In this document: piece after piece, positions 1-64,000 of the stretch | Layout: every line of letters starts with the position of its first letter | Position numbering within the stretch: position 1 is the first letter of the stretch | Assembly: GCF_028736155.1 (NCBI RefSeq) | Contig: NZ_CP117879.1 | Coordinates: forward strand, 2,604,001 to 2,668,000 | From: Flavobacterium sp. KACC 22763 | GTDB taxonomy: Bacteria; Bacteroidota; Bacteroidia; Flavobacteriales; Flavobacteriaceae | Length of the DNA: 64,000 nucleotides | Direction of reading: 5' to 3' | Made by a program: the position numbers and the translations under genes | The notes under the pieces: model-generated | What the model was told of the DNA's origin: nothing | The model's database searches: none | What the model saw: only the letters and a program-made list of their open reading frames with translations

Positions 1-936
1 GGAAACTGCGATACTGCCATCGTAACTGTTACTGTAATTTCTTCTGTAATTGCAAATGACGACACCTATAATAATATTGGATGTAACACTTTTGGTCTGG
101 TTGGCAATATATTAAGCAATGATTTTAAAGAAAAAACTCCTGTAACACTAGAATTAGTAAGCTTTACCCTTCTAGCCGAAGGAAACAATACTAAAACAGA
201 TCCAAACATCACTGTTGATGCGTCTGGAAATGTGAATGTATCAAGCTTAACACCTGCTGGCACTTATATTTACAGCTACACAATCTGTGATAAATTAAGT
301 TCTCAAAATTGTGATTCTGCAACTGTTACTATTACAGTAATTCCAAATGGTGTTGTAGAAGTAAGCGGCACAGCATGTACTGATGATTCGACATTAGTTA
401 ACTTGAACAGCCTACTTCCTCAGGGAAGTCCATTAACTGGAGTATGGCAAGATAGAAATAATACTAATGCGCTTCAGGGAAGTGTTCTTAATCCATTTGG
501 TTTAGCATTAGGCAATTATGCTTTTGAATATATAATAGCTGACGAAAAATGTCCGAGAAGCATCATATTAAATATGGAAGTCAATGATGACTGTAAAGTT
601 CTAGCTTGTGGTAATGTCTTAGTACATAATGCTTTTTCTCCAAATGGCGACAATATAAATGATTTCTTCAAAATTGACAATATCGATGACACCACTTGTT
701 ATCCTGGCAATTCTGTCGAAATATACAATCGCTGGGGAGTTTTAGTTTTTGAAACTACAAACTATAATAATACAACAAATGCTTTTGATGGAACTTCAAG
801 AGGAAGAACAACTGTTAAGCAGTCTGACGGACTACCAACTGGAACTTATTTTTACATTATTAACTATAAATCTCTGGATGGAAACAACAATGTTCAAGAA
901 CATAAATTAGACGGATATTTATATCTATCCAAATAG
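1..936 (+). CDS. C-terminal part of a large T9SS-secreted adhesin-like protein (5' end outside window)
   Basis: The reading frame is open from the first base, so only the last 311 codons are present. Two similar Ig-like repeat ends are visible about 102 residues apart (NCDTAIVTVTV near base 4 and NCDSATVTITV near base 310), so the missing part probably holds more repeats. The last 100 residues, from about base 600, have the hallmark VHNAFSPNGDNINDFF, then a YNRWGVLVFE strand and a C-terminal lysine. This is the gliding-motility-associated, type B T9SS sorting domain. Proteins of this class are exported by T9SS and anchored or moved on the cell surface. The next two genes code for SprF-like and OmpA-like proteins, the usual partners of SprB-type adhesins. 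The exact function and ligand cannot be told from this fragment. Confidence 0.88.
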   Translation, partial: GNCDTAIVTVTVISSVIANDDTYNNIGCNTFGLVGNILSNDFKEKTPVTLELVSFTLLAEGNNTKTDPNITVDASGNVNVSSLTPAGTYIYSYTICDKLSSQNCDSATVTITVIPNGVVEVSGTACTDDSTLVNLNSLLPQGSPLTGVWQDRNNTNALQGSVLNPFGLALGNYAFEYIIADEKCPRSIILNMEVNDDCKVLACGNVLVHNAFSPNGDNINDFFKIDNIDDTTCYPGNSVEIYNRWGVLVFETTNYNNTTNAFDGTSRGRTTVKQSDGLPTGTYFYIINYKSLDGNNNVQEHKLDGYLYLSK

Positions 937-943
937 TAATTAA

Positions 944-976
944 AACACCTTGTAAACTAGTTGTTTACAAGGTGTT
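944..976. terminator. Perfect 14-bp hairpin after the adhesin gene
   Basis: Arms at 944-957 and 963-976 are perfectly complementary around a 5-base loop, 8 bases after the stop codon. On the + strand the hairpin is followed by A residues, not T, so it is not a classical intrinsic terminator for the upstream gene. It may instead limit read-through or protect the mRNA end before the sprF-like gene. Confidence 0.5.
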
Positions 977-1069
977 AAAAAAATCCGAAAAATTTGATTA
1001 ATTTTGAATAGAACACATTGAAATTCAATGATTTAAATAGTCAATAGTAATTATTAAATAAAATCTACT

Positions 1070-1987
1070 ATGAGAACAAAATTATTTTTCTTCGTCATTC
1101 TGTTAATTACATGTTCAGGGTATTCACAGCAAGATGCACAGTATACACAGTATATGTATAACACAATAAATATAAATCCTGCCTATGCAGGTTCTCGTGG
1201 AGCACTTAGTATTTTTGGTCTTTACCGTACCCAATGGGTTGGTCTCGACGGAGCACCAGAAACAAGCAGTTTTTCAGTTAACTCTCCTATAAATAATAGT
1301 AAACTAGGTGTAGGCGCTTCATTAGTAAATGACAAAATTGGGCCAACAAATGAAAACAACATTTCAGTTGATGTTTCATATACAATACAGACATCTGCCG
1401 ATTTTAAACTTTCATTTGGTATTAAAGGAACTGCAAACATCTTCAATCTGGATGTAAATAAATTAAATCCTGCAGATCAAGGAGATCCTCAGTTTCAGGA
1501 TTTAAACAATAAATTCTCTCCAAATGTGGGTGCTGGAGTTTACTGGCATTCTAACAAAGCATACATTGGTTTGTCTGTTCCTAATTTTATTGAAACAAAT
1601 CGTTACGACGATAATGATGTAGCAATTTTTAAAGACAAAATCAATTATTATTTAATGGGAGGTTATGTATTCAATCTTGACAAATACGAATATGTAAAAT
1701 TTAAACCCGCCATTTTAGCCAAAATGGTTCAAGGGGCACCGCTTCAGGTAGACCTATCTGCCAATTTCATGTTCTATGATAAATTTATGCTTGGTGCAGC
1801 CTATAGATGGAGCGCTTCTTTAAGTGCTATGGTAGGATTTCAGATTACAGACGGACTTTATTTAGGGTATGGCTATGATCGAGAAACTACCAATTTAAAT
1901 AATTACAATTCAGGTTCACATGAGATATTCCTTCGTTATGAATTCTTCTCAAACAAAGGCAAAATGACAACTCCTCGTTTCTTCTAA
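1070..1987 (+). CDS. PorP/SprF family T9SS-associated outer-membrane protein
   Basis: A 305-residue protein with a signal peptide ending near CSGYSQ (about residue 19), followed by the family start QDAQYTQYMYNTININPAYAGSRG. The pattern of many short alternating hydrophobic strands and a C-terminal FLRYEF fits a beta barrel of the PorP/SprF family. Known members such as SprF help individual type B substrates reach or stay on the surface. It lies 133 bases after the adhesin gene and 12 bases before an OmpA-like gene, the same order as sprB-sprF and its follower in F. johnsoniae. Its client is therefore inferred to be the protein encoded at 1-936. Start is the ATG giving the signal peptide; full length for the family. 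Confidence 0.93.
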   Translation: MRTKLFFFVILLITCSGYSQQDAQYTQYMYNTININPAYAGSRGALSIFGLYRTQWVGLDGAPETSSFSVNSPINNSKLGVGASLVNDKIGPTNENNISVDVSYTIQTSADFKLSFGIKGTANIFNLDVNKLNPADQGDPQFQDLNNKFSPNVGAGVYWHSNKAYIGLSVPNFIETNRYDDNDVAIFKDKINYYLMGGYVFNLDKYEYVKFKPAILAKMVQGAPLQVDLSANFMFYDKFMLGAAYRWSASLSAMVGFQITDGLYLGYGYDRETTNLNNYNSGSHEIFLRYEFFSNKGKMTTPRFF

Positions 1988-1999
1988 AAATAAGGTATC

Positions 2000-3943
2000 A
2001 TGAAAAACTATACACTACTTTTCGTTACAATTATAGGCGCTTTTTCATTTAGCTGTTATGCTCAGCAGTCAAAAATAAATGCTGCAGACAAAAAATATGA
2101 TGGCTATGCCTACGTAGATGCAATAAAAATTTATGAAAAAGTTGCCAATAAGGGCTACAAATCTGAAGACATGTTTAAAAAACTGGGAAATGCCTATTAT
2201 TTTAATTCAGATTTTCAAAACGCAGCAAAATGGTACGGCGAATTATTTGCAATGAATCCAAATCCCGAACCAGAATACTATTTTCGATATGCGCAATCCC
2301 TAAAATCAACTGGTGATATGGCTAAAGCCAATAAGCTTTTGGATGATTTTAATGCCATTTCAAAAAATGACAATAGGGGAAAGCTCTATAAAGAAAATGC
2401 AAACTATATGGACAAGATAAAAGAAAATTCTGGGAGGTACCAGATAGAAGATGCGGGCATAAATAGTAGGTACTCGGATTATGGATCATTCGTTTACAAT
2501 AACAAAATTTACTTTGCCTCTGCAAGAGATACCGGAAATTTCATAAAACGTAAACACAAGTGGACAGGAGAATATTTTACTAATATTTATGATGCCGATT
2601 TGGACCCTGCAACGGGCGGTACATCTAAAGTAAACAAATTTAAATCGGCTATTAATACCCGATTTCATGAGGCTTCTCCAGTTTTTACAAAAGATGGAAA
2701 AACAGTCTATTTTACCAGAAACAACTTTATTGATGGCAAAAAAGGAAAAGACGAAAGCAAAGTCACATTAGTAAAACTTTACAAAGCAGAGCTGGGAAAA
2801 GATAATAAATGGACCAATATTACTGAGCTGCCTTTCAATAGCAATAATTATAGCACGGCTCACCCAGCTCTTAGCCCAGATGAAAAAACACTGTATTTTG
2901 CTTCCGACATGCCTGGTTCAATTGGAGAATCCGATTTATATAAAGTAAGCATCAACGCTAACGGCGGCTATGGTCCGCCAGAAAATCTCGGAAATACAAT
3001 TAATACAGAAGGAAAAGAAACATATCCTTATTTAACTTCTGAAAACGAGATTTATTTTTCCTCTAACGGACATCCTGGCTTAGGAGGTTTAGACGTCTTT
3101 GTTGCCAACATCGATAAAAATGGAAAAATAAGCGATATCCAAAATGTAGGAGCAGATGTCAATTCTCCAAAAGATGATTTTGCTTATATAATTGACCCTG
3201 AAACCAGAAGAGGTTTCTTCTCTTCCAATAAAGATGGCGGGCAGGGTTCTGATGATATCTATAAATTCTTAGAAACAAGAAGACTCAAATGTGTTCAGGA
3301 ATTATATGGTGCCATAACAGATGCCGAAACTGGAGATGTGCTTCCTGGTGCAAAGGTAACTTTGTATGATGATCAGATGAATCTTAAAAACTCTGCTGTT
3401 GCAGATGCTTCCGGCCTTTACTCTTTTGATGTAGAATGTGGTAAAACATACTACGTAAGAGCCGAAAAACCAGAATATACAACTAGAGAACTAAGCGTAA
3501 CGATCGAAAAAACAAGCGGCAAAACAAACTTACCAATTGCATTGGAAAAAGCAACGTGCAAAGTTACTGTGGGTGATGACTTAGGAAAATGTTTTGGAAT
3601 TAAAATGATTTATTTCGATTTGGATAAATCAAATATTAGAACAGAAGCTGCATTGGATCTAGAAAAAATACTGGCTGTTTTGAACGATTATCCTAATATG
3701 AAATTAGACATCCGTTCACATACTGATAGTCGAGCTTCTCATCAATACAATGAGGCTTTATCTGATCGAAGAGCAAAATCAACTATTCAATGGCTGGTTA
3801 AAAATGGAGTTTCTCCTAAACGTTTAACTGGAAGAGGATATGGCGAAACAGAGCTCGTAAACAAATGCGCCGATGGTGTACCTTGTACAGAAGAAGAACA
3901 TCAGGCAAACAGACGAAGCGAATTTATTATCACAGCTTTATAA
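2000..3943 (+). CDS. TPR / PD40 beta-propeller / OmpA-like envelope protein
   Basis: A 647-residue protein with signal peptide to about residue 21 (ending SCYAQQ). Domains in order: TPR-like helices (about 25-115), WD40-like PD40 repeats (about 150-420, with PALSPDEKTLYFASD and YFSSNGHPGLGGLDVF), a carboxypeptidase-regulatory-like beta sandwich (about 430-510), and a C-terminal OmpA peptidoglycan-binding domain (about 530-647) with IYFDLDKSNIR, HTDSR, LSDRRA and NRRSEF. It would sit at the outer membrane and grip peptidoglycan. It starts 12 bases after the SprF-like gene and is probably cotranscribed. Proteins of this architecture follow sprF homologues in Flavobacteria; their precise job in surface-protein export or anchoring is not settled. 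Confidence 0.92.
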   Translation: MKNYTLLFVTIIGAFSFSCYAQQSKINAADKKYDGYAYVDAIKIYEKVANKGYKSEDMFKKLGNAYYFNSDFQNAAKWYGELFAMNPNPEPEYYFRYAQSLKSTGDMAKANKLLDDFNAISKNDNRGKLYKENANYMDKIKENSGRYQIEDAGINSRYSDYGSFVYNNKIYFASARDTGNFIKRKHKWTGEYFTNIYDADLDPATGGTSKVNKFKSAINTRFHEASPVFTKDGKTVYFTRNNFIDGKKGKDESKVTLVKLYKAELGKDNKWTNITELPFNSNNYSTAHPALSPDEKTLYFASDMPGSIGESDLYKVSINANGGYGPPENLGNTINTEGKETYPYLTSENEIYFSSNGHPGLGGLDVFVANIDKNGKISDIQNVGADVNSPKDDFAYIIDPETRRGFFSSNKDGGQGSDDIYKFLETRRLKCVQELYGAITDAETGDVLPGAKVTLYDDQMNLKNSAVADASGLYSFDVECGKTYYVRAEKPEYTTRELSVTIEKTSGKTNLPIALEKATCKVTVGDDLGKCFGIKMIYFDLDKSNIRTEAALDLEKILAVLNDYPNMKLDIRSHTDSRASHQYNEALSDRRAKSTIQWLVKNGVSPKRLTGRGYGETELVNKCADGVPCTEEEHQANRRSEFIITAL

Positions 3944-3961
3944 TCTTATCAATAAATAAAC

Positions 3962-3993
3962 AAAAAAAGCTGCCTAAAATGGCAGCTTTTTTT
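3962..3993 (+). terminator. Intrinsic terminator of the adhesin-sprF-ompA module
   Basis: Arms AAAAAAGCTGCC (3963-3974) and GGCAGCTTTTTT (3981-3992) pair perfectly around a 6-base loop and run into T residues, 20 bases after the stop codon. Confidence 0.9.
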
Positions 3994-3999
3994 AATTTA

Positions 4000-4036
4000 A
4001 AAAGTCGTTGTAATTCTATGAATCGCAACGACTTTT
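4000..4036 (-). terminator. Intrinsic terminator of the CAP-domain gene
   Basis: Arms 4000-4010 (AAAAGTCGTTG) and 4026-4036 are perfect reverse complements. Read on the - strand the stem ends in TTTT, 27 bases beyond the stop of the convergent CAP-domain gene. Confidence 0.8.
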
Positions 4037-4062
4037 AAAAAACCAACCTGTTCAATAAATCT

Positions 4063-4569
4063 TTAAAGCTTAACAAATATGTTAGTATAATATTTTTTTC
4101 CTGTAGCCGGATCTGTCGTTACAGACAATCCAAAATGAGTATAATCTCCTACTATATTTTCTTTGTGACCTGGACTATCCAACCAAGCTCTTAAAGCCGC
4201 TTCGGGAGTTTTATAATTGTAAGCAACATTCTCCCCTACTTTTTTTGCACCCAGTACACTAGTCATATTACTAGATCTTGCCACAAAATCGTTATGATCC
4301 ACAACATTATTTGCAATCATATATTTATTATGCTCTTCACATTTAAATGATATATGATTAATCCTTTCCAAGGCATTCAAACCAATACTCACACGGTATT
4401 CGTTTATCAGTCTCATCGTTTCTATTTCGGTATCGTTGTATGTGTAATTTGCAACAAGCGTTTCTGTTGGAGTAGCAGTATCCAAGCTTGCTTCGGCAGA
4501 ATCAGCAGAACATGCGTTCATTGCGAACAAAATCGCAATGAACAACATGGTGCGCGTAATCTTTTTCAT
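4063..4569 (-). CDS. CAP-domain (SCP/PR1-like) lipoprotein
   Basis: I start at the third clustered ATG (MKKITRTMLF, 168 residues), because it gives a clean lipoprotein signal with lipobox MNAC; the in-frame ATG at 4581 would add four residues. The mature part is a CAP domain: INEYRVSIGLNAL, CEEHNKYMI, DHNDF, GENVAYNY and AWLDSPGHKENI are the family's conserved blocks. The two histidines and the glutamate usual for the CAP cavity are present. Bacterial YkwD-type CAP proteins are exported; their biochemical activity is mostly unknown. Monocistronic: own terminator at 4000-4036 and a candidate promoter at 4660-4692. Confidence 0.9.
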   Translation of the reverse strand: MKKITRTMLFIAILFAMNACSADSAEASLDTATPTETLVANYTYNDTEIETMRLINEYRVSIGLNALERINHISFKCEEHNKYMIANNVVDHNDFVARSSNMTSVLGAKKVGENVAYNYKTPEAALRAWLDSPGHKENIVGDYTHFGLSVTTDPATGKKYYTNIFVKL

Positions 4570-4659
4570 AATCATCAGCATTTTAGCGGTTTAAAGTAAA
4601 TGTTGGGGCAAATCCTTTAAATTTATCTTTGAATAAATATCGTTTGCTTTATTGTATTC

Positions 4660-4692
4660 CAAACGTATTCAATTTACCGTTAAAGTGCAAAA
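4660..4692 (-). promoter_or_regulatory. Candidate Bacteroidota promoter for the CAP-domain gene
   Basis: On the - strand TTTTG (complement of 4688-4692), 20 bases, then TACGTTTG (complement of 4660-4667), matching the -33 TTTG / -7 TAnnTTTG pattern. It would give a leader of about 85 bases. Confidence 0.5.
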
Positions 4693-4754
4693 ATAATCGA
4701 TGAAATGCACTTATTTTTTAATTTTAAATATAAAATTCCTACGTAAAAATACGT

Positions 4755-5399
4755 TTACGAAGATAACCTTTCAATCTTCCAAGAAAAATCTGACTGACTA
4801 GTATAACGAATCCTATCATGAAGTCTATTTGGTCTTCCTTGCCAGAATTCAACTTGTAGTGGAGTCACAATATAGCCACCCCAATTTTCAGGTCTCGGAA
4901 TTGATTTTCCCTCAAACTCAGTTTCTAGTTTTTTTAAGTTTTCTTCTAAAAATGTTCTTGAAGGAATCACTTCACTTTGGTGAGAAACAATCGCTCCAAG
5001 TTTACTTCCATCAGGACGAGAATCAAAATAATTGTCTGAAATAACTTCAGATGTTTTCTGAGCAATTCCTTTAATAATCACTTGACGTTCGGCTTCCTGC
5101 CAAAAAAAAGACAAACAAACATTTGGATTAGCTTCTATTGCTTTCCCTTTTTCCGAATTGTAATTGGTATAAAATATAAAACCTTCCTCAGAAAATTTCT
5201 TCAATAAAACCACACGCGATTTCGGAAAACCATCTAATCCAATTGTCGAAACTGTCATGGCATTCACTTCTCCACTTCCACCAAAATCTTCCACTTCATG
5301 AAACCATCGGTTAAAAAGATTAATTGGATCTTCAGGAATATTAGTTTCCAGTAATTCACTTTTCTCGTAAGATTTTCTATAATTACTTAAATCATTCAT
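4755..5399 (-). CDS. pdxH: Pyridoxamine/pyridoxine 5'-phosphate oxidase
   Basis: FMN enzyme that oxidises pyridoxamine- or pyridoxine-phosphate to pyridoxal-phosphate in the cytoplasm, the last step of vitamin B6 synthesis and salvage. The start MNDLSNYRKSY gives 214 residues, the normal PdxH length; the open frame extends 10 codons further into repeat DNA that is unlikely to be coding. Visible blocks: PSRVVLLKKF-like FMN site (SRVVLLK), FIFYTNYNSEKGKAIEANP, LSFFWQEAERQVIIKG, SHQSEVIPSR, and the C-terminal VEFWQGRPNRLHDRI substrate-binding signature. Last gene of a - strand series with rnz upstream; the 126-base gap to rnz is filled with repeats. Confidence 0.96.
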   Translation of the reverse strand: MNDLSNYRKSYEKSELLETNIPEDPINLFNRWFHEVEDFGGSGEVNAMTVSTIGLDGFPKSRVVLLKKFSEEGFIFYTNYNSEKGKAIEANPNVCLSFFWQEAERQVIIKGIAQKTSEVISDNYFDSRPDGSKLGAIVSHQSEVIPSRTFLEENLKKLETEFEGKSIPRPENWGGYIVTPLQVEFWQGRPNRLHDRIRYTSQSDFSWKIERLSS

Positions 5400-5424
5400 A
5401 GTTTTTGATTTTAGTTTATTTTGT

Positions 5425-5527
5425 TTCAAGTTTCAAGTTTCAAGTTTGTCAGGCTGAGCGAAGTCGAAGCCTTTCTAGTTACAATAAGAAACTTAGCATC
5501 TTAGAACCTTAGAATCTTAGCATCTTT
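5425..5527. repeat. Composite intercistronic repeat (TTTCAAG array, GTCAGGCTGAG palindrome, TTAGAANC octamers)
   Basis: Three parts fill the pdxH-rnz gap. First, TTTCAAG repeated tandemly (about 5425-5447). Second, a 24-base unit at 5448-5471 beginning GTCAGGCTGAGCGAAG, also found at 6914 and, inverted, at 6970 and 47340. Third, imperfect octamers of the TTAGCATC/TTAGAACC/TTAGAATC type at 5490-5527, ending at the rnz stop codon. Octamer arrays of the same type occur at 32291 and 51137. Confidence 0.8.
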
Positions 5528-6431
5528 AAAATTCAAAACTCACTCCATCATCTGCTAAAAGCACGTTTGGAAAAACTGCTTCTGCTTCTTTTTTAAATGG
5601 CTCCAAACCATCATAACGAGTTGAATAATGACCTAAAATAAGCTGTTTTACATTGGCTTTTAAAGCAATATTTGCGGCTTCTTTTGCTGTCGAATGGAGT
5701 GTTTTTTCTGCCAATCTTGCTTCAGATTCCAAAAATGTCGATTCGTGATATAAAATATCTGTATTCTGAATAATCGGAATTATCTCTTCGTTGTAAACTG
5801 TATCAGAACAGAAAGCATAACTTTTGGCTGGTGGCGGATCAAAAGTAAGTTTCGCATTCGCCACTACAGTTCCATCATCAAGCGTGATATCGCTTCCGTT
5901 TTTTATTTTCTGATAATACGCTACATGTATATTATAGCGCTGAACAGCTTCAACATCTAATTTTCTTTCATCTGGTTTTTCCTGAAAAAGATAACCATTT
6001 GTGTAAACACGATGCTTTAGCGGAATTGTTTTTACAATAACTTTCTTGTCTTCAAAAATGACTTCACTTTCTTTCGATTCTAATTCATGAAAAAACAAAG
6101 AATAAGTCGTCCAAGATTCTGTTAGTTTCAATTGAATTAAAACAAATTCCTTAATTCCTTTCGGACCATAAATATGTAAATCTGTGGTTCTTCCTAAAAG
6201 TGAGAATGTCGAAATAGTTCCAATTAATCCAAATAAGTGATCTCCATGAAGATGCGATATGAAAATGTGATTAATTTTTGAGAATTTAATCTTGTTTTTG
6301 CGAAGCTGTACCTGAGTTCCTTCTCCACAATCAATTAAAAACAATCTGTTCTTAATATCTAAAACCTGCGAAGTCGGATTAGTAAGTGTTCTGGGAGTTG
6401 CGGCATAACAGCCAAGTATAGTTAACTTCAT
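5526..6431 (-). CDS. rnz: Ribonuclease Z (tRNA 3'-processing endonuclease)
   Basis: Metallo-beta-lactamase-fold endonuclease that trims the 3' trailer of tRNA precursors. The 301-residue protein has the zinc motif HLHGDH (H60, H62, D64, H65), the N-terminal GCYAATPRTLTNPTSQ substrate loop typical of tRNase Z, a flexible-arm region around residues 150-190, and later metal ligands in SDTVYNE and LGHYSTRY. Short-form RNase Z length. It ends next to an octamer repeat and is preceded by a 59-base inverted-repeat spacer after the STAS-like gene, so the two are probably cotranscribed. No anomalies. Confidence 0.96.
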   Translation of the reverse strand: MKLTILGCYAATPRTLTNPTSQVLDIKNRLFLIDCGEGTQVQLRKNKIKFSKINHIFISHLHGDHLFGLIGTISTFSLLGRTTDLHIYGPKGIKEFVLIQLKLTESWTTYSLFFHELESKESEVIFEDKKVIVKTIPLKHRVYTNGYLFQEKPDERKLDVEAVQRYNIHVAYYQKIKNGSDITLDDGTVVANAKLTFDPPPAKSYAFCSDTVYNEEIIPIIQNTDILYHESTFLESEARLAEKTLHSTAKEAANIALKANVKQLILGHYSTRYDGLEPFKKEAEAVFPNVLLADDGVSFEF

Positions 6432-6436
6432 TTCTC

Positions 6437-6490
6437 AATTAAAAATTGATAATTGACAATTATTAATTTTTAATTATCAATTGTTAATTA
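6437..6490. repeat. AT-rich inverted repeat between the STAS-like gene and rnz
   Basis: TTGATAATTGACAATTATTAA and its near reverse complement TTAATTATCAATTGTTAATTA (each quoted over about 20 bases) face each other around a short loop. The array ends exactly at the TAA (6491-6493) of the upstream gene, as in other gaps in this window. Confidence 0.7.
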
Positions 6491-6823
6491 TTAGAAACCT
6501 AGGTCTCTTTCGATTTCTTCCATTTCAATAATATCGTGAGCCTCTAGAAGAGAAGGCACTACAACCAATTTATCTGAAATAGCATTAAAATCAAGATCGG
6601 TTGCTACAATTACAAACGATTTTTTTGCTTTTTTCTGAGCTTTAGATAGCGGTAAAAAAGCTTTTAAATCATTTTCTGAAATATTAGAATCAGCTGATAA
6701 ATCGATTATAATATTTTGTTTTTCAAAGGTTTTAAATTGTTGCGTTACTTTTTCCAAGAAAGCATTTACATCTCCTTGCGTATCTTTAATCGTAACGGTA
6801 TGTCCTTTTTGATCTACTTTCAT
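6491..6823 (-). CDS. Small stand-alone STAS-like protein
   Basis: A 110-residue cytoplasmic protein with no signal or membrane segment. Alternating strands and helices (HTVTIKDT, NIIIDLSAD, LPLSKAQKKAKKSFVIVATD, LVVVPSLLEAHDIIEMEEIERDLGF) resemble a STAS/anti-sigma-antagonist fold: a strand ending in a polar loop, helix, and strand-helix pair. The serine or threonine normally phosphorylated in anti-sigma antagonists is not obvious. It sits directly upstream of rnz, probably in one transcript. Homologues next to rnz in Flavobacteria are, as I recall, often labelled ribonuclease Z by neighbour; the sequence has no metallo-beta-lactamase motif, so that label would be wrong. Function unknown. Confidence 0.7.
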   Translation of the reverse strand: MKVDQKGHTVTIKDTQGDVNAFLEKVTQQFKTFEKQNIIIDLSADSNISENDLKAFLPLSKAQKKAKKSFVIVATDLDFNAISDKLVVVPSLLEAHDIIEMEEIERDLGF

Positions 6824-6892
6824 TTTATATTTTTGAGGGCTTATATTTATGCTAATTTACTAAGTTTTTTTGTTTTTTGCTGTTTCACGTTT

Positions 6893-6993
6893 GAAGTTTC
6901 ACATTTCACGTTTGTCAGGCTGAGCGAAGTCGAAGCCCACGTTTGCAAAGCACGTTTAGTTTAAAAAAACACTTCGACTTCGCTTAGTGTGAC
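6893..6993. repeat. Paired GTCAGGCTGAG palindromic units forming a large hairpin after pyrB
   Basis: A TTTCACG-type tandem run (about 6893-6913) precedes a 24-base unit at 6914-6937 identical to 5448-5471. A diverged inverted copy follows at 6970-6993 (CACTTCGACTTCGCTTAG...). Together they can form a long imperfect stem between the pyrB stop codon and the STAS-like gene start, plausibly acting as a terminator or mRNA-stabilising stem for pyrB. Confidence 0.75.
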
Positions 6994-7021
6994 ACTTATT
7001 TCAAAACCGAACACTGAAAAA

Positions 7022-7948
7022 CTACTGTATCTTAGAAGCCAGCAAATAAATAACCGCCATTCTAATCGCAACTCCATTCTCCACCTGATTCAAGATCACC
7101 GAATGATCAGAATCAGCAACTTCAGAAGTAATCTCTACTCCTCTATTGATTGGTCCTGGGTGCATAATTACGATTTCTTTTCCAAGCGAGTCCAAAAGTG
7201 GTTTGTCTACTCCATATTGTTGTGCGTATTCACGCGTTGATGGGAAGAAATTCACATCCATACGTTCGTTTTGTACACGAAGCATATTGGCAACATCACA
7301 CCATTCTAAGGCTTTTCTTAAATTTGGTTCAACTGTAACACCAAGCGATTCAATATATCTCGGAATTAGTGTTTTTGGCCCGCAAACTTTTACTTCTGCG
7401 CCTTGCATCTGCAAAGCATATATATTGGATAAGGCAACTCTCGAATGCAGAATATCGCCTACAATAACTACTTTTTTTCCAGCAACATCACCTAGTTTTT
7501 CTCTAATTGAATAACTATCTAATAAAGCTTGAGTTGGGTGCTCGTGCGCTCCGTCTCCCGCGTTTACGATACTCGCTTTGACATTTTTAGATAAAAAATA
7601 AGCCGCTCCGGGATTAGAGTGGCGCATTACAACCATATCCACTTTCATCGAAAGGATATTATTTACAGTATCAATCAAAGTCTCTCCTTTTTTAACCGAT
7701 GATTGAGCTGCAGAAAAACTGATTACATCAGCAGATAAACGTTTCTGCGCTAATTCGAAAGAGAGTTTGGTTCTGGTACTGTTTTCGAAGAAAATATTGG
7801 CAATGGTAATATCTCGTAATGAAGGAACTTTTTTAATCGGTCTATTAATGACTTCTTTAAAATGATCTGCCGTTTCAAAAATCAGGTTAATATCATTCTC
7901 ATTGATATATTTTATTCCTAATAAATGATTTACGCTTAATTCTTTCAT
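7022..7948 (-). CDS. pyrB: Aspartate carbamoyltransferase catalytic chain
   Basis: Condenses carbamoyl phosphate and aspartate to carbamoyl-aspartate, the committed step of pyrimidine synthesis. At 308 residues it has normal catalytic-chain length. Carbamoyl-phosphate site: FFENSTRTKLSFELA (S-T-R-T-K); further blocks are SSVKKGETLIDTVNNI, VMRHSNPGA, GDGAHEHPTQALLD, VGDILHSRVALSN and the aspartate-binding IMHPGPINRGVEI. No pyrI regulatory chain is seen, consistent with PyrR-controlled bacteria. pyrR is directly upstream on the same strand, 151 bases away, so the pair is probably one pyrimidine-responsive transcript. Confidence 0.97.
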   Translation of the reverse strand: MKELSVNHLLGIKYINENDINLIFETADHFKEVINRPIKKVPSLRDITIANIFFENSTRTKLSFELAQKRLSADVISFSAAQSSVKKGETLIDTVNNILSMKVDMVVMRHSNPGAAYFLSKNVKASIVNAGDGAHEHPTQALLDSYSIREKLGDVAGKKVVIVGDILHSRVALSNIYALQMQGAEVKVCGPKTLIPRYIESLGVTVEPNLRKALEWCDVANMLRVQNERMDVNFFPSTREYAQQYGVDKPLLDSLGKEIVIMHPGPINRGVEITSEVADSDHSVILNQVENGVAIRMAVIYLLASKIQ

Positions 7949-8099
7949 GTTTAATGTTTAACTGTTTATTTGTTTAATCGTTTAATCGTTTGCTTTGCGA
8001 TTAAACAGTTAACCGATTTAACGGTTCAACTTTTTATATTTTTAATTGTCTAATCATTGAGTTTCTCCGATTAAACAATTAACCGGTTAACCGATTAAA
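7949..8099. repeat. GTTTAATCG / CGATTAAAC low-complexity inverted array between pyrR and pyrB
   Basis: The whole gap consists of short related words (TTTAATCG, GTTTAACTG, GATTAAACAGTTAACCG) in both orientations, able to fold back on each other at many registers. It runs from the pyrB start codon to the TAG of pyrR. A very similar array fills 51981-52100. In principle it could form alternative structures for PyrR attenuation, but no classical terminator/antiterminator pair stands out. Confidence 0.7.
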
Positions 8100-8639
8100 C
8101 TAATTTGTCACTAGGTGAACAACATCTTCACCATCATTTTCTTTCCAGCTTACAATTACTTTTTCACCATTAATAGCATCTACCTGACGGCCACGGTAAT
8201 CAGGCTGAATTGGTAAATGACGGCTGAAACGTCTGTCAATTAAAACCAATAATTCAATTTCTGAAGGTCTTCCAAAAGATTGAATGGCAGTTAAGGCAGA
8301 ACGAATGCTTCTTCCTGTAAACAAAACGTCATCAATAAAAATGACTTTTTTGTCTTCAACTATAAAATTGATTTGGGTTTTATTGGCTTCAAGCGGTTTA
8401 TCAGTACGACGGAAATCATCTCTAAAAAAAGTGATATCCAGATATCCTAAAGAAATTTCAGGAACCTTGTATTCGTTTTCTAATATTTGTTTTAAACGTT
8501 CAGCTAAAAAAACCCCTCTTGGCTGAATTCCAACTAAAATAGTTTCAGAGAAATCAAGATGTTTTTCGATTAACTGACAAGCCAAACGATGCAGTATGAT
8601 AGTAACTTCTTTCGAATTAAGTAATACTTTTTGACTCAT
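8100..8639 (-). CDS. pyrR: Bifunctional pyr operon regulator / uracil phosphoribosyltransferase
   Basis: PyrR binds pyr mRNA in response to uridine nucleotides and has weak uracil phosphoribosyltransferase activity. I start at MSQKVLLNSKEV (179 residues, normal PyrR length) because a -7 box overlaps the codons of the longer frame. The PRPP motif is VIFIDDVLFTGRSIRSAL, with GIQPRGVFLAERL, LGYLDITFFRDDF and PSEIELLVLIDRRFSRHLPIQPDYRG also conserved. Upstream of pyrB on the same strand. Clear family member; whether it acts by attenuation or translational block here cannot be told. Confidence 0.96.
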   Translation of the reverse strand: MSQKVLLNSKEVTIILHRLACQLIEKHLDFSETILVGIQPRGVFLAERLKQILENEYKVPEISLGYLDITFFRDDFRRTDKPLEANKTQINFIVEDKKVIFIDDVLFTGRSIRSALTAIQSFGRPSEIELLVLIDRRFSRHLPIQPDYRGRQVDAINGEKVIVSWKENDGEDVVHLVTN

Positions 8640-8663
8640 AAGTGATTGTAATGTTTGGTTGGG

Positions 8664-8671
8664 CAAATATA
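8664..8671 (-). promoter_or_regulatory. -7 promoter element of pyrR
   Basis: TATATTTG (complement of 8664-8671) matches TAnnTTTG and would start RNA about 18 bases before the ATG at 8639. No clear -33 TTG is seen. It lies in the longer reading frame and so argues for the downstream start. Confidence 0.5.
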
Positions 8672-8878
8672 CGGAATCTGATTTTATTTGTTGGGGTGTT
8701 GGGCGTGGAAAATATTTTTATGAATTAATTTGAGAATTTAAATTCAAAAATTTCATTCTTAATTCACTAATACTTTTTTTAGTAATTCATTGTGATTTTA
8801 ATTATATATTAGCGAATAACATTACAAATAATCTCTTTACTGAAAAAATAAACTTACCAACCAAAACAAACTCAAAAG

Positions 8879-10681
8879 ATGAAACTATTTCGATCAAAAA
8901 AAGAGGGAGAAATAAAAGATATAACTATGAATCAAGATAAAAAAGAAGAAACAAAAATATTTGAACAACCAAGAATATGTTCTGTAGATTTAAAAGAAGA
9001 AGATATTGATATATTAAAAAAATGCGGATTCACTGTATACAATGGTTCGATAGGTTCAAAAATAAGAGTTCCAAATTTACATAACAAAAACCATGAATTA
9101 CTATTAAACTACGATTTACCAGACAATCTTCATGAATATGACATCATATTAATAGATTTAGAAGGATCTAAAACTTTAGATTACAATCCCAGTAATCATT
9201 TAAAGACCAACCATACTGGTAAAACTTCAACTTCTATTTTAAGTAGTTACCCTCAAACTCTGTTTGATCCTCGTCCAATGATTGGCACATTTTTGAAAGA
9301 TGAACTAGCTAAAATAACCAACAGAAAACACTTAATTTTAGTTTTCTCATGTGCTTTTTATGAAATTGAATATGAACTTGTTGAAATATCAGAGCGCTCA
9401 TATAATAGAGGGGACATTGAAAAACATAATATTTACTCTTTTAGAGATTATATTCAATTTTCAACTCAAAAATTTGGCAAAGAAATGAGAGTTTGCGAAA
9501 TTAATACAGACTTAAAAACTCTTTTAGAAAAACACCTAAAAGATTCAGTTTACAACCAAACATTCCATCACCCAACTTATTACAAAGGATATGATTTAGT
9601 GGAAGAAGAGAATTATTTACCACTAATAAAAAATATGAATGGAGATATAGTTTCATTTTTAGAAACAAATGAGTTTGAAAATTTAATTATGCTACCTCAA
9701 ATTAAAGAAAAAGGAGCTTTTTTAAAAGACTTTCTAACTAAAATTGCCCCTTCTTCTTTTCCAGAACTTTTTCCTTACTCTAGCACTTTTGAATGGAAAA
9801 ATAATAAAGATTATTGGTTACCTAATCATGAAGCATTATTAAATGAAAAAAACAAAATTCAAGAAGAATTTGAATATAAATTAAATCAAAATCAAATTAA
9901 GATCGATGAGAATTTAAATACCTTCTCATTTTTACAAAATATATTGACCGAGACAGGAGATAATTTAGTAGAATCTTTAATTGAGTACTTCAAATGGCTC
10001 GGTTTCCAAAACATCATTGATTACGATCAAACAAAAGAAGAATCAAAAATTTTAGAAGAAGATATTCAAATTGAAATAGAAAATGGACTATTAATTATAG
10101 AATGCAAAGGAGTTGGTGGAACATCAACAGATTCTGATTGCAATCAAATTTCAAAAATAAAACACCGCAGATGCAGAGAGAGAAATAAATTTGATGTTTT
10201 TGCATTGTATATTGTCAATCATCAAAGATATCTTCCCCCATTAAACAGACAAAATCCACCATTTACGTCTCATCAAACAGAAGATGCTTTGAGTGATGAA
10301 AGAGGTCTCTTGACAACTTGGCAACTTTTTAATTTGTATTTTGATATTGAAAATAATATCATATCTAAATCTGATGCGAGAAAAACAATAACTAACTATG
10401 GATTAATTGATTTTAGACCTGCAAACTTAAAATTTTTATATAAACCAACAGAGTTTTTTCAAGACAATAAAATTTGTATTGTAAATGTAGAAAACATCCT
10501 TTTAAAAAGAGATCAAGATATATATGTAGAGAAAAATGGAAGATTTGAAATTACCAAACTTTTAGATATTCAATCGAATAGTACATCAGTTGCACAATCC
10601 AATAATGGCGAATTAGGATTAAAATTTAACAAGAAAATTTCAAAGAAATCCATTCTTTGGATTAAAGAAAATTTTGAGTAA
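8879..10681 (+). CDS. Unrecognised 600-aa protein with a C-terminal PD-(D/E)XK nuclease-like domain
   Basis: I do not recognise the whole protein. It lacks a signal peptide or membrane segment. Residues about 30-270 contain Rossmann-like strands (YDIILIDLEG, HLILVFSCAFYEIEYE) and an FDPRPM motif. Residues 335-365 look helical or coiled. A domain then begins with LTETGDNLVESLIEYFKWLGF and continues to D395, then E408-C-K410 (LLIIECKG), then CNQISKIKHRRCRER. This D...ExK plus downstream Q layout is that of PD-(D/E)XK endonucleases, including Mrr-like restriction enzymes. A sampled stretch is far more AT-rich than neighbours (8941-9000 about 23% G+C against about 35% in a sampled stretch of the ABC-F gene). 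It stands alone between pyrR and housekeeping genes. Possibly a transferred single-gene defence nuclease; this is inference. Confidence 0.72.
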   Translation: MKLFRSKKEGEIKDITMNQDKKEETKIFEQPRICSVDLKEEDIDILKKCGFTVYNGSIGSKIRVPNLHNKNHELLLNYDLPDNLHEYDIILIDLEGSKTLDYNPSNHLKTNHTGKTSTSILSSYPQTLFDPRPMIGTFLKDELAKITNRKHLILVFSCAFYEIEYELVEISERSYNRGDIEKHNIYSFRDYIQFSTQKFGKEMRVCEINTDLKTLLEKHLKDSVYNQTFHHPTYYKGYDLVEEENYLPLIKNMNGDIVSFLETNEFENLIMLPQIKEKGAFLKDFLTKIAPSSFPELFPYSSTFEWKNNKDYWLPNHEALLNEKNKIQEEFEYKLNQNQIKIDENLNTFSFLQNILTETGDNLVESLIEYFKWLGFQNIIDYDQTKEESKILEEDIQIEIENGLLIIECKGVGGTSTDSDCNQISKIKHRRCRERNKFDVFALYIVNHQRYLPPLNRQNPPFTSHQTEDALSDERGLLTTWQLFNLYFDIENNIISKSDARKTITNYGLIDFRPANLKFLYKPTEFFQDNKICIVNVENILLKRDQDIYVEKNGRFEITKLLDIQSNSTSVAQSNNGELGLKFNKKISKKSILWIKENFE

Positions 10682-10782
10682 CATTATCAATCTCCAAATC
10701 CTAAAACATTTCCAAAAAATTCTATAACACATTTAGCAGATTCGCGAAGTAATTTTAAATGTGAATTTAAAACATCAGAGTC

Positions 10783-10956
10783 ATGCAAAATAAAATACTA
10801 AGATTGTTAATGGTATTTGTAATACTATTTTCATTTACAAGCTGTGAAGTTATAGGAGACATTTTTAAAGCCGGAATGGGATTCGGGATTTTTATCGTAA
10901 TCTTTATTATTGCAATTATTATCTGGATTTTCGCTAAAATGTTCGGAAGCAAATAG
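10783..10956 (+). CDS. 57-aa lipoprotein with one membrane segment
   Basis: A short gene of 57 codons: MQNKILRLLMVFVILFSFTS, then C21 as a lipobox cysteine (FTSC), EVIGDIFKAGMGFGIFIV, an isoleucine-rich membrane segment (about residues 34-51), and a basic KMFGSK end. Start is the ATG at 10783; the hydrophobicity profile and a strong terminator 17 bases downstream support a real gene. Very similar mini-lipoproteins (CEVIGDIFKAG... then a membrane helix) are, from memory, common in Flavobacteriia and are sometimes labelled phosphatidate cytidylyltransferase, which a 57-residue protein cannot be. Function unknown. The antisense frame over the same bases is not credible. Confidence 0.75.
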   Translation: MQNKILRLLMVFVILFSFTSCEVIGDIFKAGMGFGIFIVIFIIAIIIWIFAKMFGSK

Positions 10957-10972
10957 TAGTGAAATAAACAAT

Positions 10973-11022
10973 AAAAAAAATCCCAAATTCCAATTTAAAA
11001 CTTGGCGTTTGGGATTTTTTTT
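10973..11022 (+). terminator. Intrinsic terminator after the mini-lipoprotein gene
   Basis: AAAAAAAATCCCAAA (10973-10987) pairs with TTTGGGATTTTTTTT (11008-11022) around a loop of about 20 bases. A/T runs on both sides allow it to act in both directions. Confidence 0.85.
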
Positions 11023-11038
11023 ATGGATTTAGAACAAA

Positions 11039-11089
11039 GTCCAATCTTTGTCGAGCTTCTCGCGAAGATTTCTCCTTCGTCGAAATGAC
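11039..11089. repeat. Dispersed-type GTCATTTCGACGAAGG repeat
   Basis: On the - strand the unit reads GTCATTTCGACGAAGGAG and continues through CTTCGCGAGAAGCTCGAC, with internal short complementary words (CTTCG/CGAAG). It is built like the GTCAGGCTGAGCGAAG unit at 5448 and lies in the gap after the terminator. I recall similar units in other Flavobacterium gaps but did not check. Confidence 0.5.
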
Positions 11090-11184
11090 AAAAATACGCA
11101 AATCAACTTTATGATTTATCTTTTATCAAAGTTTCCATGTTCAAAAATTGGAATTTGGAATTTTTAAAATTGGAATTTAAAAAT

Positions 11185-12882
<1,698 letters not shown>

Positions 12883-13085
12883 TTATGCTGATGAGGGGTT
12901 CTCGCAAAGGCGCATAGGCGCAAAGTTTTATTTTTTATGCAAATAATTATACACAATCTTGTCAGAAATAACAAACTGCATTTACACTTACTTCTATATG
13001 TGAATTTAGAAAATCAACTAACCGGAAAATCCGGATAATTCGATATTAAATTTCAACTACTCGAAAAATTCGAATAATTCAAAAA

Positions 13086-13856
13086 TTACATTTTACTTTC
13101 CTTCGCCAAAGCCACTTCTAAGCTTTCGAAATTTGGAAGCACTTTAGAAATCATTCCTTCTTTGTTTAAAATGAAATGTGTTGGAAATGAATTCAATTGC
13201 AACGATTCATTCATATAAACTTTCATGTCTGGAATTACAGAATATGAAAGAGGTTTTCTAGCTAAGAATGTTTTTAATTGTTCTGCTGAATCTTCGGCTA
13301 AACTCATAAAAACAATATCTTTTCGGTCTTTGTATTCTTCTACTAATTTATTTACTTGAGGAAATTCTCTGATGCATGGCGTGCAGTGAATGTACCAGCA
13401 TTTTATCACAATGATTTTTCCTTTCATGGATTCGTTGGTCACCAGATTTCCGTTTAAATCTTTAAATGAAAATTGCGGAAAAGCGGTTCCTTCCATTTTA
13501 TAGTTTTTAAAAGCATCAAAACCAATTTGGTTTATTGTTGCTTTTATACTTGTATCTGTTTTTGGCTGAATTTTAAATAATTTATAAACGTAAACATTCG
13601 CTTCTGATTTTAATCTAATTGGAATGTAGTTTTCGTTTGCTAATTTATCTAGAAAAGCCTCTTTAGAAATTTCTTTTGATTCAGCATCAAGTGCAGTGAA
13701 ATCTCTAGAAAGCATAATTCCTTTATTATAAACCGACCATTGCTCGTAAGTTTTCTGAATTTGTAATGGATCAATTTCTGGATTTCCGAATTTATTCTGA
13801 CTGAAGGAAGTCGTAAAAATTAAAAATGCGATTAGAATATTGAATAATTTTTTCAT
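13086..13856 (-). CDS. TlpA-like periplasmic thioredoxin-fold protein
   Basis: A 256-residue protein with signal peptide MKKLFNILIAFLIFTTSFSQ. The C-terminal half (from about residue 128) is an AhpC/TSA-Redoxin/TlpA domain: FPQFSFKDLNGNLV, KGKIIVIKCWYIHCTPCIREFP with redox pair CTPC, EYKDRKDIVFMSLAEDSAEQL and a cis-proline region LNSFPTHFILNKEG. The N-terminal half is a poorly conserved extension of the sort seen in Bacteroidota TlpA-like proteins. Probably reduces or exchanges disulfides in the periplasm; partner unknown. Monocistronic between two repeat-rich gaps. Confidence 0.9.
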   Translation of the reverse strand: MKKLFNILIAFLIFTTSFSQNKFGNPEIDPLQIQKTYEQWSVYNKGIMLSRDFTALDAESKEISKEAFLDKLANENYIPIRLKSEANVYVYKLFKIQPKTDTSIKATINQIGFDAFKNYKMEGTAFPQFSFKDLNGNLVTNESMKGKIIVIKCWYIHCTPCIREFPQVNKLVEEYKDRKDIVFMSLAEDSAEQLKTFLARKPLSYSVIPDMKVYMNESLQLNSFPTHFILNKEGMISKVLPNFESLEVALAKESKM

Positions 13857-13930
13857 GAAGTTTTATGCGATAATTGTAAAATCAAAAGTAATTAAAATAG
13901 TTTTTAATTTGGGTTAATTGTGTAGAAATG

Positions 13931-14054
13931 GTACGCGGATGAGGCAGATTCGCTAACGCGAAAACGCGGATAAAAACAGATTTTATATTAATCTATCTAA
14001 AAAAAATCCGTTTTTATCCGCGTCTTTACGAAGTAAATCCGCATCATCCGTGTA
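13931..14054. repeat. Large imperfect palindrome (arms about 53 bases)
   Basis: Left arm 13931-13984 starts GTACGCGGATGAGGCAGATT; right arm 14003-14054 is its imperfect reverse complement, ending ATCCGCATCATCCGTGTAC. The inner 20 bases (ACGCGGATAAAAACAGATTT against its complement) have a single mismatch. The 417-base stretch 13857-14273 has no gene: it holds this palindrome and the terminator at 14096-14125. It looks like a dispersed REP-like unit. Confidence 0.8.
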
Positions 14055-14095
14055 CTATATTGAGTTATTACTTCATTTATCGAAAGTCATAAATA

Positions 14096-14125
14096 AAAAA
14101 ACCTGGCAACAAAAATTGCCAGGTT
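14096..14125 (-). terminator. Intrinsic terminator of chiA
   Basis: AACCTGGCAA (14100-14109) and TTGCCAGGTT (14116-14125) pair perfectly; on the - strand the stem is followed by TTTTTT. It lies about 150 bases past the chiA stop codon. Confidence 0.85.
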
Positions 14126-14273
14126 CATAATGCGCTACTTGAGGCAAAAACCAAATAACAAATTACCTCAATTCACAGCATTTAAGAAATAAAAATTAGG
14201 TTAAAAAATAAATAACCAAACTCAATTTTAACCGTCCCAACTTTCTTATTTCTAAATTTTCAATTCTTTTATT

Positions 14274-17200
14274 TTAGTTTAAAAAGTTCATTACTTTCAA
14301 TGACTTTTTATGACCTGATTTATCTGTTACTATCACAACAAAAATCTGTTTACTAGCAAAACTTGGGCTATTAAGCAATACTTCTTTATTGTTTTGGAGA
14401 TTTCTATGGCTTGTAACATTCTGCCCTATCGTATTGAATACATCAACTTGAGCAATTTCTTCTGTTTCATTAGATACGGATAGTGTATTATTTCTAAAGT
14501 AAGCCACAGTCGTATTGCTTTCAGCCGTTATATCTCCTACAGCCAATGTTTTTGCTGTGCCTTGCGATGCAAAATAAGCCGCATACGCTTTAGACAATTC
14601 AGATGAATTACCACAAGAAGATGCATCCCAGTTTACAGACCAAGTCATTAACCCTCTTAAAGAAGGATATGGCCCGCCTGACTGCATAGTATATGTTCTT
14701 CCCGTGAAATTGGTTCCGTTTCTTAAATAATCCATAGCATTAATTCCTTCGGTTGGAGTCAGATAACCGCTACCTGCTGCACTCGGACAAGCTGGCAATG
14801 CAATAAGAACTTTTGAAGCTGGCAAGCCGTCAAAATGCATTCCTGTTGAAGCAATGTTATATCCTTTTATGATCATATCAGTCAAGGCTGTAACCATGTT
14901 TGCTTTCTTAGCCGTACCATAATACTGGCCGTCTAATCCGTTTTCTCCTCCTGTATTATACAATTGTACCGCTAACAAATCCAATTCGCTACGCAAGTTT
15001 TGAATAATAGGCAAGAACGAACCGAAAGTATCCGTATAAGTCGTATATCCTCCTTGTACGTATTGTGTTTCTGGAGCTGCAGTCAATAAGAATCCAGGAC
15101 CATAGTACGCTTTTAATTCTTTGAAAGCATCTACTACGTTTTTCAATCTTGGATAAGCAGAAATACCCGCATACGAAATATCTCTTAAACCACCTGCGCT
15201 AAAATTCATAGATCCGCCTTCAAAATCAATATCAACTCCATCAAATTGATATTCGTCGATAATTGCTTTTAAACCATTAACGAAAATATTCTTCTGAGTT
15301 ACATTTTCCAGAACAACATGACCATTTTGACCTCCAATAGAAACAATAACAGGAACGCCACTATCTCTTAAAGTTTTGATGTCATTTTTCAATAATTGCT
15401 TATCGAAAACGCCATTGGTCAAATATCTAGCATCATTAGTAGTAAGTATTGGCGTATAACCATCACGATTAACGGTTTCTACGAAAGCATAATCTACTAC
15501 ATTAAACTTACTTCCCTTAATCTGAGAAAAATATAAGAATGGAGCTGAAGTATTTTCCCAAGAATGCGCATACCCTAAAATAATTTTAGATGGAAGCGGA
15601 ATAAATCTATTACCACTTATTGTAGCAATTTTAATAGTATTATTTAATGTTGTTACCGCAGCTTTATTATCTGTTGCTTTGATTACAATTGGATAATCCT
15701 GATAAGCAGTTGGCGTAAAATTGTACGTATAAGTATTATTTGTACCTGCTGTCATGTTAAATGTTCCTCCGTTTATGGTAATAGTAACACCTGAAACTGT
15801 TCCATCGCTATCAACAGCTGTAACTGAAATTGGCACCGCTTGGAAAGAACTTTGGTATACCGTAGTATTTGATGGCGAATTCCAAGTGATTACAGGCAAT
15901 GTATTTGGACAATTTGCACCTGAACAAGTTAATGTAAAACTATAAGTTTTTGAATCTGTTTGTCCGTTTGATGCTGTAGCAGTAACGGTTAACGTATGAG
16001 AAACTCCAAACTGATTAGCAACCGGTGTCCAAACCGATGTATAAGTTCCTGATGAATTGGTAGCACTTATAGTTTGTCCGTCTAAATTAAATACAACAGA
16101 TGAGATTGTAGTCGCATCTGTGGCACTTAATCCAACAGTTGCAACAAAATTAATTGATGATCCTAAGTTTATAGCAATCGTAGAAGCTGTTGGTGCTGTA
16201 ATCGCAACGACCGGCTTAGTCACAACCGTTGTTTGTGTATTAAAATTATAAACTGTTGGCGTTGTAGGAACGGCAAAATTTGCTAAATTATTTGGATAAT
16301 AAGCCACTTCTCCATTTTGCCATGAATTTAATTTCAAGCTTAAAATTTGTGTATATCCTGCTACAACTGAATTATCGAAAGCATAATTTCCTGATGCATC
16401 TGTTGTTGCCAGAACGCTTTTCCAGTTGTGCGTATTATCTGTCCAAGGCAAAACGATTTCCACTTTTGCATTCGCAACAGGCGTAGAACCATTTTTCACA
16501 GTTCCGCTGATTAAGTTTGTCGCTGCTGCCAATGCTGCTTTTGCTGTTGAACTTGTATTAAAGTTGTAAACTGTTGGAGTTGATGGAACAGGAAAATTTG
16601 CCAAATTATTTGGGTAATAATTTACTTCTCCATTTGACCAAGTATTTAATTTTAAACTTGTAATAGTTGTATAACCGTCTGTAACAGCATTATCAAAACT
16701 GTATTTTCCTTGTGCATCTGTTGTTGCCAAAACACTTTTCCACGGATGTGCATTATCTGTCCATGGCAAAACGATTTCTACTTTTGCACCCGCAACAGGA
16801 ATTGTTCCGTTTTTAACTGTTCCGCTAATTTTACTTGTAGTTGTTGCAACATCTTGAGTAAAATTCAACGTTTTATTCGCATTCAAATTAGAATAAACTG
16901 TAGATGCTGGTGTAAAAGTTTGCCCAGTCAAAGCTGCTGTTACCGTATAATTTCCACCAGAAGCTAAAGTCAATAAATACGCTCCGCTAGAATTACTTGT
17001 TGCAGTAACATTTCCTGCTGTAGAAGCTGCTGTAATGGTTACGCCAGAAACTGGAGTTGTTCCGTTAAGAACTGTTCCGCTTACGGTATAAGTAACCACT
17101 GCTGCGCCTTGAGTGAAATTAAGCGTTTTGTTAGCATCAATTGCATTATAAACTGTTGAAGCTGGTGTATAAGAGAAGCCAGATTTTGTAGCGGTAACGG

Positions 17201-19010
17201 TAAAGTTTAAACCTGCTGTTAATCCTGCTACGCTGTAAGCTCCGCTTGCATTTGAAACTCCTGTTAATGTTGTCGTTCCAGAAACTGCTGAAACTGTAAC
17301 ACCAGAAACTCCTATTGTTCCGTCTAGAACTGTTCCGCTTACAGTATAAGTTGGCTGAGATCCGTTGATTGTAACGCCTGTTTGATTAACTGTAACATTT
17401 GTTAAACTTACAGGAACAAAAGTATAACTAGCTTTTGCAGCTGTTAACGAATAGTTTTGCCCTGAAGTTAAATTGTTGAATGTGAAATTCCCTGTCGCAG
17501 AAACTACTGTCTGAATAACTGCATTGGTTGAATTTCGCAATTCTACTGTAACATTGGTAACCAAAGCCGATCCGTTTTTTACAGAACCCGAAATACTTAC
17601 TGTTCCCGGAACTACACTTCCAAAAGAAGTATCAACTTGGTTTAATAATGCGTTTGGAATTGAACCTCTTGTATCTTGAGATAATTCCCAAATCATACCT
17701 CCAGCTAAGTTTTTTGATTTTATATACTGCACTTTTAAGTCCATTGACTGTTTATCTTCATAAGAAATAAATTCTTTTGAAGTAGCATTATATAAATAAG
17801 GAACTTTAGTAGTATTATCAAAATAACGAACCCATCCTGCAGAAGCTGCACTTGCAGTAACCTGCATAGTATTTGGATCTAAATAAGCATGCGAATTGGT
17901 AACTGGATTTCCAACTAAATCGCAGATTTCGATACTTCCAGATTTTTCACAAGCTCCTGAACCATCCCATGTTCCTGTTGGATTTTGCGGATTTGTACAT
18001 CCAGGAACTACGTATCTTGGTGCTGAAACAAACAATCCGTTTGTTGAATTTGTAGCAACGTTATCGAATTTTTTTCCGTAGAAAGGCAATCCCATGATTA
18101 ATTTATTAGCAGGAAAACCAATTACATTTAAATATTGATTCGTTAATTCATCTAATGATTCTGATTGTGTTGCACCATATAAAGGATCATTTGGGTTTCC
18201 ACTTGCATATAAAGGCGCATTATAACAGGTTTTATCATACCAGTTACCGCCAAAATCGTATCCAAAATAGGTGATATAATCACAATAAGTAGAAATGTCT
18301 TCTGTCATTCCGTATTGCGATCTATTGTTTGGCCCTAAATACTGTTTAGAAACATTTCTAACATTGTTTCCAGCAGCAATCGTAATTAGTTTATTTGGCA
18401 TTGCCTGACGCATTGCTTTCAATAAAAGCACTAAATTTTTATTGTCATCAGGACTATATTTTTGTGGAGGAACAGGCGAACCATTTACTATTTCTGTACC
18501 GTCAGTTCCGCCCGAAAGAGGATATTCCCAATCGATATCGAAACCATCAATAAATGGATATGTAGTAATGAAGTTTGCCATATCTGCTGCTAAAGCCGCT
18601 CTTGCTACAGGACTTGCAGCAATTGGAGAAAGATCTTGACCTTTTGTCCAGCCACCTACAGAGATTAAAACTTTTAAATGAGGATACTTTTCTTTCAATT
18701 TCATTAAATCATAAAAGTTCCCTTTTACTGGCGCATCCCAAGGAATTCCGCCTTCCATATGCTCAAAATCAGCATAAGTGTCTAAACATTTTAATTTTGT
18801 ATTCTCAGGATGGGCAGGATCATAAGTGGTCCCATAAAAAGAATAATTTAAATGCGTCAATTTACTTCCATCGATTTTCGGAACATTAAAATCCCGGGCA
18901 TAGATAGACCATTGAGCATAATACCCTACTACTTTTTTTCCGTGGGCTGGTTGTGCCAACGCAAGTAAGGGAAACAGTAACAAAAAGAGCAATCTGTAAT
19001 AATGTTTCAT
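14274..19010 (-). CDS. chiA: Secreted two-domain GH18 chitinase with T9SS type A signal
   Basis: A 1578-residue secreted chitinase, full-length F. johnsoniae ChiA type. Signal peptide to about residue 19 (LLALAQ). N-terminal GH18 domain (about 23-455) has the DxxDxDxE motif as DGFDIDWE (acid E162) and KVLISVGGW. The middle carries carboxypeptidase-regulatory/Ig-like modules (about 465-720), a near-duplicate pair of about 100-residue modules (starting near 727 and 833, sharing KVEIVLPWTDN and YYPNNLANF), then two Ig-like domains. The C-terminal GH18 domain (about 1145-1490) has FDGVDIDFEGG (acid E1264). Residues about 1500-1578 form a type A T9SS sorting domain. Known ChiA has an endo-acting and an exo-acting GH18 domain. 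Start of insoluble-chitin breakdown; follows nagB and hex on the same strand. Confidence 0.96.
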   Translation of the reverse strand: MKHYYRLLFLLLFPLLALAQPAHGKKVVGYYAQWSIYARDFNVPKIDGSKLTHLNYSFYGTTYDPAHPENTKLKCLDTYADFEHMEGGIPWDAPVKGNFYDLMKLKEKYPHLKVLISVGGWTKGQDLSPIAASPVARAALAADMANFITTYPFIDGFDIDWEYPLSGGTDGTEIVNGSPVPPQKYSPDDNKNLVLLLKAMRQAMPNKLITIAAGNNVRNVSKQYLGPNNRSQYGMTEDISTYCDYITYFGYDFGGNWYDKTCYNAPLYASGNPNDPLYGATQSESLDELTNQYLNVIGFPANKLIMGLPFYGKKFDNVATNSTNGLFVSAPRYVVPGCTNPQNPTGTWDGSGACEKSGSIEICDLVGNPVTNSHAYLDPNTMQVTASAASAGWVRYFDNTTKVPYLYNATSKEFISYEDKQSMDLKVQYIKSKNLAGGMIWELSQDTRGSIPNALLNQVDTSFGSVVPGTVSISGSVKNGSALVTNVTVELRNSTNAVIQTVVSATGNFTFNNLTSGQNYSLTAAKASYTFVPVSLTNVTVNQTGVTINGSQPTYTVSGTVLDGTIGVSGVTVSAVSGTTTLTGVSNASGAYSVAGLTAGLNFTVTATKSGFSYTPASTVYNAIDANKTLNFTQGAAVVTYTVSGTVLNGTTPVSGVTITAASTAGNVTATSNSSGAYLLTLASGGNYTVTAALTGQTFTPASTVYSNLNANKTLNFTQDVATTTSKISGTVKNGTIPVAGAKVEIVLPWTDNAHPWKSVLATTDAQGKYSFDNAVTDGYTTITSLKLNTWSNGEVNYYPNNLANFPVPSTPTVYNFNTSSTAKAALAAATNLISGTVKNGSTPVANAKVEIVLPWTDNTHNWKSVLATTDASGNYAFDNSVVAGYTQILSLKLNSWQNGEVAYYPNNLANFAVPTTPTVYNFNTQTTVVTKPVVAITAPTASTIAINLGSSINFVATVGLSATDATTISSVVFNLDGQTISATNSSGTYTSVWTPVANQFGVSHTLTVTATASNGQTDSKTYSFTLTCSGANCPNTLPVITWNSPSNTTVYQSSFQAVPISVTAVDSDGTVSGVTITINGGTFNMTAGTNNTYTYNFTPTAYQDYPIVIKATDNKAAVTTLNNTIKIATISGNRFIPLPSKIILGYAHSWENTSAPFLYFSQIKGSKFNVVDYAFVETVNRDGYTPILTTNDARYLTNGVFDKQLLKNDIKTLRDSGVPVIVSIGGQNGHVVLENVTQKNIFVNGLKAIIDEYQFDGVDIDFEGGSMNFSAGGLRDISYAGISAYPRLKNVVDAFKELKAYYGPGFLLTAAPETQYVQGGYTTYTDTFGSFLPIIQNLRSELDLLAVQLYNTGGENGLDGQYYGTAKKANMVTALTDMIIKGYNIASTGMHFDGLPASKVLIALPACPSAAGSGYLTPTEGINAMDYLRNGTNFTGRTYTMQSGGPYPSLRGLMTWSVNWDASSCGNSSELSKAYAAYFASQGTAKTLAVGDITAESNTTVAYFRNNTLSVSNETEEIAQVDVFNTIGQNVTSHRNLQNNKEVLLNSPSFASKQIFVVIVTDKSGHKKSLKVMNFLN

Positions 19011-19505
19011 AATTAATAAATATTAGTTAATAGAAAATAAATAATTGGGCCACAGCAGCATAAAAGCTTCTGGGTTTCGCTCAACTGCAGGTTGGAAGGC
19101 TGCTGTCGATTGGAAATAAACTCAAATTACATTCTATAGATAAATATTACTATTACTGATTTTTACATAATCATTAGCCAATAGTAGTGATTGATATTTA
19201 TTTATAATTTTTAAAAAAAATAATGTTAAATACAAATGATAAATTTGGGACGACTCATCAATCTATACTCTTTTTTTGTCATGTTTTATTCTATTCTTTC
19301 TATTTGGTTTTTAAAAGGTTAATACTCAGTTATTGGTTATTTTTAGTTTGTTATAATTTATTACTTAATTGTTGTCTCGGTCTAAAAAAAGAATTCCAAA
19401 ATTTTAATCGTAATTACCTCTGCCATAAGCATGGCAGAGATAATCAACACTCTAAAAAAACATTAGTAACTCAAAAACGTACTAAATACTAATTCAAATC
19501 CAACT
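19011..19505 (-). promoter_or_regulatory. 495-base region upstream of chiA with structured leader
   Basis: No gene is supported here. It contains a stem CAGCAGC (19053-19059) / GCTGCTG (19099-19105) with inner complementary pieces, which would lie in the chiA mRNA leader. A 14-base word ATTTAACATTATTT (complement of 19218-19231) is shared with the MFS transporter promoter at 30639-30652, and a nearby GTCGT (complement of 19250-19254) weakly recalls the operator motif. A perfect 9-bp hairpin lies at 19418-19439. No canonical TAnnTTTG box was found. Confidence 0.5.
19418..19439. terminator. Perfect 9-bp hairpin between hex and chiA
   Basis: CTCTGCCAT, 4-base loop, ATGGCAGAG. There is no T run on either strand, so it may be an mRNA 3'-end stem of the hexosaminidase transcript or an attenuator rather than a classical terminator. 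Confidence 0.4.
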
Positions 19506-21572
19506 CTAAATTAATTTCTTTAAACTCTCATAAACAGACAGTTCTACATCTGCATGATCTTTTGTATTGCATTGTTCAATCAATTTTTTCAGATCTGCTG
19601 GTGCTAAAGTTGATTTATTATCTAAAACCAATAATAATTCCTGAGAAGCATCATTTAGTTTTTTAGACAATGGTAATATTGGCTGCACCAATGGCGCATT
19701 ATTGCTTAATTCTGTCAATCCTTTGTGAACTGCAATCCATTTTGTAAAAAATGCAGCCACTTTGGCTTTATTGTCTGCCGACTTATTTGTTAAATATTGA
19801 TTTACAGCGGCATCAAATGCAAGAGCATCTTTGGCATCTGGACCACAGGCATCTGCAAATAGAGTGAACGGAGAATACATTTGGTATTCTGTTCCTCCTT
19901 TATTACGAGTATATCCTTTCAATGGCTCACTTACATTTGAAAAATCTTCTAATGATTTGATATCCTGATTATTTGCAATATTTCTTAAAATCACATCCTT
20001 GTTACGAATATGTGTAATGCCTAATTCTTCTAATCTAAAAGAAATCGTTTCTAGACGTTTGCGCATATTCTCAACATCTACCACATCTTCTGCAGACCAT
20101 AACCTTTCAGCAATTGCAGCTGTTCTCGGCCAAATTCTTGAATCTATAGTTGTTGGTGTAGCCAATTCTGTCCACATTGTAGCTTCTCCACCTAGAATTC
20201 TTGCTTTTTCGTCACCAGTTAAATTAGCACCTTTTGGCATCGGATCATTTAAGTAATGGCTCGCAATTGGATACATCAAATCGATATAATATCCATTAGA
20301 CAAAACTGTTTTGTATCCTTTTTTAACTGCATCTACAAGAGATTGTCCTGCTGGCATTCCTTCGTTTGGGCCTCTCCATGAATGTACAATAGCTTCTTTT
20401 GATAAATCTTTAGTCAAAATTTCTTCCCAACCCATTAATTGTTTTCCGTGTTTCTTTAACATCGGAGCTAACTGCATTGTAAAATACGTCTGCAGTTCGT
20501 GGTTGTTTTTTAAATTATGCTTCTTTTTGAACTCTTGAATTTTAGGATTTGCATCCCAATCTTTTCCTTCGTTTTCATCTCCTCCAATGTGGAAATAAGC
20601 TCCTGGAAACAATGGGCAAACCTCATCAAAAACTTCGCTTAATAATTGATATGTTTTAGGATTTGAAGGATCTAATGTTGGTGAAAAAATCCCCGCATTT
20701 CTTTCAATTCCATAGGTAGCAATTGCTGTACCTTGAATATTTTTTTCGGATGTCCCTCCTGTCAGCGTAATCACTTTGCTTCCAATTTCTGGGTAAGCTG
20801 TTAAAATTGCAGATCCGTGACCTGGAACATCTATTTCTGGAACAATTAAAATACCGCGCTCATCGGCGTATTTTACGATATTTTTAATTTCCTCTTGTGT
20901 GTAATACATTCCGTCCGAAGCTACTTGAGTAAACCTTGGATGTTTTTTCATTTCAATTCTCCAGCCTTGGTCATCAACCAAATGCCAGTGAAAAACATTC
21001 ATTTTCATTGCTGCCAATGCATCAATATTTCTTTTAACTACATCGATAGGCTGAAAATGTCTTGAAACATCCATCATCAAACCTCTCCATGTAAATCTTG
21101 GAAAATCTGAAATTTTTGAAACTGGAAAATAAAATGTTTTTGAATTGTTTTGAAGCATTTGCAGTAAAGTCTCCAAACCATGCAATGCTCCTAAATCGCT
21201 GGAAGCGTTTAAGGTGATTTTGTTTGAAGTAATATCTAAATGATAACTTTCGTCTTCATACAAACCAATTTTACCACTTTTGGTACAATTAATTTGTAAT
21301 TCTGCATTTGGAACTTCATTTAGCTTTTCAATAAAACCTTGTTCGAAAAATATACCTGTTCTACCATCTAAACGGCGCAAAAAACGAGTTACTCCTCCAA
21401 AAATTCTTGGATTTGGATTTCCTGTAATATTAACTTTAAAGTTTTTACTTAAATTAAAATTACCTTCATTAATAACAACATTCTGAGGCCAAGGCATAAG
21501 ATTCAGCTGCTCTTTCTGGACTTGAGCTCCTGCCGATATACCTGCAAATAATAGTACAAATAGATATTTCAT
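19506..21572 (-). CDS. GH20 beta-N-acetylhexosaminidase
   Basis: Cleaves chitin oligosaccharides from the non-reducing end to GlcNAc by substrate-assisted catalysis. 688 residues; signal peptide MKYLFVLLFAGISAGAQ suggests a periplasmic or outer-membrane-facing enzyme, with no T9SS tail. N-terminal GH20b domain (about 25-145), TIM barrel (about 150-500) with FTWRGLMMDVSRHF, NVFHWHLVDDQGWR, VPEIDVPGHG and the catalytic pair in HIGGDENEG (D332-E333), plus a late W-rich WTELATPTTID block. About 150 extra helical C-terminal residues follow. It lies between the nagB fusion and chiA on the same strand, consistent with the second step of chitin breakdown. Confidence 0.96.
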   Translation of the reverse strand: MKYLFVLLFAGISAGAQVQKEQLNLMPWPQNVVINEGNFNLSKNFKVNITGNPNPRIFGGVTRFLRRLDGRTGIFFEQGFIEKLNEVPNAELQINCTKSGKIGLYEDESYHLDITSNKITLNASSDLGALHGLETLLQMLQNNSKTFYFPVSKISDFPRFTWRGLMMDVSRHFQPIDVVKRNIDALAAMKMNVFHWHLVDDQGWRIEMKKHPRFTQVASDGMYYTQEEIKNIVKYADERGILIVPEIDVPGHGSAILTAYPEIGSKVITLTGGTSEKNIQGTAIATYGIERNAGIFSPTLDPSNPKTYQLLSEVFDEVCPLFPGAYFHIGGDENEGKDWDANPKIQEFKKKHNLKNNHELQTYFTMQLAPMLKKHGKQLMGWEEILTKDLSKEAIVHSWRGPNEGMPAGQSLVDAVKKGYKTVLSNGYYIDLMYPIASHYLNDPMPKGANLTGDEKARILGGEATMWTELATPTTIDSRIWPRTAAIAERLWSAEDVVDVENMRKRLETISFRLEELGITHIRNKDVILRNIANNQDIKSLEDFSNVSEPLKGYTRNKGGTEYQMYSPFTLFADACGPDAKDALAFDAAVNQYLTNKSADNKAKVAAFFTKWIAVHKGLTELSNNAPLVQPILPLSKKLNDASQELLLVLDNKSTLAPADLKKLIEQCNTKDHADVELSVYESLKKLI

Positions 21573-21718
21573 TTTTCTTTTTTTTGGTTGGATAGTTTTA
21601 AGTATCCTAAATTTATATAAAAAACAAAACTCAGAGTGATTTCAGCTTTACCTCACTTTTGCTATGAGATCATCCTGAATTTTGCTATTTGATTCATTAA
21701 AAAACGAATCGGATTTTT

Positions 21719-23656
21719 TTAATAATCAAAACGTTTAAAGGCTTCAATCGCTTCGTATTCAGCCAAACCTAGTTCATCATATAATACGGCTGTGTTTTTA
21801 TTTCGATCTTCTGCCCTAACCCAGAATTCACGAGAATCATTTCCTTGAAACATCACTCTATCTTTTTGAGACTGGTGGTGTAAAATGGCATGACGTTTTA
21901 ATAAAACTTCAGACGGACTTAACGGAACGGCCATATCGATTTCATGAATATCCCACTCGTGCCAAGCACCTCTATAAAGCCACAACCAACAATCATCCAT
22001 GTATGGTTCTGGTTTAAGTTCTTTTAATGCAGCGAAAATGGCATTTAAGCAAACCTCATGAGTTCCATGCGGATCGGCAAGATCTCCTGCAGCAAAAACC
22101 TGATGCGGTTTTATCTTTGCAATGATATCTTTTACAATCGCAATATCTTCTGGCCCTAACGGATTCTTTTTAACCTGTCCTGTTTCATAAAAAGGAAGAT
22201 CCAAAAAGTGCGTATTCTCATCTTTCAATCCGATGTATCTTGTTGCTCCGTAAGATTCTCTTCTTCTAATCAATCCTTTTAATTTTCGAACTTCTAAAGA
22301 ATCAATTTGATTTTCAGATTTGTTATTCAAAAATTCGATAACCGATTTGAAATTAATATCTACTTGACCTTCTCCAATAAAATCACTTGCCACTTCTGCA
22401 AATTTTAGTGCTTCATCATCTGAAACTGCGATATTTCCTGAAGTTTGGTACACCACATGAACATCGTGCCCTTGCTTGATTAATTTTGAAAATGTTCCTC
22501 CCATAGAAATCACGTCATCGTCTGGGTGCGGACTAAAAAGAATAACTCTCTTTTTTGCCGGATTTGCCCTTTCTGGACGAAATGAATCATCTGTGTTTGG
22601 TTTTCCTCCTGGCCATCCGGTAATGGTGTGCTGTAAAATATTAAACATATTAATGTTCATATCGTAAGCAGAACCTTCCTGAGCCAAAAGATCAGACATT
22701 CCGTTATTGTTGTAATCACGGTCTGTCAATTTGAGAATAGATTGTTTTGTTTTTTGACAAAGCCAAACAATTGCTTTACTTTTTAATTCAGGAGTCCAAA
22801 GACATTCACCAACTAACCAAGGTGTTTTGAAACGGGTTAATTCTGATGCTGCCGACTGATCTAAAACAAAAGTTGCATTTGGATGATTCTGTAAAAATGT
22901 AGCGGGAACCTCAGAACTGATATCTCCTTGAATGGTTCTCTTGATAATATCTGCCTTGTTTTGTCCCCAAGCCATCAAAACAATACGCTTTGATCTCATA
23001 ATTGTTGAAACTCCCATTGTTATGGCACGTTTCGGCACGTTATCAATACCATTAAAAGCAGATGAAGCATCGACTCTTGTGATATGATCTAGGGTAATAA
23101 TTCTTGTTCCTGAATTGATGTGCGAACCCGGCTCGTTAAATCCAACGTGTCCTGTTCTACCAATTCCAAGCAATTGAAAATCAAGACCTCCTGCGTTTTT
23201 AATATTCATTTCATAATCGATGCAGTATTGATTAATTTCATCAATTCCCACTGTACCATCAGGAATATTAATGTTTTCAGGTTTGATATCAATATGATTA
23301 AAAAGATGCTCATGCATGAAATAATGATAGCTCTGATTGTTCTCCTTAGTCATCGGATAATATTCATCCAGATTAAAGGTGATTACATTGCTAAAACTTA
23401 GTCCTTCTTCTCTGTGCATTCTCACTAGTTCCTCATAAACTTTGATAGGAGAAGAACCTGTTGCCAGACCTAAAACACAAGGTTTATTTTTTTCTTGCTT
23501 AGATCTAATTAGCTGCGCAATTTCATGCGCTACAATTACAGAAGCTTCAATAGAATTTTTGAAGATTTCGTTATGAATTTTCTCAAAACGAGTTTCTTCA
23601 AATTTCCCAGCGCTTTTGTAACTAATATCAGGTTTTATTTCTAAAGCACTTTTCAT
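21719..23656 (-). CDS. nagB: Glucosamine-6-phosphate deaminase fused to a PIG-L (LmbE) deacetylase-like domain
   Basis: I start at MKSALEIKPD (645 residues), the usual beginning of this fusion; earlier in-frame ATGs add a basic stretch. N-terminal NagB domain (about 20-290): GLATGSSPIKVYEEL, TFNLDEYYP, GIGRTGHVGFNEPG, ITMGVSTIM. It converts glucosamine-6-phosphate to fructose-6-phosphate and ammonia. C-terminal PIG-L-like domain (about 370-620) has the zinc motif SPHPDDDVISMGG, HVVYQTSGN and DPHGTHEVC. PIG-L enzymes remove acetyl groups from GlcNAc-type sugars, so the fusion could deacetylate and deaminate in one chain; this is inference. No separate nagA is in the window. Located between susD and hex in the chitin locus. 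The fusion is common in Bacteroidota. Confidence 0.94.
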   Translation of the reverse strand: MKSALEIKPDISYKSAGKFEETRFEKIHNEIFKNSIEASVIVAHEIAQLIRSKQEKNKPCVLGLATGSSPIKVYEELVRMHREEGLSFSNVITFNLDEYYPMTKENNQSYHYFMHEHLFNHIDIKPENINIPDGTVGIDEINQYCIDYEMNIKNAGGLDFQLLGIGRTGHVGFNEPGSHINSGTRIITLDHITRVDASSAFNGIDNVPKRAITMGVSTIMRSKRIVLMAWGQNKADIIKRTIQGDISSEVPATFLQNHPNATFVLDQSAASELTRFKTPWLVGECLWTPELKSKAIVWLCQKTKQSILKLTDRDYNNNGMSDLLAQEGSAYDMNINMFNILQHTITGWPGGKPNTDDSFRPERANPAKKRVILFSPHPDDDVISMGGTFSKLIKQGHDVHVVYQTSGNIAVSDDEALKFAEVASDFIGEGQVDINFKSVIEFLNNKSENQIDSLEVRKLKGLIRRRESYGATRYIGLKDENTHFLDLPFYETGQVKKNPLGPEDIAIVKDIIAKIKPHQVFAAGDLADPHGTHEVCLNAIFAALKELKPEPYMDDCWLWLYRGAWHEWDIHEIDMAVPLSPSEVLLKRHAILHHQSQKDRVMFQGNDSREFWVRAEDRNKNTAVLYDELGLAEYEAIEAFKRFDY

Positions 23657-23760
23657 TTTTTTTCTTTTTGTAGTATTTACCATTTTGGTTTTAAGAATGG
23701 TATAGACAGCTTTCACCATCTATACCATACCACTAACCAAACTTAATATTCCATTTTTTT

Positions 23761-25338
23761 TTAGAATTTGTTTACTCCAGTATCCCACCAAAGTCTTGTT
23801 GCTCCAGTATCAGGACCTCCTAAAAGCTGAACACCTTGAGCATAACCTGTTGGATTAGAAGTTTTCTCATTTACATAGAAATTCAATCTTCTAACAAAAG
23901 TTCCATTAGGAATTTTTCCTCCAGAGAAGTTATTTGCTGGCAAGAATAATTTTGGATATCCTGTTCTTCTTGTTTCAGCCCAAGCTTCTTGACCATCAGG
24001 GAAACCAGCAATCCATTTTTGAGTAATAATTTTTTGTAGTTTAACTTCATTAGAAGCCGATTCTGACCATTTTACTGTCACTAAATTTTGTGCCGCAATA
24101 TTATTCGCTGCATTTAATGGGTCAGTAAAGTTTGCTGGCATTGAAGTATCGTCATTAATGTAAGTAGATGCATCACCTGCTGCTAACTGAGCAAATGAAA
24201 CTGCAATTCCTGCTTCGTAAAATGACTGAGCAGATCCACCAACATTCCATCCTTTTAATGCTGCTTCAGCTTTTAAGAAATAAGATTCAGATGCATTAAA
24301 CCAAGGAATCAAGTTGTTTTCTACGATTGGTCCAACTTTAGAGAATAAATCAGCTTTTGCTGTTCTGTAATTAGCATCAACTAAAGTTCCCATTCTAATA
24401 CCTTGATAAACACCTCCAGTAGCTTTATGGAAGAATACATCTCTTCTTGGATCATTATAACCATTCATAATAGATGTAATTGCTCCACCTGCATTGATAT
24501 CTGCCCAAGGACCAGTGTATGTTTTAACAGGATGCTCAGCAATATAAGCCATGTTATCAGCATTAGAAGTAATTACTCCTAAACCTGCCAATGCAGCTTC
24601 TCCTTCAGTTTTTGCTTTTACAGGATCAACGTTAGAAATACGCAATGCTAAACGTAATCTTAAAGAGTTAGCAAATTTTACCCATTTCTGAATACTTCCA
24701 GCTGCAGTAGTTCCGTCTGTTGCATCTCCTCCTGCAAAGAAAGTTGTAGAAGCATCTGCCGCTTTTGGAGTTAAAATATCAATCGCAGTTTTTAACTCTG
24801 CAAAAAATTGATCATAAACCGCTTTCTGAGAATCATACGGAGTTGTTCCATCAGGATTTCCGAAACCTGAATAAACGATTGGCCCGTAGTAATCTGTAGT
24901 TTTATGCATTGCATAAACTTTTAAGATCAAAGACCAAGCATAAAACTGAGGATACTTATCTTTTGTTAATTTTTCAAGATTATATGCATTTACCATCTCC
25001 TTTTGGTACTTCTGAACCCATTCAGCGCCATTCCATCCATCCAAAAGCGCATATGTTGAATTATTTGCGTTTCCTTCAAAATCATGAGGTGTTCCCATAT
25101 ATCCTGAAAAGATATCTGCATTTAAGTTAAACTGAATATCTCCCTGCCAATCATCTGCAACCAAGATATACATTCCTCTCTGCATTGTTTTAAGAGGCGC
25201 TTTAACTTGATTAAAATCTTGCTCTAACTGCGATTGGCTAAAACCACTATCGTTAGTGTTTATCTCTTCAAAGTCACCTGTACAGCTCCCTAATGCAAGA
25301 GCTAAAACTGAACCTAATATTAATAATTTATTTTTCAT
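23761..25338 (-). CDS. SusD/RagB-like outer-membrane lipoprotein (chito-oligosaccharide binding)
   Basis: Cell-surface lipoprotein that caps the SusC channel and binds oligosaccharide. Start MKNKLLILGSVLALALGSC gives lipobox LGSC and 525 residues; the frame extends 10 codons upstream without a better signal. The fold is SusD-like of the second type (SusD-like_2/RagB): early tryptophans and WNGAEWVQKYQKEMVNA, YAMHKTTDYYGPIVYSGFG, a helical TPR scaffold with KWVKFANSLRLRLALRI, SYFLKAEAALKGW, and a C-terminal LWWDTGVNKF. It lies 156 bases after susC on the same strand. The substrate (chitin oligomers) is inferred from the neighbouring chitinase and hexosaminidase genes. Confidence 0.95.
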   Translation of the reverse strand: MKNKLLILGSVLALALGSCTGDFEEINTNDSGFSQSQLEQDFNQVKAPLKTMQRGMYILVADDWQGDIQFNLNADIFSGYMGTPHDFEGNANNSTYALLDGWNGAEWVQKYQKEMVNAYNLEKLTKDKYPQFYAWSLILKVYAMHKTTDYYGPIVYSGFGNPDGTTPYDSQKAVYDQFFAELKTAIDILTPKAADASTTFFAGGDATDGTTAAGSIQKWVKFANSLRLRLALRISNVDPVKAKTEGEAALAGLGVITSNADNMAYIAEHPVKTYTGPWADINAGGAITSIMNGYNDPRRDVFFHKATGGVYQGIRMGTLVDANYRTAKADLFSKVGPIVENNLIPWFNASESYFLKAEAALKGWNVGGSAQSFYEAGIAVSFAQLAAGDASTYINDDTSMPANFTDPLNAANNIAAQNLVTVKWSESASNEVKLQKIITQKWIAGFPDGQEAWAETRRTGYPKLFLPANNFSGGKIPNGTFVRRLNFYVNEKTSNPTGYAQGVQLLGGPDTGATRLWWDTGVNKF

Positions 25339-25494
25339 CTGTGAATTTTTATCGTTAATTAAAATCATTTTTATTGATTTATAAGCTACCCATATCTAGG
25401 GTTTCAATGTTTGCCATTTTACATTATTTCTACATTCAATCAACAAACAAGAGTCTTACAACAACCAAAAGGTTTTGTCCTTTTATTAATTATT

Positions 25495-28400
25495 TTAGAA
25501 AGTTAAATTCAAATTAACACCTATACTTCTTGTTGAAGGCAATCCGAAAATATCAACACCTTGCAATCCTTCTCCTGAACTTAATGTTACGTTTGGATCA
25601 AACGGAGCATCTTTGTAGAAGAAAAATAAGTTTTTACCAACAAGAGAAACATTCACTGCTTTGAAGATTGTAGTTTTGCTGAAATCAAAAGTATATCCTA
25701 GAGAAAGCTCGCCTAATTTAACATTTGTTGCTTTGTACATATACTCTCCAGTAGCACCAGCTCTATCTCCAACTGAACTATAGTAATTTTGTGCAGACAT
25801 TGTCGTTACTGGAACTCCATCTTCATCTAAAGCGTTTACTTTAACTCCTCCAGCAGCTCTTGCATCGCCACTAGCTTTAGATACACCATAAGAATCAAGC
25901 ATTGCTTCTGTCATACTCATTACATTACCTCCAAATCTTCCATCAATAAGCACATTTAAGAATATTTTCTTGTATTTGAAAGAGTTTGAAAAACCTAACA
26001 TAAAATCAGGGTTTGAACTTCCCATGTCTATCCACTTTTCCGTTTTTTGAACTAAAGCTTTATCTCCTTTACCAGCAAGCAACATCTGACCTTGATCATT
26101 TCTCAAAATATCCTTTCCTTGAATTGTCCCGAATGGCTGTCCTTCTTTCATAACATATCTGTAGCTATTTGGATCACCATTAGTCAATACAACTGTATTA
26201 AGTTCTCCATTTGCACCTGTACCTAAATCAAGTACTGTATTTTTATTTGAAGCATAATTCAATCCAAGATCCCAAGAGAAATTCTCATTTTGAATTGCTT
26301 TAGCAGTTACTGTAATCTCAAAACCTTTATTTTCAATACTTCCTGCATTAAATGCATAGTTAGCATATCCCGTAGTATTTGGAATTGGAGCTGGCGCCGT
26401 GATTAATTGATTTTTAGTTTCGTTATGGTAGTAAGTAAAATCAAATCCGATTCTGTTGTTTAAGAATCTCCATTCTGTACCAAATTCATAAGAATTTTGC
26501 ATTTCTGGCTTCAAAGAAGTTCCTGGTTGTGGACCAACTAATGGTGGTGTAACAATACCACCAACTAAAGTATTTACTGGTGAAGTTAAGAAAGGAGAAA
26601 TATCATTACCCACTTGAGCAAATGAAGCTCTAACTTTTGCATAACTAATTGCTTCAGGTAAAGATACCATTTGGCTTAAAACAGCTGATAAACCTACTGA
26701 AGGATAAAAGAAACTTAAATTATCTGTATTTACCAAAGTTGATGACCAGTCATTTCTTCCAGTCAAATCAAGATAAATCATGTCTTTGTAACCAATCGTT
26801 GCACTTGCAAAAAGTGATTGAACTTCTTTTTTACCTCCAACAGTATGAGCATTTCTTTCTGCAGATACAAAGTTTCCTGTATTAAACCAGTTTGCATTTA
26901 CAAGTCCATTTTTTTGACCTGAATCACTTAAGTAAGCATCGTTGATTGTAGATTTTGTGATACTTGTACCAAGGTTAGCGCTGAATGAAAAATCATCACT
27001 GAATTTAGTATTGATAGTAGCAATTAAATCTCCATATAATTGGTTACTTTCACTATCTGAGTAAATATATCTACCTGTAGATGGTGCCAATGTTTCATTT
27101 GTACCAGCATACATTCTCTTATCAAAAATATTATCAAATTTATTATAACCTCCTCTTGCTTTAATGCTTAACCAATCTGTTGCTTTATATGTAATAGCTG
27201 CAGAAGTAATTAAAGATTGATTTTTATCAATAGATTGATTTCTATTTAAAATCCAACCTGGATTTTGAATAATATCGGATGTCTGAGCAGGCCATCTTTG
27301 AGTCATTAAGTTTCTTGACACATTGAATTCTTCAAAGTTTTTATAGTAATCGTTAAAATCATTTCCTCTTGGGAATAAATAAACACCTGTCAATGGATTG
27401 AAGTACAATCCGTTTGTTGGTTTATTTATAATTTTTTGCTCTGCATAAGATATCGCACCATCAATAGTTACTTTATCATCAAATAATTTAACGCTTTGAC
27501 GAAGTGCAATGTTATTTTTCTTAAACTCGTTTGTTGGAATTACACCATCAACTTTAGTGTTTGCATAAGTAAGACTAGTTGACATTTTATCAGATCCACC
27601 ATTTACAGATACAGAGTTGATCATAGTAAGACCTGTATTGTAAAAATCTTTTACGTGGTCAGGAGAGTTTTTAGGATCTCCCCAAGTTTTATCAGATGAT
27701 GGCGCTGCACCATAACTAGTTTGAAATTCTGGTAATGAAACTACATTATCAACAAATACACTCGCGTTATAAGATGCTGTTACGTTTCCTTCTTTTCCTT
27801 TTTTAGTTGTAATTACGATAACACCATTTGCTCCTTGAGAACCATATAAAGCAGCTGCAGAAGCTCCTTTAAGAACTGTCATCGATTCAATATCATCAGG
27901 GTTCATCATAGAGATTGCATCTCCACCATCTCTATTTCCTCCAGCTGTATCACCAAAAACCTGATTTGCTTGAGATGAGTTAGAGTTTAACATTGGAATA
28001 CCGTCAATAACATATAATGGCTGGTTATTTGTTGCAGATGAGTTACCACGTATAGTCACTTTTGCTGCACCACCAGCTCCAGCTGAACTTTTTCCAACAA
28101 TAAGACCCGCAACTTTACCAGATAAGCTGTTCATTAAGTTAGCATCCTTAACTCTTGTAACCTCTTCCCCTTTAACTTCCTGGGCTGCGTAAGTCAAAGT
28201 CTTTTTTGATCTTTTAAGTCCCAATGAAGTTACTACTACTTCATTTAGTGCATTTGATGCAGCCTGTACCATTTTTACATTTATTGTAGCAGCATCGCCT
28301 ACAACTATGTTCTGTGTTCCAAGACCTACATAACTAAAAACTAATGTCTGTCCTTTTTGAACTTCAATCGTATACAATCCATCAAAATCGGTAGTTGTTC

Positions 28401-28545
28401 CTTTTTGACTTCCTTGTACCAAAACAGAAGCTCCTGGTAATGGCATACCTTCAGAATCTGTAATCACACCTTTGACACTTTTTACTTGTGCAAGCGAAAC
28501 TTGCGCCGTAAAAACAATCATAAAGATTAAGAAAATTTTTTTCAT
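25495..28545 (-). CDS. SusC/RagA-family TonB-dependent outer-membrane transporter
   Basis: A 1016-residue TonB-dependent porin importing oligosaccharides with its SusD partner. Signal peptide [21 protein letters not shown]-terminal carboxypeptidase-regulatory-like domain ([20 protein letters not shown], about 22-105), TonB box/SusC signature region, plug domain (about 115-235, with VYVIDGIP-like [10 protein letters not shown] and [23 protein letters not shown] split over this span), then a 22-strand-type barrel to the C-terminal FNLNLTF-like end (GVNLNLTF). First gene of the susC-susD-nagB-hex-chiA series, divergent from the LytS/LytTR pair. A direct repeat at 28609-28642 in its promoter region is a candidate activator site. 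Confidence 0.96.
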
Positions 28546-28608
28546 GTTTATTTTATTTTGTTAGTTATGAAGTAAAATTATTCTTAAGGCATTGTTAAAA
28601 AAAATAAA

Positions 28609-28642
28609 TTAAACCAACGACAACAAAATTTAAACGAACGAC
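28609..28642 (-). promoter_or_regulatory. Candidate LytTR-type operator upstream of susC (13-base direct repeat, 21-base period)
   Basis: On the - strand GTCGTTCGTTTAA (28642-28630) is followed exactly 21 bases later by GTCGTTGGTTTAA (28621-28609), one mismatch in 13. Two half-sites on the same face of the helix are typical for LytTR-domain regulators. The second half-site occurs without mismatch upstream of the MFS transporter (30626-30638). The divergent kinase/regulator genes start 178 bases away, so autoregulation is possible. A near -7 box TAATTTTA follows 41 bases from the start of the proximal half-site. Confidence 0.65.
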
Positions 28643-28819
28643 ATAAATCATTCAATAATACGCTTTACGAAAACGTTCTAATAGAAAAATTAAGCACCAA
28701 TATCCTTTTTTTGCGAAATTTTATTCAAAAAAATTGGCATATTGCAGTTAATTGTTTAAAGTTGCACAATATTTCAATATTGTTAAGAAAAACTAAATTT
28801 ATCTAACTCACCCAACCAA

Positions 28820-29872
28820 TTGAAAGAAATAAGAAAAGTTAAATTTGACATCAAACTGCAAAACCATATATGGTTCTGGGGAGTATATTTTACTTTAAAC
28901 TTTTTAAGATGGGGTGCTTACTTTAATGATTATCCTTATTCTTTCAAATCGAACTTAATCGAATTTTCATTAGTCATTCCTTTAGTGTATCTTAATTTGT
29001 TTGTTTTGGTTCCGAAGTATGTATTGAAGCAAAAATATATTATGTATACATTTTTATTGCTTCTAAGTCTATTTGCAATTTATTTGGCTAAAACCGCCCT
29101 TACCTACTATATAATATCTGAAAATATCTGGCCAGAAGCCAATAGAGAATACCATCCATTTGAAATCAATCACATAGTTGCCGTTTGCATTGGTGAGTTG
29201 TATGTACTGGCAATGGCATCATCTGTTTACCTCACGTTAACATGGTTAAGAGAAAGAGAAAGAAACCGATCTTTGAGAGAAAACCAATTTAAAATAAAAC
29301 TTAAGTATCTTGAAAATCAGATTCAGCCACATTTCTTCTTTAATACATTAAACAATCTGTATGCTTTATCATTAGAATCTTCAAAGAAAGTTCCAGATGT
29401 AATTATCAAGCTTTCCAACTTGATGGAATATGTATTGTATGATGTAAAAGGAACCAAATTTGTTCCTCTAATTAAAGAAATCGATTATATCCAGAATTAT
29501 ATTGAAATAGAAAAACTCCGTTTTGAAAATGTAGAAGTAACGATAAACCTCGAATCAAATATAGATGATGTTGTCGTGCCACCTCTAATTTTTATCTCAT
29601 TGGTTGAAAATGCCTTCAAACATGGCGGATTAAACAATAAAAACCTAAAAATTAAGATCAATTGCAGAGTTTTAGACAATAAAACGCTTGATTTTGAAAT
29701 CTTAAATAATTTTGTAATTTCACAAACTCATAATCCAAAACGAGGAATCGGTTTAGTTAATACAAAAAAGAGGTTAAAATTAATTTATAGAAATAATTTC
29801 AGCCTTAAACATACCACTAAACTAAATTTCTACATAATCCGATTGCAAATACCTACCCAGAATGAAGATTAA
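28820..29872 (+). CDS. LytS/YehU-type membrane sensor histidine kinase (TTG start)
   Basis: A 350-residue kinase with four hydrophobic segments in the first about 145 residues (HIWFWGVYFTLNFL, FSLVIPLVYLNLFVLV, FLLLLSLFAIYLA, ELYVLAMASSVYLTLTWL), then a His_kinase/HATPase region: NQIQPHFFFNTLNNLYAL with phosphorylated H171, PPLIFISLVENAFKHG and a late GIGLVNTKKRL glycine box. The codon at 28820 is TTG; an in-frame stop lies shortly upstream and no ATG fits the domain, so TTG is the likely start. The stop overlaps the downstream LytTR gene by 11 bases, so they are cotranslated. Divergent from susC. Probably senses a chitin-derived or transport-related signal; ligand unknown. Confidence 0.93.
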   Translation: MKEIRKVKFDIKLQNHIWFWGVYFTLNFLRWGAYFNDYPYSFKSNLIEFSLVIPLVYLNLFVLVPKYVLKQKYIMYTFLLLLSLFAIYLAKTALTYYIISENIWPEANREYHPFEINHIVAVCIGELYVLAMASSVYLTLTWLRERERNRSLRENQFKIKLKYLENQIQPHFFFNTLNNLYALSLESSKKVPDVIIKLSNLMEYVLYDVKGTKFVPLIKEIDYIQNYIEIEKLRFENVEVTINLESNIDDVVVPPLIFISLVENAFKHGGLNNKNLKIKINCRVLDNKTLDFEILNNFVISQTHNPKRGIGLVNTKKRLKLIYRNNFSLKHTTKLNFYIIRLQIPTQNED

Positions 29873-30563
29873 ATGCGTGTTAATTGATGATGAGCCTTTA
29901 GCTATCAAAGTCCTGCAAAATTATTTTACCAATTTTACAGATTTTGAAGTTATAGCAACATTCAATAACTCTTTAGAGGCGCTTGATTTTATCAACAGTA
30001 CCCCTGTTGATGCTGTCTTTTTAGATATTAACATGCCTATGATGACTGGTTTTGAGCTTATCAGTCTCATTGAGAACAAAACTAAAGTTATCATTACTAC
30101 TGCATTTAGAGAATTTGCTGCAGAAAGTTATGATTTGGATGTATTAGATTATTTGGTTAAACCAATTCCGTTGCCAAGATTTATAAAATGCATCAATAAA
30201 ATCACCACCGAATACAATCTCAAAAACAATATTAAAGTAGAAACCACAAAAGGCGATTCTCATATTTTTATTAAAGTCGATAAAAAAATGATGAAAATTA
30301 ATATTGAAGAAATTTTATTTGTTGAAGGAATGAAGGAATATATAAAAGTGGTCACGCCAGATAAAACCTATATTACTCATAAATCTCTTACATCGCTATC
30401 AGAAGAATTACCCGCAGATCGTTTCCTAAGAATACATAAATCGTATGTGATCGCACTAAATAAAGTAAAATCTATAGAAGGAAACCGCGTTCAAATTCAA
30501 TCATACAACATTCCAATAGGCAGAAACTACAGTAAAGAAGTTAAAAACAAGATATTAGAATAA
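29862..30563 (+). CDS. LytTR-family response regulator
   Basis: A 233-residue regulator. The receiver domain (1-120) has the acidic pair DDE at 9-11, phospho-acceptor D55 (VFLDINMPMMTG), T86-region IITTAF and K105-region LVKPIPLPRF. The LytTR DNA-binding domain (about 135-233) has IFIKVDKKMMKI, EEILFVEGMKEYIKV, THKSLTSL, FLRIHKSYVIALNKV and VQIQSYNIPIGRNY. The gene overlaps the kinase gene. Flanked by susC and the MFS transporter, whose upstream regions share a 13-base motif, so it is inferred to activate the chitin locus. Confidence 0.94.
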   Translation: MKIKCVLIDDEPLAIKVLQNYFTNFTDFEVIATFNNSLEALDFINSTPVDAVFLDINMPMMTGFELISLIENKTKVIITTAFREFAAESYDLDVLDYLVKPIPLPRFIKCINKITTEYNLKNNIKVETTKGDSHIFIKVDKKMMKINIEEILFVEGMKEYIKVVTPDKTYITHKSLTSLSEELPADRFLRIHKSYVIALNKVKSIEGNRVQIQSYNIPIGRNYSKEVKNKILE

Positions 30564-30604
30564 AACATAATTACGAATTACATTTTCTAACTAGGTTAAA
30601 ATTA

Positions 30605-30652
30605 ACACTTTGTTGAAAAAACATAGTCGTTGGTTTAAATTTAACATTATTT
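30605..30652 (+). promoter_or_regulatory. Candidate LytTR-type operator upstream of the MFS transporter gene
   Basis: GTCGTTGGTTTAA at 30626-30638 is identical to the proximal susC half-site. Exactly 21 bases upstream, ACACTTTGTTGAA (30605-30617) is a weak second half-site (7 of 13). The motif runs straight into ATTTAACATTATTT (30639-30652), also present upstream of chiA at 19218-19231. Confidence 0.6.
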
Positions 30653-30738
30653 ATACCTTTTTATTTTTTTTTGATAATCCTAACAAATATATTTACGGTC
30701 TTCAAAAAACAATAAAATAAAAAATTAACCTTATTATT

Positions 30739-32208
30739 ATGAGTTCAGAAAATGTGCAAACCAAATGGGGGCAATTTATCTCTTTGATAATCGTCTTCTT
30801 CTTTTGGGGTTTTGTTGGTTCAGCCAATGACATCCTGATTCCAGTATTCAAAAAAGTATTTACGTTATCGCAAGTACAATCTCAATTAGTAGCTTGGGCA
30901 TTCTACGCTGCTTATTTTGTTGGATCAATTATATTCTTTATCGTTTCTTTAAAAGTAGACGTTTTACAAAAATACGGCTATAAAAGAACCTTATCTGCAG
31001 GATTAGTTTTATCTGCTATAGGTTCATTTTTATTCGTTCCAGCTGCTACAATTCAAAGTTTCCCTTTCTTTCTAACAGCTTTATTTACAGTAGGATTAGG
31101 ATTTTCAATTCAGCAAATTGTGGCAAACCCTTTAGCTATTAAAATGGGAAGCCCAGAAACTGGAGCACACCGTTTGACACTTGCAGGAGGAATCAACTCT
31201 TTCGGAACAACAATCGGAGCTATTTTATTAGGTATTGCCTTGTTTGGAATGGGAGACAACAAAAAAACAGCTCTTTCATTAGACGATATTAAATTGCCAT
31301 TCATCATTTTAGGTCTTGCATTTATTGCTGTTGCTATTTTTATGAATTTTTCTAAAATCGAAGATCCGGTAAAAGAAGAAGAAGCAATCATCAAAGACAA
31401 ACACAGTAAATTCAACATTCTTGACTATCCACAATTATACTTGGGTATGTTAGGAATTTTTATTTATGTTGGAACTGAGGTAACTATCATCAGTAATCTA
31501 CCAGCCTTATTACACACTCACGAGTTCGGAAATGTACTAGAAGATGCTGTTGCACCATTTATTGCGCTTTACTGGGGAAGTTTAATGATCGGCCGTTGGA
31601 ACGGTGGAGTAAACGTATTCAATACTTCTAACTTGGTAAATACTGCACTAAAATTTATCGTACCAGCTATAGCTTTTGGAGTAATCATTGGAGCAAATAT
31701 CTTTGCTGCACACGATGTTTCTTCATTCTATATCTATCCAATCTGGATTTTACTATTTATTGCTGTAAGTTTTGTTGGTGGTAAAAACGCTGGAAAAACC
31801 TTAATGCTTTTCGGAATTTCAGGATTAACAATGATGGTTTTAGGATTAGCTTGGCCAAACCCAGAAATCGCTAAATTCTTCTTTATTTCTGGAGGATTGT
31901 TCTTATCTATCATGTGGCCTTCAATCTTCGATTTAGCGATTGCAGGATTAGGAAAAAACACAGGAAAAGCATCTTCTTTCTTGATCATGATGATTCTTGG
32001 AGGTGGAGTTATTCCATTGGTTCAAGGAAGTATCTGTGATTTAGATGCAACAAATCCAAACGGAATTTTCGGCATCACTTACACTCACTTCTCTTACATT
32101 GTACCGCTTATTGGTTTTGCATATTTAGGATTCTATGGTTTCTACTGTCCTAAAATCTTGAAAAAACAAGGAATCAGCCACGTACAAAGTGAAGGTGGCG
32201 GACACTAA
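30739..32208 (+). CDS. Sugar MFS transporter (FucP/NagP-like)
   Basis: A 489-residue inner-membrane protein with about 12 hydrophobic segments, starting MSSENVQTKWGQFISLIIVF. Family features of the FHS sugar:H+ symporters are FWGFVGSANDILIPVFKKVF, QLVAWAFYAAYFVGSI, YGYKRTLSAGL, QQIVANPLAIKMGSPETGAHRL (here quoted as QIVANPLAIKMGSPE) and WPSIFDLAIAGLG. An insertion between helices 6 and 7 (KIEDPVKEEEAIIKDK) is charged. Position in a chitin locus suggests GlcNAc as substrate; fucose or glucose cannot be excluded from sequence alone. Preceded by the shared operator motif and followed by a strong terminator. Confidence 0.93.
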   Translation: MSSENVQTKWGQFISLIIVFFFWGFVGSANDILIPVFKKVFTLSQVQSQLVAWAFYAAYFVGSIIFFIVSLKVDVLQKYGYKRTLSAGLVLSAIGSFLFVPAATIQSFPFFLTALFTVGLGFSIQQIVANPLAIKMGSPETGAHRLTLAGGINSFGTTIGAILLGIALFGMGDNKKTALSLDDIKLPFIILGLAFIAVAIFMNFSKIEDPVKEEEAIIKDKHSKFNILDYPQLYLGMLGIFIYVGTEVTIISNLPALLHTHEFGNVLEDAVAPFIALYWGSLMIGRWNGGVNVFNTSNLVNTALKFIVPAIAFGVIIGANIFAAHDVSSFYIYPIWILLFIAVSFVGGKNAGKTLMLFGISGLTMMVLGLAWPNPEIAKFFFISGGLFLSIMWPSIFDLAIAGLGKNTGKASSFLIMMILGGGVIPLVQGSICDLDATNPNGIFGITYTHFSYIVPLIGFAYLGFYGFYCPKILKKQGISHVQSEGGGH

Positions 32209-32228
32209 AAATTAAAAAATAACAATAT

Positions 32229-32275
32229 AAAAAAATCCAAATTCCAATTTTAATAACGGAATTTGGATTTTTTTT
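32229..32275 (+). terminator. Intrinsic terminator of the MFS gene
   Basis: AAAAAAATCCAAATTCC (32229-32245) pairs with GGAATTTGGATTTTTTT (32258-32274) and ends in T residues 21 bases after the stop. Confidence 0.9.
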
Positions 32276-32290
32276 ATTCAAAAAAGAAAA

Positions 32291-32328
32291 AACTTAGCTT
32301 CTCAGTATCTTAGAAACTTAGAATCTTT
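32291..32328. repeat. TTAGAANC-type octamer array
   Basis: Imperfect octamers (AACTTAGC, TATCTTAGAAACTTAGAATC) end at the TAA (32327-32329) of the following - strand gene, like the arrays at 5490 and 51137. Confidence 0.7.
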
Positions 32329-32824
32329 ATTTAGCATTAATAATATTGCTCAAATTCTTCTTAAAAACAGCTTTATTTTGCGCCGATAAAGGATAAACAA
32401 CATCTTTGTCTGCATGAATAATTACCTTGTCAATATCAGCATTTAAAAGCGCTTGAGGATCCCTTATTTTCAACGTACAAGCTCCATCAAAAAAGCCATC
32501 ATCTTCGATAGTTTTTCTTGCCTCAATAACTGTCCCGTCACTTAAAACTGCCGAAATTTTCATCTCACTGTTTAGTGTTTTCGAATAAAATCCGTCCATA
32601 ACTAATAAAAGACGATACGTGTTTTTTAATTCCGGACCTTTAAATTCGTGTCTCGTAATATTATATCGAAGACCTTTGGCAAGAGTTTGAAATTTAACCG
32701 AGCAATCCAACTCATAAGTTGCAACATCTCCAGCCTCATTAACCGAAGTAATAACTTTAGCAGCTTGGGCGTTTATAGAAAAACTTGCCACAAAAAATGA
32801 CAACATAAATAAGATAATTTTCAT
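32327..32824 (-). CDS. Exported hypothetical protein
   Basis: A 165-residue protein with signal peptide MKIILFMLSFFVASFSINAQ and a mature part rich in short beta strands (TYELDCSVKFQTLAKGL, NTYRLLLVMDGF, KMISAVLSDGT-like MKISAVLSDGTVIEA) with two cysteines (C41 and C116 regions) that could form a disulfide. No catalytic motif or known family is recognised. Monocistronic: an octamer repeat lies at its 3' end and the transaldolase terminator upstream. Probably periplasmic; function unknown. Confidence 0.75.
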   Translation of the reverse strand: MKIILFMLSFFVASFSINAQAAKVITSVNEAGDVATYELDCSVKFQTLAKGLRYNITRHEFKGPELKNTYRLLLVMDGFYSKTLNSEMKISAVLSDGTVIEARKTIEDDGFFDGACTLKIRDPQALLNADIDKVIIHADKDVVYPLSAQNKAVFKKNLSNIINAK

Positions 32825-32854
32825 ATTTAACTATTTAAGATTCAATATAAAAGT

Positions 32855-32894
32855 AAAAAAAATCGCCTTTTCTCGTTAGAAAAAAGACGATTTT
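32855..32894 (-). terminator. Intrinsic terminator of the transaldolase gene
   Basis: Arms 32858-32871 and 32881-32894 (AAAATCG...CGATTTT with one mismatch) followed on the - strand by TTTTTTTT, 22 bases past the tal stop codon. Confidence 0.75.
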
Positions 32895-32915
32895 AATTTT
32901 GTAAATATCTAAGGA

Positions 32916-33572
32916 TTATTTATTTCCTTTTTCGAAGTCAGCTACGAACTGAGCCAAACCGATATCTGTCAATGGATGTTTCAATAAACCGTAAATTGCA
33001 GAAAGCGGTCCAGTCATAACATCAGCACCAATTTTTGCACAGTTTACAATATGCATTGTGTGACGTACAGAAGCTGCTAAAATTTGAGTTTCGTAACCGT
33101 AGTTATCATAAACCTCTCTAATTTCCTGGATCAAGTTCAATCCATCAGTAGAAATATCATCTAAACGACCAACAAACGGAGAAACATAAGTAGCTCCAGC
33201 TTTTGCTGCCAAAATAGCTTGCCCTACAGAGAAAACAAGAGTTACGTTAGTTTTGATTCCTTTATCAGAAAAATATTTTGCTGCCATAACACCTTCCTTA
33301 GTCATAGGAAGCTTTACAACAATCTGCTCGTGTAATTCAGCCAGCTCCTCACCCTCTTTAACCATACCTTCAAAGTCAAGAGCATTAACTTCAGCACTTA
33401 CATCACCTTCAACAAGATTGCAAATATCAACATAATGCTTAAGGATATTGTTTTTTCCAGTGATTCCTTCTTTTGCCATTAATGACGGATTAGTAGTTAC
33501 ACCATCCAAAACACCTAAAGCTTGTGCTTCTTTAATTTGAGCTAAATTAGCTGTGTCAATAAAAAATTTCAT
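32916..33572 (-). CDS. Transaldolase (short TalC/FSA-type)
   Basis: A 218-residue Schiff-base aldolase of the short transaldolase/fructose-6-phosphate aldolase family, acting in the non-oxidative pentose phosphate pathway. Visible: N-terminal [16 protein letters not shown] and [13 protein letters not shown], catalytic lysine in [39 protein letters not shown] and [10 protein letters not shown]. The NVTLVFS block favours transaldolase over fructose-6-phosphate aldolase activity, but sequence alone does not decide. Its mRNA leader would carry the structured element at 33605-33724, with a promoter at 33730-33758. Confidence 0.95.
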
Positions 33573-33604
33573 AATTTATATTATTTAAATTGTGTTGATT
33601 TATT

Positions 33605-33724
33605 CAGGGCGTGACCAGATTTGCAAAAGGCGCACCAATCAAACCGCTTACAAGCGCCTTTTCCAAATCCGGTCGGGCTATCCGTACTACTTCGGTAGTT
33701 TACTCCTGTCCCTCACGCAAACGC
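33605..33724 (-). ncRNA. Structured element in front of transaldolase (leader RNA or dispersed repeat)
   Basis: About 120 bases with three nested or adjacent stems. A closing stem pairs GCGTGA (33609-33614) with TCACGC (33713-33718). A 21-bp stem pairs 33613-33633 with 33654-33674 with two mismatches, around a 20-base loop. A small hairpin ACTAC-TTCG-GTAGT lies at 33686-33699. On the - strand it reads GCGTGAGGGACAGG ... ATAGCCCGACC ... CACGCCC. A promoter directly abuts it, so it would form the first 120 bases of the tal mRNA. From memory, similar GCGTGAGGGA...AGCCCGACC...ACGCCC units are dispersed in Flavobacteriia gaps. Orientation is uncertain, since the TTCG loop closed by C-G favours + strand RNA. 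Confidence 0.6.
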
Positions 33725-33729
33725 AGCTG

Positions 33730-33758
33730 CAAAATTACGAAATCAATACCAATAACAA
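33730..33758 (-). promoter_or_regulatory. Promoter abutting the structured element
   Basis: On the - strand TTG (complement of 33756-33758), 18 bases, TAATTTTG (complement of 33730-33737), matching TAnnTTTG. RNA would start near 33724, at the edge of the structured element, and run into tal. Confidence 0.6.
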
Positions 33759-33815
33759 TTTCAAAAATCAAATCAATTTGTGATTTAAATCTAAAATCAA
33801 GTAATTAATTGCGAT

Positions 33816-34619
33816 TTATAACTTATAATGATTCATAAGCATCTTCTCATACATTTTATCTGGAAGCGCACGTTTCAATACAATCGAAAACTTCTGCATA
33901 AAAGCACCAACTTTATAATGCACATTCGGTTTTTTGGTCTGAATGATTTTGTAAACAGCTTCAGCCATCTCGTTCGGATTACTTCCTGCATCAACATGAT
34001 CGTTCATCGTTGCCAGAACATCTCCATACACCTTTTCATAAGCAGAATTTTTAATAACTGGCGCATGATAACGGCCTGCTGCAATATTAGTTGCAAAATC
34101 TCCAGGCGCAACATTTGTGATCTCAATTCCAAAAGATTTCACCTCCATTCTCAAAGCTTCTGTAATTAATTCCAAAGCTCCTTTTGAAGCAGAATAAACA
34201 CTTCTGTATGGCAATCCCATATAACCAGCAATTGAAGTAATATTGATTATAAGTCCCGAATTCTGTTTACGCATTTGCGGAAGCGCAGCCTTCATAACTT
34301 CAATTGGACCAAAAAAGTTCGTTTCAAAATTATTTCGAATTTCTTCCGTCGGAATTTCTTCTAATGGTCCTGTAATTCCAACTCCAGCGTTGTTAATTAC
34401 AATATCTAATCTTCCAGAAGTTGAAATAATTTTATCGACAGCAGTTTTAATAGAATCAGAATTTCGAACATCTAAAGCCACCAACGGAAAAATAGAATTT
34501 AAAACTTTTTCAGGATTTCTACTTGTTCCGTATACAACAAAACCTTTTTGATGCAAAAACTCACCAATAGATTTTCCAATTCCTGATGATCCTCCGGTAA
34601 TTAAAACGACTTTACTCAT
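33816..34619 (-). CDS. Short-chain dehydrogenase/reductase (classical SDR)
   Basis: A 267-residue NAD(P)-dependent oxidoreductase. Rossmann motif TGGSSGIGKSIGEFL (TGxxxGIG), LDVRN, NNAGVG, catalytic S-Y-K as NITSIAGYMGLPYRSVYSASKGALE (active Y and K in YSASK), and NVAPGDFATNI. The residue pattern SRNPEK after the second strand favours NADP(H). Substrate unknown; the C-terminal LKRALPDKMYEKMLMNHYKL helix is typical of membrane-near SDRs acting on lipids or retinol-like substrates, but that is weak evidence. Lies between ffs (with terminator) and the structured element of tal. Confidence 0.93.
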   Translation of the reverse strand: MSKVVLITGGSSGIGKSIGEFLHQKGFVVYGTSRNPEKVLNSIFPLVALDVRNSDSIKTAVDKIISTSGRLDIVINNAGVGITGPLEEIPTEEIRNNFETNFFGPIEVMKAALPQMRKQNSGLIINITSIAGYMGLPYRSVYSASKGALELITEALRMEVKSFGIEITNVAPGDFATNIAAGRYHAPVIKNSAYEKVYGDVLATMNDHVDAGSNPNEMAEAVYKIIQTKKPNVHYKVGAFMQKFSIVLKRALPDKMYEKMLMNHYKL

Positions 34620-34740
34620 TTTTTTAGTTATAAGTTATGGATTATGAGTTATGAGTTTTTGGAATTGGGTTTATTTTGATCTACGTAAAGCAGTCAACTT
34701 TTAGCTTCTAACCAATAACATCTAACTTCAGATAGGTTCA

Positions 34741-34771
34741 AAAATAAAAAAATCCTCCTAAAAGGAAGATT
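34741..34771 (-). terminator. Intrinsic terminator of ffs
   Basis: On the - strand AATCTTCC-TTTTA-GGAGGATT (34771-34751; one G-T pair) followed by TTTTT, 28 bases past the RNA's closing stem. Confidence 0.75.
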
Positions 34772-34798
34772 GCAAACTAATTAAATTCTAAAAAAAAT

Positions 34799-34891
34799 GG
34801 CAAGCGACCTACATCGCACCGCTCAACCACGTACCCTTGCTATGTTCCCATCCTGGGGGAGTCTGCAGGAGCTGGTCGTGTAGGACTTGCC
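34799..34891 (-). ncRNA. ffs: Small bacterial signal recognition particle RNA (4.5S type)
   Basis: About 93 bases on the - strand, closed by GGCAAG (starting at 34891) pairing with CTTGCC (ending at 34799), with a long rod: TCCTACAC/GTGCGATGTAGG-type and CAGCTCC/GGTTGAGC-type helices. The apical part CCCCCAGGATGGGAACATAG followed by CAAGGGTA fits the conserved SRP domain IV (CAGG...GGGAA...AGCAAGG) that binds Ffh. It has its own promoter ending 5 bases before the RNA and its own terminator, so the whole unit is visible. Identification rests on motif memory, not on a covariance search. Confidence 0.82.
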
Positions 34892-34895
34892 GGTG

Positions 34896-34925
34896 CAAAT
34901 ATACAATCTTTTTATATTTTTGCAA
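34896..34925 (-). promoter_or_regulatory. Promoter of ffs
   Basis: On the - strand TTG (34925-34923), 19 bases, TATATTTG (34903-34896): a textbook Flavobacterium promoter placing the start at about 34891, the first base of the closing stem. Confidence 0.75.
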
Positions 34926-34980
34926 GAGCTTTGTTGCTATAAAAATAACATCGTATATTGGCTTATTGAAATTTTAAACT

Positions 34981-36030
34981 ATGAAAAAATATAACTTCCT
35001 AGCTGTCATTTTATTAGGAATCACATTAATTGGATGCAAAGAAAAAAATAAAGGTGAAAATTCTTTATTTACTATCGATGATTCTGCTTTTCCGGCTCAT
35101 TTTACGCAAAAAGAAGTCCTTAATATCGGAATTTTAAACCCAAATTCGAAAGAAATCGACAGTGTTGCTTACTTCATAAACGACCAAAGAGTTGGAGGAA
35201 CAAAAGGCGCTGAAAATTTTAGATTTGAATTAATAGATCAAAAATTAGGATACCAATACCTAAAAGCTAAAGTTTATTTTGGCGGAGATTCTTCTGATGC
35301 TACTAAAAGAATCGAAGTAGTTTCAGATGTTGAGCCAAAACTTTTAAATTATAAAATCGTAAATACTTTTGCACATGATTCTCTAGCTTTCACTGAAGGT
35401 TTAGAATTTCATGACGGAAGACTTTTTGAAAGTACAGGACAAAAAGAAGACTCGTACTTTAGAGAAGTAGATTATAAAACGGGAAAAGTGATCAAACAAA
35501 TTGATCTTCCGAAAGAATATTTCGGAGAAGGCATTACGTTTTTTGGAGGTAAACTATATCAATTATCATGGCAAGAAAAAACAGGTTTTATCTACGATGC
35601 TAAAACTTTTAAATTGGAAAAAACATTCAAATACGATAAAGATATTGAAGGTTGGGGAATGACACATGATGATAAATATATCTATCATTCTGATGGAACA
35701 GAGAAAATCTGGAAAATGGATCCTTCTAACCAAAAATTAATTGATTATATCAATGTTTATTCTGGCTCTTCAAAAATTAAGGCACTTAATGAATTAGAAT
35801 TAATCAATGGAAAATTCTATGCTAATGTTTGGCAAAAAGACGCCATTGCGGTTGTAGACCCAAAATCTGGTGCAGTTGAAGGAATTATCAATTTATCTGG
35901 ACTACGTAAATTTGTAAAAAGCAAAAATGCTGAAGTTTTAAACGGAATAGCTTATAACCCTGCTACTAAAACCATTTTTGTTACAGGTAAATATTGGGAT
36001 AAAATATTCGAAATAACAATTTCTGAATAA
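34981..36030 (+). CDS. Glutaminyl-peptide cyclotransferase-like lipoprotein
   Basis: A 349-residue lipoprotein (MKKYNFLAVILLGITLIGC, lipobox LIGC). After an Ig-like N-terminal part (about 30-125) comes a five-bladed beta-propeller of the plant-type glutamine cyclotransferase family (about 130-345): VNTFAHDSLAFTEGLEF, LFESTGQKEDS, EYFGEGITFFGGKLYQLSW, WGMTHDDKYIYHSDGTEKIW, LNELELINGKFYANVW and VLNGIAYNPATKTIFVTGKYW. It would convert N-terminal glutamine of peptides to pyroglutamate; in Bacteroidota exported proteins often begin with Q after signal cleavage, a plausible substrate pool. Divergent from ffs; followed by hutI after a palindrome. Confidence 0.93.
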   Translation: MKKYNFLAVILLGITLIGCKEKNKGENSLFTIDDSAFPAHFTQKEVLNIGILNPNSKEIDSVAYFINDQRVGGTKGAENFRFELIDQKLGYQYLKAKVYFGGDSSDATKRIEVVSDVEPKLLNYKIVNTFAHDSLAFTEGLEFHDGRLFESTGQKEDSYFREVDYKTGKVIKQIDLPKEYFGEGITFFGGKLYQLSWQEKTGFIYDAKTFKLEKTFKYDKDIEGWGMTHDDKYIYHSDGTEKIWKMDPSNQKLIDYINVYSGSSKIKALNELELINGKFYANVWQKDAIAVVDPKSGAVEGIINLSGLRKFVKSKNAEVLNGIAYNPATKTIFVTGKYWDKIFEITISE

Positions 36031-36050
36031 TCTTTAGAGAAAAACAATTT

Positions 36051-36104
36051 TACGAATTTCACAAGTTTTCACATATTAATCCGTGAAAATTTGTGAAATT
36101 TGTG
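36051..36104. repeat. 22-bp inverted repeat between the cyclotransferase gene and hutI
   Basis: TACGAATTTCACAAGTTTTC (from 36051) and the right arm ending AATTTGTGAAATTTGTG (to 36104) pair over 22 bases with three mismatches around ATATTAATCC. It lacks a T run and ends 20 bases before the hutI ATG. The words GTGAAATTTGTG/CACAAATTTCAC look like a dispersed unit. Confidence 0.65.
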
Positions 36105-36124
36105 TTTTATAACAATTCTTACTA

Positions 36125-37363
36125 ATGATCACTTTAATCACAAACATACAAGAGTTACTACAGGTTCGCGAAAATTCAATTGCTAAAGTTTCAGGTTCTG
36201 AAATGGCTAATCTTCCAATAATTAAAAATGCTTTTTTAGTTTTAAAAGACAATTTAATTGAAGACTTCGGCTCAATGGATAATCTTCCAAAAATCAATGC
36301 AGATAAAACTATTGATGCAACAGGAAAAGTTGTGCTTCCGTCTTGGTGCGATAGCCATACACATATTGTTTATGCAGGAAATCGCGAGCAAGAATTTGTA
36401 GACCGCATCAACGGACTTTCTTATGAAGAAATTGCTAATCGTGGCGGCGGAATCCTTAATTCGGCTAAAAAACTAAACGAAACTTCAGAAGAAGAAATTT
36501 ACGAGCAATCTAAAATTCGTTTAGAAGAAGTAATGCATTTAGGAACTGGAGCCGTAGAAATTAAATCAGGATACGGCTTAACAGTTGATGGAGAATTAAA
36601 AATGCTTCGTGTAATTAAAAAACTGGCCGAAAACTACCCTATTGCAATCAAAGCAACATTTCTAGGCGCGCATGCTTTTCCTTTACATTACAAAGACGAT
36701 AAAGCAGGTTATTTGGATGAAATTATCAACGAAATGCTTCCAGAAATTTCTAAAGATAAGCTAGCAGATTACGTAGATGTTTTCTGCGAAAGCGGTTATT
36801 TTTCTGTAGAAGAAACCGAAAAAATCATGGAAGCAGGTTTAGCATTTGGCTTAAAACCAAAAATTCACGTAAATCAATTTAATTCGATTGGCGGAATTCA
36901 GGCTGGAGTTAAATTTAACGCCCTTTCTGTCGATCATTTAGAAATAATGACCCCAGAAGACATTCAAGCATTAAAAAACACAGAAACAATGCCTGTCGCT
37001 TTGCCTTCTTGCTCTTACTTTTTAAGCATTCCTTACACTCCTGCCCGCGAAATGATAAAAGCCGGTTTACCTATAGCTTTAGCAACAGATTTCAACCCTG
37101 GTTCTACTCCATCCGGAAATATGAATTTTGTGGTGGCAACAGCTTGCATCAAAATGAAAATGACGCCAGAAGAAGCCATAAATGCTGCCACAATTAACGG
37201 AGCATACGCAATGGGACTTTCTGAAACACACGGAAGTATTACAAAAGGCAAAAAAGCTAATTTAATCTTGACAAAACCGATTTCATCTTATTATCAAATT
37301 CCATACGCTTTTGGAAGCAATCTTATTGAATCTGTTTTTGTAGAAGGAAAAATTTTAGAATAA
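36125..37363 (+). CDS. hutI: Imidazolonepropionase
   Basis: Third enzyme of histidine degradation: hydrolyses 4-imidazolone-5-propionate to N-formimino-glutamate. 412 residues, normal length. Amidohydrolase metal site DSHTHIVYAG, then REQEFVDRINGLSYEEIANRGGGI (conserved in HutI; quoted in part: NRGGGI), EIKSGYGL, FLGAHAFP, KIHVNQFNSIGG, SVDHLEIM and ALATDFNPGS. Start MITLITNIQELLQVRE matches the family. A formimidoylglutamase-like gene lies 1.1 kb downstream on the same strand, separated by a convergent gene; hutH and hutU are not in the window. Confidence 0.97.
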   Translation: MITLITNIQELLQVRENSIAKVSGSEMANLPIIKNAFLVLKDNLIEDFGSMDNLPKINADKTIDATGKVVLPSWCDSHTHIVYAGNREQEFVDRINGLSYEEIANRGGGILNSAKKLNETSEEEIYEQSKIRLEEVMHLGTGAVEIKSGYGLTVDGELKMLRVIKKLAENYPIAIKATFLGAHAFPLHYKDDKAGYLDEIINEMLPEISKDKLADYVDVFCESGYFSVEETEKIMEAGLAFGLKPKIHVNQFNSIGGIQAGVKFNALSVDHLEIMTPEDIQALKNTETMPVALPSCSYFLSIPYTPAREMIKAGLPIALATDFNPGSTPSGNMNFVVATACIKMKMTPEEAINAATINGAYAMGLSETHGSITKGKKANLILTKPISSYYQIPYAFGSNLIESVFVEGKILE

Positions 37364-37392
37364 TTATTTCAACAATTTAAATTTAAATATAG

Positions 37393-37412
37393 CCCGTGGT
37401 TTCAACCGCGGG
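37393..37412. repeat. Short REP-like palindrome CCCGTGG...CCGCGGG
   Basis: CCCGTGG-TTTCAA-CCGCGGG forms a GC-rich 7-bp stem in an otherwise AT-rich gap, after hutI. The flanking TAGC and AAACGTAT words are familiar from Flavobacterium gaps, by recollection only. Confidence 0.5.
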
Positions 37413-37462
37413 AAACGTATTGTTAAGCACATTCCTTAGCAAAGCCATACGATTTCAAGCAT

Positions 37463-37493
37463 AAAAAAAGGTCTGTGAAAATCACAGACCTTT
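37463..37493 (-). terminator. Intrinsic terminator of the coiled-coil gene
   Basis: AAAGGTCTGTGA (37467-37478) pairs perfectly with TCACAGACCTTT (37482-37493); on the - strand it continues into TTTTTTT. 36 bases past the stop at 37529; it may also stop transcripts from hutI. Confidence 0.85.
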
Positions 37494-37528
37494 AATATCT
37501 TAGTGGTATTTTATCCCTTATGGCAAAA

Positions 37529-38407
37529 TTATCTTAAACTGAAACTAGTTTTAGAAACTAACTCATCATTATCAAATACATTGATAAAATAAGTTCCTTT
37601 AGCAAAATCTTTTCCTGGAAGATCTTCACTTACTTGTACAGTTTTATTTTCATATTTCACTGTAGTTTTAAAACTATAAGTTAAAGTATTATCACCAAAA
37701 CTTTCTGTTTTCTTTTCACCTAAAACATTGTTTTTAGAATCGATAACTTGAACATAATACGTTTTGTCACCAGATTTAGCAATTTGGTTTTCAGCGATCG
37801 TAAAACTAACTTTTAAAACGTCTGCACGGCTTGCTTTATCTGTTTCGATTTGTTTACCAGAACTTTTCAATTTGTAAGCTGAAGTTTTAGTATTTAAAAC
37901 AGATAATTTAGAACCTTTTTCTACAGTTTTAGCTAATTCTTCGTTTTGACCAACTAATACTTCATTATATTTTTTAGATTCTCCTAAAACTACAATAGTA
38001 CTATCTCTTTGAGTAGTTAAAACACCATTTTGTTTTTTCAACTCATCGTTTTCAGCAACTAAAGTTTTCATTTTACTTTGCATTGCCTGAACTTGCGATC
38101 TGTATTTAGAAACATCTCCTTTAGACTTGTTCAAATCATCCATTAAAGCTACTACTTTATCTCTTTCTTGGATTAATTCGTCAGACATCGAAGTATTTTC
38201 AGCAATTGCAGCATCATAAGTTGCTTTTAACTCCTGTAAATCTTTCATTACAGATTCTTTTTCTGTCAAAGTTGTTGTAAGCTCAGTTTTAACCACCTCT
38301 GTATCAGAAGATAATTTAAAAATATACACTAAACTACCGATCAGTAGGACTGCTAAAACTGCGATTACCGCCTTTAGACTTGAATTGTTGTTCTTTGGGT
38401 TTTCCAT
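37529..38407 (-). CDS. Membrane-anchored coiled-coil protein of unknown function
   Basis: 292 residues: a cytoplasmic MENPKNNNSSLK start, one membrane helix (about 12-31, AVIAVLAVLLIGSLVYIF), a long coiled coil (about 32-165, rich in heptad L/E/K, e.g. MKDLQELKATYDAAIAE and LMDDLNKSKGDVSKY), then a beta-rich C-terminal domain (about 185-292, VLKVSFTIAENQI, YYVQVIDSKNNVLG, GTYFINVFDNDELV). The topology puts the coiled coil and sandwich in the periplasm. I do not recognise a named family, although similar proteins are common in Flavobacteriia. It interrupts the hutI/hutG-like pair on the opposite strand. Confidence 0.8.
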   Translation of the reverse strand: MENPKNNNSSLKAVIAVLAVLLIGSLVYIFKLSSDTEVVKTELTTTLTEKESVMKDLQELKATYDAAIAENTSMSDELIQERDKVVALMDDLNKSKGDVSKYRSQVQAMQSKMKTLVAENDELKKQNGVLTTQRDSTIVVLGESKKYNEVLVGQNEELAKTVEKGSKLSVLNTKTSAYKLKSSGKQIETDKASRADVLKVSFTIAENQIAKSGDKTYYVQVIDSKNNVLGEKKTESFGDNTLTYSFKTTVKYENKTVQVSEDLPGKDFAKGTYFINVFDNDELVSKTSFSLR

Positions 38408-38505
38408 ATTTAAATAATTTTCTTTAATAACAAATTTAAGAATTAATATAAGGTAATAACGTAAGTTTCTACAATTATATTATTTTTGGAAAATAAATTT
38501 TTTTC

Positions 38506-39543
38506 ATGGAAAAATTAATCCCTTTCACTATAAATGATTTAGCAAAAGTCACAAATTACAGAAGTGGTGAATTAAAGTTCGGAGAAAAAATGATTGTCAT
38601 TCCGCCAGGAGTTGACAAAATCAATTTTCTCAAAGAAAGTGAAGCAAAGTATGTACTATTAGGAATTCCCGAAGACATTGGTGTTCGTGCCAATTATGGA
38701 AGGCCTGGAGCCGCATCAGCATGGCAATGTGCAATAAAAAGCATTGCAAACATTCAGCATAATAGATTTTGCAAAGGAAGCAACATTATTGTTTTAGGGC
38801 AAATCAACGTTGCAAATGAAATGCGAGAAGTAGAAAACCTTGATTTTAATGATATTGATGATCGTTCAAAATTAAGTCAGCTGGTTGAAAAAATAGACAA
38901 AGAAGTATCTCATATTATCTTTACCATAATTAAAGCTGGAAAAACACCAATTATTATTGGCGGAGGCCATAACAATGCCTACGGAAATATTAAAGGCGCC
39001 GCTCTTGCAAAAGGAAAACCTGTAAATGCGGTAAATTTTGACGCACATTCTGATTTTAGGATTTTGGAGGGTCGTCATAGCGGAAATGGCTTTTCTTATG
39101 CTTACGAAGAAGGTTTTTTAAAGAAATATTTCATTTTTGGACTTCATGAAAACTACACTTCAAAAAGTGTTCTAGACATTATCAAAAAACTGGAAGATCG
39201 TGTTCGCTATAATACTTACGATAGTGTCAATATTAGAAAAGAAAAAGACTTTAATCGCGAAATGATTACAGCTTTGGATTTTATTAAAAATGATGCTTTT
39301 GGAATCGAAGTCGACTTAGACGCAATTCCAAATATTGCCAGCAGTGCCATGACAATAAGCGGATTCTCTGTTGAAGAATTGCGACAATTTGTTTCTTTCT
39401 TTGGCGAACATAAAAATGCAGCGTATTTGCATATCTGCGAAGGCGCACCAGATTTAGACAATTCGCCAAACAATAACTTAATCGGCAAGTTAATTGGTTA
39501 TTTAGTGACCGATTTTGTTAAAGCAAATATTGAAAAAGACTGA
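38506..39543 (+). CDS. hutG: Arginase-family hydrolase, probably formimidoylglutamase
   Basis: A 345-residue ureohydrolase of the binuclear manganese fold. Metal-binding segments are recognisable: GGGHNNAYG, NFDAHSDFR and the late EVDLDAIPN. In typical arginases these read GGDHS, DAHxD and SxDxDxxDP; the first and last segments are variant here, as in the Bacteroidota formimidoylglutamase branch. hutI nearby on the same strand supports a role in converting N-formimidoyl-glutamate to glutamate and formamide. Agmatinase or arginase activity cannot be excluded. Full length; preceded by a divergent gene. Confidence 0.85.
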   Translation: MEKLIPFTINDLAKVTNYRSGELKFGEKMIVIPPGVDKINFLKESEAKYVLLGIPEDIGVRANYGRPGAASAWQCAIKSIANIQHNRFCKGSNIIVLGQINVANEMREVENLDFNDIDDRSKLSQLVEKIDKEVSHIIFTIIKAGKTPIIIGGGHNNAYGNIKGAALAKGKPVNAVNFDAHSDFRILEGRHSGNGFSYAYEEGFLKKYFIFGLHENYTSKSVLDIIKKLEDRVRYNTYDSVNIRKEKDFNREMITALDFIKNDAFGIEVDLDAIPNIASSAMTISGFSVEELRQFVSFFGEHKNAAYLHICEGAPDLDNSPNNNLIGKLIGYLVTDFVKANIEKD

Positions 39544-39627
39544 TTCAAAAAAGCCTGTTTCTAATGTAAAACAAATTGGTTTTGCCAAATAAAAGCCAAT
39601 TCAAATAAAGGATTAACCGAATAAACC

Positions 39628-39635
39628 TATCTTTG
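39628..39635 (+). promoter_or_regulatory. -7 element of the DEAD-box helicase gene
   Basis: TATCTTTG matches TAnnTTTG and would start RNA about 38 bases before the ATG. No good -33 TTG is seen at the expected distance. Confidence 0.4.
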
Positions 39636-39679
39636 CACGGCATTTTAGAATTAAAACTAAAATAGTTAACACCTAAGAT

Positions 39680-40927
39680 ATGTTATTCGAAGATTTATCA
39701 CTTTCAAAAAGTATACAAAAAGCCGTATTTGAAGAAGGCTATTTAAATCCGACTCCTATTCAAGAAAAAGCAATTCCAATTGTTTTAGAAGGTCGTGATT
39801 TAATTGGCTGTGCGCAGACAGGAACAGGAAAAACAGCAGCTTTTGCTATTCCAATCATACATCAATTACATCGTATCGTTGGTTCGTCAAAAAAAGCCAA
39901 ACAGATTCGTGCGCTTGTAGTTACACCTACTCGCGAATTGGCAGTACAAATTGGACAAAGTTTTGACACTTATGCTAAATATACCAATTTAACACAGCTG
40001 ACTATTTTTGGAGGAGTTTCACAAAACCCTCAAGTAGACGCTTTAAAAAATGGAGTTGATGTTTTAATCGCTACTCCAGGACGTTTGCTTGACCTTCATA
40101 AGCAAGGCTTTCTTGATTTAAATCATCTGCACACTTTAGTGCTCGATGAGGCCGATCAGATGCTGGATATGGGTTTTATAAACGATGTAAAAAAAATCAT
40201 AAAACTTACACCTAAAAACAGACAAACTTTACTTTTCTCTGCAACAATGCCAATCGCTATTCGCGAGCTCGCAGAAATGTTTCTTCAAGATCCAGCAAAA
40301 GTTGAAGTTTCACCAGTTTCATCTACTGCAGAAAATGTAGAACAGCGCATTTATTTTGTTGACAAAACAGAAAAAAGAAACTTGCTATACACTTTAATTA
40401 AAGAAGAAAATTTATCTAACGTACTTGTTTTTTCTAGAACAAAACATGGTGCAGATAATGTTGTTAAAGCACTTCGCAAAAAAGATATTCCTGCAGAAGC
40501 AATTCACGGAGATAAATCACAAAATGCTAGACAAAGGGTTCTTGACGCTTTTAAAAACAAAGAAGTCGGTGTTCTAGTTGCAACTGATATTGCAGCTCGA
40601 GGAATTGATATTGAACAGTTACCATACGTAATCAATTTTGATTTACCGAATATTCCTGAAACTTATGTTCACCGTATTGGCCGTACAGGTCGCGCTGGAA
40701 ATGGCGGAATTGCAATTTCTTTCTGCGGAAAAGATGAACTTCCTTACTGGAAAGACATTCAGAAATTAATCAAGGTTGATGTAAAAACAATTGCAGATCA
40801 TCCGTATCAATGGCATTCTGGAAGTCCGGAAGCTGGAGAAAAAACTAAAAATTCAAACAGAAGCGGCGGTGCTCATAAATCGAGAAAATCGACAAACGCT
40901 AAGAAAAACAAAAAACGCTGGTACTAA
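39680..40927 (+). CDS. DEAD-box RNA helicase (RhlE-like)
   Basis: A 415-residue ATP-dependent RNA helicase that remodels RNA in ribosome assembly or decay. All motifs are present: Q motif (TPIQEKAIP), Walker A AQTGTGKT, PTRELA, TPGRLLD, DEAD, SAT, then in domain 2 VLVFSRTKHGAD, ATDIAARGIDI and HRIGRTGRAG. The C-terminal tail (about 375-415) is short and basic (SNRSGGAHKSRKSTNAKKNKKRWY, quoted in part: KSRKSTNAKKNKKRW), for RNA binding. Its last 4 bases overlap the end of the convergent hybrid kinase gene, and its stop codon lies in the loop of a terminator hairpin. Confidence 0.95.
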   Translation: MLFEDLSLSKSIQKAVFEEGYLNPTPIQEKAIPIVLEGRDLIGCAQTGTGKTAAFAIPIIHQLHRIVGSSKKAKQIRALVVTPTRELAVQIGQSFDTYAKYTNLTQLTIFGGVSQNPQVDALKNGVDVLIATPGRLLDLHKQGFLDLNHLHTLVLDEADQMLDMGFINDVKKIIKLTPKNRQTLLFSATMPIAIRELAEMFLQDPAKVEVSPVSSTAENVEQRIYFVDKTEKRNLLYTLIKEENLSNVLVFSRTKHGADNVVKALRKKDIPAEAIHGDKSQNARQRVLDAFKNKEVGVLVATDIAARGIDIEQLPYVINFDLPNIPETYVHRIGRTGRAGNGGIAISFCGKDELPYWKDIQKLIKVDVKTIADHPYQWHSGSPEAGEKTKNSNRSGGAHKSRKSTNAKKNKKRWY

Positions 40928-40940
40928 ACAGCGTTTTTTT
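40911..40940. terminator. Bidirectional terminator overlapping two convergent gene ends
   Basis: AAAAACGCTG (40911-40920) and CAGCGTTTTT (40929-40938) pair perfectly around a loop that contains the helicase TAA (40925-40927). T runs exist on both strands, so it also ends the convergent kinase gene, which stops at 40924. Confidence 0.85.
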
Positions 40941-43107
40941 CTTTTATAAGGAAATTGATTATTTTAAATAATTTAACCGGTTCAAAAGGTTTAATGATAA
41001 TATCATTCATTCCAGACGAAATCGCTTCATCTGTAATTTCATCTTTATCAAAAGCGGTTAAGGCTACAATTGGCGTTTCTATACCCTGAAGACGTATTCT
41101 TTTTGTAGTTTCAAATCCGTTCATTAAAGGCATATTAATATCCATTAAAATCAGGTCGAACGTTTCATTTTCTAAAGCCTTAAGCGCAGCAAAACCATCA
41201 TCGACTACTTTGCAAGAATAATTATTCTTTTCAATAATCTTTTTCGTCACAAGCTGATTAATCAAATTATCTTCTACCACCAAAATTTTATAAATTTCGC
41301 TAGAAGTCAAATCAACTTCAATTTCATCAATAATGCTTTTTGTTTTAGCTAAATCGTGCTCAAAAGCAATTGTAAAAGAAAATGCTGTTCCTTTTCCTAA
41401 GTCACTGTCAAGTGCAATTGTACTTCCAAAAAGTCCAAGTAATCTTTTTACAATACTAAGCCCTAAACCTGTACCTTGGTAATCTTCATCTCTCCTACCA
41501 ACTTGGACAAACTTTTCGAAAATTTTATTCTGATCTGCAACTGCAATTCCGATTCCGTTATCTTTAATTAAGAAATCTAAATAATACAGCTTTCCTTCTA
41601 CTTTATTCAACTTTACGTTAATTTCAACTTGTCCGTCTTTTGTGAATTTTAATGCATTACTTACCAAGTTCATTAAAATCTGCGCAAGACGCAGTTTGTC
41701 TCCAATTAAGTACTCAGGAATATTTGAGTCAATATTAGTGGAAATTCTATTATTATTTTTCTGCGAAAGAAAAGAAAGCGAATTTTTGATTACCGTAATT
41801 TCATCAGAAATATTAAAAGTTAGGTTTTCAAGTACAATTTTGTTCTCTTCGATTTTATTAATCTGAAGAATATCATTTACAAGAGATAGTAAATATCTCG
41901 CAGAGAATTTAAGAGAACTTAAATGCTGGCTTCTTGAGATTTCTTTATGTTCTTCAAGCAGCATATTTGTAATCCCCACAACACCATAAAGCGGCGTACG
42001 CAATTCATGGCTTATAGTCGATATAAATTGAGTTTTAAGCAAAGAGGCTTCTTCTGCAATTTCTTTCGCTTTAAGAAGCTCTAAATTGTGTTTCTTCTTA
42101 TATCTAATATTCCTTATTAGTGTGATAATTAAAATTAAAAGAATCAACGAAATCAAAATAAAAAGAATCACAATAATTTTTGATTTCCTTAAGCTCTGCG
42201 ATTGCTCTACTTTTTCTCCTTCAACCTTATCGATTTGCCTCTTATACTCATCCAGCTCGAGACTTAAACCAGCTTGCGACGCCTTTTTAATTTTCTTAAC
42301 ATCGTATAGATTATCTGAAAGATCATAATGCTTAACAAGCGCATCGTATGCTTCTTTATGCCTATTTGTTTTATTCAAAAAATGCGAATATTCTAAATAA
42401 GCATGTGACAGATCTATTTTCTCCTGACATTTTTTACCAGATTCAATGGCACTCAAAAAATAAGCATTGGCTGCTTTATTATCATTTTTATAGCTAGAGT
42501 AAATTCCATTCAGCATAGCAACAATAACCTCTGTCGATTCGTCATTGTACTTTATTTTAGTACTGTTTACATACTTTAAAAAAAGATATCCCTGATTGTA
42601 ATTTCCAATATCAAAATAAGCCCATGCAATATTTACGTTTGTAAAATAAACTTCTTTTAAATCATTTATTTTCAAAGCATAAGCTACTGCTTTTTTATAA
42701 CTACGGATTCCTTCATCAAATTGTTCTTTTCCGAAACAATACATGTTCCCTAAATTATTATAAAGGTTACATTTTAAAGAATCGTTATTGGTTTTATTGG
42801 CATAATACAAACCTTTTTTATAGAAAAAAATAGCTTTATCATACTCTGTCAATTCGTTGTAATTTGCAGCTATAATATTATAAGAGCGAGCAATAAGACA
42901 GTTGTCTTTTATGGCCGTTGCAGCGCTTAAGGCAGCTCTCGAATAGATTAGTGATTTCTCGAAATTAGATTCCCTAAAATTCAAAAGTGCTTTCTTTACC
43001 GTCTTATCAATTTTAGGATCGAGGTTGCAATTAGATTGCGCGATTGCTGAATTGGCAAAGCAATTCAGAACCAAAAATAAGAGTAAAAAAATCCGTTTGT
43101 GGGGCAT
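40924..43107 (-). CDS. Hybrid sensor histidine kinase with periplasmic TPR repeats
   Basis: I start at MPHKRIFLLLFLVLN, which gives a signal sequence (to about SAIAQ) and 727 residues; the terminator of dctA occupies the alternative upstream start. Order: TPR-like repeats (about 25-275), membrane helix (about 303-325, IIVILFILISLILLILIITL), HisKA with FISTISHELRTPLYG, HATPase with LMNLVSNALKF, DNGIGI and GTGLGLSI, and a C-terminal receiver with LILMDINMPLMNGFE and LTAFDKDE. So sensing is periplasmic by protein or peptide contacts and phosphate can pass to its own receiver. No dedicated partner gene is adjacent. Confidence 0.93.
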   Translation of the reverse strand: MPHKRIFLLLFLVLNCFANSAIAQSNCNLDPKIDKTVKKALLNFRESNFEKSLIYSRAALSAATAIKDNCLIARSYNIIAANYNELTEYDKAIFFYKKGLYYANKTNNDSLKCNLYNNLGNMYCFGKEQFDEGIRSYKKAVAYALKINDLKEVYFTNVNIAWAYFDIGNYNQGYLFLKYVNSTKIKYNDESTEVIVAMLNGIYSSYKNDNKAANAYFLSAIESGKKCQEKIDLSHAYLEYSHFLNKTNRHKEAYDALVKHYDLSDNLYDVKKIKKASQAGLSLELDEYKRQIDKVEGEKVEQSQSLRKSKIIVILFILISLILLILIITLIRNIRYKKKHNLELLKAKEIAEEASLLKTQFISTISHELRTPLYGVVGITNMLLEEHKEISRSQHLSSLKFSARYLLSLVNDILQINKIEENKIVLENLTFNISDEITVIKNSLSFLSQKNNNRISTNIDSNIPEYLIGDKLRLAQILMNLVSNALKFTKDGQVEINVKLNKVEGKLYYLDFLIKDNGIGIAVADQNKIFEKFVQVGRRDEDYQGTGLGLSIVKRLLGLFGSTIALDSDLGKGTAFSFTIAFEHDLAKTKSIIDEIEVDLTSSEIYKILVVEDNLINQLVTKKIIEKNNYSCKVVDDGFAALKALENETFDLILMDINMPLMNGFETTKRIRLQGIETPIVALTAFDKDEITDEAISSGMNDIIIKPFEPVKLFKIINFLIKEKNAV

Positions 43108-43144
43108 TAATCGGCTAATTTGATCAAATATACACTTTAAAATA

Positions 43145-43180
43145 AAAAAAAGCTGCATTTCATAAAAAAATACAGCTTTT
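43145..43180 (-). terminator. Intrinsic terminator of the dicarboxylate symporter gene
   Basis: AAAAGCTG (43148-43155) and CAGCTTTT (43173-43180) pair; the - strand continues in T residues. 52 bases past the symporter stop and overlapping the longer frame of the hybrid kinase, which supports the kinase start at 43107. Confidence 0.75.
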
Positions 43181-43231
43181 CAAATATTATTTCAATAACT
43201 AAGATAAAAAAATTAAAATCTCAGTATATTT

Positions 43232-44494
43232 TTATTCTTTATTCTCTTCCCATTGTCCTACAACAGAAGTTGCTAATGCATTACCTAATACGTTTGTAGC
43301 ACTTCTAAACATATCGCAGAAGTGGTCAATTGGAAGAATCAATGCGATACCTTCAATCGGAATATCAAACATACCGCAGGTTGCAGCCACTACAACCAAA
43401 CTTGCTCTTGGCACGCCTGCAATACCTTTACTAGTAAGCATTAAAACTAAAAGCATTGCCATTTGTGTTCCTAAATCCAAATGTACATTATAGAATTGAG
43501 CAATAAAAATACTCGCAAAAGTCATATACATCATACTTCCGTCAAGGTTAAACGAATATCCAAGCGGCAGCATAAAAGAAACAATTTTATCTTTTACTCC
43601 AAAACCCTCTAATTCTTCTGTTAATTTTGGAAATACAGCCTCACTACTTGTTGTTCCAAAAGCAATTGCTAAAGGTCCAGTAATACGTCTTAATAATTCA
43701 GTCATTCTTCCTTTAAGGAAAATATACCCAATGGCAATTAAAATAACCCATAAAGTACTGATACCTATTAAAAACGAGCCGAAAAATTTAAAGTAAGTAA
43801 TCACCAATTCTTCTGCATCTCTTATGGCAAACACACCTGCAATTGCTCCAAAAACTCCAATTGGCGCAAATTTCATTACATAGTTTACCATTTTTAAAAC
43901 GACATGCGATAGTCTATCAAAAGCACCAATGATAGGCTTTACTGTATCTCCTAAAGAAGCTGCCGCTAATCCGAAGAAGATTGAGAAAACTACAATTTGA
44001 AGAATCTCATTAGTAGCCATTGCTTCAACGATACTTTTTGGCACGATATGCTCAACAAAATTATCAAAAGACAAGTTTTGTGTTTTACCAGTAACTTCAG
44101 AAGCTGCTGCCATATCAACGTGATCCAGTTTTAGACCAACGCCTGGTTGCAAAATATTCACATAAAACAATCCGATTAGAAGCGAAATAAATGACGCTGT
44201 AAAAAACCATCCAATAGCTTTTCCTCCAATTCTTCCAACAGTTTTAATATCACCTAATTTCGCAATTCCAACCACCAAAGTCGTAAAAACCAATGGAGAA
44301 ATAATCATTTGCACCAAACGAATAAAAATGGTTGCCAGCATTTTAATTTTACTGCTAAATGCCTGCGCTGCTTCGGGTGAAATGCTATTGTGCAGAATAA
44401 TTCCTAAAATGGCTCCTAGAACCATCGCAATTATAATCTGCCCTGTTAATCCCGAAAGAAATGATGTTTTTTTAGTTTCTGTAACTTCTTGCAT
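43232..44494 (-). CDS. Dicarboxylate/amino-acid:cation symporter (DAACS, GltP/DctA-like)
   Basis: A 420-residue inner-membrane transporter taking up glutamate/aspartate or C4-dicarboxylates with H+ or Na+. The family signature is clear: QMIISPLVFTTLVVGIAKLGD, GTTSSEAVFPKLTEEL (serine-rich re-entrant loop), PLGYSFNLDGSMMYMTFASIFIAQ (quoted as PLGYSFNLDGSMMY), TSKGIAGVPRASLVV and PIDHFCDMFRSATNVLGNA. About eight membrane helices and two hairpin loops are expected. Single-gene unit between aroC and the hybrid kinase. The acidic residue pattern does not by itself decide between glutamate and dicarboxylates. Confidence 0.95.
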   Translation of the reverse strand: MQEVTETKKTSFLSGLTGQIIIAMVLGAILGIILHNSISPEAAQAFSSKIKMLATIFIRLVQMIISPLVFTTLVVGIAKLGDIKTVGRIGGKAIGWFFTASFISLLIGLFYVNILQPGVGLKLDHVDMAAASEVTGKTQNLSFDNFVEHIVPKSIVEAMATNEILQIVVFSIFFGLAAASLGDTVKPIIGAFDRLSHVVLKMVNYVMKFAPIGVFGAIAGVFAIRDAEELVITYFKFFGSFLIGISTLWVILIAIGYIFLKGRMTELLRRITGPLAIAFGTTSSEAVFPKLTEELEGFGVKDKIVSFMLPLGYSFNLDGSMMYMTFASIFIAQFYNVHLDLGTQMAMLLVLMLTSKGIAGVPRASLVVVAATCGMFDIPIEGIALILPIDHFCDMFRSATNVLGNALATSVVGQWEENKE

Positions 44495-44546
44495 TAAATT
44501 ATTTTTTGATTATTAAAATATAAGACCCTCACTGTCTTACCTTTTA

Positions 44547-45605
44547 TTAATATGTTTTGTTGATTAAATAAAAATCTGCCAAAACAATTGCAGCCATCGC
44601 TTCTACGATTGGCACTGCGCGAGGCACTACACACGGATCATGACGGCCTTTTCCTGTCATTGGTGTAATATTTCCTTTATTATCTAACGAATCCTGAGTC
44701 TGCATGATAGTTGCAACAGGTTTAAAAGCAACTCTGAAATAAATATCCATTCCGTTACTTATTCCGCCTTGAATTCCTCCAGAAAGATTTGTTTTTGTTG
44801 TTCCGTCTGGATTATATAAATCGTTATGTTCGCTTCCTTTCATTTCAGAACCAGAGAAACCACTTCCATATTCAAAACCTTTCACAGCATTAATAGAAAG
44901 CATTGCTTTTCCTAATTCTGCGTGAAGTTTATCAAATACTGGTTCACCTAGACCAACTGGAACATTCTGAATTACACAAGTCACAACACCTCCAACAGTA
45001 TCTCCCTGCTTGCGGATGTCACGAATATATTCTTCCATAATCGCTGCAGATTTCTCATCTGGACAACGCACTGGATTGCTTTCAATTTTAGAAAAATCTA
45101 ATTCTTGGTAAGGTGTATCTAAATGAATTGGACCAACAGAAGAAACATAAGCATTGATCTTAATTTCTGGCAGCATTTGCTTTGCAATTGCACCTGCTAC
45201 TACCCTGCTTGCTGTTTCTCTTGCAGAACTTCTTCCACCACCGCGATAATCACGGAAACCGTATTTCTGATCGTAAACATAATCAGCATGGCTTGGTCTG
45301 TAATTATCTTTTATATGAGAGTAATCGTCTGATTTTTGATTGGTATTTGGAATAATGAAACCTATTGGAGTTCCAGTAGTTTTTCCTTCAAATATTCCTG
45401 ATAGAAATTGAACGCTGTCTGGTTCTTTTCTTTGTGTAACAATTGCCGACTGACCTGGCTTTCTACGAGCCATATCTACTTCAATTGCTTCAAAATCTAA
45501 TTGTATTCCTGGAGCGCATCCGTCAATAATTCCGCCTAAAGCTTCACCGTGAGATTCTCCAAATGTAGTTACTTTATATAGTGTGCCGAAGCTGTTTCCT
45601 GCCAT
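44547..45605 (-). CDS. aroC: Chorismate synthase
   Basis: Last step of the shikimate pathway: converts 5-enolpyruvylshikimate-3-phosphate to chorismate with reduced FMN. 352 residues, normal. Three signature regions: [51 protein letters not shown], and the C-terminal [17 protein letters not shown]. Start [20 protein letters not shown] is the standard one. A -7 element TACATTTG lies just upstream (45622-45629). Monocistronic or with the symporter gene 52 bases downstream. Confidence 0.98.
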
Positions 45606-45621
45606 TGTGTTTTGTTTTGAG

Positions 45622-45629
45622 CAAATGTA
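45622..45629 (-). promoter_or_regulatory. -7 element of aroC
   Basis: TACATTTG (complement of 45622-45629), 17 bases before the ATG. No TTG at -33 is visible. Confidence 0.5.
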
Positions 45630-45793
45630 AGTTTTATGAATTAAATTAAAAAATTTAAAACTGGTATTATTAACGAAACATTAAATGGAATAAAAATCAC
45701 AATTTGGTAAAATTATCCACCTTTTAATAACCTTTTAATAAAGTCAGATTTCACAAACTTTCTTTCATTTGTAAAACTTCAAATCAAGAAAAA

Positions 45794-46615
45794 TTGAAAA
45801 AAAGAAATGTCGAATTGGTCGTTCTTTCTGACGTCCATTTAGGAACTTACGGAAGTCACGCAAAAGAACTAAACAACTATCTTTCAAGCATTAAACCCAA
45901 AACTTTAGTTTTAAATGGCGATATAATTGATGCTTGGCAGTTTCGTAAATCTTATTTCCCAAAAGCACATTTACGCGTTATCCAGCGTATTATAGGAATG
46001 GCTTCTAAAGGAACAAAAGTGTATTATATCACTGGAAATCACGACGAGATACTTCGTAAATTCAGCGATATGAATATGGGAAATTTTGCACTTGTTGATA
46101 AATTGGTTTTAGAATTAGACGATAAAAAAGCCTGGATTTTTCACGGAGACGTTTTTGATGCCTCTGTACAGCATTCAAAATGGATTGCAAAACTAGGCGG
46201 TTTGGGTTACGATTATCTGATTTTAACAAACCGTTTTGCTAACTGGTGCCTGGCAAAATTAGGACGCGAACCTTACTCTTTTTCTAAAAAAATAAAAGCA
46301 AGCGTTAAAAAAGCGGTAAAATTTATTTCTGATTTTGAAACTACGGCAACTGATCTGGCTATTGAAAAAAACTACGATTATGTTATCTGTGGACATATTC
46401 ATGAACCAAAAATCATAACCAAAGAAAACAAACACGGCTCTACTTTATATCTAAATTCGGGTGACTGGGTAGAAAACTTAACTGCTTTAGAATATCATAA
46501 AAAAAGATGGAAATTATTTTCTTACAAGGCCAGTAATTTTGCCGAAGAAGAAAATCTCTTAGAAATGGAAGATCTTCTTACGTCGCAGTTGATTTCATCC
46601 ATAATCCTAAAATAA
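45794..46615 (+). CDS. UDP-2,3-diacylglucosamine diphosphatase-like metallophosphoesterase (TTG start)
   Basis: A 273-residue calcineurin-like phosphoesterase. Metal motifs in order: SDVHLGTYG, NGDIIDAW, GNHDEIL, FHGDVFD and CGHIHEPK. The pattern matches LpxH/LpxH2 enzymes that hydrolyse UDP-2,3-diacylglucosamine in lipid A synthesis; an additional or different pyrophosphate substrate cannot be ruled out. The start is TTG at 45794 (TTGAAAAAAAGAAAT): the only nearby ATG is out of frame and the SDVHLG motif begins at about residue 12, so little more can be missing. Probably peripheral on the inner membrane. Divergent from aroC. Confidence 0.87.
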   Translation: MKKRNVELVVLSDVHLGTYGSHAKELNNYLSSIKPKTLVLNGDIIDAWQFRKSYFPKAHLRVIQRIIGMASKGTKVYYITGNHDEILRKFSDMNMGNFALVDKLVLELDDKKAWIFHGDVFDASVQHSKWIAKLGGLGYDYLILTNRFANWCLAKLGREPYSFSKKIKASVKKAVKFISDFETTATDLAIEKNYDYVICGHIHEPKIITKENKHGSTLYLNSGDWVENLTALEYHKKRWKLFSYKASNFAEEENLLEMEDLLTSQLISSIILK

Positions 46616-46754
46616 ACACCTCAAAAGCAGGATTTTAAGATTTTTAACGCTTCAAATTCCTAAAAATGTAAATTATATAACAATTTTCAAAAATATTATA
46701 CGTTTTGTATTCAACTGTAATAATACATTTGAATAAAATTAATTTACCATTTTT

Positions 46755-47252
46755 ATGAAAAAGATACTTTTATCTGCCCTTATGCTTCTTGGTTTAGCAT
46801 TTACGGCTCAATCACAAGAAATTTCGAAACACGCTTTAGGATTACGTCTAGGAGACAACAATGGATTTGGAGGAGAAATATCATACCAATTAGGTTTAAA
46901 TCAAAAAAATAGACTTGAGTTCGATTTAGGATGGAGAAACAGCAGTGATGTAGACGCAATAAAAGGGGTTGCTCTTTACCAATGGGTTTGGAACATTGAC
47001 GGAGGTTTTAACTGGTATGCTGGTGTCGGAGGAGGACTAGCTGCTTGGGATCATGATTATTATAACAATAACTACAGATACAGCGATAGCGGAACTTATG
47101 TTTTTGCAGCTGGAGATATCGGGATCGAATATAGATTCAAAGAAGTACCACTTACTTTATCATTGGACGCAAGACCAGAAATTGGTTCAGGATATTACGA
47201 CGATGATAATTTTGGATTTGACGTTGGTTTTGGTGTCAAATTTAGATTCTAA
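46755..47252 (+). CDS. Small outer-membrane beta-barrel protein
   Basis: 165 residues with signal peptide MKKILLSALMLLGLAFTAQS. The mature part is made of alternating amphipathic strands rich in G, Y and N (ALGLRLGDNNGFGGEISYQL, RLEFDLGWRNSS, NIDGGFNWYAGVGGGLAAW, FAAGDIGIEYRF, FGFDVGFGVKFRF) and ends with a C-terminal F, as expected for an 8-strand porin-like barrel. No ligand is known. Monocistronic with its own terminator. Confidence 0.85.
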   Translation: MKKILLSALMLLGLAFTAQSQEISKHALGLRLGDNNGFGGEISYQLGLNQKNRLEFDLGWRNSSDVDAIKGVALYQWVWNIDGGFNWYAGVGGGLAAWDHDYYNNNYRYSDSGTYVFAAGDIGIEYRFKEVPLTLSLDARPEIGSGYYDDDNFGFDVGFGVKFRF

Positions 47253-47276
47253 AATAAAATTAAAAAAAATTATAAA

Positions 47277-47313
47277 AAGAAGCCTGTCGTTTAAAATAGA
47301 CAGGCTTTTTTTT
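47277..47313 (+). terminator. Intrinsic terminator of the small barrel gene
   Basis: AGCCTGTC (47281-47288) and GACAGGCT (47299-47306) pair, followed by TTTTTTT. Confidence 0.85.
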
Positions 47314-47339
47314 ATGGTTCAAAAAGAAATTTAAAAAGG

Positions 47340-47363
47340 GGCTTCGACTCCGTTCAGCCTGAC
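47340..47363. repeat. Inverted copy of the GTCAGGCTGAG repeat unit
   Basis: The 24-base unit (on the - strand GTCAGGCTGAACGGAGTCG...) differs from the copies at 5448 and 6914 at two bases. It lies between a terminator and the PrcB-like gene end. Confidence 0.75.
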
Positions 47364-47383
47364 ATTTTAAATCTAGCTTTCTC

Positions 47384-47809
47384 TTAATTAATGATAATCG
47401 CTTTTTTAGAATGGATTTTTACAACCGTATAAGGATATGAAATCACCTGCATAGTCATCGCGTCTTTTGCAGGACTATTTTCTTTTACGGTTATAATAAT
47501 GTTTTTATCAGTTTCTTCAACCTTTTCAACATCTATCGTATAACCGCTAGTGTTTTTCTCACCCATATTCAGAATCACATAATTATAATCTTGAACATCT
47601 GGATCTTTCATCTTATGAGCCAAATTCGGATCGTTTTCAAGCATTTTGATTTCATTTGGTTCGGTCAGAATTTCGAAAAACTTAATATTCCCACCACCGT
47701 CAGATTGTGTTGTCAAAACTTCGTACAGTGATGCGTTTGAACTTCCTGTCTTCTTCACTCCGCAAGAAATCAAAACAAAAACCGCTAAAACAGAAATTAC
47801 TTTTTTCAT
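47384..47809 (-). CDS. PrcB-like small lipoprotein
   Basis: 141 residues: lipoprotein signal MKKVISVLAVFVLISCG (lipobox LISC) and a compact domain with FEILTEPNEIKMLEND, YNYVILNMGEKNTSGYTIDVEKV (quoted as YVILNMGEKNTSGYTI) and IITVKENSPAKDAM...QVISYPYTVVKI. The G-(E)-K-x-T-x-G-Y block and P-Y-x-(V/L)-V-K end fit the PrcB family, whose founder modulates the spirochaete protease dentilisin. Here it has no protease gene beside it; the role is unknown. It overlaps nothing and lies 15 bases downstream of bshA, probably in the same transcript. Confidence 0.8.
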   Translation of the reverse strand: MKKVISVLAVFVLISCGVKKTGSSNASLYEVLTTQSDGGGNIKFFEILTEPNEIKMLENDPNLAHKMKDPDVQDYNYVILNMGEKNTSGYTIDVEKVEETDKNIIITVKENSPAKDAMTMQVISYPYTVVKIHSKKAIIIN

Positions 47810-47824
47810 TTTTATCCTTTTAAA

Positions 47825-48970
47825 TTAGTGCTTCTCCAATTTGTAATCATCAACCGCTTTTTGGTACAAAGCTTCATACTTAGGCAATATGTTTTTAATA
47901 TCAAATTTTCTTGCTACCTCTAATGCATTTGCTTTAAACTGGCTCAAAACGGCATCATCCTTTAAAATCTTCAACGCATTCTGCGCCATTTCTTCAACAT
48001 CGCCAACATTGCTTAAGTAACCCGAAAAACCATCGTAATTAACTTCAGGCAAGCCTCCAGAATTACTTGAAATTACTGGAACACCGCATGCCATTGCTTC
48101 TAATGCTGCCAAACCAAAACTCTCAGTTTCTGAAGGCAGTAAAAACAAATCGGTCATACATAAGATTTTATCAATTTCGTGACTATTTCCAAAGAAAATC
48201 ACTTTATCCAAGATCCCTAATTCCTGACATAACATTTCTGCTTTTTCCTTTTCAGGTCCATCTCCAACCATCATTAGTTTAGCTGGAATTTCTTTCTGAA
48301 CATTATAGAAAATCTTAATGATATCCGGAATGCGCTTTACTTTTCTAAAGTTACTAATATGCGTTATAATACGTTCATTCTCATTCGCCATTACATAACG
48401 GTGACAAGGTGCGTTTGGGTCTTTTTTGACTTTGTCCAACTCAATAAAATTCGGAATCACCTTAATTTTATTTTTGATTTTGAACAATTTCAAAGTATCA
48501 TCTTTCAAACTTTGAGAAACCGAAGTCACATAATCTGATTTATTAATGCTAAAAGTCACCGCAGGTTTATAAAACGGATGATTCCCAACAAGTGTAATAT
48601 CAGTTCCGTGAAGTGTAGTAATCATCGGAAGATTAATTCCTTCATTTTTAAGCATCTGTTTTGCCATGTATCCTGCATACGCATGCGGGATAGCATAATG
48701 CACATGCAGAAGCTCTATTTTGTATAATTTCACCATATCAACCAATTTGCTAGATAGCGCCAATTCGTAAGGCTGATAGTGAAATAAAGGATATTCCGGA
48801 ACGTTTACTTCATGATAATGAACATTCGGATTTAAAAGTGCCAATCTAACTGGCTGGCTATATGTAATAAAATGTATTTCGTGTCCTCTTCTGGCTAATT
48901 CGAGACCTAACTCTGTGGCTACTACACCACTACCTCCAAAAGTAGGATAACAGACTATTGCTATTTTCAT
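47825..48970 (-). CDS. bshA: N-acetyl-alpha-D-glucosaminyl L-malate synthase
   Basis: GT4 glycosyltransferase that joins GlcNAc from UDP-GlcNAc to L-malate, the first step of bacillithiol synthesis. 381 residues. Seen: MKIAIVCYPTFGGSGVVATELG (quoted as YPTFGGSGVVATELG), LHVHYAIPHAYAGYMAKQML, TTLHGTDITLVGNHP, VIPNFIE and the nucleotide-sugar motif ESFGLAALEAMACGVPVISS. The YPTFGGSGVVATELG and HGTDIT blocks are strongly BshA-specific and distinguish it from general GT4 enzymes. bshB and bshC are not in the window. Confidence 0.94.
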   Translation of the reverse strand: MKIAIVCYPTFGGSGVVATELGLELARRGHEIHFITYSQPVRLALLNPNVHYHEVNVPEYPLFHYQPYELALSSKLVDMVKLYKIELLHVHYAIPHAYAGYMAKQMLKNEGINLPMITTLHGTDITLVGNHPFYKPAVTFSINKSDYVTSVSQSLKDDTLKLFKIKNKIKVIPNFIELDKVKKDPNAPCHRYVMANENERIITHISNFRKVKRIPDIIKIFYNVQKEIPAKLMMVGDGPEKEKAEMLCQELGILDKVIFFGNSHEIDKILCMTDLFLLPSETESFGLAALEAMACGVPVISSNSGGLPEVNYDGFSGYLSNVGDVEEMAQNALKILKDDAVLSQFKANALEVARKFDIKNILPKYEALYQKAVDDYKLEKH

Positions 48971-49147
48971 GGATTAAATTTAATTCTACGAAAATACTCA
49001 AAAATAGCGTTTAATTAACCGTTTAAATTGTTAGATTTTTGTGAATCTTAGATACATTCATTTTATATTTCAAGAATCTAATTTTACCTTTAATTTTTTC
49101 AAACCTTGATTCCGATAAACAGCTTTTTATATTATTAATATTATTAT

Positions 49148-49732
49148 ATGGACAATTATAATTTATTGCAAGAAAACATCCGAAAACGAATTGAGGTAAC
49201 TGATGATGAAATGTCGTATTTTATTTTTTTATTGCAACAAAAGAAATACAACAGAAAACAAATACTGCATCGAGAAGGCGAAATATCTCATAGTTTTACT
49301 TTTATTGTTTCTGGATGTGTAAAAAGCTATCTTATTGATAAAAAAGGTGAAGAACATATCCTTACAATCGCACCAAGTGACTGGTGGATTACAGATATAA
49401 ATAGCTTTGTCTCGGCCACACCTGGAAACTTATTTATGGAAGCCATTGAACCAGCAACTGCACTACTTTTAAGCCGCGAAAAGCAAGAATTACTACTGTC
49501 AAAACTCCCTAAATTTGAAAAATACTTTCGTATTCTAACCGAAAAAGCTTTTGCAGTAAGCCAGCAAAGAATTATAGACTATATGAGTTTAACTGCTTTA
49601 GAACGTCTTGAAAAATTTGTGGCCAGTTATCCTTCTGTGATTTCATCTTTAACACAACAGCAAATTGCCTCTTACATTGGTGTTACTCCTTCATTTTTCA
49701 GCAGGATGATTAAAGGAAAAAAAATATTTTAA
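49148..49732 (+). CDS. Crp/Fnr-family transcription regulator
   Basis: 194 residues. The N-terminal cyclic-nucleotide-binding-like fold (about 15-125) has LHREGEISHSFTFIVSGCVKSYLID (quoted as HREGEISHSFTFIVSG) and WWITDINSF. The C-terminal winged helix (about 140-194) has RLEKFVASYP and the recognition region LTQQQIASYIGVTPSFFSRM. No cysteine cluster for an Fe-S centre is visible and the PRSTALSRLR-type cAMP pocket is absent, so the signal is unknown. A perfect TGACCTAGGTCA palindrome lies 9 bases after the gene and before a cysteine hydrolase gene, a likely target site. Confidence 0.93.
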   Translation: MDNYNLLQENIRKRIEVTDDEMSYFIFLLQQKKYNRKQILHREGEISHSFTFIVSGCVKSYLIDKKGEEHILTIAPSDWWITDINSFVSATPGNLFMEAIEPATALLLSREKQELLLSKLPKFEKYFRILTEKAFAVSQQRIIDYMSLTALERLEKFVASYPSVISSLTQQQIASYIGVTPSFFSRMIKGKKIF

Positions 49733-49740
49733 CATCTCAG

Positions 49741-49754
49741 TTGACCTAGGTCAT
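49741..49754 (+). promoter_or_regulatory. FNR-like palindromic operator TTGACCTAGGTCAT
   Basis: TGACCTAGGTCA (49742-49753) is a perfect palindrome. In its wider form TTGAC-N4-GTCAT it has the spacing of FNR boxes (TTGAT-N4-ATCAA). It lies between the Crp/Fnr gene and the hydrolase gene, 65 bases before the ATG. Confidence 0.6.
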
Positions 49755-49818
49755 TTTTCAAAAACAGGTCTGATTCTACTTTTGCTGTCAATAATAACAG
49801 TTAAAAATATTTTATACC

Positions 49819-50445
49819 ATGATTAGAATTACATTTTCCTTTTTAATCACATTATTGTCTTTTGCAAATATTTATTGTCAACAAAAAAATCAAGAAAAAA
49901 TGAAACAAGCACTAATTATCGTAGACGTTCAAAATGATTATTTCCCAGGCGGACGAATGGAACTTTCAGGATCTGAAGCAACGGCAGATAATGCCAGAAC
50001 TATTCTGGAATACTGTAGAAAATCAAAAATAGAGGTAATTCATATTCAGCACATTGCAACAGCTCCTAATTCTACCTTTTTTCTTCCTGAAACAGATGGT
50101 GCAAAAATCAATGTAAAAGTAGCCCCAATTTCTAATGAAAAAATTATAACTAAACATTATCCCAATAGCTTTAGAGAAACCAATCTTTTAGCTTATTTAC
50201 AAGAAAAGAAAATAACAAATCTCATAGTTACCGGTATGATGACTCACGTTTGCATTGATGCTACAGTAAAAGCTGCAAAGGATTATGGATTTGACTGTAC
50301 AGTCATTTCAGACGCTTGTGCTACAAAAGATCTTGACGTACAAAGTAATAAAGTTGCAGCTAAAGAAGTTCAAAATGCATTATTAGGCGCTATGGCATTT
50401 TATTATGCTGAACTTAAAACAACCGCAGATTTTATTGCTCACTAA
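49819..50445 (+). CDS. Isochorismatase-family cysteine hydrolase, predicted exported
   Basis: 208 residues. A hydrophobic N-terminus (MIRITFSFLITLLSFANIYC) is followed by QQKNQEKM and then the domain start KQALIIVDVQNDYFPGGRM. Catalytic triad of the family: D in VDVQNDYF, K in IITKHYPNSF, C in GMMTHVCIDATVKAA, with SDACATKDLD after it. Such enzymes hydrolyse amides or vinyl ethers (nicotinamidase, isochorismatase, ureidoacrylate hydrolase); which, is open. An internal ATG (M28 region, MKQALIIVDV) would give a cytoplasmic enzyme, so export is a prediction. Likely controlled by the neighbouring Crp/Fnr regulator. Confidence 0.88.
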   Translation: MIRITFSFLITLLSFANIYCQQKNQEKMKQALIIVDVQNDYFPGGRMELSGSEATADNARTILEYCRKSKIEVIHIQHIATAPNSTFFLPETDGAKINVKVAPISNEKIITKHYPNSFRETNLLAYLQEKKITNLIVTGMMTHVCIDATVKAAKDYGFDCTVISDACATKDLDVQSNKVAAKEVQNALLGAMAFYYAELKTTADFIAH

Positions 50446-50495
50446 ATTATTCAACTTTGTCAAAGTTTAAAGCTTTGATAAAGTTCTTTATACAA

Positions 50496-50530
50496 CAAAA
50501 CCCGACAGGTTTTAAAAGCCTGTCGGGTTT
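50496..50530 (+). terminator. Intrinsic terminator of the hydrolase gene
   Basis: AACCCGACAGG (50499-50509) and CCTGTCGGGTT (50519-50529) pair perfectly, followed by a short T run. Confidence 0.85.
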
Positions 50531-50552
50531 AATTTAAATCATTATTTAAAAC

Positions 50553-50585
50553 AAAAAAGGCACAAAATCTACATTTCATGCCTTT
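50553..50585 (-). terminator. Terminator of the 160-aa gene
   Basis: AAAGGCA (50556-50562) and TGCCTTT (50579-50585) pair; the - strand continues in TTT. 20 bases past the stop at 50605. Confidence 0.6.
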
Positions 50586-50604
50586 AAATATATTTTAAAT
50601 ACTC

Positions 50605-51087
50605 TTAGAAAAATCTGCTGTGCCAGCTGTCAGCAGCAGGAACTTCCCAAGATTCATTAAATTCTTCGATATTGTTTACCAAATTATTGAAAACAATTGT
50701 ATTCTCAGAAACTGATTTATCTTTTACCATTTTCTTGAAATCAATCAATGGTTTGTGTGCAATATGTTCTCCAAGTTTAAAAGTAACGTTCATTTTATCT
50801 AATAGATCAACGCTATATTTTTTCTCTAAACTTTGAATAAATTCAACAGAACTATCTATAGAACATCCCGTAGCAGCTTGCACTTCTTGATTTACTGCCA
50901 ATATTATAAATCGATTATATTTCAATAAAAACGAAGCTTCAAGACTTGTTCCGTGTGCAGCCCACTGTTCTACAAAAGCTTTTAAATCTGTTTCGATTTC
51001 AGAAAACTCTTCCTCAGAAAATTTTCTGTTCGATTGGTAAATCCAGACTCTAGATTCACCTGGTAAATTTTCAAAAGGTATATACAT
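50605..51087 (-). CDS. Conserved hypothetical protein (sometimes called ABC transporter ATPase without basis)
   Basis: A 160-residue soluble protein: MYIPFENLPGESRVWIYQSN, KFSEEEFSEIETDLKAFVEQWAAHGT, RFIILAVNQEVQAATGCSIDSSVEFI, and an AADSWHSRFF end. It has no Walker A, signature or Walker B motif, so the ABC-ATPase name I recall for close homologues in Flavobacteria is not supported. A conserved cysteine (in ATGCSIDSS) is notable. It lies downstream of the two Hdr-like iron-sulfur genes in the same direction, separated by repeat DNA, and may share their transcript. Function unknown. Confidence 0.8.
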   Translation of the reverse strand: MYIPFENLPGESRVWIYQSNRKFSEEEFSEIETDLKAFVEQWAAHGTSLEASFLLKYNRFIILAVNQEVQAATGCSIDSSVEFIQSLEKKYSVDLLDKMNVTFKLGEHIAHKPLIDFKKMVKDKSVSENTIVFNNLVNNIEEFNESWEVPAADSWHSRFF

Positions 51088-51104
51088 TTTTTCTCTTTTT
51101 GTTT

Positions 51105-51178
51105 GTTTTTGTTTCAGGTTTCAAGTCTCAGGTTTCAAAACTTAGTAGCTTAGCATCTTAGAACCTTAGAATCTCTTT
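51105..51178. repeat. TTTCAAG array plus TTAGAANC octamer array
   Basis: TTTCAGG/TTTCAAG words (about 51105-51136) are followed by AACTTAGTAGCTTAGCATC and TTAGAACC/TTAGAATC octamers, which stop at the TAA (51178-51180) of the upstream iron-sulfur gene. Same modules as 5425-5527, without the GTCAGGCTGAG unit. Confidence 0.75.
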
Positions 51179-51969
51179 TACAAATCCTGTGCATTTGCAA
51201 TTAACTCAGCAATATCCAGAACTTTAACCTGTCCTTCTTTTTCTTGGTGCTTGATACCATCGGTTAACATTGTATTACAGAACGGACAACCCGCAGCAAT
51301 AATGTCTGGTTTTACTTCTAATGCATCTTCTGTACGAAGAACATTAACCTCTTTGTTTCCTGGCTCAGCATCTTTAAACATCTGTGCTCCTCCTGCTCCA
51401 CAGCATAATCCGTTTGCTTTAGAACGTTTCATTTCAACTAATTCAACGTCTAATTTCTGAATTAAATCTCTTGGCGCTTCGTAAACTTTATTTGCTCTAC
51501 CTAGATAACAAGGATCATGGAAAGTAATTTTTTTACCTTTAAACTGCCCACCTTCAACAGTTAATCTTCCATCATCAATTAATGATTTTAAAAACTCTGT
51601 ATGGTGAATAACTTCGTAATTACCTCCTAATTCAGGATATTCATTTTTCAAAGTATTAAAACAGTGTGGGCAAGCCGTAACGATTTTTTTAGCTTCATAA
51701 GCATTCAACACCTCGATATTCATCATGGCTTGCATTTGAAACAAAAATTCATTTCCAGCTCTTTTTGCAGGATCCCCAGTACAACTCTCTTCTGTACCTA
51801 AAACTGCAAAAGAAACATTAGTACGATTTAAAATTCGCACAAACGCTTTAGTAATCTTTTTTGCTCTATCATCAAAACTTCCTGCGCAACCTACCCAAAA
51901 CAAAACCTCTGGCTGTTTTCCTTCGGCAAGCATTTCTGCCATTGTTGGTACTACTAAATTTTCTGACAT
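51178..51969 (-). CDS. HdrB-like iron-sulfur protein with two CCG domains
   Basis: I use MSENLVVPTMAEM (263 residues). The protein has two cysteine-rich CCG repeats: WVGCAGSFDDRAK ... GTEESCTGDPAKR ... VTACPHCFNTLKNEYP, and FHDPCYLGRANKVYEAPR ... NGLCCGAGGAQMF ... IAAGCPFCNTMLTDG. These are the non-cubane cluster domains of heterodisulfide-reductase subunit B and related lactate/glycolate oxidase subunits. The HdrC-like membrane protein is encoded directly upstream, so the two probably form a quinone-linked electron-transfer complex. Donor and acceptor are unknown. Confidence 0.9.
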   Translation of the reverse strand: MSENLVVPTMAEMLAEGKQPEVLFWVGCAGSFDDRAKKITKAFVRILNRTNVSFAVLGTEESCTGDPAKRAGNEFLFQMQAMMNIEVLNAYEAKKIVTACPHCFNTLKNEYPELGGNYEVIHHTEFLKSLIDDGRLTVEGGQFKGKKITFHDPCYLGRANKVYEAPRDLIQKLDVELVEMKRSKANGLCCGAGGAQMFKDAEPGNKEVNVLRTEDALEVKPDIIAAGCPFCNTMLTDGIKHQEKEGQVKVLDIAELIANAQDL

Positions 51970-51980
51970 TTCTCTCACTT

Positions 51981-52100
51981 TTGTTTAATCGGTTAATCTT
52001 TGAATTGTTGAATAGCTAAAAGCCTCTACACAATTCTATAAAAACCGAAATATTATTTTAAAATCGATTAAACGGTTAAACAACTAACCGATTAAACAAT
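51981..52100. repeat. GTTTAATCGG / CGATTAAAC inverted array between the two iron-sulfur genes
   Basis: TTTAATCGGTTAATC at one end and CGATTAAACGGTTAAAC, ACCGATTAAAC at the other can fold back over about 15 bases. It resembles 7949-8099 and ends 5 bases before the TAA at 52106. Confidence 0.7.
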
Positions 52101-52105
52101 AAATC

Positions 52106-53443
52106 TTAATTCTCGTTTTTCCAATTTAAACGGTCTTGCTGGCTGTATTGCCAAGGCGCACCATTATTTTCAATATTAGTCATCATAGCGTTTAATGACA
52201 TTGGAGCAGCACTTTGTTCCATAACCAAATAACGACGCATATCCATAATGATAGATAATGGACTAATATTTACTGGACATTCTTCAACGCAAGCATTACA
52301 AGACGTACAAGCCCATAATTCTTCTGGCGTAATATAATCGTTTAAAAGTGATTTGTTATCTGGAACAAAAACACCTTTATTGGCGTCAATATTTTTACCA
52401 ACTTCTGTCAAACGGTCTCTTGTATCCATCATGATTTTACGTGGAGACAATTTTTTACCTGTTTGATTTGCTGGACAAGAAGAAGTACAACGACCGCATT
52501 CTGTACAAGTATATGCATTTAATAACTGAACCCAGTTTAAATCCTGAACATCACTTGCACCAAATTTAGCGGGGTGTGCATTATCATCAGCTGGAGCTGC
52601 CGCAAAAGGATCTGCATTTGGATCCATCATCAGTTTTACTTCTTTTGTAACTGAAGCTAGATTATCAAACTGTCCTTCTGGTTTTAAGTTTGCAAAATAG
52701 GTATTCGGGAAAGCCAAAAGAATATGCAAATGTTTTGAAAAGTACAAATAGTTCATAAAAACTAAAATACCAACAATATGCAGCCACCAGAAAACTTCGA
52801 ATAATAGCCCAACAACTTCGTTTGAAGTACCATTAAAAATCGGTGCTAAAAACTGGCTTATCGGATAACTTCCTGCTTTATGAAAATGAGAATATCCACC
52901 TGGAACATTCTGCAAATGCAAATCAGATGCATTCATCAATAAAAACAGAATCATTAAAACTGTTTCGAAATACAAAATGTAATTAGCATCGCTCTTTGGA
53001 AAACCAGTTAGATCTTTGCTTACAAAACGTTTCAAACGGATTACATTTCTTCTGATCCAGAAAGTAACTACAGCAATAATTACAAGTATCGCCAATATTT
53101 CAAATGAAGCAATTAGGACATCATAAACTACACCTAAATAAGGTGCAAAAACTCTATGTGTTCCAAAAAGTCCATCGATAATAATTTCTAATAATTCAAT
53201 ATTAATTATTATGAAACCGACATATACAAAAATATGAAGAATTCCTGCAACAGGGCGTCTCACCATTTTTGACTGCCCTAGAGCAATCAATGCCATGTTT
53301 TTCCAACGAGCTTTAGGATTATCTTTTCGATCTACATCGACTCCTAGATTAATATTTCGGATGATTTTTTTTACGCTCGCTGTAAAAAAACCGAAACCTA
53401 CTATAAGAAGTACTGCGAATAAAATATTATCTAAATAACTCAT
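52106..53443 (-). CDS. Membrane HdrC/DsrM-like 4Fe-4S ferredoxin protein
   Basis: 445 residues. The N-terminal two thirds have about six membrane helices (ILFAVLLIVGFGFFTASV, ILHIFVYVGFIIINIELL, VLIASFEILAILVIIAVV, VLMILFLLMNASDL, LLFEVFWWLHIVGILVFMNYL) with histidines suitable for heme b (e.g. WLHIVG). The C-terminal third carries two 4Fe-4S motifs: CTECGRCTSSCPANQTGK and CTSCNACVEECPVNISP. This is the layout of quinone-reactive HdrC/DsrMK-type subunits. It precedes the HdrB-like gene and follows the MCE gene by 6 bases. Confidence 0.9.
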   Translation of the reverse strand: MSYLDNILFAVLLIVGFGFFTASVKKIIRNINLGVDVDRKDNPKARWKNMALIALGQSKMVRRPVAGILHIFVYVGFIIINIELLEIIIDGLFGTHRVFAPYLGVVYDVLIASFEILAILVIIAVVTFWIRRNVIRLKRFVSKDLTGFPKSDANYILYFETVLMILFLLMNASDLHLQNVPGGYSHFHKAGSYPISQFLAPIFNGTSNEVVGLLFEVFWWLHIVGILVFMNYLYFSKHLHILLAFPNTYFANLKPEGQFDNLASVTKEVKLMMDPNADPFAAAPADDNAHPAKFGASDVQDLNWVQLLNAYTCTECGRCTSSCPANQTGKKLSPRKIMMDTRDRLTEVGKNIDANKGVFVPDNKSLLNDYITPEELWACTSCNACVEECPVNISPLSIIMDMRRYLVMEQSAAPMSLNAMMTNIENNGAPWQYSQQDRLNWKNEN

Positions 53444-53449
53444 TTATAA

Positions 53450-54415
53450 TTATTTTTTATCGGTTGAGTTTGTTTCTTCTGTTGGTGCTACGTATGGCTT
53501 ATTTTTCTTTCCGAAAAGAGAAACGTTTACGTAACGTGTTGGATAAAGACGAAGGTCTTGCAATAACAATTCAAGTTCTTTTGAGGTTTTTGTCAAATTA
53601 TTATACAAAGCCTCATCGTTAAGTATTTTTCCTGCCGTGCCTTTTCCAGAATTCAAGTTGCTCATTAAAACATCAACTTTAGCTAAAGTTTGGTTCAAGT
53701 TGCGAACTGTTTTTCCTAAATCTGCTTTATTTAATGAATCAGAAATTTTATTGAAGTTGCCAGACATCTTATTGAAGTTTGTAACCATTCCATTAATCTG
53801 TCCTTTATTAGTATCCAAGATATTATTAAGACTTCCAGAAGCTTTATGAAATTGTTCCATTGTCTGACTTAACTCAGCAATTGTTTTCTTTAGATTTTCT
53901 TGAGTATTTTTATCTAAAGTATTATTTAATCCTGTAACCAAATTATCAATATTCAAAAGCATTTTATCAAGCTTTTGCTGAATTGGTTCAATTTTTCCTC
54001 CTAATGATTCTGTCAATCCTAATTCAACAGAAGAAACCAATTTCTGTCCGTCTTCTGCCAATTCTTTATCAGCAAAATTTGGAATAATTTTAATTTGTTT
54101 CCCTCCAATCAAACTTGGAGAATAAATAGAAGCTGTACTAGTTTTAGAAATTGGAAAATCTGTTTTAAGCTGAAGCTCAACTAACAATTTACCAGTAACT
54201 TCATCAATTGTAATTTTATTTACTTTACCAATCGCAAGTCCGTTAAGTGTAACTGGTGCAGATGGTGATAAATCTTCAACATTATCATATTCAGCATATA
54301 ATATTGTATAATTAGTAAAAAGGTCTCTTCCCTTTAAAAAACTATATCCCCAGATAAATAGTAGAATGGATGCAATGACTAAAATAGCCGTTTTAATTTC
54401 TCTTGTTAGTTTCAA
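53450..54415 (-). CDS. MlaD/MCE-domain protein
   Basis: 321 residues: one N-terminal membrane anchor (AILVIASILLFIWGYSFL), one MCE domain (about 35-120, with YDNVEDLSPSAPVTLNGLAIGKV and TASIYSPSLIGGKQIKI), then a long helical region (about 140-290) rich in N, L and K, ending in VAPTEETNSTDKK. MCE proteins form hexameric rings or tubes moving phospholipids between inner and outer membranes. No MlaE/MlaF permease or ATPase is adjacent. It lies 50 bases downstream of the amidase gene and 6 bases upstream of the HdrC-like gene, an arrangement I recall as conserved in Bacteroidota. Confidence 0.93.
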   Translation of the reverse strand: MKLTREIKTAILVIASILLFIWGYSFLKGRDLFTNYTILYAEYDNVEDLSPSAPVTLNGLAIGKVNKITIDEVTGKLLVELQLKTDFPISKTSTASIYSPSLIGGKQIKIIPNFADKELAEDGQKLVSSVELGLTESLGGKIEPIQQKLDKMLLNIDNLVTGLNNTLDKNTQENLKKTIAELSQTMEQFHKASGSLNNILDTNKGQINGMVTNFNKMSGNFNKISDSLNKADLGKTVRNLNQTLAKVDVLMSNLNSGKGTAGKILNDEALYNNLTKTSKELELLLQDLRLYPTRYVNVSLFGKKNKPYVAPTEETNSTDKK

Positions 54416-54465
54416 AATTCTAAGTGTTTGTACAAAATTAATATAAATATTCGAACTTACGCTTA

Positions 54466-55590
54466 TTATTTAATCGCGTCCTGAATACTGATTTTTTCGC
54501 CATCTTTAGTTGCCACTAAAAACGCTGCGCCATATCCTTTACTTTTAGCTTCTTGCAGATATTTTTGCGCTGTTTCGTAACTTGGAGTTTCTTCGTAGAA
54601 ATATTTATAAATATTATTTTCGTATACCATTGTTACATTTTTAAGCCCTTTAAAGTTTTTTGGCTCTAAAGGTGTTTTCTTGATGCTTGCAATAAGCTGC
54701 ACTTTAAAAAACGTTCCTTTTGGCGCATTTTTAGCAACAGCAACTGGAGTATTTGTTTTTGGTTTTGCCTTAGTTGAGGTATCTCTTATGGGCCGACTAT
54801 CCTCTGACTCAGTTCCTGAACCAAAGTATTCTCTTTTATAACTTAAAATAGCTTCTGCAATTGCTCTTGCAATATCATCCTGCCCTTCTTCTGAATTCAG
54901 TATATTTCCTTCTGTTGGATTAGAAACAAATCCAGTTTCAACCAAAACTCTAGGCATATACGCTTTATGAAGTACCATAAAAGGCGCTTGTTTTACCCCT
55001 CCATGACGAAGTTTTTTCCCTAACTTTTCAAAGTTTTCTTCGATTTTAGTTGCCAGAGTAATACTATTATCTAAATATTCTTCTTGCATTAGAGTCATAC
55101 CAATCATCGATTCTGGAGAATTTGGGTCATACCCTTCATATTTACGTTTATAGTCTTTCTCTAATGTAATTACCGAGTTCTCTTTTTTCGCAGCTTCAAG
55201 GTTTGATGCTACTTTACTTAAACCCATTACATAAGTTTCTGTTCCGTCGGCTGCCGTATTTTTATTGGCGTTGCAGTGAATCGAGACAAAAATATTTGAA
55301 TTTGCTCTGTTTGCAATATTGGCTCTTTCGACCAAATCAACAAAAACGTCAGTTTTACGGGTATAAATTACATTAACATTTGGATTTAGCTCTAAAATCT
55401 TCCCTACTTTCAAAACAATAGCTAAAGCAATATTTTTTTCAATTCGTCCGCTATAAACAGCTCCAAAGTCATGATCTCCATGTCCAGCATCAAGTGTCAC
55501 TTTAAACACATTTGACTGACTGTGAGCACAAAAAGACGATATCGTTAGAAATAAAGTAAATATTACTTTAAATTTGTTAATTCCATTCAT
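54466..55590 (-). CDS. N-acetylmuramoyl-L-alanine amidase (AmiC-type) with C-terminal SPOR-like domain
   Basis: I start at MNGINKFKVIFTLF, giving a signal peptide (to about CAHSQ) and 374 residues; the longer frame runs into the divergent gene's promoter. Amidase_3 domain (about 28-250): TLDAGHGDHDFGA (zinc H), the zinc E in GRIEKNIALAI, NRANSNIFVSIHCNAN (zinc H) and the catalytic E in MPRVLVETGFVSN. It cleaves the stem peptide from glycan strands, as in cell separation. A linker rich in T, K and P precedes a SPOR-like repeat (about 300-374, GTFFKVQLIASIKKTPLEP, AAFLVATKDGEKI), which would bind denuded septal glycan. Divergent from the lptD-like gene. Confidence 0.93.
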   Translation of the reverse strand: MNGINKFKVIFTLFLTISSFCAHSQSNVFKVTLDAGHGDHDFGAVYSGRIEKNIALAIVLKVGKILELNPNVNVIYTRKTDVFVDLVERANIANRANSNIFVSIHCNANKNTAADGTETYVMGLSKVASNLEAAKKENSVITLEKDYKRKYEGYDPNSPESMIGMTLMQEEYLDNSITLATKIEENFEKLGKKLRHGGVKQAPFMVLHKAYMPRVLVETGFVSNPTEGNILNSEEGQDDIARAIAEAILSYKREYFGSGTESEDSRPIRDTSTKAKPKTNTPVAVAKNAPKGTFFKVQLIASIKKTPLEPKNFKGLKNVTMVYENNIYKYFYEETPSYETAQKYLQEAKSKGYGAAFLVATKDGEKISIQDAIK

Positions 55591-55647
55591 AAATCTAAAA
55601 GTTAATTTTAATAAAACGCAGCTGTTATAATTTTTAGAATTGATTAT

Positions 55648-55675
55648 TTTTGCCAAAAAATTATATGTAAGTTTG
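55648..55675 (+). promoter_or_regulatory. Promoter of the LptD-like gene
   Basis: TAAGTTTG (55668-55675) is a consensus -7 box, with TTTTG ending at 55652 (spacing 15) or TTG at 55640 (spacing 25). RNA would start near 55682, inside the longest open frame, so translation must begin downstream. Confidence 0.55.
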
Positions 55676-55723
55676 ACGTGTCAAAAAACAAGCCATAATT
55701 TTACAAAAATAGCATTTAAACCT

Positions 55724-58375
55724 TTGCATACAAACTTATTTAATATCGTTTTAATATCATTTTTCCTAACTATAGGTTGTGGTAATTTATATTCGCAAGA
55801 AATAAAAAACAAAAAAAAGCCTTTACCTGCTGTAAAACAAACAGATAAAGAAACTCCTGCGATTACAGACACCATAAAACTAGATACTGTTAAACCAAAA
55901 AAGACTTTTTTGGACGGAAAAGTTAGATATAAAGCTAAAGATTATGCTAAAATTGACCAGAAAAAAAAGCTGATTACTTTATATAATGAAGCTGAATTAT
56001 ACTATAAAGATGTAGAATTAAAATCGGGTATAATTGTACTTAATTATGAAAAAGACGAAGTTTATGCAGGAAGAATTAAAGATTCTGCTGGCGTATTAAC
56101 CCAATATCCTAATTTCAAACAGGGATCAAGTGAAGTGCAGCCTGATTCTATCCGTTTTAATTTTAAAACCAAAAAGGCTTTAATTTATAATTCGAGAACA
56201 AAACAAGGTGAACTGAATATTAAGGCTTCAGTTACTAAAAAAGAAAACGACTCCGTATACTTTTTAAAAGGAGCCCGTATAACAACTGCTCAAGATATTG
56301 ACAATCCTGAATACTACTTTCAAACTAGTAGAATTAAATTTGTGCCAGGCAAAAAAATCGTTGCTGGATTAACACAATTGGTAATTGCTGATGTTCCTAC
56401 CCCACTTGCATTGCCTTATGGATTTTTTCCTTTAAGTAAAGAAAAAAGCGTTTCGGGTATTATCATTCCAAGTTATAACGATTCTAACACAAGAGGTTTT
56501 TCATTGCAAAATGGAGGTTATTATTTTGCCCTCAGCGACAATTACGACTTAACTGTACTTGGAGATTATTATACCAACGGAAGTTACGCCATGCGATTTG
56601 AATCGGCATATGCTAAACGATATAAATATAGAGGAAATGTCAACATCCGTTTTGAGAACTTAATTAACAGCGAACGTGGTTATCCTGATTACTCAAAACA
56701 AAACATTTACAACATTCAGTGGTCACATTCTAAAGACACAAAATCAAATCCAAATTCCACTTTCTCTGCTTCTGTAAACATGGGTAGCAGTAAGTACTTT
56801 AAACAGTCTATCAACCAAGCGAATATTGGATCAAACTTAAACAATACTTTAAGTTCTTCTATTTCATACAACAAAACTTTCAATACCATTCCTGGTTCTC
56901 GTATTTCGTTATCTGCAACTCACAGTCAGAATACGCAAACAGAAGACATTATTATGACGCTTCCGTCTTTACAAGGAAGTATTGACCGTGTATATCCCTT
57001 TGTTGGAAAGGATGGCGTAAAGAAAGGATTAATTAAGAATATCAACTTACAATATAATGTAAGCGGTAAAAACTATTTTAAAACAAAAGATTCGCTATTT
57101 TTCAAACCTCAGATGTTTGACGATGCGCAATTAGGTTTACAACAGACTATTCCGTTGAGCACCAACTTTAAGATTTTTAAATATTTTAGTGCTGGAGCTT
57201 CTACGACTTACCAAGAAACGTGGGTTAACAAAACTATCCAGAAAGAGTATGATCCTGCTGCTGGACAAACCATTAATAAAACCGTAAATGGTTTTGATGC
57301 TTTTAGAACTTATAATTTCAGCACCAATTTAGGTACTACTATTTACGGAACTTTCAATTTTGGAGCTGATAAAAAAATTCAATCTATTCGACACGTCATG
57401 CGTCCGAGTATAACGTATGCTTACACGCCAAGTTTCGAGAAATATTATGATACTTATGCTGTAGACGCTTCTGGAAGAATTACTTCTGAGTACACCAGAT
57501 TCGAAAACGGATTATACGGAGCACCAGGAAAAGAGAATTCTAATATTGTAGGTTTTGCTTTGAGCAATACTTTTGAAGCTAAAGTAAGAGACCGTGACAG
57601 CACAAAAACAGAACCTAAAAAGATTATGCTGCTGAACAACTTAAACTTCAGCACAAGCTATAATTTCAACGCTGACGGAAAAAGTACGTTTGGATGGCAA
57701 CCTGTATTAGTTAGCGGTGGAACGCAGTTTTTTGACAACAAAATGAATATGAATTTTGGTGCCACATTAGATCCGTACGCGATTGATAATGGAGGTAACA
57801 AAATTGATAAATTCAACATTGACAATGGCGGAAGTTTGTTTAGAATGACAAGTGCAAACGTAACTGTAAACTATTCATTCACGAACAAAGGAACCGGAAA
57901 AGAAAAAGAAAAAAATACTCAGAGTCAGCGAAACGGTGGTCGAAATGATGATTTATTTGGTACAAATACAGATTTAAATGACAGCCGTAACAGCCAGTTT
58001 GCCAATGAACCTGAAAGAGAAGATGCCATTACGGAATTCTTTAATTCTAAAGTCCCGTGGGACATGACACTTGCTTATTCATTAACGTATTCAAACGTAA
58101 AGCGAGAAAATACTATTTCTGGAAACTCCATCATGGTTTCCATCAATACCGACCTTACTCCTAAATGGAAAGCAGGGGTTTCAACTGGTTACGATTTTGT
58201 ACAAAAAGGAGTTACCTTTACACAATTCCGTTTTGAAAGAGACTTGTTAAGCTGGAGAATGGCTTTCAACTGGCAACCATTAGGAACCAATTCTAACTGG
58301 AACTTCTTCATCGGAATTAAATCTGGTATGCTTAGCGATATCAAATGGAACAAACGTAGCGTTTCAAATAGATAA
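55724..58375 (+). CDS. LptD-like outer-membrane lipopolysaccharide assembly protein
   Basis: The open frame begins at 55640 with TTG, but a promoter box lies within it. A second TTG at 55724 gives a good signal peptide (HTNLFNIVLISFFLTIGCGN, ending LYSQ), so I start there (883 residues). N-terminal OstA/LptA-like part (about 60-220): LITLYNEAELYYKDVELKSG, KKALIYNSRTKQGEL, YYFQTSRIKFVPGKKI. Then the LptD barrel: PTPLALPYGFFPLSKEKSVSGIIIP, GGYYFALSDNYDLTVLGDYYTNGSYA (in part), many strands, and HVMRPSITYAYTP. It would insert LPS into the outer leaflet. Charged insert around 840-880 (NTQSQRNGGRNDD) is a surface loop. The start codon is uncertain. Confidence 0.9.
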   Translation: MHTNLFNIVLISFFLTIGCGNLYSQEIKNKKKPLPAVKQTDKETPAITDTIKLDTVKPKKTFLDGKVRYKAKDYAKIDQKKKLITLYNEAELYYKDVELKSGIIVLNYEKDEVYAGRIKDSAGVLTQYPNFKQGSSEVQPDSIRFNFKTKKALIYNSRTKQGELNIKASVTKKENDSVYFLKGARITTAQDIDNPEYYFQTSRIKFVPGKKIVAGLTQLVIADVPTPLALPYGFFPLSKEKSVSGIIIPSYNDSNTRGFSLQNGGYYFALSDNYDLTVLGDYYTNGSYAMRFESAYAKRYKYRGNVNIRFENLINSERGYPDYSKQNIYNIQWSHSKDTKSNPNSTFSASVNMGSSKYFKQSINQANIGSNLNNTLSSSISYNKTFNTIPGSRISLSATHSQNTQTEDIIMTLPSLQGSIDRVYPFVGKDGVKKGLIKNINLQYNVSGKNYFKTKDSLFFKPQMFDDAQLGLQQTIPLSTNFKIFKYFSAGASTTYQETWVNKTIQKEYDPAAGQTINKTVNGFDAFRTYNFSTNLGTTIYGTFNFGADKKIQSIRHVMRPSITYAYTPSFEKYYDTYAVDASGRITSEYTRFENGLYGAPGKENSNIVGFALSNTFEAKVRDRDSTKTEPKKIMLLNNLNFSTSYNFNADGKSTFGWQPVLVSGGTQFFDNKMNMNFGATLDPYAIDNGGNKIDKFNIDNGGSLFRMTSANVTVNYSFTNKGTGKEKEKNTQSQRNGGRNDDLFGTNTDLNDSRNSQFANEPEREDAITEFFNSKVPWDMTLAYSLTYSNVKRENTISGNSIMVSINTDLTPKWKAGVSTGYDFVQKGVTFTQFRFERDLLSWRMAFNWQPLGTNSNWNFFIGIKSGMLSDIKWNKRSVSNR

Positions 58376-58403
58376 ACTACTTTCGAATCAAAATAATTTC
58401 ATT

Positions 58404-58784
58404 ATGAAAAAAATCATTTTTACCGAGAAGGCTCCGGCTCCAATCGGACCTTATAATCAAGCCGTATTATCTGGAAACACACTTTATGCTTCTGGACAGA
58501 TTGCAATCAATCCTGAGTCAGGAGAATTGGTTACAGACAATATTAATGACGAGACTACACAAGTTATGAAAAACATTGCTGCTATTCTTGAAGCTGCAGG
58601 TATGACTTTTGAGAACGTTGTAAAATCAACTATTTTCATCATGGACATGAATAACTTTGGAGCAATAAACACCGTTTACGGTTCTTATTTTAACGAAAAA
58701 ACCGCTCCAGCTCGTGAAACGGTTCAAGTGGCTTGTCTGCCAAAAAATGTTAATGTAGAAATTTCTATAATTGCTGTGCAATAG
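58404..58784 (+). CDS. RidA-family enamine/imine deaminase
   Basis: 126 residues. Removes reactive 2-aminoacrylate-type enamines made by PLP enzymes. Typical start KKIIFTEKAPAPIGPYNQAVLSG, YASGQIAINPESGELV, QVMKNIAAILEAAG, VVKSTIFIMDMNNFGAIN, PARETVQVACLPKNVNVEI with the conserved arginine (ARETVQVA) that binds the carboxylate and final EISIIA. It follows the lptD-like gene by 28 bases. Its last 20 bases overlap the end of the convergent mgsA. Confidence 0.96.
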   Translation: MKKIIFTEKAPAPIGPYNQAVLSGNTLYASGQIAINPESGELVTDNINDETTQVMKNIAAILEAAGMTFENVVKSTIFIMDMNNFGAINTVYGSYFNEKTAPARETVQVACLPKNVNVEISIIAVQ

Positions 58785-59139
58785 CATCTAATAATAATTG
58801 TGCCGTTGCTTCATTGGTTGCCAGCGGCACATTATGCACATCGCAAACACGAATTAGCATATTAATATCTGCTTCATGCGGATGACTTGACAAAGGGTCT
58901 TTAAAAAAGAAAACCATCTGCGTAATTCCTTCCGCAACTCTTCCGGCAATTTGCGCATCGCCCCCAAGAGGTCCAGAAAGCATTCTCTGAGTTTTAAATC
59001 CAGCAGCTTCTGCTTTTCCTCCCGTAGTACCAGTACCGATCAGTCTTATTTTTTCATTATGCAAAACAGCTTCATTTTTGATCAAGAAATCAATTAAATC
59101 CGCTTTTTTTCCATCATGAGCAATAATGGCAATTTCCAT
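58765..59139 (-). CDS. mgsA: Methylglyoxal synthase
   Basis: Converts dihydroxyacetone phosphate to methylglyoxal and phosphate, bypassing lower glycolysis when phosphate is short. I start at MEIAIIAHDGKKADL (124 residues); the longer frame would run into the upstream kinase gene's end. Active-site features: AHDGKK, IGTGTTGG (phosphate), LSGPLGGDAQIAGRVAEG with catalytic D, FFKDPLSSHPHEADI (SHPHE) and CDVHNVPLATNEATA. The 3' end overlaps ridA by 20 bases tail to tail. It follows the GlcNAc-kinase-like gene by 10 bases, so the two form an operon. Confidence 0.97.
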   Translation of the reverse strand: MEIAIIAHDGKKADLIDFLIKNEAVLHNEKIRLIGTGTTGGKAEAAGFKTQRMLSGPLGGDAQIAGRVAEGITQMVFFFKDPLSSHPHEADINMLIRVCDVHNVPLATNEATAQLLLDAIAQQL

Positions 59140-59149
59140 AAAACCAGAA

Positions 59150-60001
59150 CTATTGATTAGCGACATGGTAAGCAATTAATCCATCAATAGGTCTTCTTAA
59201 AACATTCCCTAATTGAAGTTCATATTTATTGAATGTCTCTTGTAATTCATCTTTCAAATAAAATGCAATAGAACCAACAAAATGTACTGGAACTTCTTTG
59301 CAGTTATCAAATTGTTTGATGTAATTCTTAACGAAAGACTTCATTCCTTTGAAGATGATTTTTCTGCAGAACTCAGTGTCTTTATGCTTAATCAAGAACT
59401 TAGCATAAGTTGCCAAATAAGCGTTTGGATTTGGTTCCTTGTATAATTTGTTTTTAATAAAATCTGGATCAACGTCGTACTCTTTTTCAAGTTCAACAGC
59501 CAATTCTTTAGGCATTTTATTAAAATAGTATTTTCTAATTAATTCTTTTCCAAAAACGTTACCGCTACAATCATCCATTACGATATAACCTAATGACTGA
59601 ACTTTTTGATGCAATACTTTTCCATCAAAATAACTACAGTTAGAGCCTGTTCCTAAGATAGAAACAATCGCTTCTTCTCCTTTTGGAGTTGTTGCATAAA
59701 CAGCAGCATAAGTATCTTCTTGAACGTCTACAATTGCGTTAGAAAAATATTCTTGAAAAATTCTTTTCAACCACTCTTTCATTCTGTCTGTACCACAACC
59801 GGCACCATAAAAGAATAAATGCGTAGCATTTTTTTTGTTTTGTAAAATATCGAAACGGTCATTTAATCTTTCTATGATTTCTGGCTCGTCTAGAATTTCA
59901 GGATTTAATCCTAAAGTTTGTGTTGTGAATAATACTTTTCCATTATCATCTATCGCAATCCAATCGGCTTTAGTAGATCCACTGTCAACTATTAATTTCA
60001 T
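59150..60001 (-). CDS. BadF/BadG-family sugar kinase, probable N-acetylglucosamine kinase
   Basis: 283 residues with the ASKHA fold: phosphate-1 VDSGSTKADWIAID, NVFGKELI region, ATP-binding SILGTGSNCSYFDG, DDCSGNVFGKEL and adenosine HFVGSIAFYL. This branch of the BadF/BadG ATPase family includes N-acetylglucosamine and N-acetylmuramic acid kinases. With the chitin locus 27 kb away, GlcNAc phosphorylation would supply the NagB fusion. MurNAc recycling is an equally possible role. Upstream of mgsA by 10 bases and downstream of the gap terminator. Confidence 0.85.
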   Translation of the reverse strand: MKLIVDSGSTKADWIAIDDNGKVLFTTQTLGLNPEILDEPEIIERLNDRFDILQNKKNATHLFFYGAGCGTDRMKEWLKRIFQEYFSNAIVDVQEDTYAAVYATTPKGEEAIVSILGTGSNCSYFDGKVLHQKVQSLGYIVMDDCSGNVFGKELIRKYYFNKMPKELAVELEKEYDVDPDFIKNKLYKEPNPNAYLATYAKFLIKHKDTEFCRKIIFKGMKSFVKNYIKQFDNCKEVPVHFVGSIAFYLKDELQETFNKYELQLGNVLRRPIDGLIAYHVANQ

Positions 60002-60079
60002 TTGTTTCGTTTTTGGAATTAGGTTTTTCTATTCTTAATTTAAAAGTGTATTTTTTACATTAATTATAGAAGTAACAAA

Positions 60080-60117
60080 ATAAGAAAATCCCGTTATTGT
60101 AAAGTAACGGGATTTTG
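60080..60117 (-). terminator. Intrinsic terminator of gap
   Basis: AAAATCCCGTTA (60085-60096) and TAACGGGATTTT (60105-60116) pair perfectly; the - strand continues to TTCTTATTTT. Confidence 0.85.
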
Positions 60118-60132
60118 CAAAAATATATATTA

Positions 60133-61170
<1,038 letters not shown>

Positions 61171-61232
61171 CTATTTCAAAGTCTAATTTCCTCACAATAA
61201 ACTTCTCTTCTTTTTTAAACTTTTTATATTAG

Positions 61233-62219
61233 TTATGTCGACATAATGTCTGACACTCTTAACAATTCTTTGTCAATTTCTGATTTTCCTTTAATAGCTT
61301 GCTCAAGCGGAGTTAAAATCACTTTATCTTCACGAAGTCCAACCATATAATTTGATTTTCCTTCAATTAAAGATTCTACTGCTTTTACTCCTAAACGGCT
61401 TGCTAAAACACGGTCAAAACAAGATGGAGAACCACCACGCTGCATGTGTCCTAAAACAGAAACTCTTACGTCGTACTCAGGAAGGTTGGCCTCAACATAA
61501 TCTTTTAATTCGAATACGTTTTTACCAATCTTATCTCCTTCGGCAATAACAACTATACTTGATGATTTTCCTGATGCTTTACTTTTTTGAAGTGAATCTA
61601 AAAGACGATCTAAACCTAAATCTTCTTCAGGAATAAGGATTTCTTCTGCTCCTGCACCAATACCTGCATTAAGAGCAATGTGACCAGCATCTCTACCCAT
61701 AACCTCTACAAAGAAAAGACGGTTATGCGAACTTGCTGTATCTCTAATTTTATCGATACAATCTACAACAGTATTTAAAGCAGTGTCATACCCTAAAGTA
61801 AAACTTGTACCATAAATATCATTATCAATTGTACCTGGAATTCCCATTACAGGAAAACCAAATTCTGCATTAAAAATCAATCCTCCAGTAAAACTTCCGT
61901 CTCCACCAATAACAACCAAAGCATCAACACCAGCCTTAACAAGATTCTCGTGTGCTTTTTTTCTACCTTCAGGGGTTCTAAACTCAACTGAACGAGCCGA
62001 TTTTAAGATCGTTCCACCTTTGTTTACAATATTATTTACGCTACGTGGTCCCATCTCTTTGAAGTCGCCCTCAATCATTCCCTGGTACCCTCTATAAATT
62101 CCGATACATTCGATATTGTGATATGCGCAAGTTCGAACAACTGATCGTATTGCAGCATTCATTCCAGGTGAATCTCCTCCTGAGGTAAGAACACCTACTT
62201 TTTTTATTGTTTTTGGCAT
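61233..62219 (-). CDS. pfkA: ATP-dependent 6-phosphofructokinase
   Basis: 328 residues of the bacterial PfkA type. Motifs: GVLTSGGDSPGMNAAIRSVV (ATP site), GIYRGYQGMIEG, VIGGDGSFTGG, catalytic GIPGTIDNDIYGT (proton acceptor D in TIDND), TLGYDTALNTVVDCIDKIRDTA (in part), VEVMGRDAGHIAL and HMQRGGSPSCFDRVLASRLG. The G after GGDG (GGDGS) indicates ATP rather than pyrophosphate use. First of the pfkA-gap pair. Confidence 0.98.
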   Translation of the reverse strand: MPKTIKKVGVLTSGGDSPGMNAAIRSVVRTCAYHNIECIGIYRGYQGMIEGDFKEMGPRSVNNIVNKGGTILKSARSVEFRTPEGRKKAHENLVKAGVDALVVIGGDGSFTGGLIFNAEFGFPVMGIPGTIDNDIYGTSFTLGYDTALNTVVDCIDKIRDTASSHNRLFFVEVMGRDAGHIALNAGIGAGAEEILIPEEDLGLDRLLDSLQKSKASGKSSSIVVIAEGDKIGKNVFELKDYVEANLPEYDVRVSVLGHMQRGGSPSCFDRVLASRLGVKAVESLIEGKSNYMVGLREDKVILTPLEQAIKGKSEIDKELLRVSDIMST

Positions 62220-62527
62220 TATTTAAGTATTAAAGTGTAAAATTAGCAAACATTCAGCACTTTTCGGGTTACGATTATCATAAATTAATAAAATTTGTTA
62301 AATTCAAACGTTTTCGTTAATAAGTTTTTTCTAAGAAAAAATTTCATTAAAAATAATAAAACGCTATTTTTTTAATTAAATCGTCAAAATTAACAATACC
62401 CTAATGAAGTGTTATAAAAATAGAATTTCCCGCTCACATGGAAAATTTTAAAAAAGTGCTTAAATTTAGCACAAAAAAAACCATTATGAGAATAATGGTT
62501 TTATAAAAGGCTATTTTTAACAAAGTG
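62220..62527 (-). promoter_or_regulatory. 308-base gap upstream of pfkA
   Basis: AT-rich region with no gene. It must hold the pfkA promoter, although no consensus TAnnTTTG box was found (AATGTTTG at about 62245-62252 on the - strand is near). The TamB-like gene's terminator is at 62472-62502. Nothing else is seen. Confidence 0.4.
62472..62502 (-). terminator. Intrinsic terminator of the TamB-like gene
   Basis: AAAACCATTAT (62477-62487) and ATAATGGTTTT (62492-62502) pair perfectly; the - strand continues in T residues. 26 bases past the stop codon. Confidence 0.9.
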
Positions 62528-64000
62528 TTAATAATCATTATCAGGAATTAGTCCTTGATTATTGCTTGGTGTGTGTTCCTGTTCTTTTTTCTTCTTCTTT
62601 TCTTCTTCTTTTTTTCTTTTCTCTTCATCTTCTTTTGCTTTCTTCTTATTTTTCTCTGAATCTTTCTTGCTTGAGAAATTCATATATTCAGGAAGATACG
62701 AATCTTGAAGATCGTCATGAGAAGAACTTTTTACAGCTTTTTCAATTTTATGGTCTTTAAACAGCTTGTTTACAAGCTCGCTAAAGGTATCAAAATCGAC
62801 TTCATAAGAAATACCGACACCTTGCGTATAACCAATTCCTTGTCCTATATAATTAATGTCGTTTTCTTTATTAAACAGACGAAGGTTCATTGTACCGTCT
62901 TCATTTACTCGATACAAGATTTCGATATCCCCAACAATTGCAGACTCGTTTACACCTCCTACAGGAACTCCTAATTTTCCGTTGATAGTAATTCGTTCAT
63001 TAATCTGCGAAGATATATTGGCCACAAACTGACCGTCAACCTCCTGCCCTGTTCTTCTGTCTGCAGCAATGTAATTTAAGTCAATATTTACTTTATCATT
63101 ATCCGACTTAATAATGCCACCTAACAAACTTGAAGCGGTTTCTGTTAATGTTCCAGAAAAATCTCCTTGACTAAATCCGTCGGTACTCATAAACGAACCT
63201 GTAGACAATAAATAAAGTGCCTGCGTCTGACGAATATCTTTATCGTCTAATTTATATTGTATTTCCGATTTTAAAACATTACTTACGGACGGAAACTGAA
63301 TATCAAAATTAGGCTCTGGACTCGCCAAATCTCCTCTTAATCCAATCACGACTTCTACGGGAACTTTTTTATTGAATGAAGAAGTATTATCTAAAAGCAC
63401 AGCTGGATTGGCTTGTGTTTTATAAACTGCTTCTAAATTCAGTTGGGCACGCATTGGGTTTCCTTCCCAAATAATCGAACCTCCTTTTTTAACCGTAAAC
63501 TTTTTATCGATAAGTCCGCCGTATTTAAAATTATAAGTTCCTTCGTATGCCTGGAAATCTCCCCACATATTAAATTTGCCTAAAGTGTTGATTTTAAACA
63601 AAAGCGATCCGTATCCTTTTCCTTTCATACCATGGCCCGAATTTCGATCTAGAATAACTTCAACTTCGGCATCTGGCGTAATATCAAAATCAAACTCCAG
63701 TTCAAGTCCGTTATAATCTCTTGTTTTTTCAACAATTCCGTTCTCTAGATTATACTTTTCTTTTGGCGTTACAAAATGAATCCAGCTACTTTCTCCAACG
63801 CTTTGCGCATTATTAATTGGGATTTTGACTTCTGTGCCTTTTTCAGATTTCGCATCTACCTTAATAAAGAGACCTTCTACAGGTCCTTTTATACTGGCTG
63901 TTCCATTTATGAATGCTGTTCCGAAATAAGCCGCGTCATCACTGTCTTTTGTATCCAACGCCACTAAACGCTTGGATGTAATATTTAAATCTAATTTCCA
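62528..64000 (-). CDS. TamB/DUF490-like translocation and assembly protein (5' end outside window)
   Basis: The frame is open to the window edge, so the N-terminal part is missing; 490 codons are present. The visible part is the C-terminal TamB domain: GYGSLLFKINTLGKFNMWGDF (quoted as SLLFKINTLGKFNMWGD), QAYEGTYNFKYGG, VKKGGSIIWEGNPMRAQLNLEAVYK (in part), VPVEVVIGLRGDLASPEPNFDI, a YLLSTGSF block, a beta-helix-like end, then an unusual lysine- and glutamate-rich tail (about last 60 residues, KEDEEKRKKEEEKKKKKEQE). TamB-like proteins span the periplasm and move lipids or help assemble outer-membrane proteins. The internal GTG near 63964 is not a start. Confidence 0.87.
   Translation of the reverse strand, partial: WKLDLNITSKRLVALDTKDSDDAAYFGTAFINGTASIKGPVEGLFIKVDAKSEKGTEVKIPINNAQSVGESSWIHFVTPKEKYNLENGIVEKTRDYNGLELEFDFDITPDAEVEVILDRNSGHGMKGKGYGSLLFKINTLGKFNMWGDFQAYEGTYNFKYGGLIDKKFTVKKGGSIIWEGNPMRAQLNLEAVYKTQANPAVLLDNTSSFNKKVPVEVVIGLRGDLASPEPNFDIQFPSVSNVLKSEIQYKLDDKDIRQTQALYLLSTGSFMSTDGFSQGDFSGTLTETASSLLGGIIKSDNDKVNIDLNYIAADRRTGQEVDGQFVANISSQINERITINGKLGVPVGGVNESAIVGDIEILYRVNEDGTMNLRLFNKENDINYIGQGIGYTQGVGISYEVDFDTFSELVNKLFKDHKIEKAVKSSSHDDLQDSYLPEYMNFSSKKDSEKNKKKAKEDEEKRKKEEEKKKKKEQEHTPSNNQGLIPDNDY

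Follow-up and report, generated by a model that had tools for sequence, protein, structure and literature searches.

The 64,000-nucleotide stretch of the Flavobacterium sp. KACC 22763 genome analysed here (the window; the genome is a single contig of 5.56 Mb) contains a chitin gene cluster in which cusR, encoding a LytTR response regulator, lies between two promoters sharing a repeated 13-nt word, and the question is whether these repeats are the operator through which CusR acts on both sides. The first-pass annotation had proposed a LytTR operator common to the susC and MFS transporter promoters and had extended it to chiA. Strong support for the common operator comes from its co-occurrence with cusR, from phylogenetic footprinting, from a fixed spacing to the promoter box and from the published geometry of LytTR sites; the link to chiA did not hold. 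Judged from sequence comparison, the probability that CusR, whose gene separates the two promoters, has these repeats as its operator is about 0.87.

Open reading frames and Pfam placed chiA, a GH20 gene, nagB, cusD and cusC on the minus strand of the window and cusS, cusR and the MFS transporter gene on the plus strand (Table 1). The contiguity of chiA, GH20, nagB, a SusC/D pair, a two-component system and an MFS transporter is that of a chitin utilization locus (ChiUL); five of the proteins were called by Pfam, and chiA, GH20 and nagB from translations and the published gene order. NCBIfam named none of the five proteins above cut-off, the MFS transporter resembling FucP/GluP/NagP with every score below it. 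A PDB sequence search with CusR was uninformative, giving mainly receiver-domain matches among the best 60 of 94. CusR is 94–100% identical to the CusR of 80 compared loci, mostly from Flavobacterium. The ChiUL of Flavobacterium johnsoniae is alike in the kinds and order of genes around CusS/CusR, and CusSR is needed there genetically; it has two SusC/D pairs, whereas the window has one (PMC5127042; here and below, published work is cited from the portions of text available).

Table 1. Genes, candidate regulator sites and promoter boxes around cusR (positions in the window; promoter positions presumed from the −7-like box).
Feature	Position	Strand	Remarks
cusC, SusC-like TonB receptor, proposed target	25495..28545	-	Pfam PF00593, PF07715, PF13715
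cusC −7-like box, TAATTTTA	28573..28580	-	28 nt downstream of slot 3
cusC slot 3, GTCGTTGGTTTAA	28609..28621	-	exact motif; presumed −53 to −41
cusC slot 2, GTCGTTCGTTTAA	28630..28642	-	exact motif; presumed −74 to −62
cusC slot 1, weak, GCGTATTATTGAA (relatives ~RCRYATTRTTGAW)	28651..28663	-	presumed −95 to −83
AACGTTTTC box upstream of cusC	28669..28677	-	conserved; within GAAAACGTTTTC palindrome in several relatives
cusS-like sensor histidine kinase	28820..29872	+	Pfam PF06580 (His_kinase family)
cusR, LytTR response regulator, proposed binder	29862..30563	+	Pfam PF00072 (receiver), PF04397 (LytTR)
MFS slot 1, ACACTTTGTTGAA	30605..30617	+	21 nt before slot 2
MFS slot 2, GTCGTTGGTTTAA	30626..30638	+	exact motif
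MFS −7-like box, TATATTTA	30688..30695	+	49 nt (28+21) downstream of slot 2
MFS sugar transporter, proposed target	30739..32208	+	Pfam PF07690

Exact copies of GTCGTTSGTTTAA number three in the genome; each lies in one of the two promoters flanking cusR, and the first-pass annotation had located all of them correctly (cusC slots 2 and 3, MFS slot 2). Shuffled windows contained 0.01 exact matches on average and none of 100 shuffles reached three. Mismatch-tolerant single sites were not enriched, with 18 matches at up to one mismatch in the genome compared with 30 in the reversed control, and six at up to two mismatches in the window, a number reached in 14 of 100 shuffles; the signal thus resides in the exact word and its 21-nt pairing. 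A genome search for the pair, proposed earlier, was run with the pattern GTTNGTWTAA-N11-GTTNGTWTAA, which is looser than the one first suggested, and returned only two exact matches, so that the objection of many random occurrences falls away. Weak pairs are background, since nine matches with up to two mismatches were found in the genome as against 17 in the reversed control; in the window, three matches with up to three mismatches were no enrichment over the shuffle mean of 1.1. A one-mismatch pair at G000:C1:5389244, among ribosomal protein genes as read from translations, was set aside as chance. Among repeat lags of 13–34 in the window only 21 scored high (38.2; next best 18.8), which is a description rather than an independent test, as these and the orthologous sites were the source of the matrix.

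The promoters were footprinted on 92 cusC-side and 94 MFS-side intergenic regions, taken from the window itself and 100 loci (80 cusR loci and 20 further stretches, five of these around paralogs). Nine loci gave no cusC-side region (L080, L110, L132, L139, L144-L148) and seven no MFS-side region (L129, L143, L144-L148). Weighted conservation was calculated on 80 of the 92 and 90 of the 94, leaving out duplicates and regions of at least 330 nt, including the divergent L135 and L136. At cusC, conservation was 0.98 at 12 positions of slot 2 and 0.88 at 12 positions of slot 3, compared with 0.40 and 0.53 at position 7 and 0.55 in the 8-nt spacer between them; GTCGTT and GTTTAA are fixed, and position 7 and the spacer are free. 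The weaker slot 1 (mean column conservation 0.81) lies 21 nt from slot 2, in register with slot 1 of the MFS promoter. Slot 3 with its 28-nt spacing to the −7-like box was present in 89 of the 92 regions, and slots 2 and 3 with that spacing in 83; the exact pair was absent from nine. It stands before CusC proteins 33–97% identical to that of the window, and where two cusC starts were found (9 of 40 longer stretches), both carried the pair 62–66 nt before the start in eight of the nine.

The MFS promoter has one exact site, and the weak half-site that had been reported 21 nt before it is indeed there as slot 1, although it scores only 3.5 bits of a maximum of 20.8 with the strong-site matrix. 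Its form ACACWTTGTTGAA is present in 81 of the 94 MFS-side regions. Conservation was 0.84 at 12 positions of slot 2 and 0.55 at position 7, 0.79 on average in slot 1 and 0.65 in the upstream flank; the footprint is less sharp here because the spacer between the two slots (0.80) is as conserved as the slots themselves. The site stands before transporters 41–99% identical to that of the window. The site pattern failed in five of 91 distinct regions, of which, by eye, L119 and L125 read GTAGTT[GC]GTTTAA, L140 reads GTCGTTCGTATTT, and L137 and L142 have no site. The transporters themselves fall into groups, 22 of 88 being less than 60% identical to the window's, yet the operator is kept; this divergence behind a constant operator suggests replacement of transporters behind a retained promoter.

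Both promoters are phased to a −7-like box of the Bacteroidota type. In 103 of 105 distinct contexts, selected for carrying the exact pair, TANNTTTA follows the pair at exactly 28 nt, and the remaining two (L171, L172) have TAAATTTG in its place. The distance from MFS slot 2 to the box was 49 nt in 85 of the 86 regions with a recognisable site. As 49 is 28 plus one 21-nt step, slot 2 is equally placed at both promoters and the MFS promoter is without slot 3, which suggests a ladder of slots at 21-nt steps, with cusC holding three and MFS only the distal two. The flavobacterial −7 box lies at −12 to −5 with the consensus TAnnTTTG, whereas most boxes here end in A (PMC9723704); from that placement follow the slot positions given in Table 1. 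This phasing, the possible third cusC slot, a fourth promoter described below and the lack of a pair before cusS-cusR were all absent from the first-pass annotation.

The only other exact pair of the genome lies about 2.1 Mb away at G000:C1:4781238-4781268, again with the 28-nt spacing, before a gene for a 267-aa protein followed by one for a 920-aa TonB-dependent receptor. The 267-aa protein had no Pfam or NCBIfam match. Six of the 150 same-genus genomes compared have its gene at no less than 73% identity, and all six carry the pair; in G109 the gene has internal stops. More distant homologues (29–39%) occur in 37 further genomes, none with an exact pair away from cusR. In the stretch L228, which holds the unlinked operon under its operator copy (4349-7934, minus strand), part of a paralogous pair is found at the stretch end.

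Taken together with the phasing, a reading that goes beyond the operator itself is that CusR occupies a ladder of up to three rungs at a fixed distance from the −7-like box, that the filling of the rungs sets strength or threshold, and that the unlinked TonB operon is governed as well; this fuller reading is tentative, and we put it slightly below an even chance. If it is true, the cargo of the unlinked receptor would be chitin-related. It competes with a narrower one, in which CusR binds the strong-word slots and a second factor owns slot 1 and the AACGTTTTC box. The low score of MFS slot 1 suits that view, and so does the position of AACGTTTTC 35 nt upstream of slot 2 both at cusC and, by coordinates, at the unlinked operon (G000:C1:4781286-4781306, minus strand); the box may be the site of a second regulator, which from the look of the palindrome we assume may belong to the LacI family. 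A longer pattern built on AACGTTTTC had a single exact match in the genome, the unlinked promoter that was itself one of its sources, and showed no excess when up to three mismatches were allowed (57 matches, 87 in the control). Slot 1, however, keeps the exact 21-nt step and the register at both promoters, the MFS promoter has slots 1 and 2 only, and LytTR operators with three repeats exist (PMC11347149), so that ownership of slot 1 by a second factor seems unlikely, though it deserves some weight.

The distribution of the pair supports its assignment to CusR. Full-length cusR was found in 44 of the 150 same-genus genomes (all at E 3.9e-109 or below; the full-length match ranking next, 50% identical, had E 3.5e-71), and a degenerate form of the pair in 40 of these 44 and in none of the 106 others. 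The 40 genomes held 57 exact matches, as against three for the reversed control across all 150; 51 of the 57 lie within 10.4 kb of cusR (same contig, by eye), and the remaining six precede one orthologous unlinked operon, that described above. The genomes with cusR and without an exact pair are G045, G061, G117 and G147; G046, whose cusR is truncated where a contig ends, was grouped with the 106, and moving it would give 40 of 45 and 0 of 105. The Fisher value of 3e-32 is a guide only, as it takes no account of relatedness; the genomes are related, and the 40 of 44 cannot be counted as that many separate events. The gene behind the pair is nagB in L177 (95 nt on) and in L188 (154 nt on), and the stretches examined there contained no match to cusC. 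The genome G017 (L188, L139) has a cusR ortholog and carries the pair upstream of nagB, yet neither cusS nor cusC was matched in its stretches. In other genera, five of 297 genomes had the pair and five of 299 had its reversed control. One of the five (L250) is real, with matches to cusS, cusR and cusC and the same operator, cusR and cusC running off the 3-kb stretch. The others (L248, L249, L251, L252) were rejected, as they had no cusR, cusS or cusC match within 3 kb; the exact pair of L252, which has weak matches to chiA (27%) and MFS (30%) close by, was treated as chance.

This distribution also bears on the possibility that a different regulator, a LytTR paralog or a global one, binds the repeats and that the adjacency of cusR is coincidental. 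Candidates for such a role are at hand, as the genome has at least 19 CusR-like matches (all of the 19 scored out of 70 candidates), among them a paralog 47% identical to CusR over its length at G000:C1:2099854-2100555. The pair, however, was found in none of the 106 genomes without full-length cusR, yet all 150 have a CusR-like match (by E ≤ 0.001 alone, the LytTR domain not being confirmed in each), and 51 of 57 pair sites lie close to cusR, which makes another binder improbable. That the words are an extended core promoter or an A/T-rich upstream element and no regulator's site, as their constant spacing from the −7-like box and their T-rich flanks might suggest, is more improbable still, given that half-site, 28 nt and box occur together exactly only twice in the genome, that the pair tracks a single regulator, and that at cusC two words recur 21 nt apart and the spacer between them is free. 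Tolerance of up to one mismatch in that combination gave 13 matches (two exact) against 24 in the reversed control, and the inexact ones are therefore background.

LytTR regulators recognise words of the consensus [TA][AC][CA]GTTN[AG][TG]. Positions 3–9 of GTCGTTNGT fit it and positions 1–2 (GT) do not, and the free position 7 coincides with its N. In a LytTR Regulatory System (LRS) the LytTR regulator is paired with a membrane inhibitor and the repeats lie upstream of its own operon; CusR, by contrast, carries a receiver domain and is partnered by a histidine kinase, and no recognisable pair precedes its own operon. The remaining features are those of LytTR operators in general: imperfect repeats with a 21-bp period (28609-28642 and 30605-30638), the constant 28 nt to TANNTTTA upstream of presumed start sites, and a regulator gene nearby with the PF04397 domain that accompanies the pair across genomes. 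The standard LytTR site consists of 9-bp direct repeats with a 12-bp spacer (PMC2714321, PMC2766830, PMC6193735). The sites of PlnC/PlnD of Lactobacillus plantarum have that layout with a CGTT core (TACGTTAAT), lie just upstream of the core promoter and often have one degenerate repeat; the repeats here differ in the 13-nt word with a conserved TWTAA, the possible third slot and the Bacteroidota promoter (PMC2714321). AgrA of Staphylococcus aureus likewise binds two direct repeats upstream of agr P2/P3 as a LytTR dimer, its proximal repeats being centred near −60, whereas the slots here would be centred at about −47, −68 and −89 (PMC4227749). The operators of CoxC and RcoM have three direct repeats at two-turn intervals but a different word (TTNNNGCN / TTCNNGCA), and CoxC differs further in that it represses, overlaps −35 and has a membrane MHYT sensor domain and no receiver domain (PMC11347149).

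The 21-nt repeat of LytTR type is thus a known kind of site, while this instance and its predicted gene set are new to the literature searched. The LytTR operators cited are all from outside Bacteroidota. The available text of PMC5127042 describes no operator and has no occurrence of 'promoter' or 'operon', control of the chitin locus being known in the work cited from mutant phenotype only; the available text of a Bacteroides regulon reconstruction (PMC3878776) has no occurrence of LytTR. Among the matches listed, titles and abstracts nowhere described this operator, subscription journals being mostly outside the scope of the search.

If CusR is the binder, activation by stacking at the 21-nt slots appears the most likely mode on the present sequence evidence. 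CusS would presumably phosphorylate CusR when chitin oligomers are sensed, and CusR would bind half-sites 21 bp, that is two helical turns, apart on one face of the DNA, where stacked CusR just upstream of the RNA polymerase site would activate transcription. With slots 1–3 on offer, the complex at cusC would adjoin the −33 region, and at the MFS promoter, which offers slots 1–2, it would sit two turns further upstream. As cusC, cusD, nagB, GH20 and chiA stand in a row on the same strand, several of them are probably under the cusC site, presumably by read-through. The locus thus yields a precise candidate operator, a predicted gene set in which the unlinked receptor operon is included, and, for activation at promoters of the Bacteroidota, a spacing rule of 28 nt, or 28+21.

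Other promoters of the window were scored for the same pair. The upstream regions of GH20, nagB and cusS have none; the best pair score before cusS was −4.6, and autoregulation through such a pair was accordingly not seen. A cusS half-site of 8.3 bits was rejected, as it overlaps TAATTGTTTAAAGTTGCA, which, on visual inspection of 21 rows, is conserved in the closer relatives and may be the cusS core promoter. The window's TAAATTTAT before cusS was found at the same place in only four of 91 distinct leaders.

The link to chiA had been drawn from ATTTAACATTATTT, which adjoins the MFS site and also occurs upstream of chiA. The word is present in the window at both places (30639-30652, plus strand; 19218-19231, minus strand) and in 74 of the 94 MFS-side regions, but of 27 regions upstream of chiA only that of the window contains it, and the link is thereby lost. 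These 27 regions comprise 22 from matches at least 87% identical (window included), one at 65% and four at only 26–29%. As a direct target chiA was rejected in the window, where the best half-site scored −0.4 bits and the best pair −13.4. The 65% match (L187) has one strong half-site of 17.1 bits to which a partner adds nothing (pair 16.8), and a half-site in L160 (13.7) and a pair sum in L153 (12.8), about 100 nt before chiA within the leader, were taken as chance. F. johnsoniae lacking cusS-cusR no longer grows on chitin and has lost ChiA (PMC5127042), a dependence that is at odds with the absence of a site before chiA in the window; control of chiA could be by read-through from cusC, by indirect control or by a different type of site. 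The chiA leader itself (window 19011-19250, minus strand) had no Rfam match, the sole sub-threshold one lying elsewhere. It is strongly conserved among 19 sequences, a long inverted repeat AAATATCAATCACTACTATT ... AATAGTAATATTTAT being followed by a second hairpin, and four of its 30 predicted pairs are changed on both sides in these sequences.
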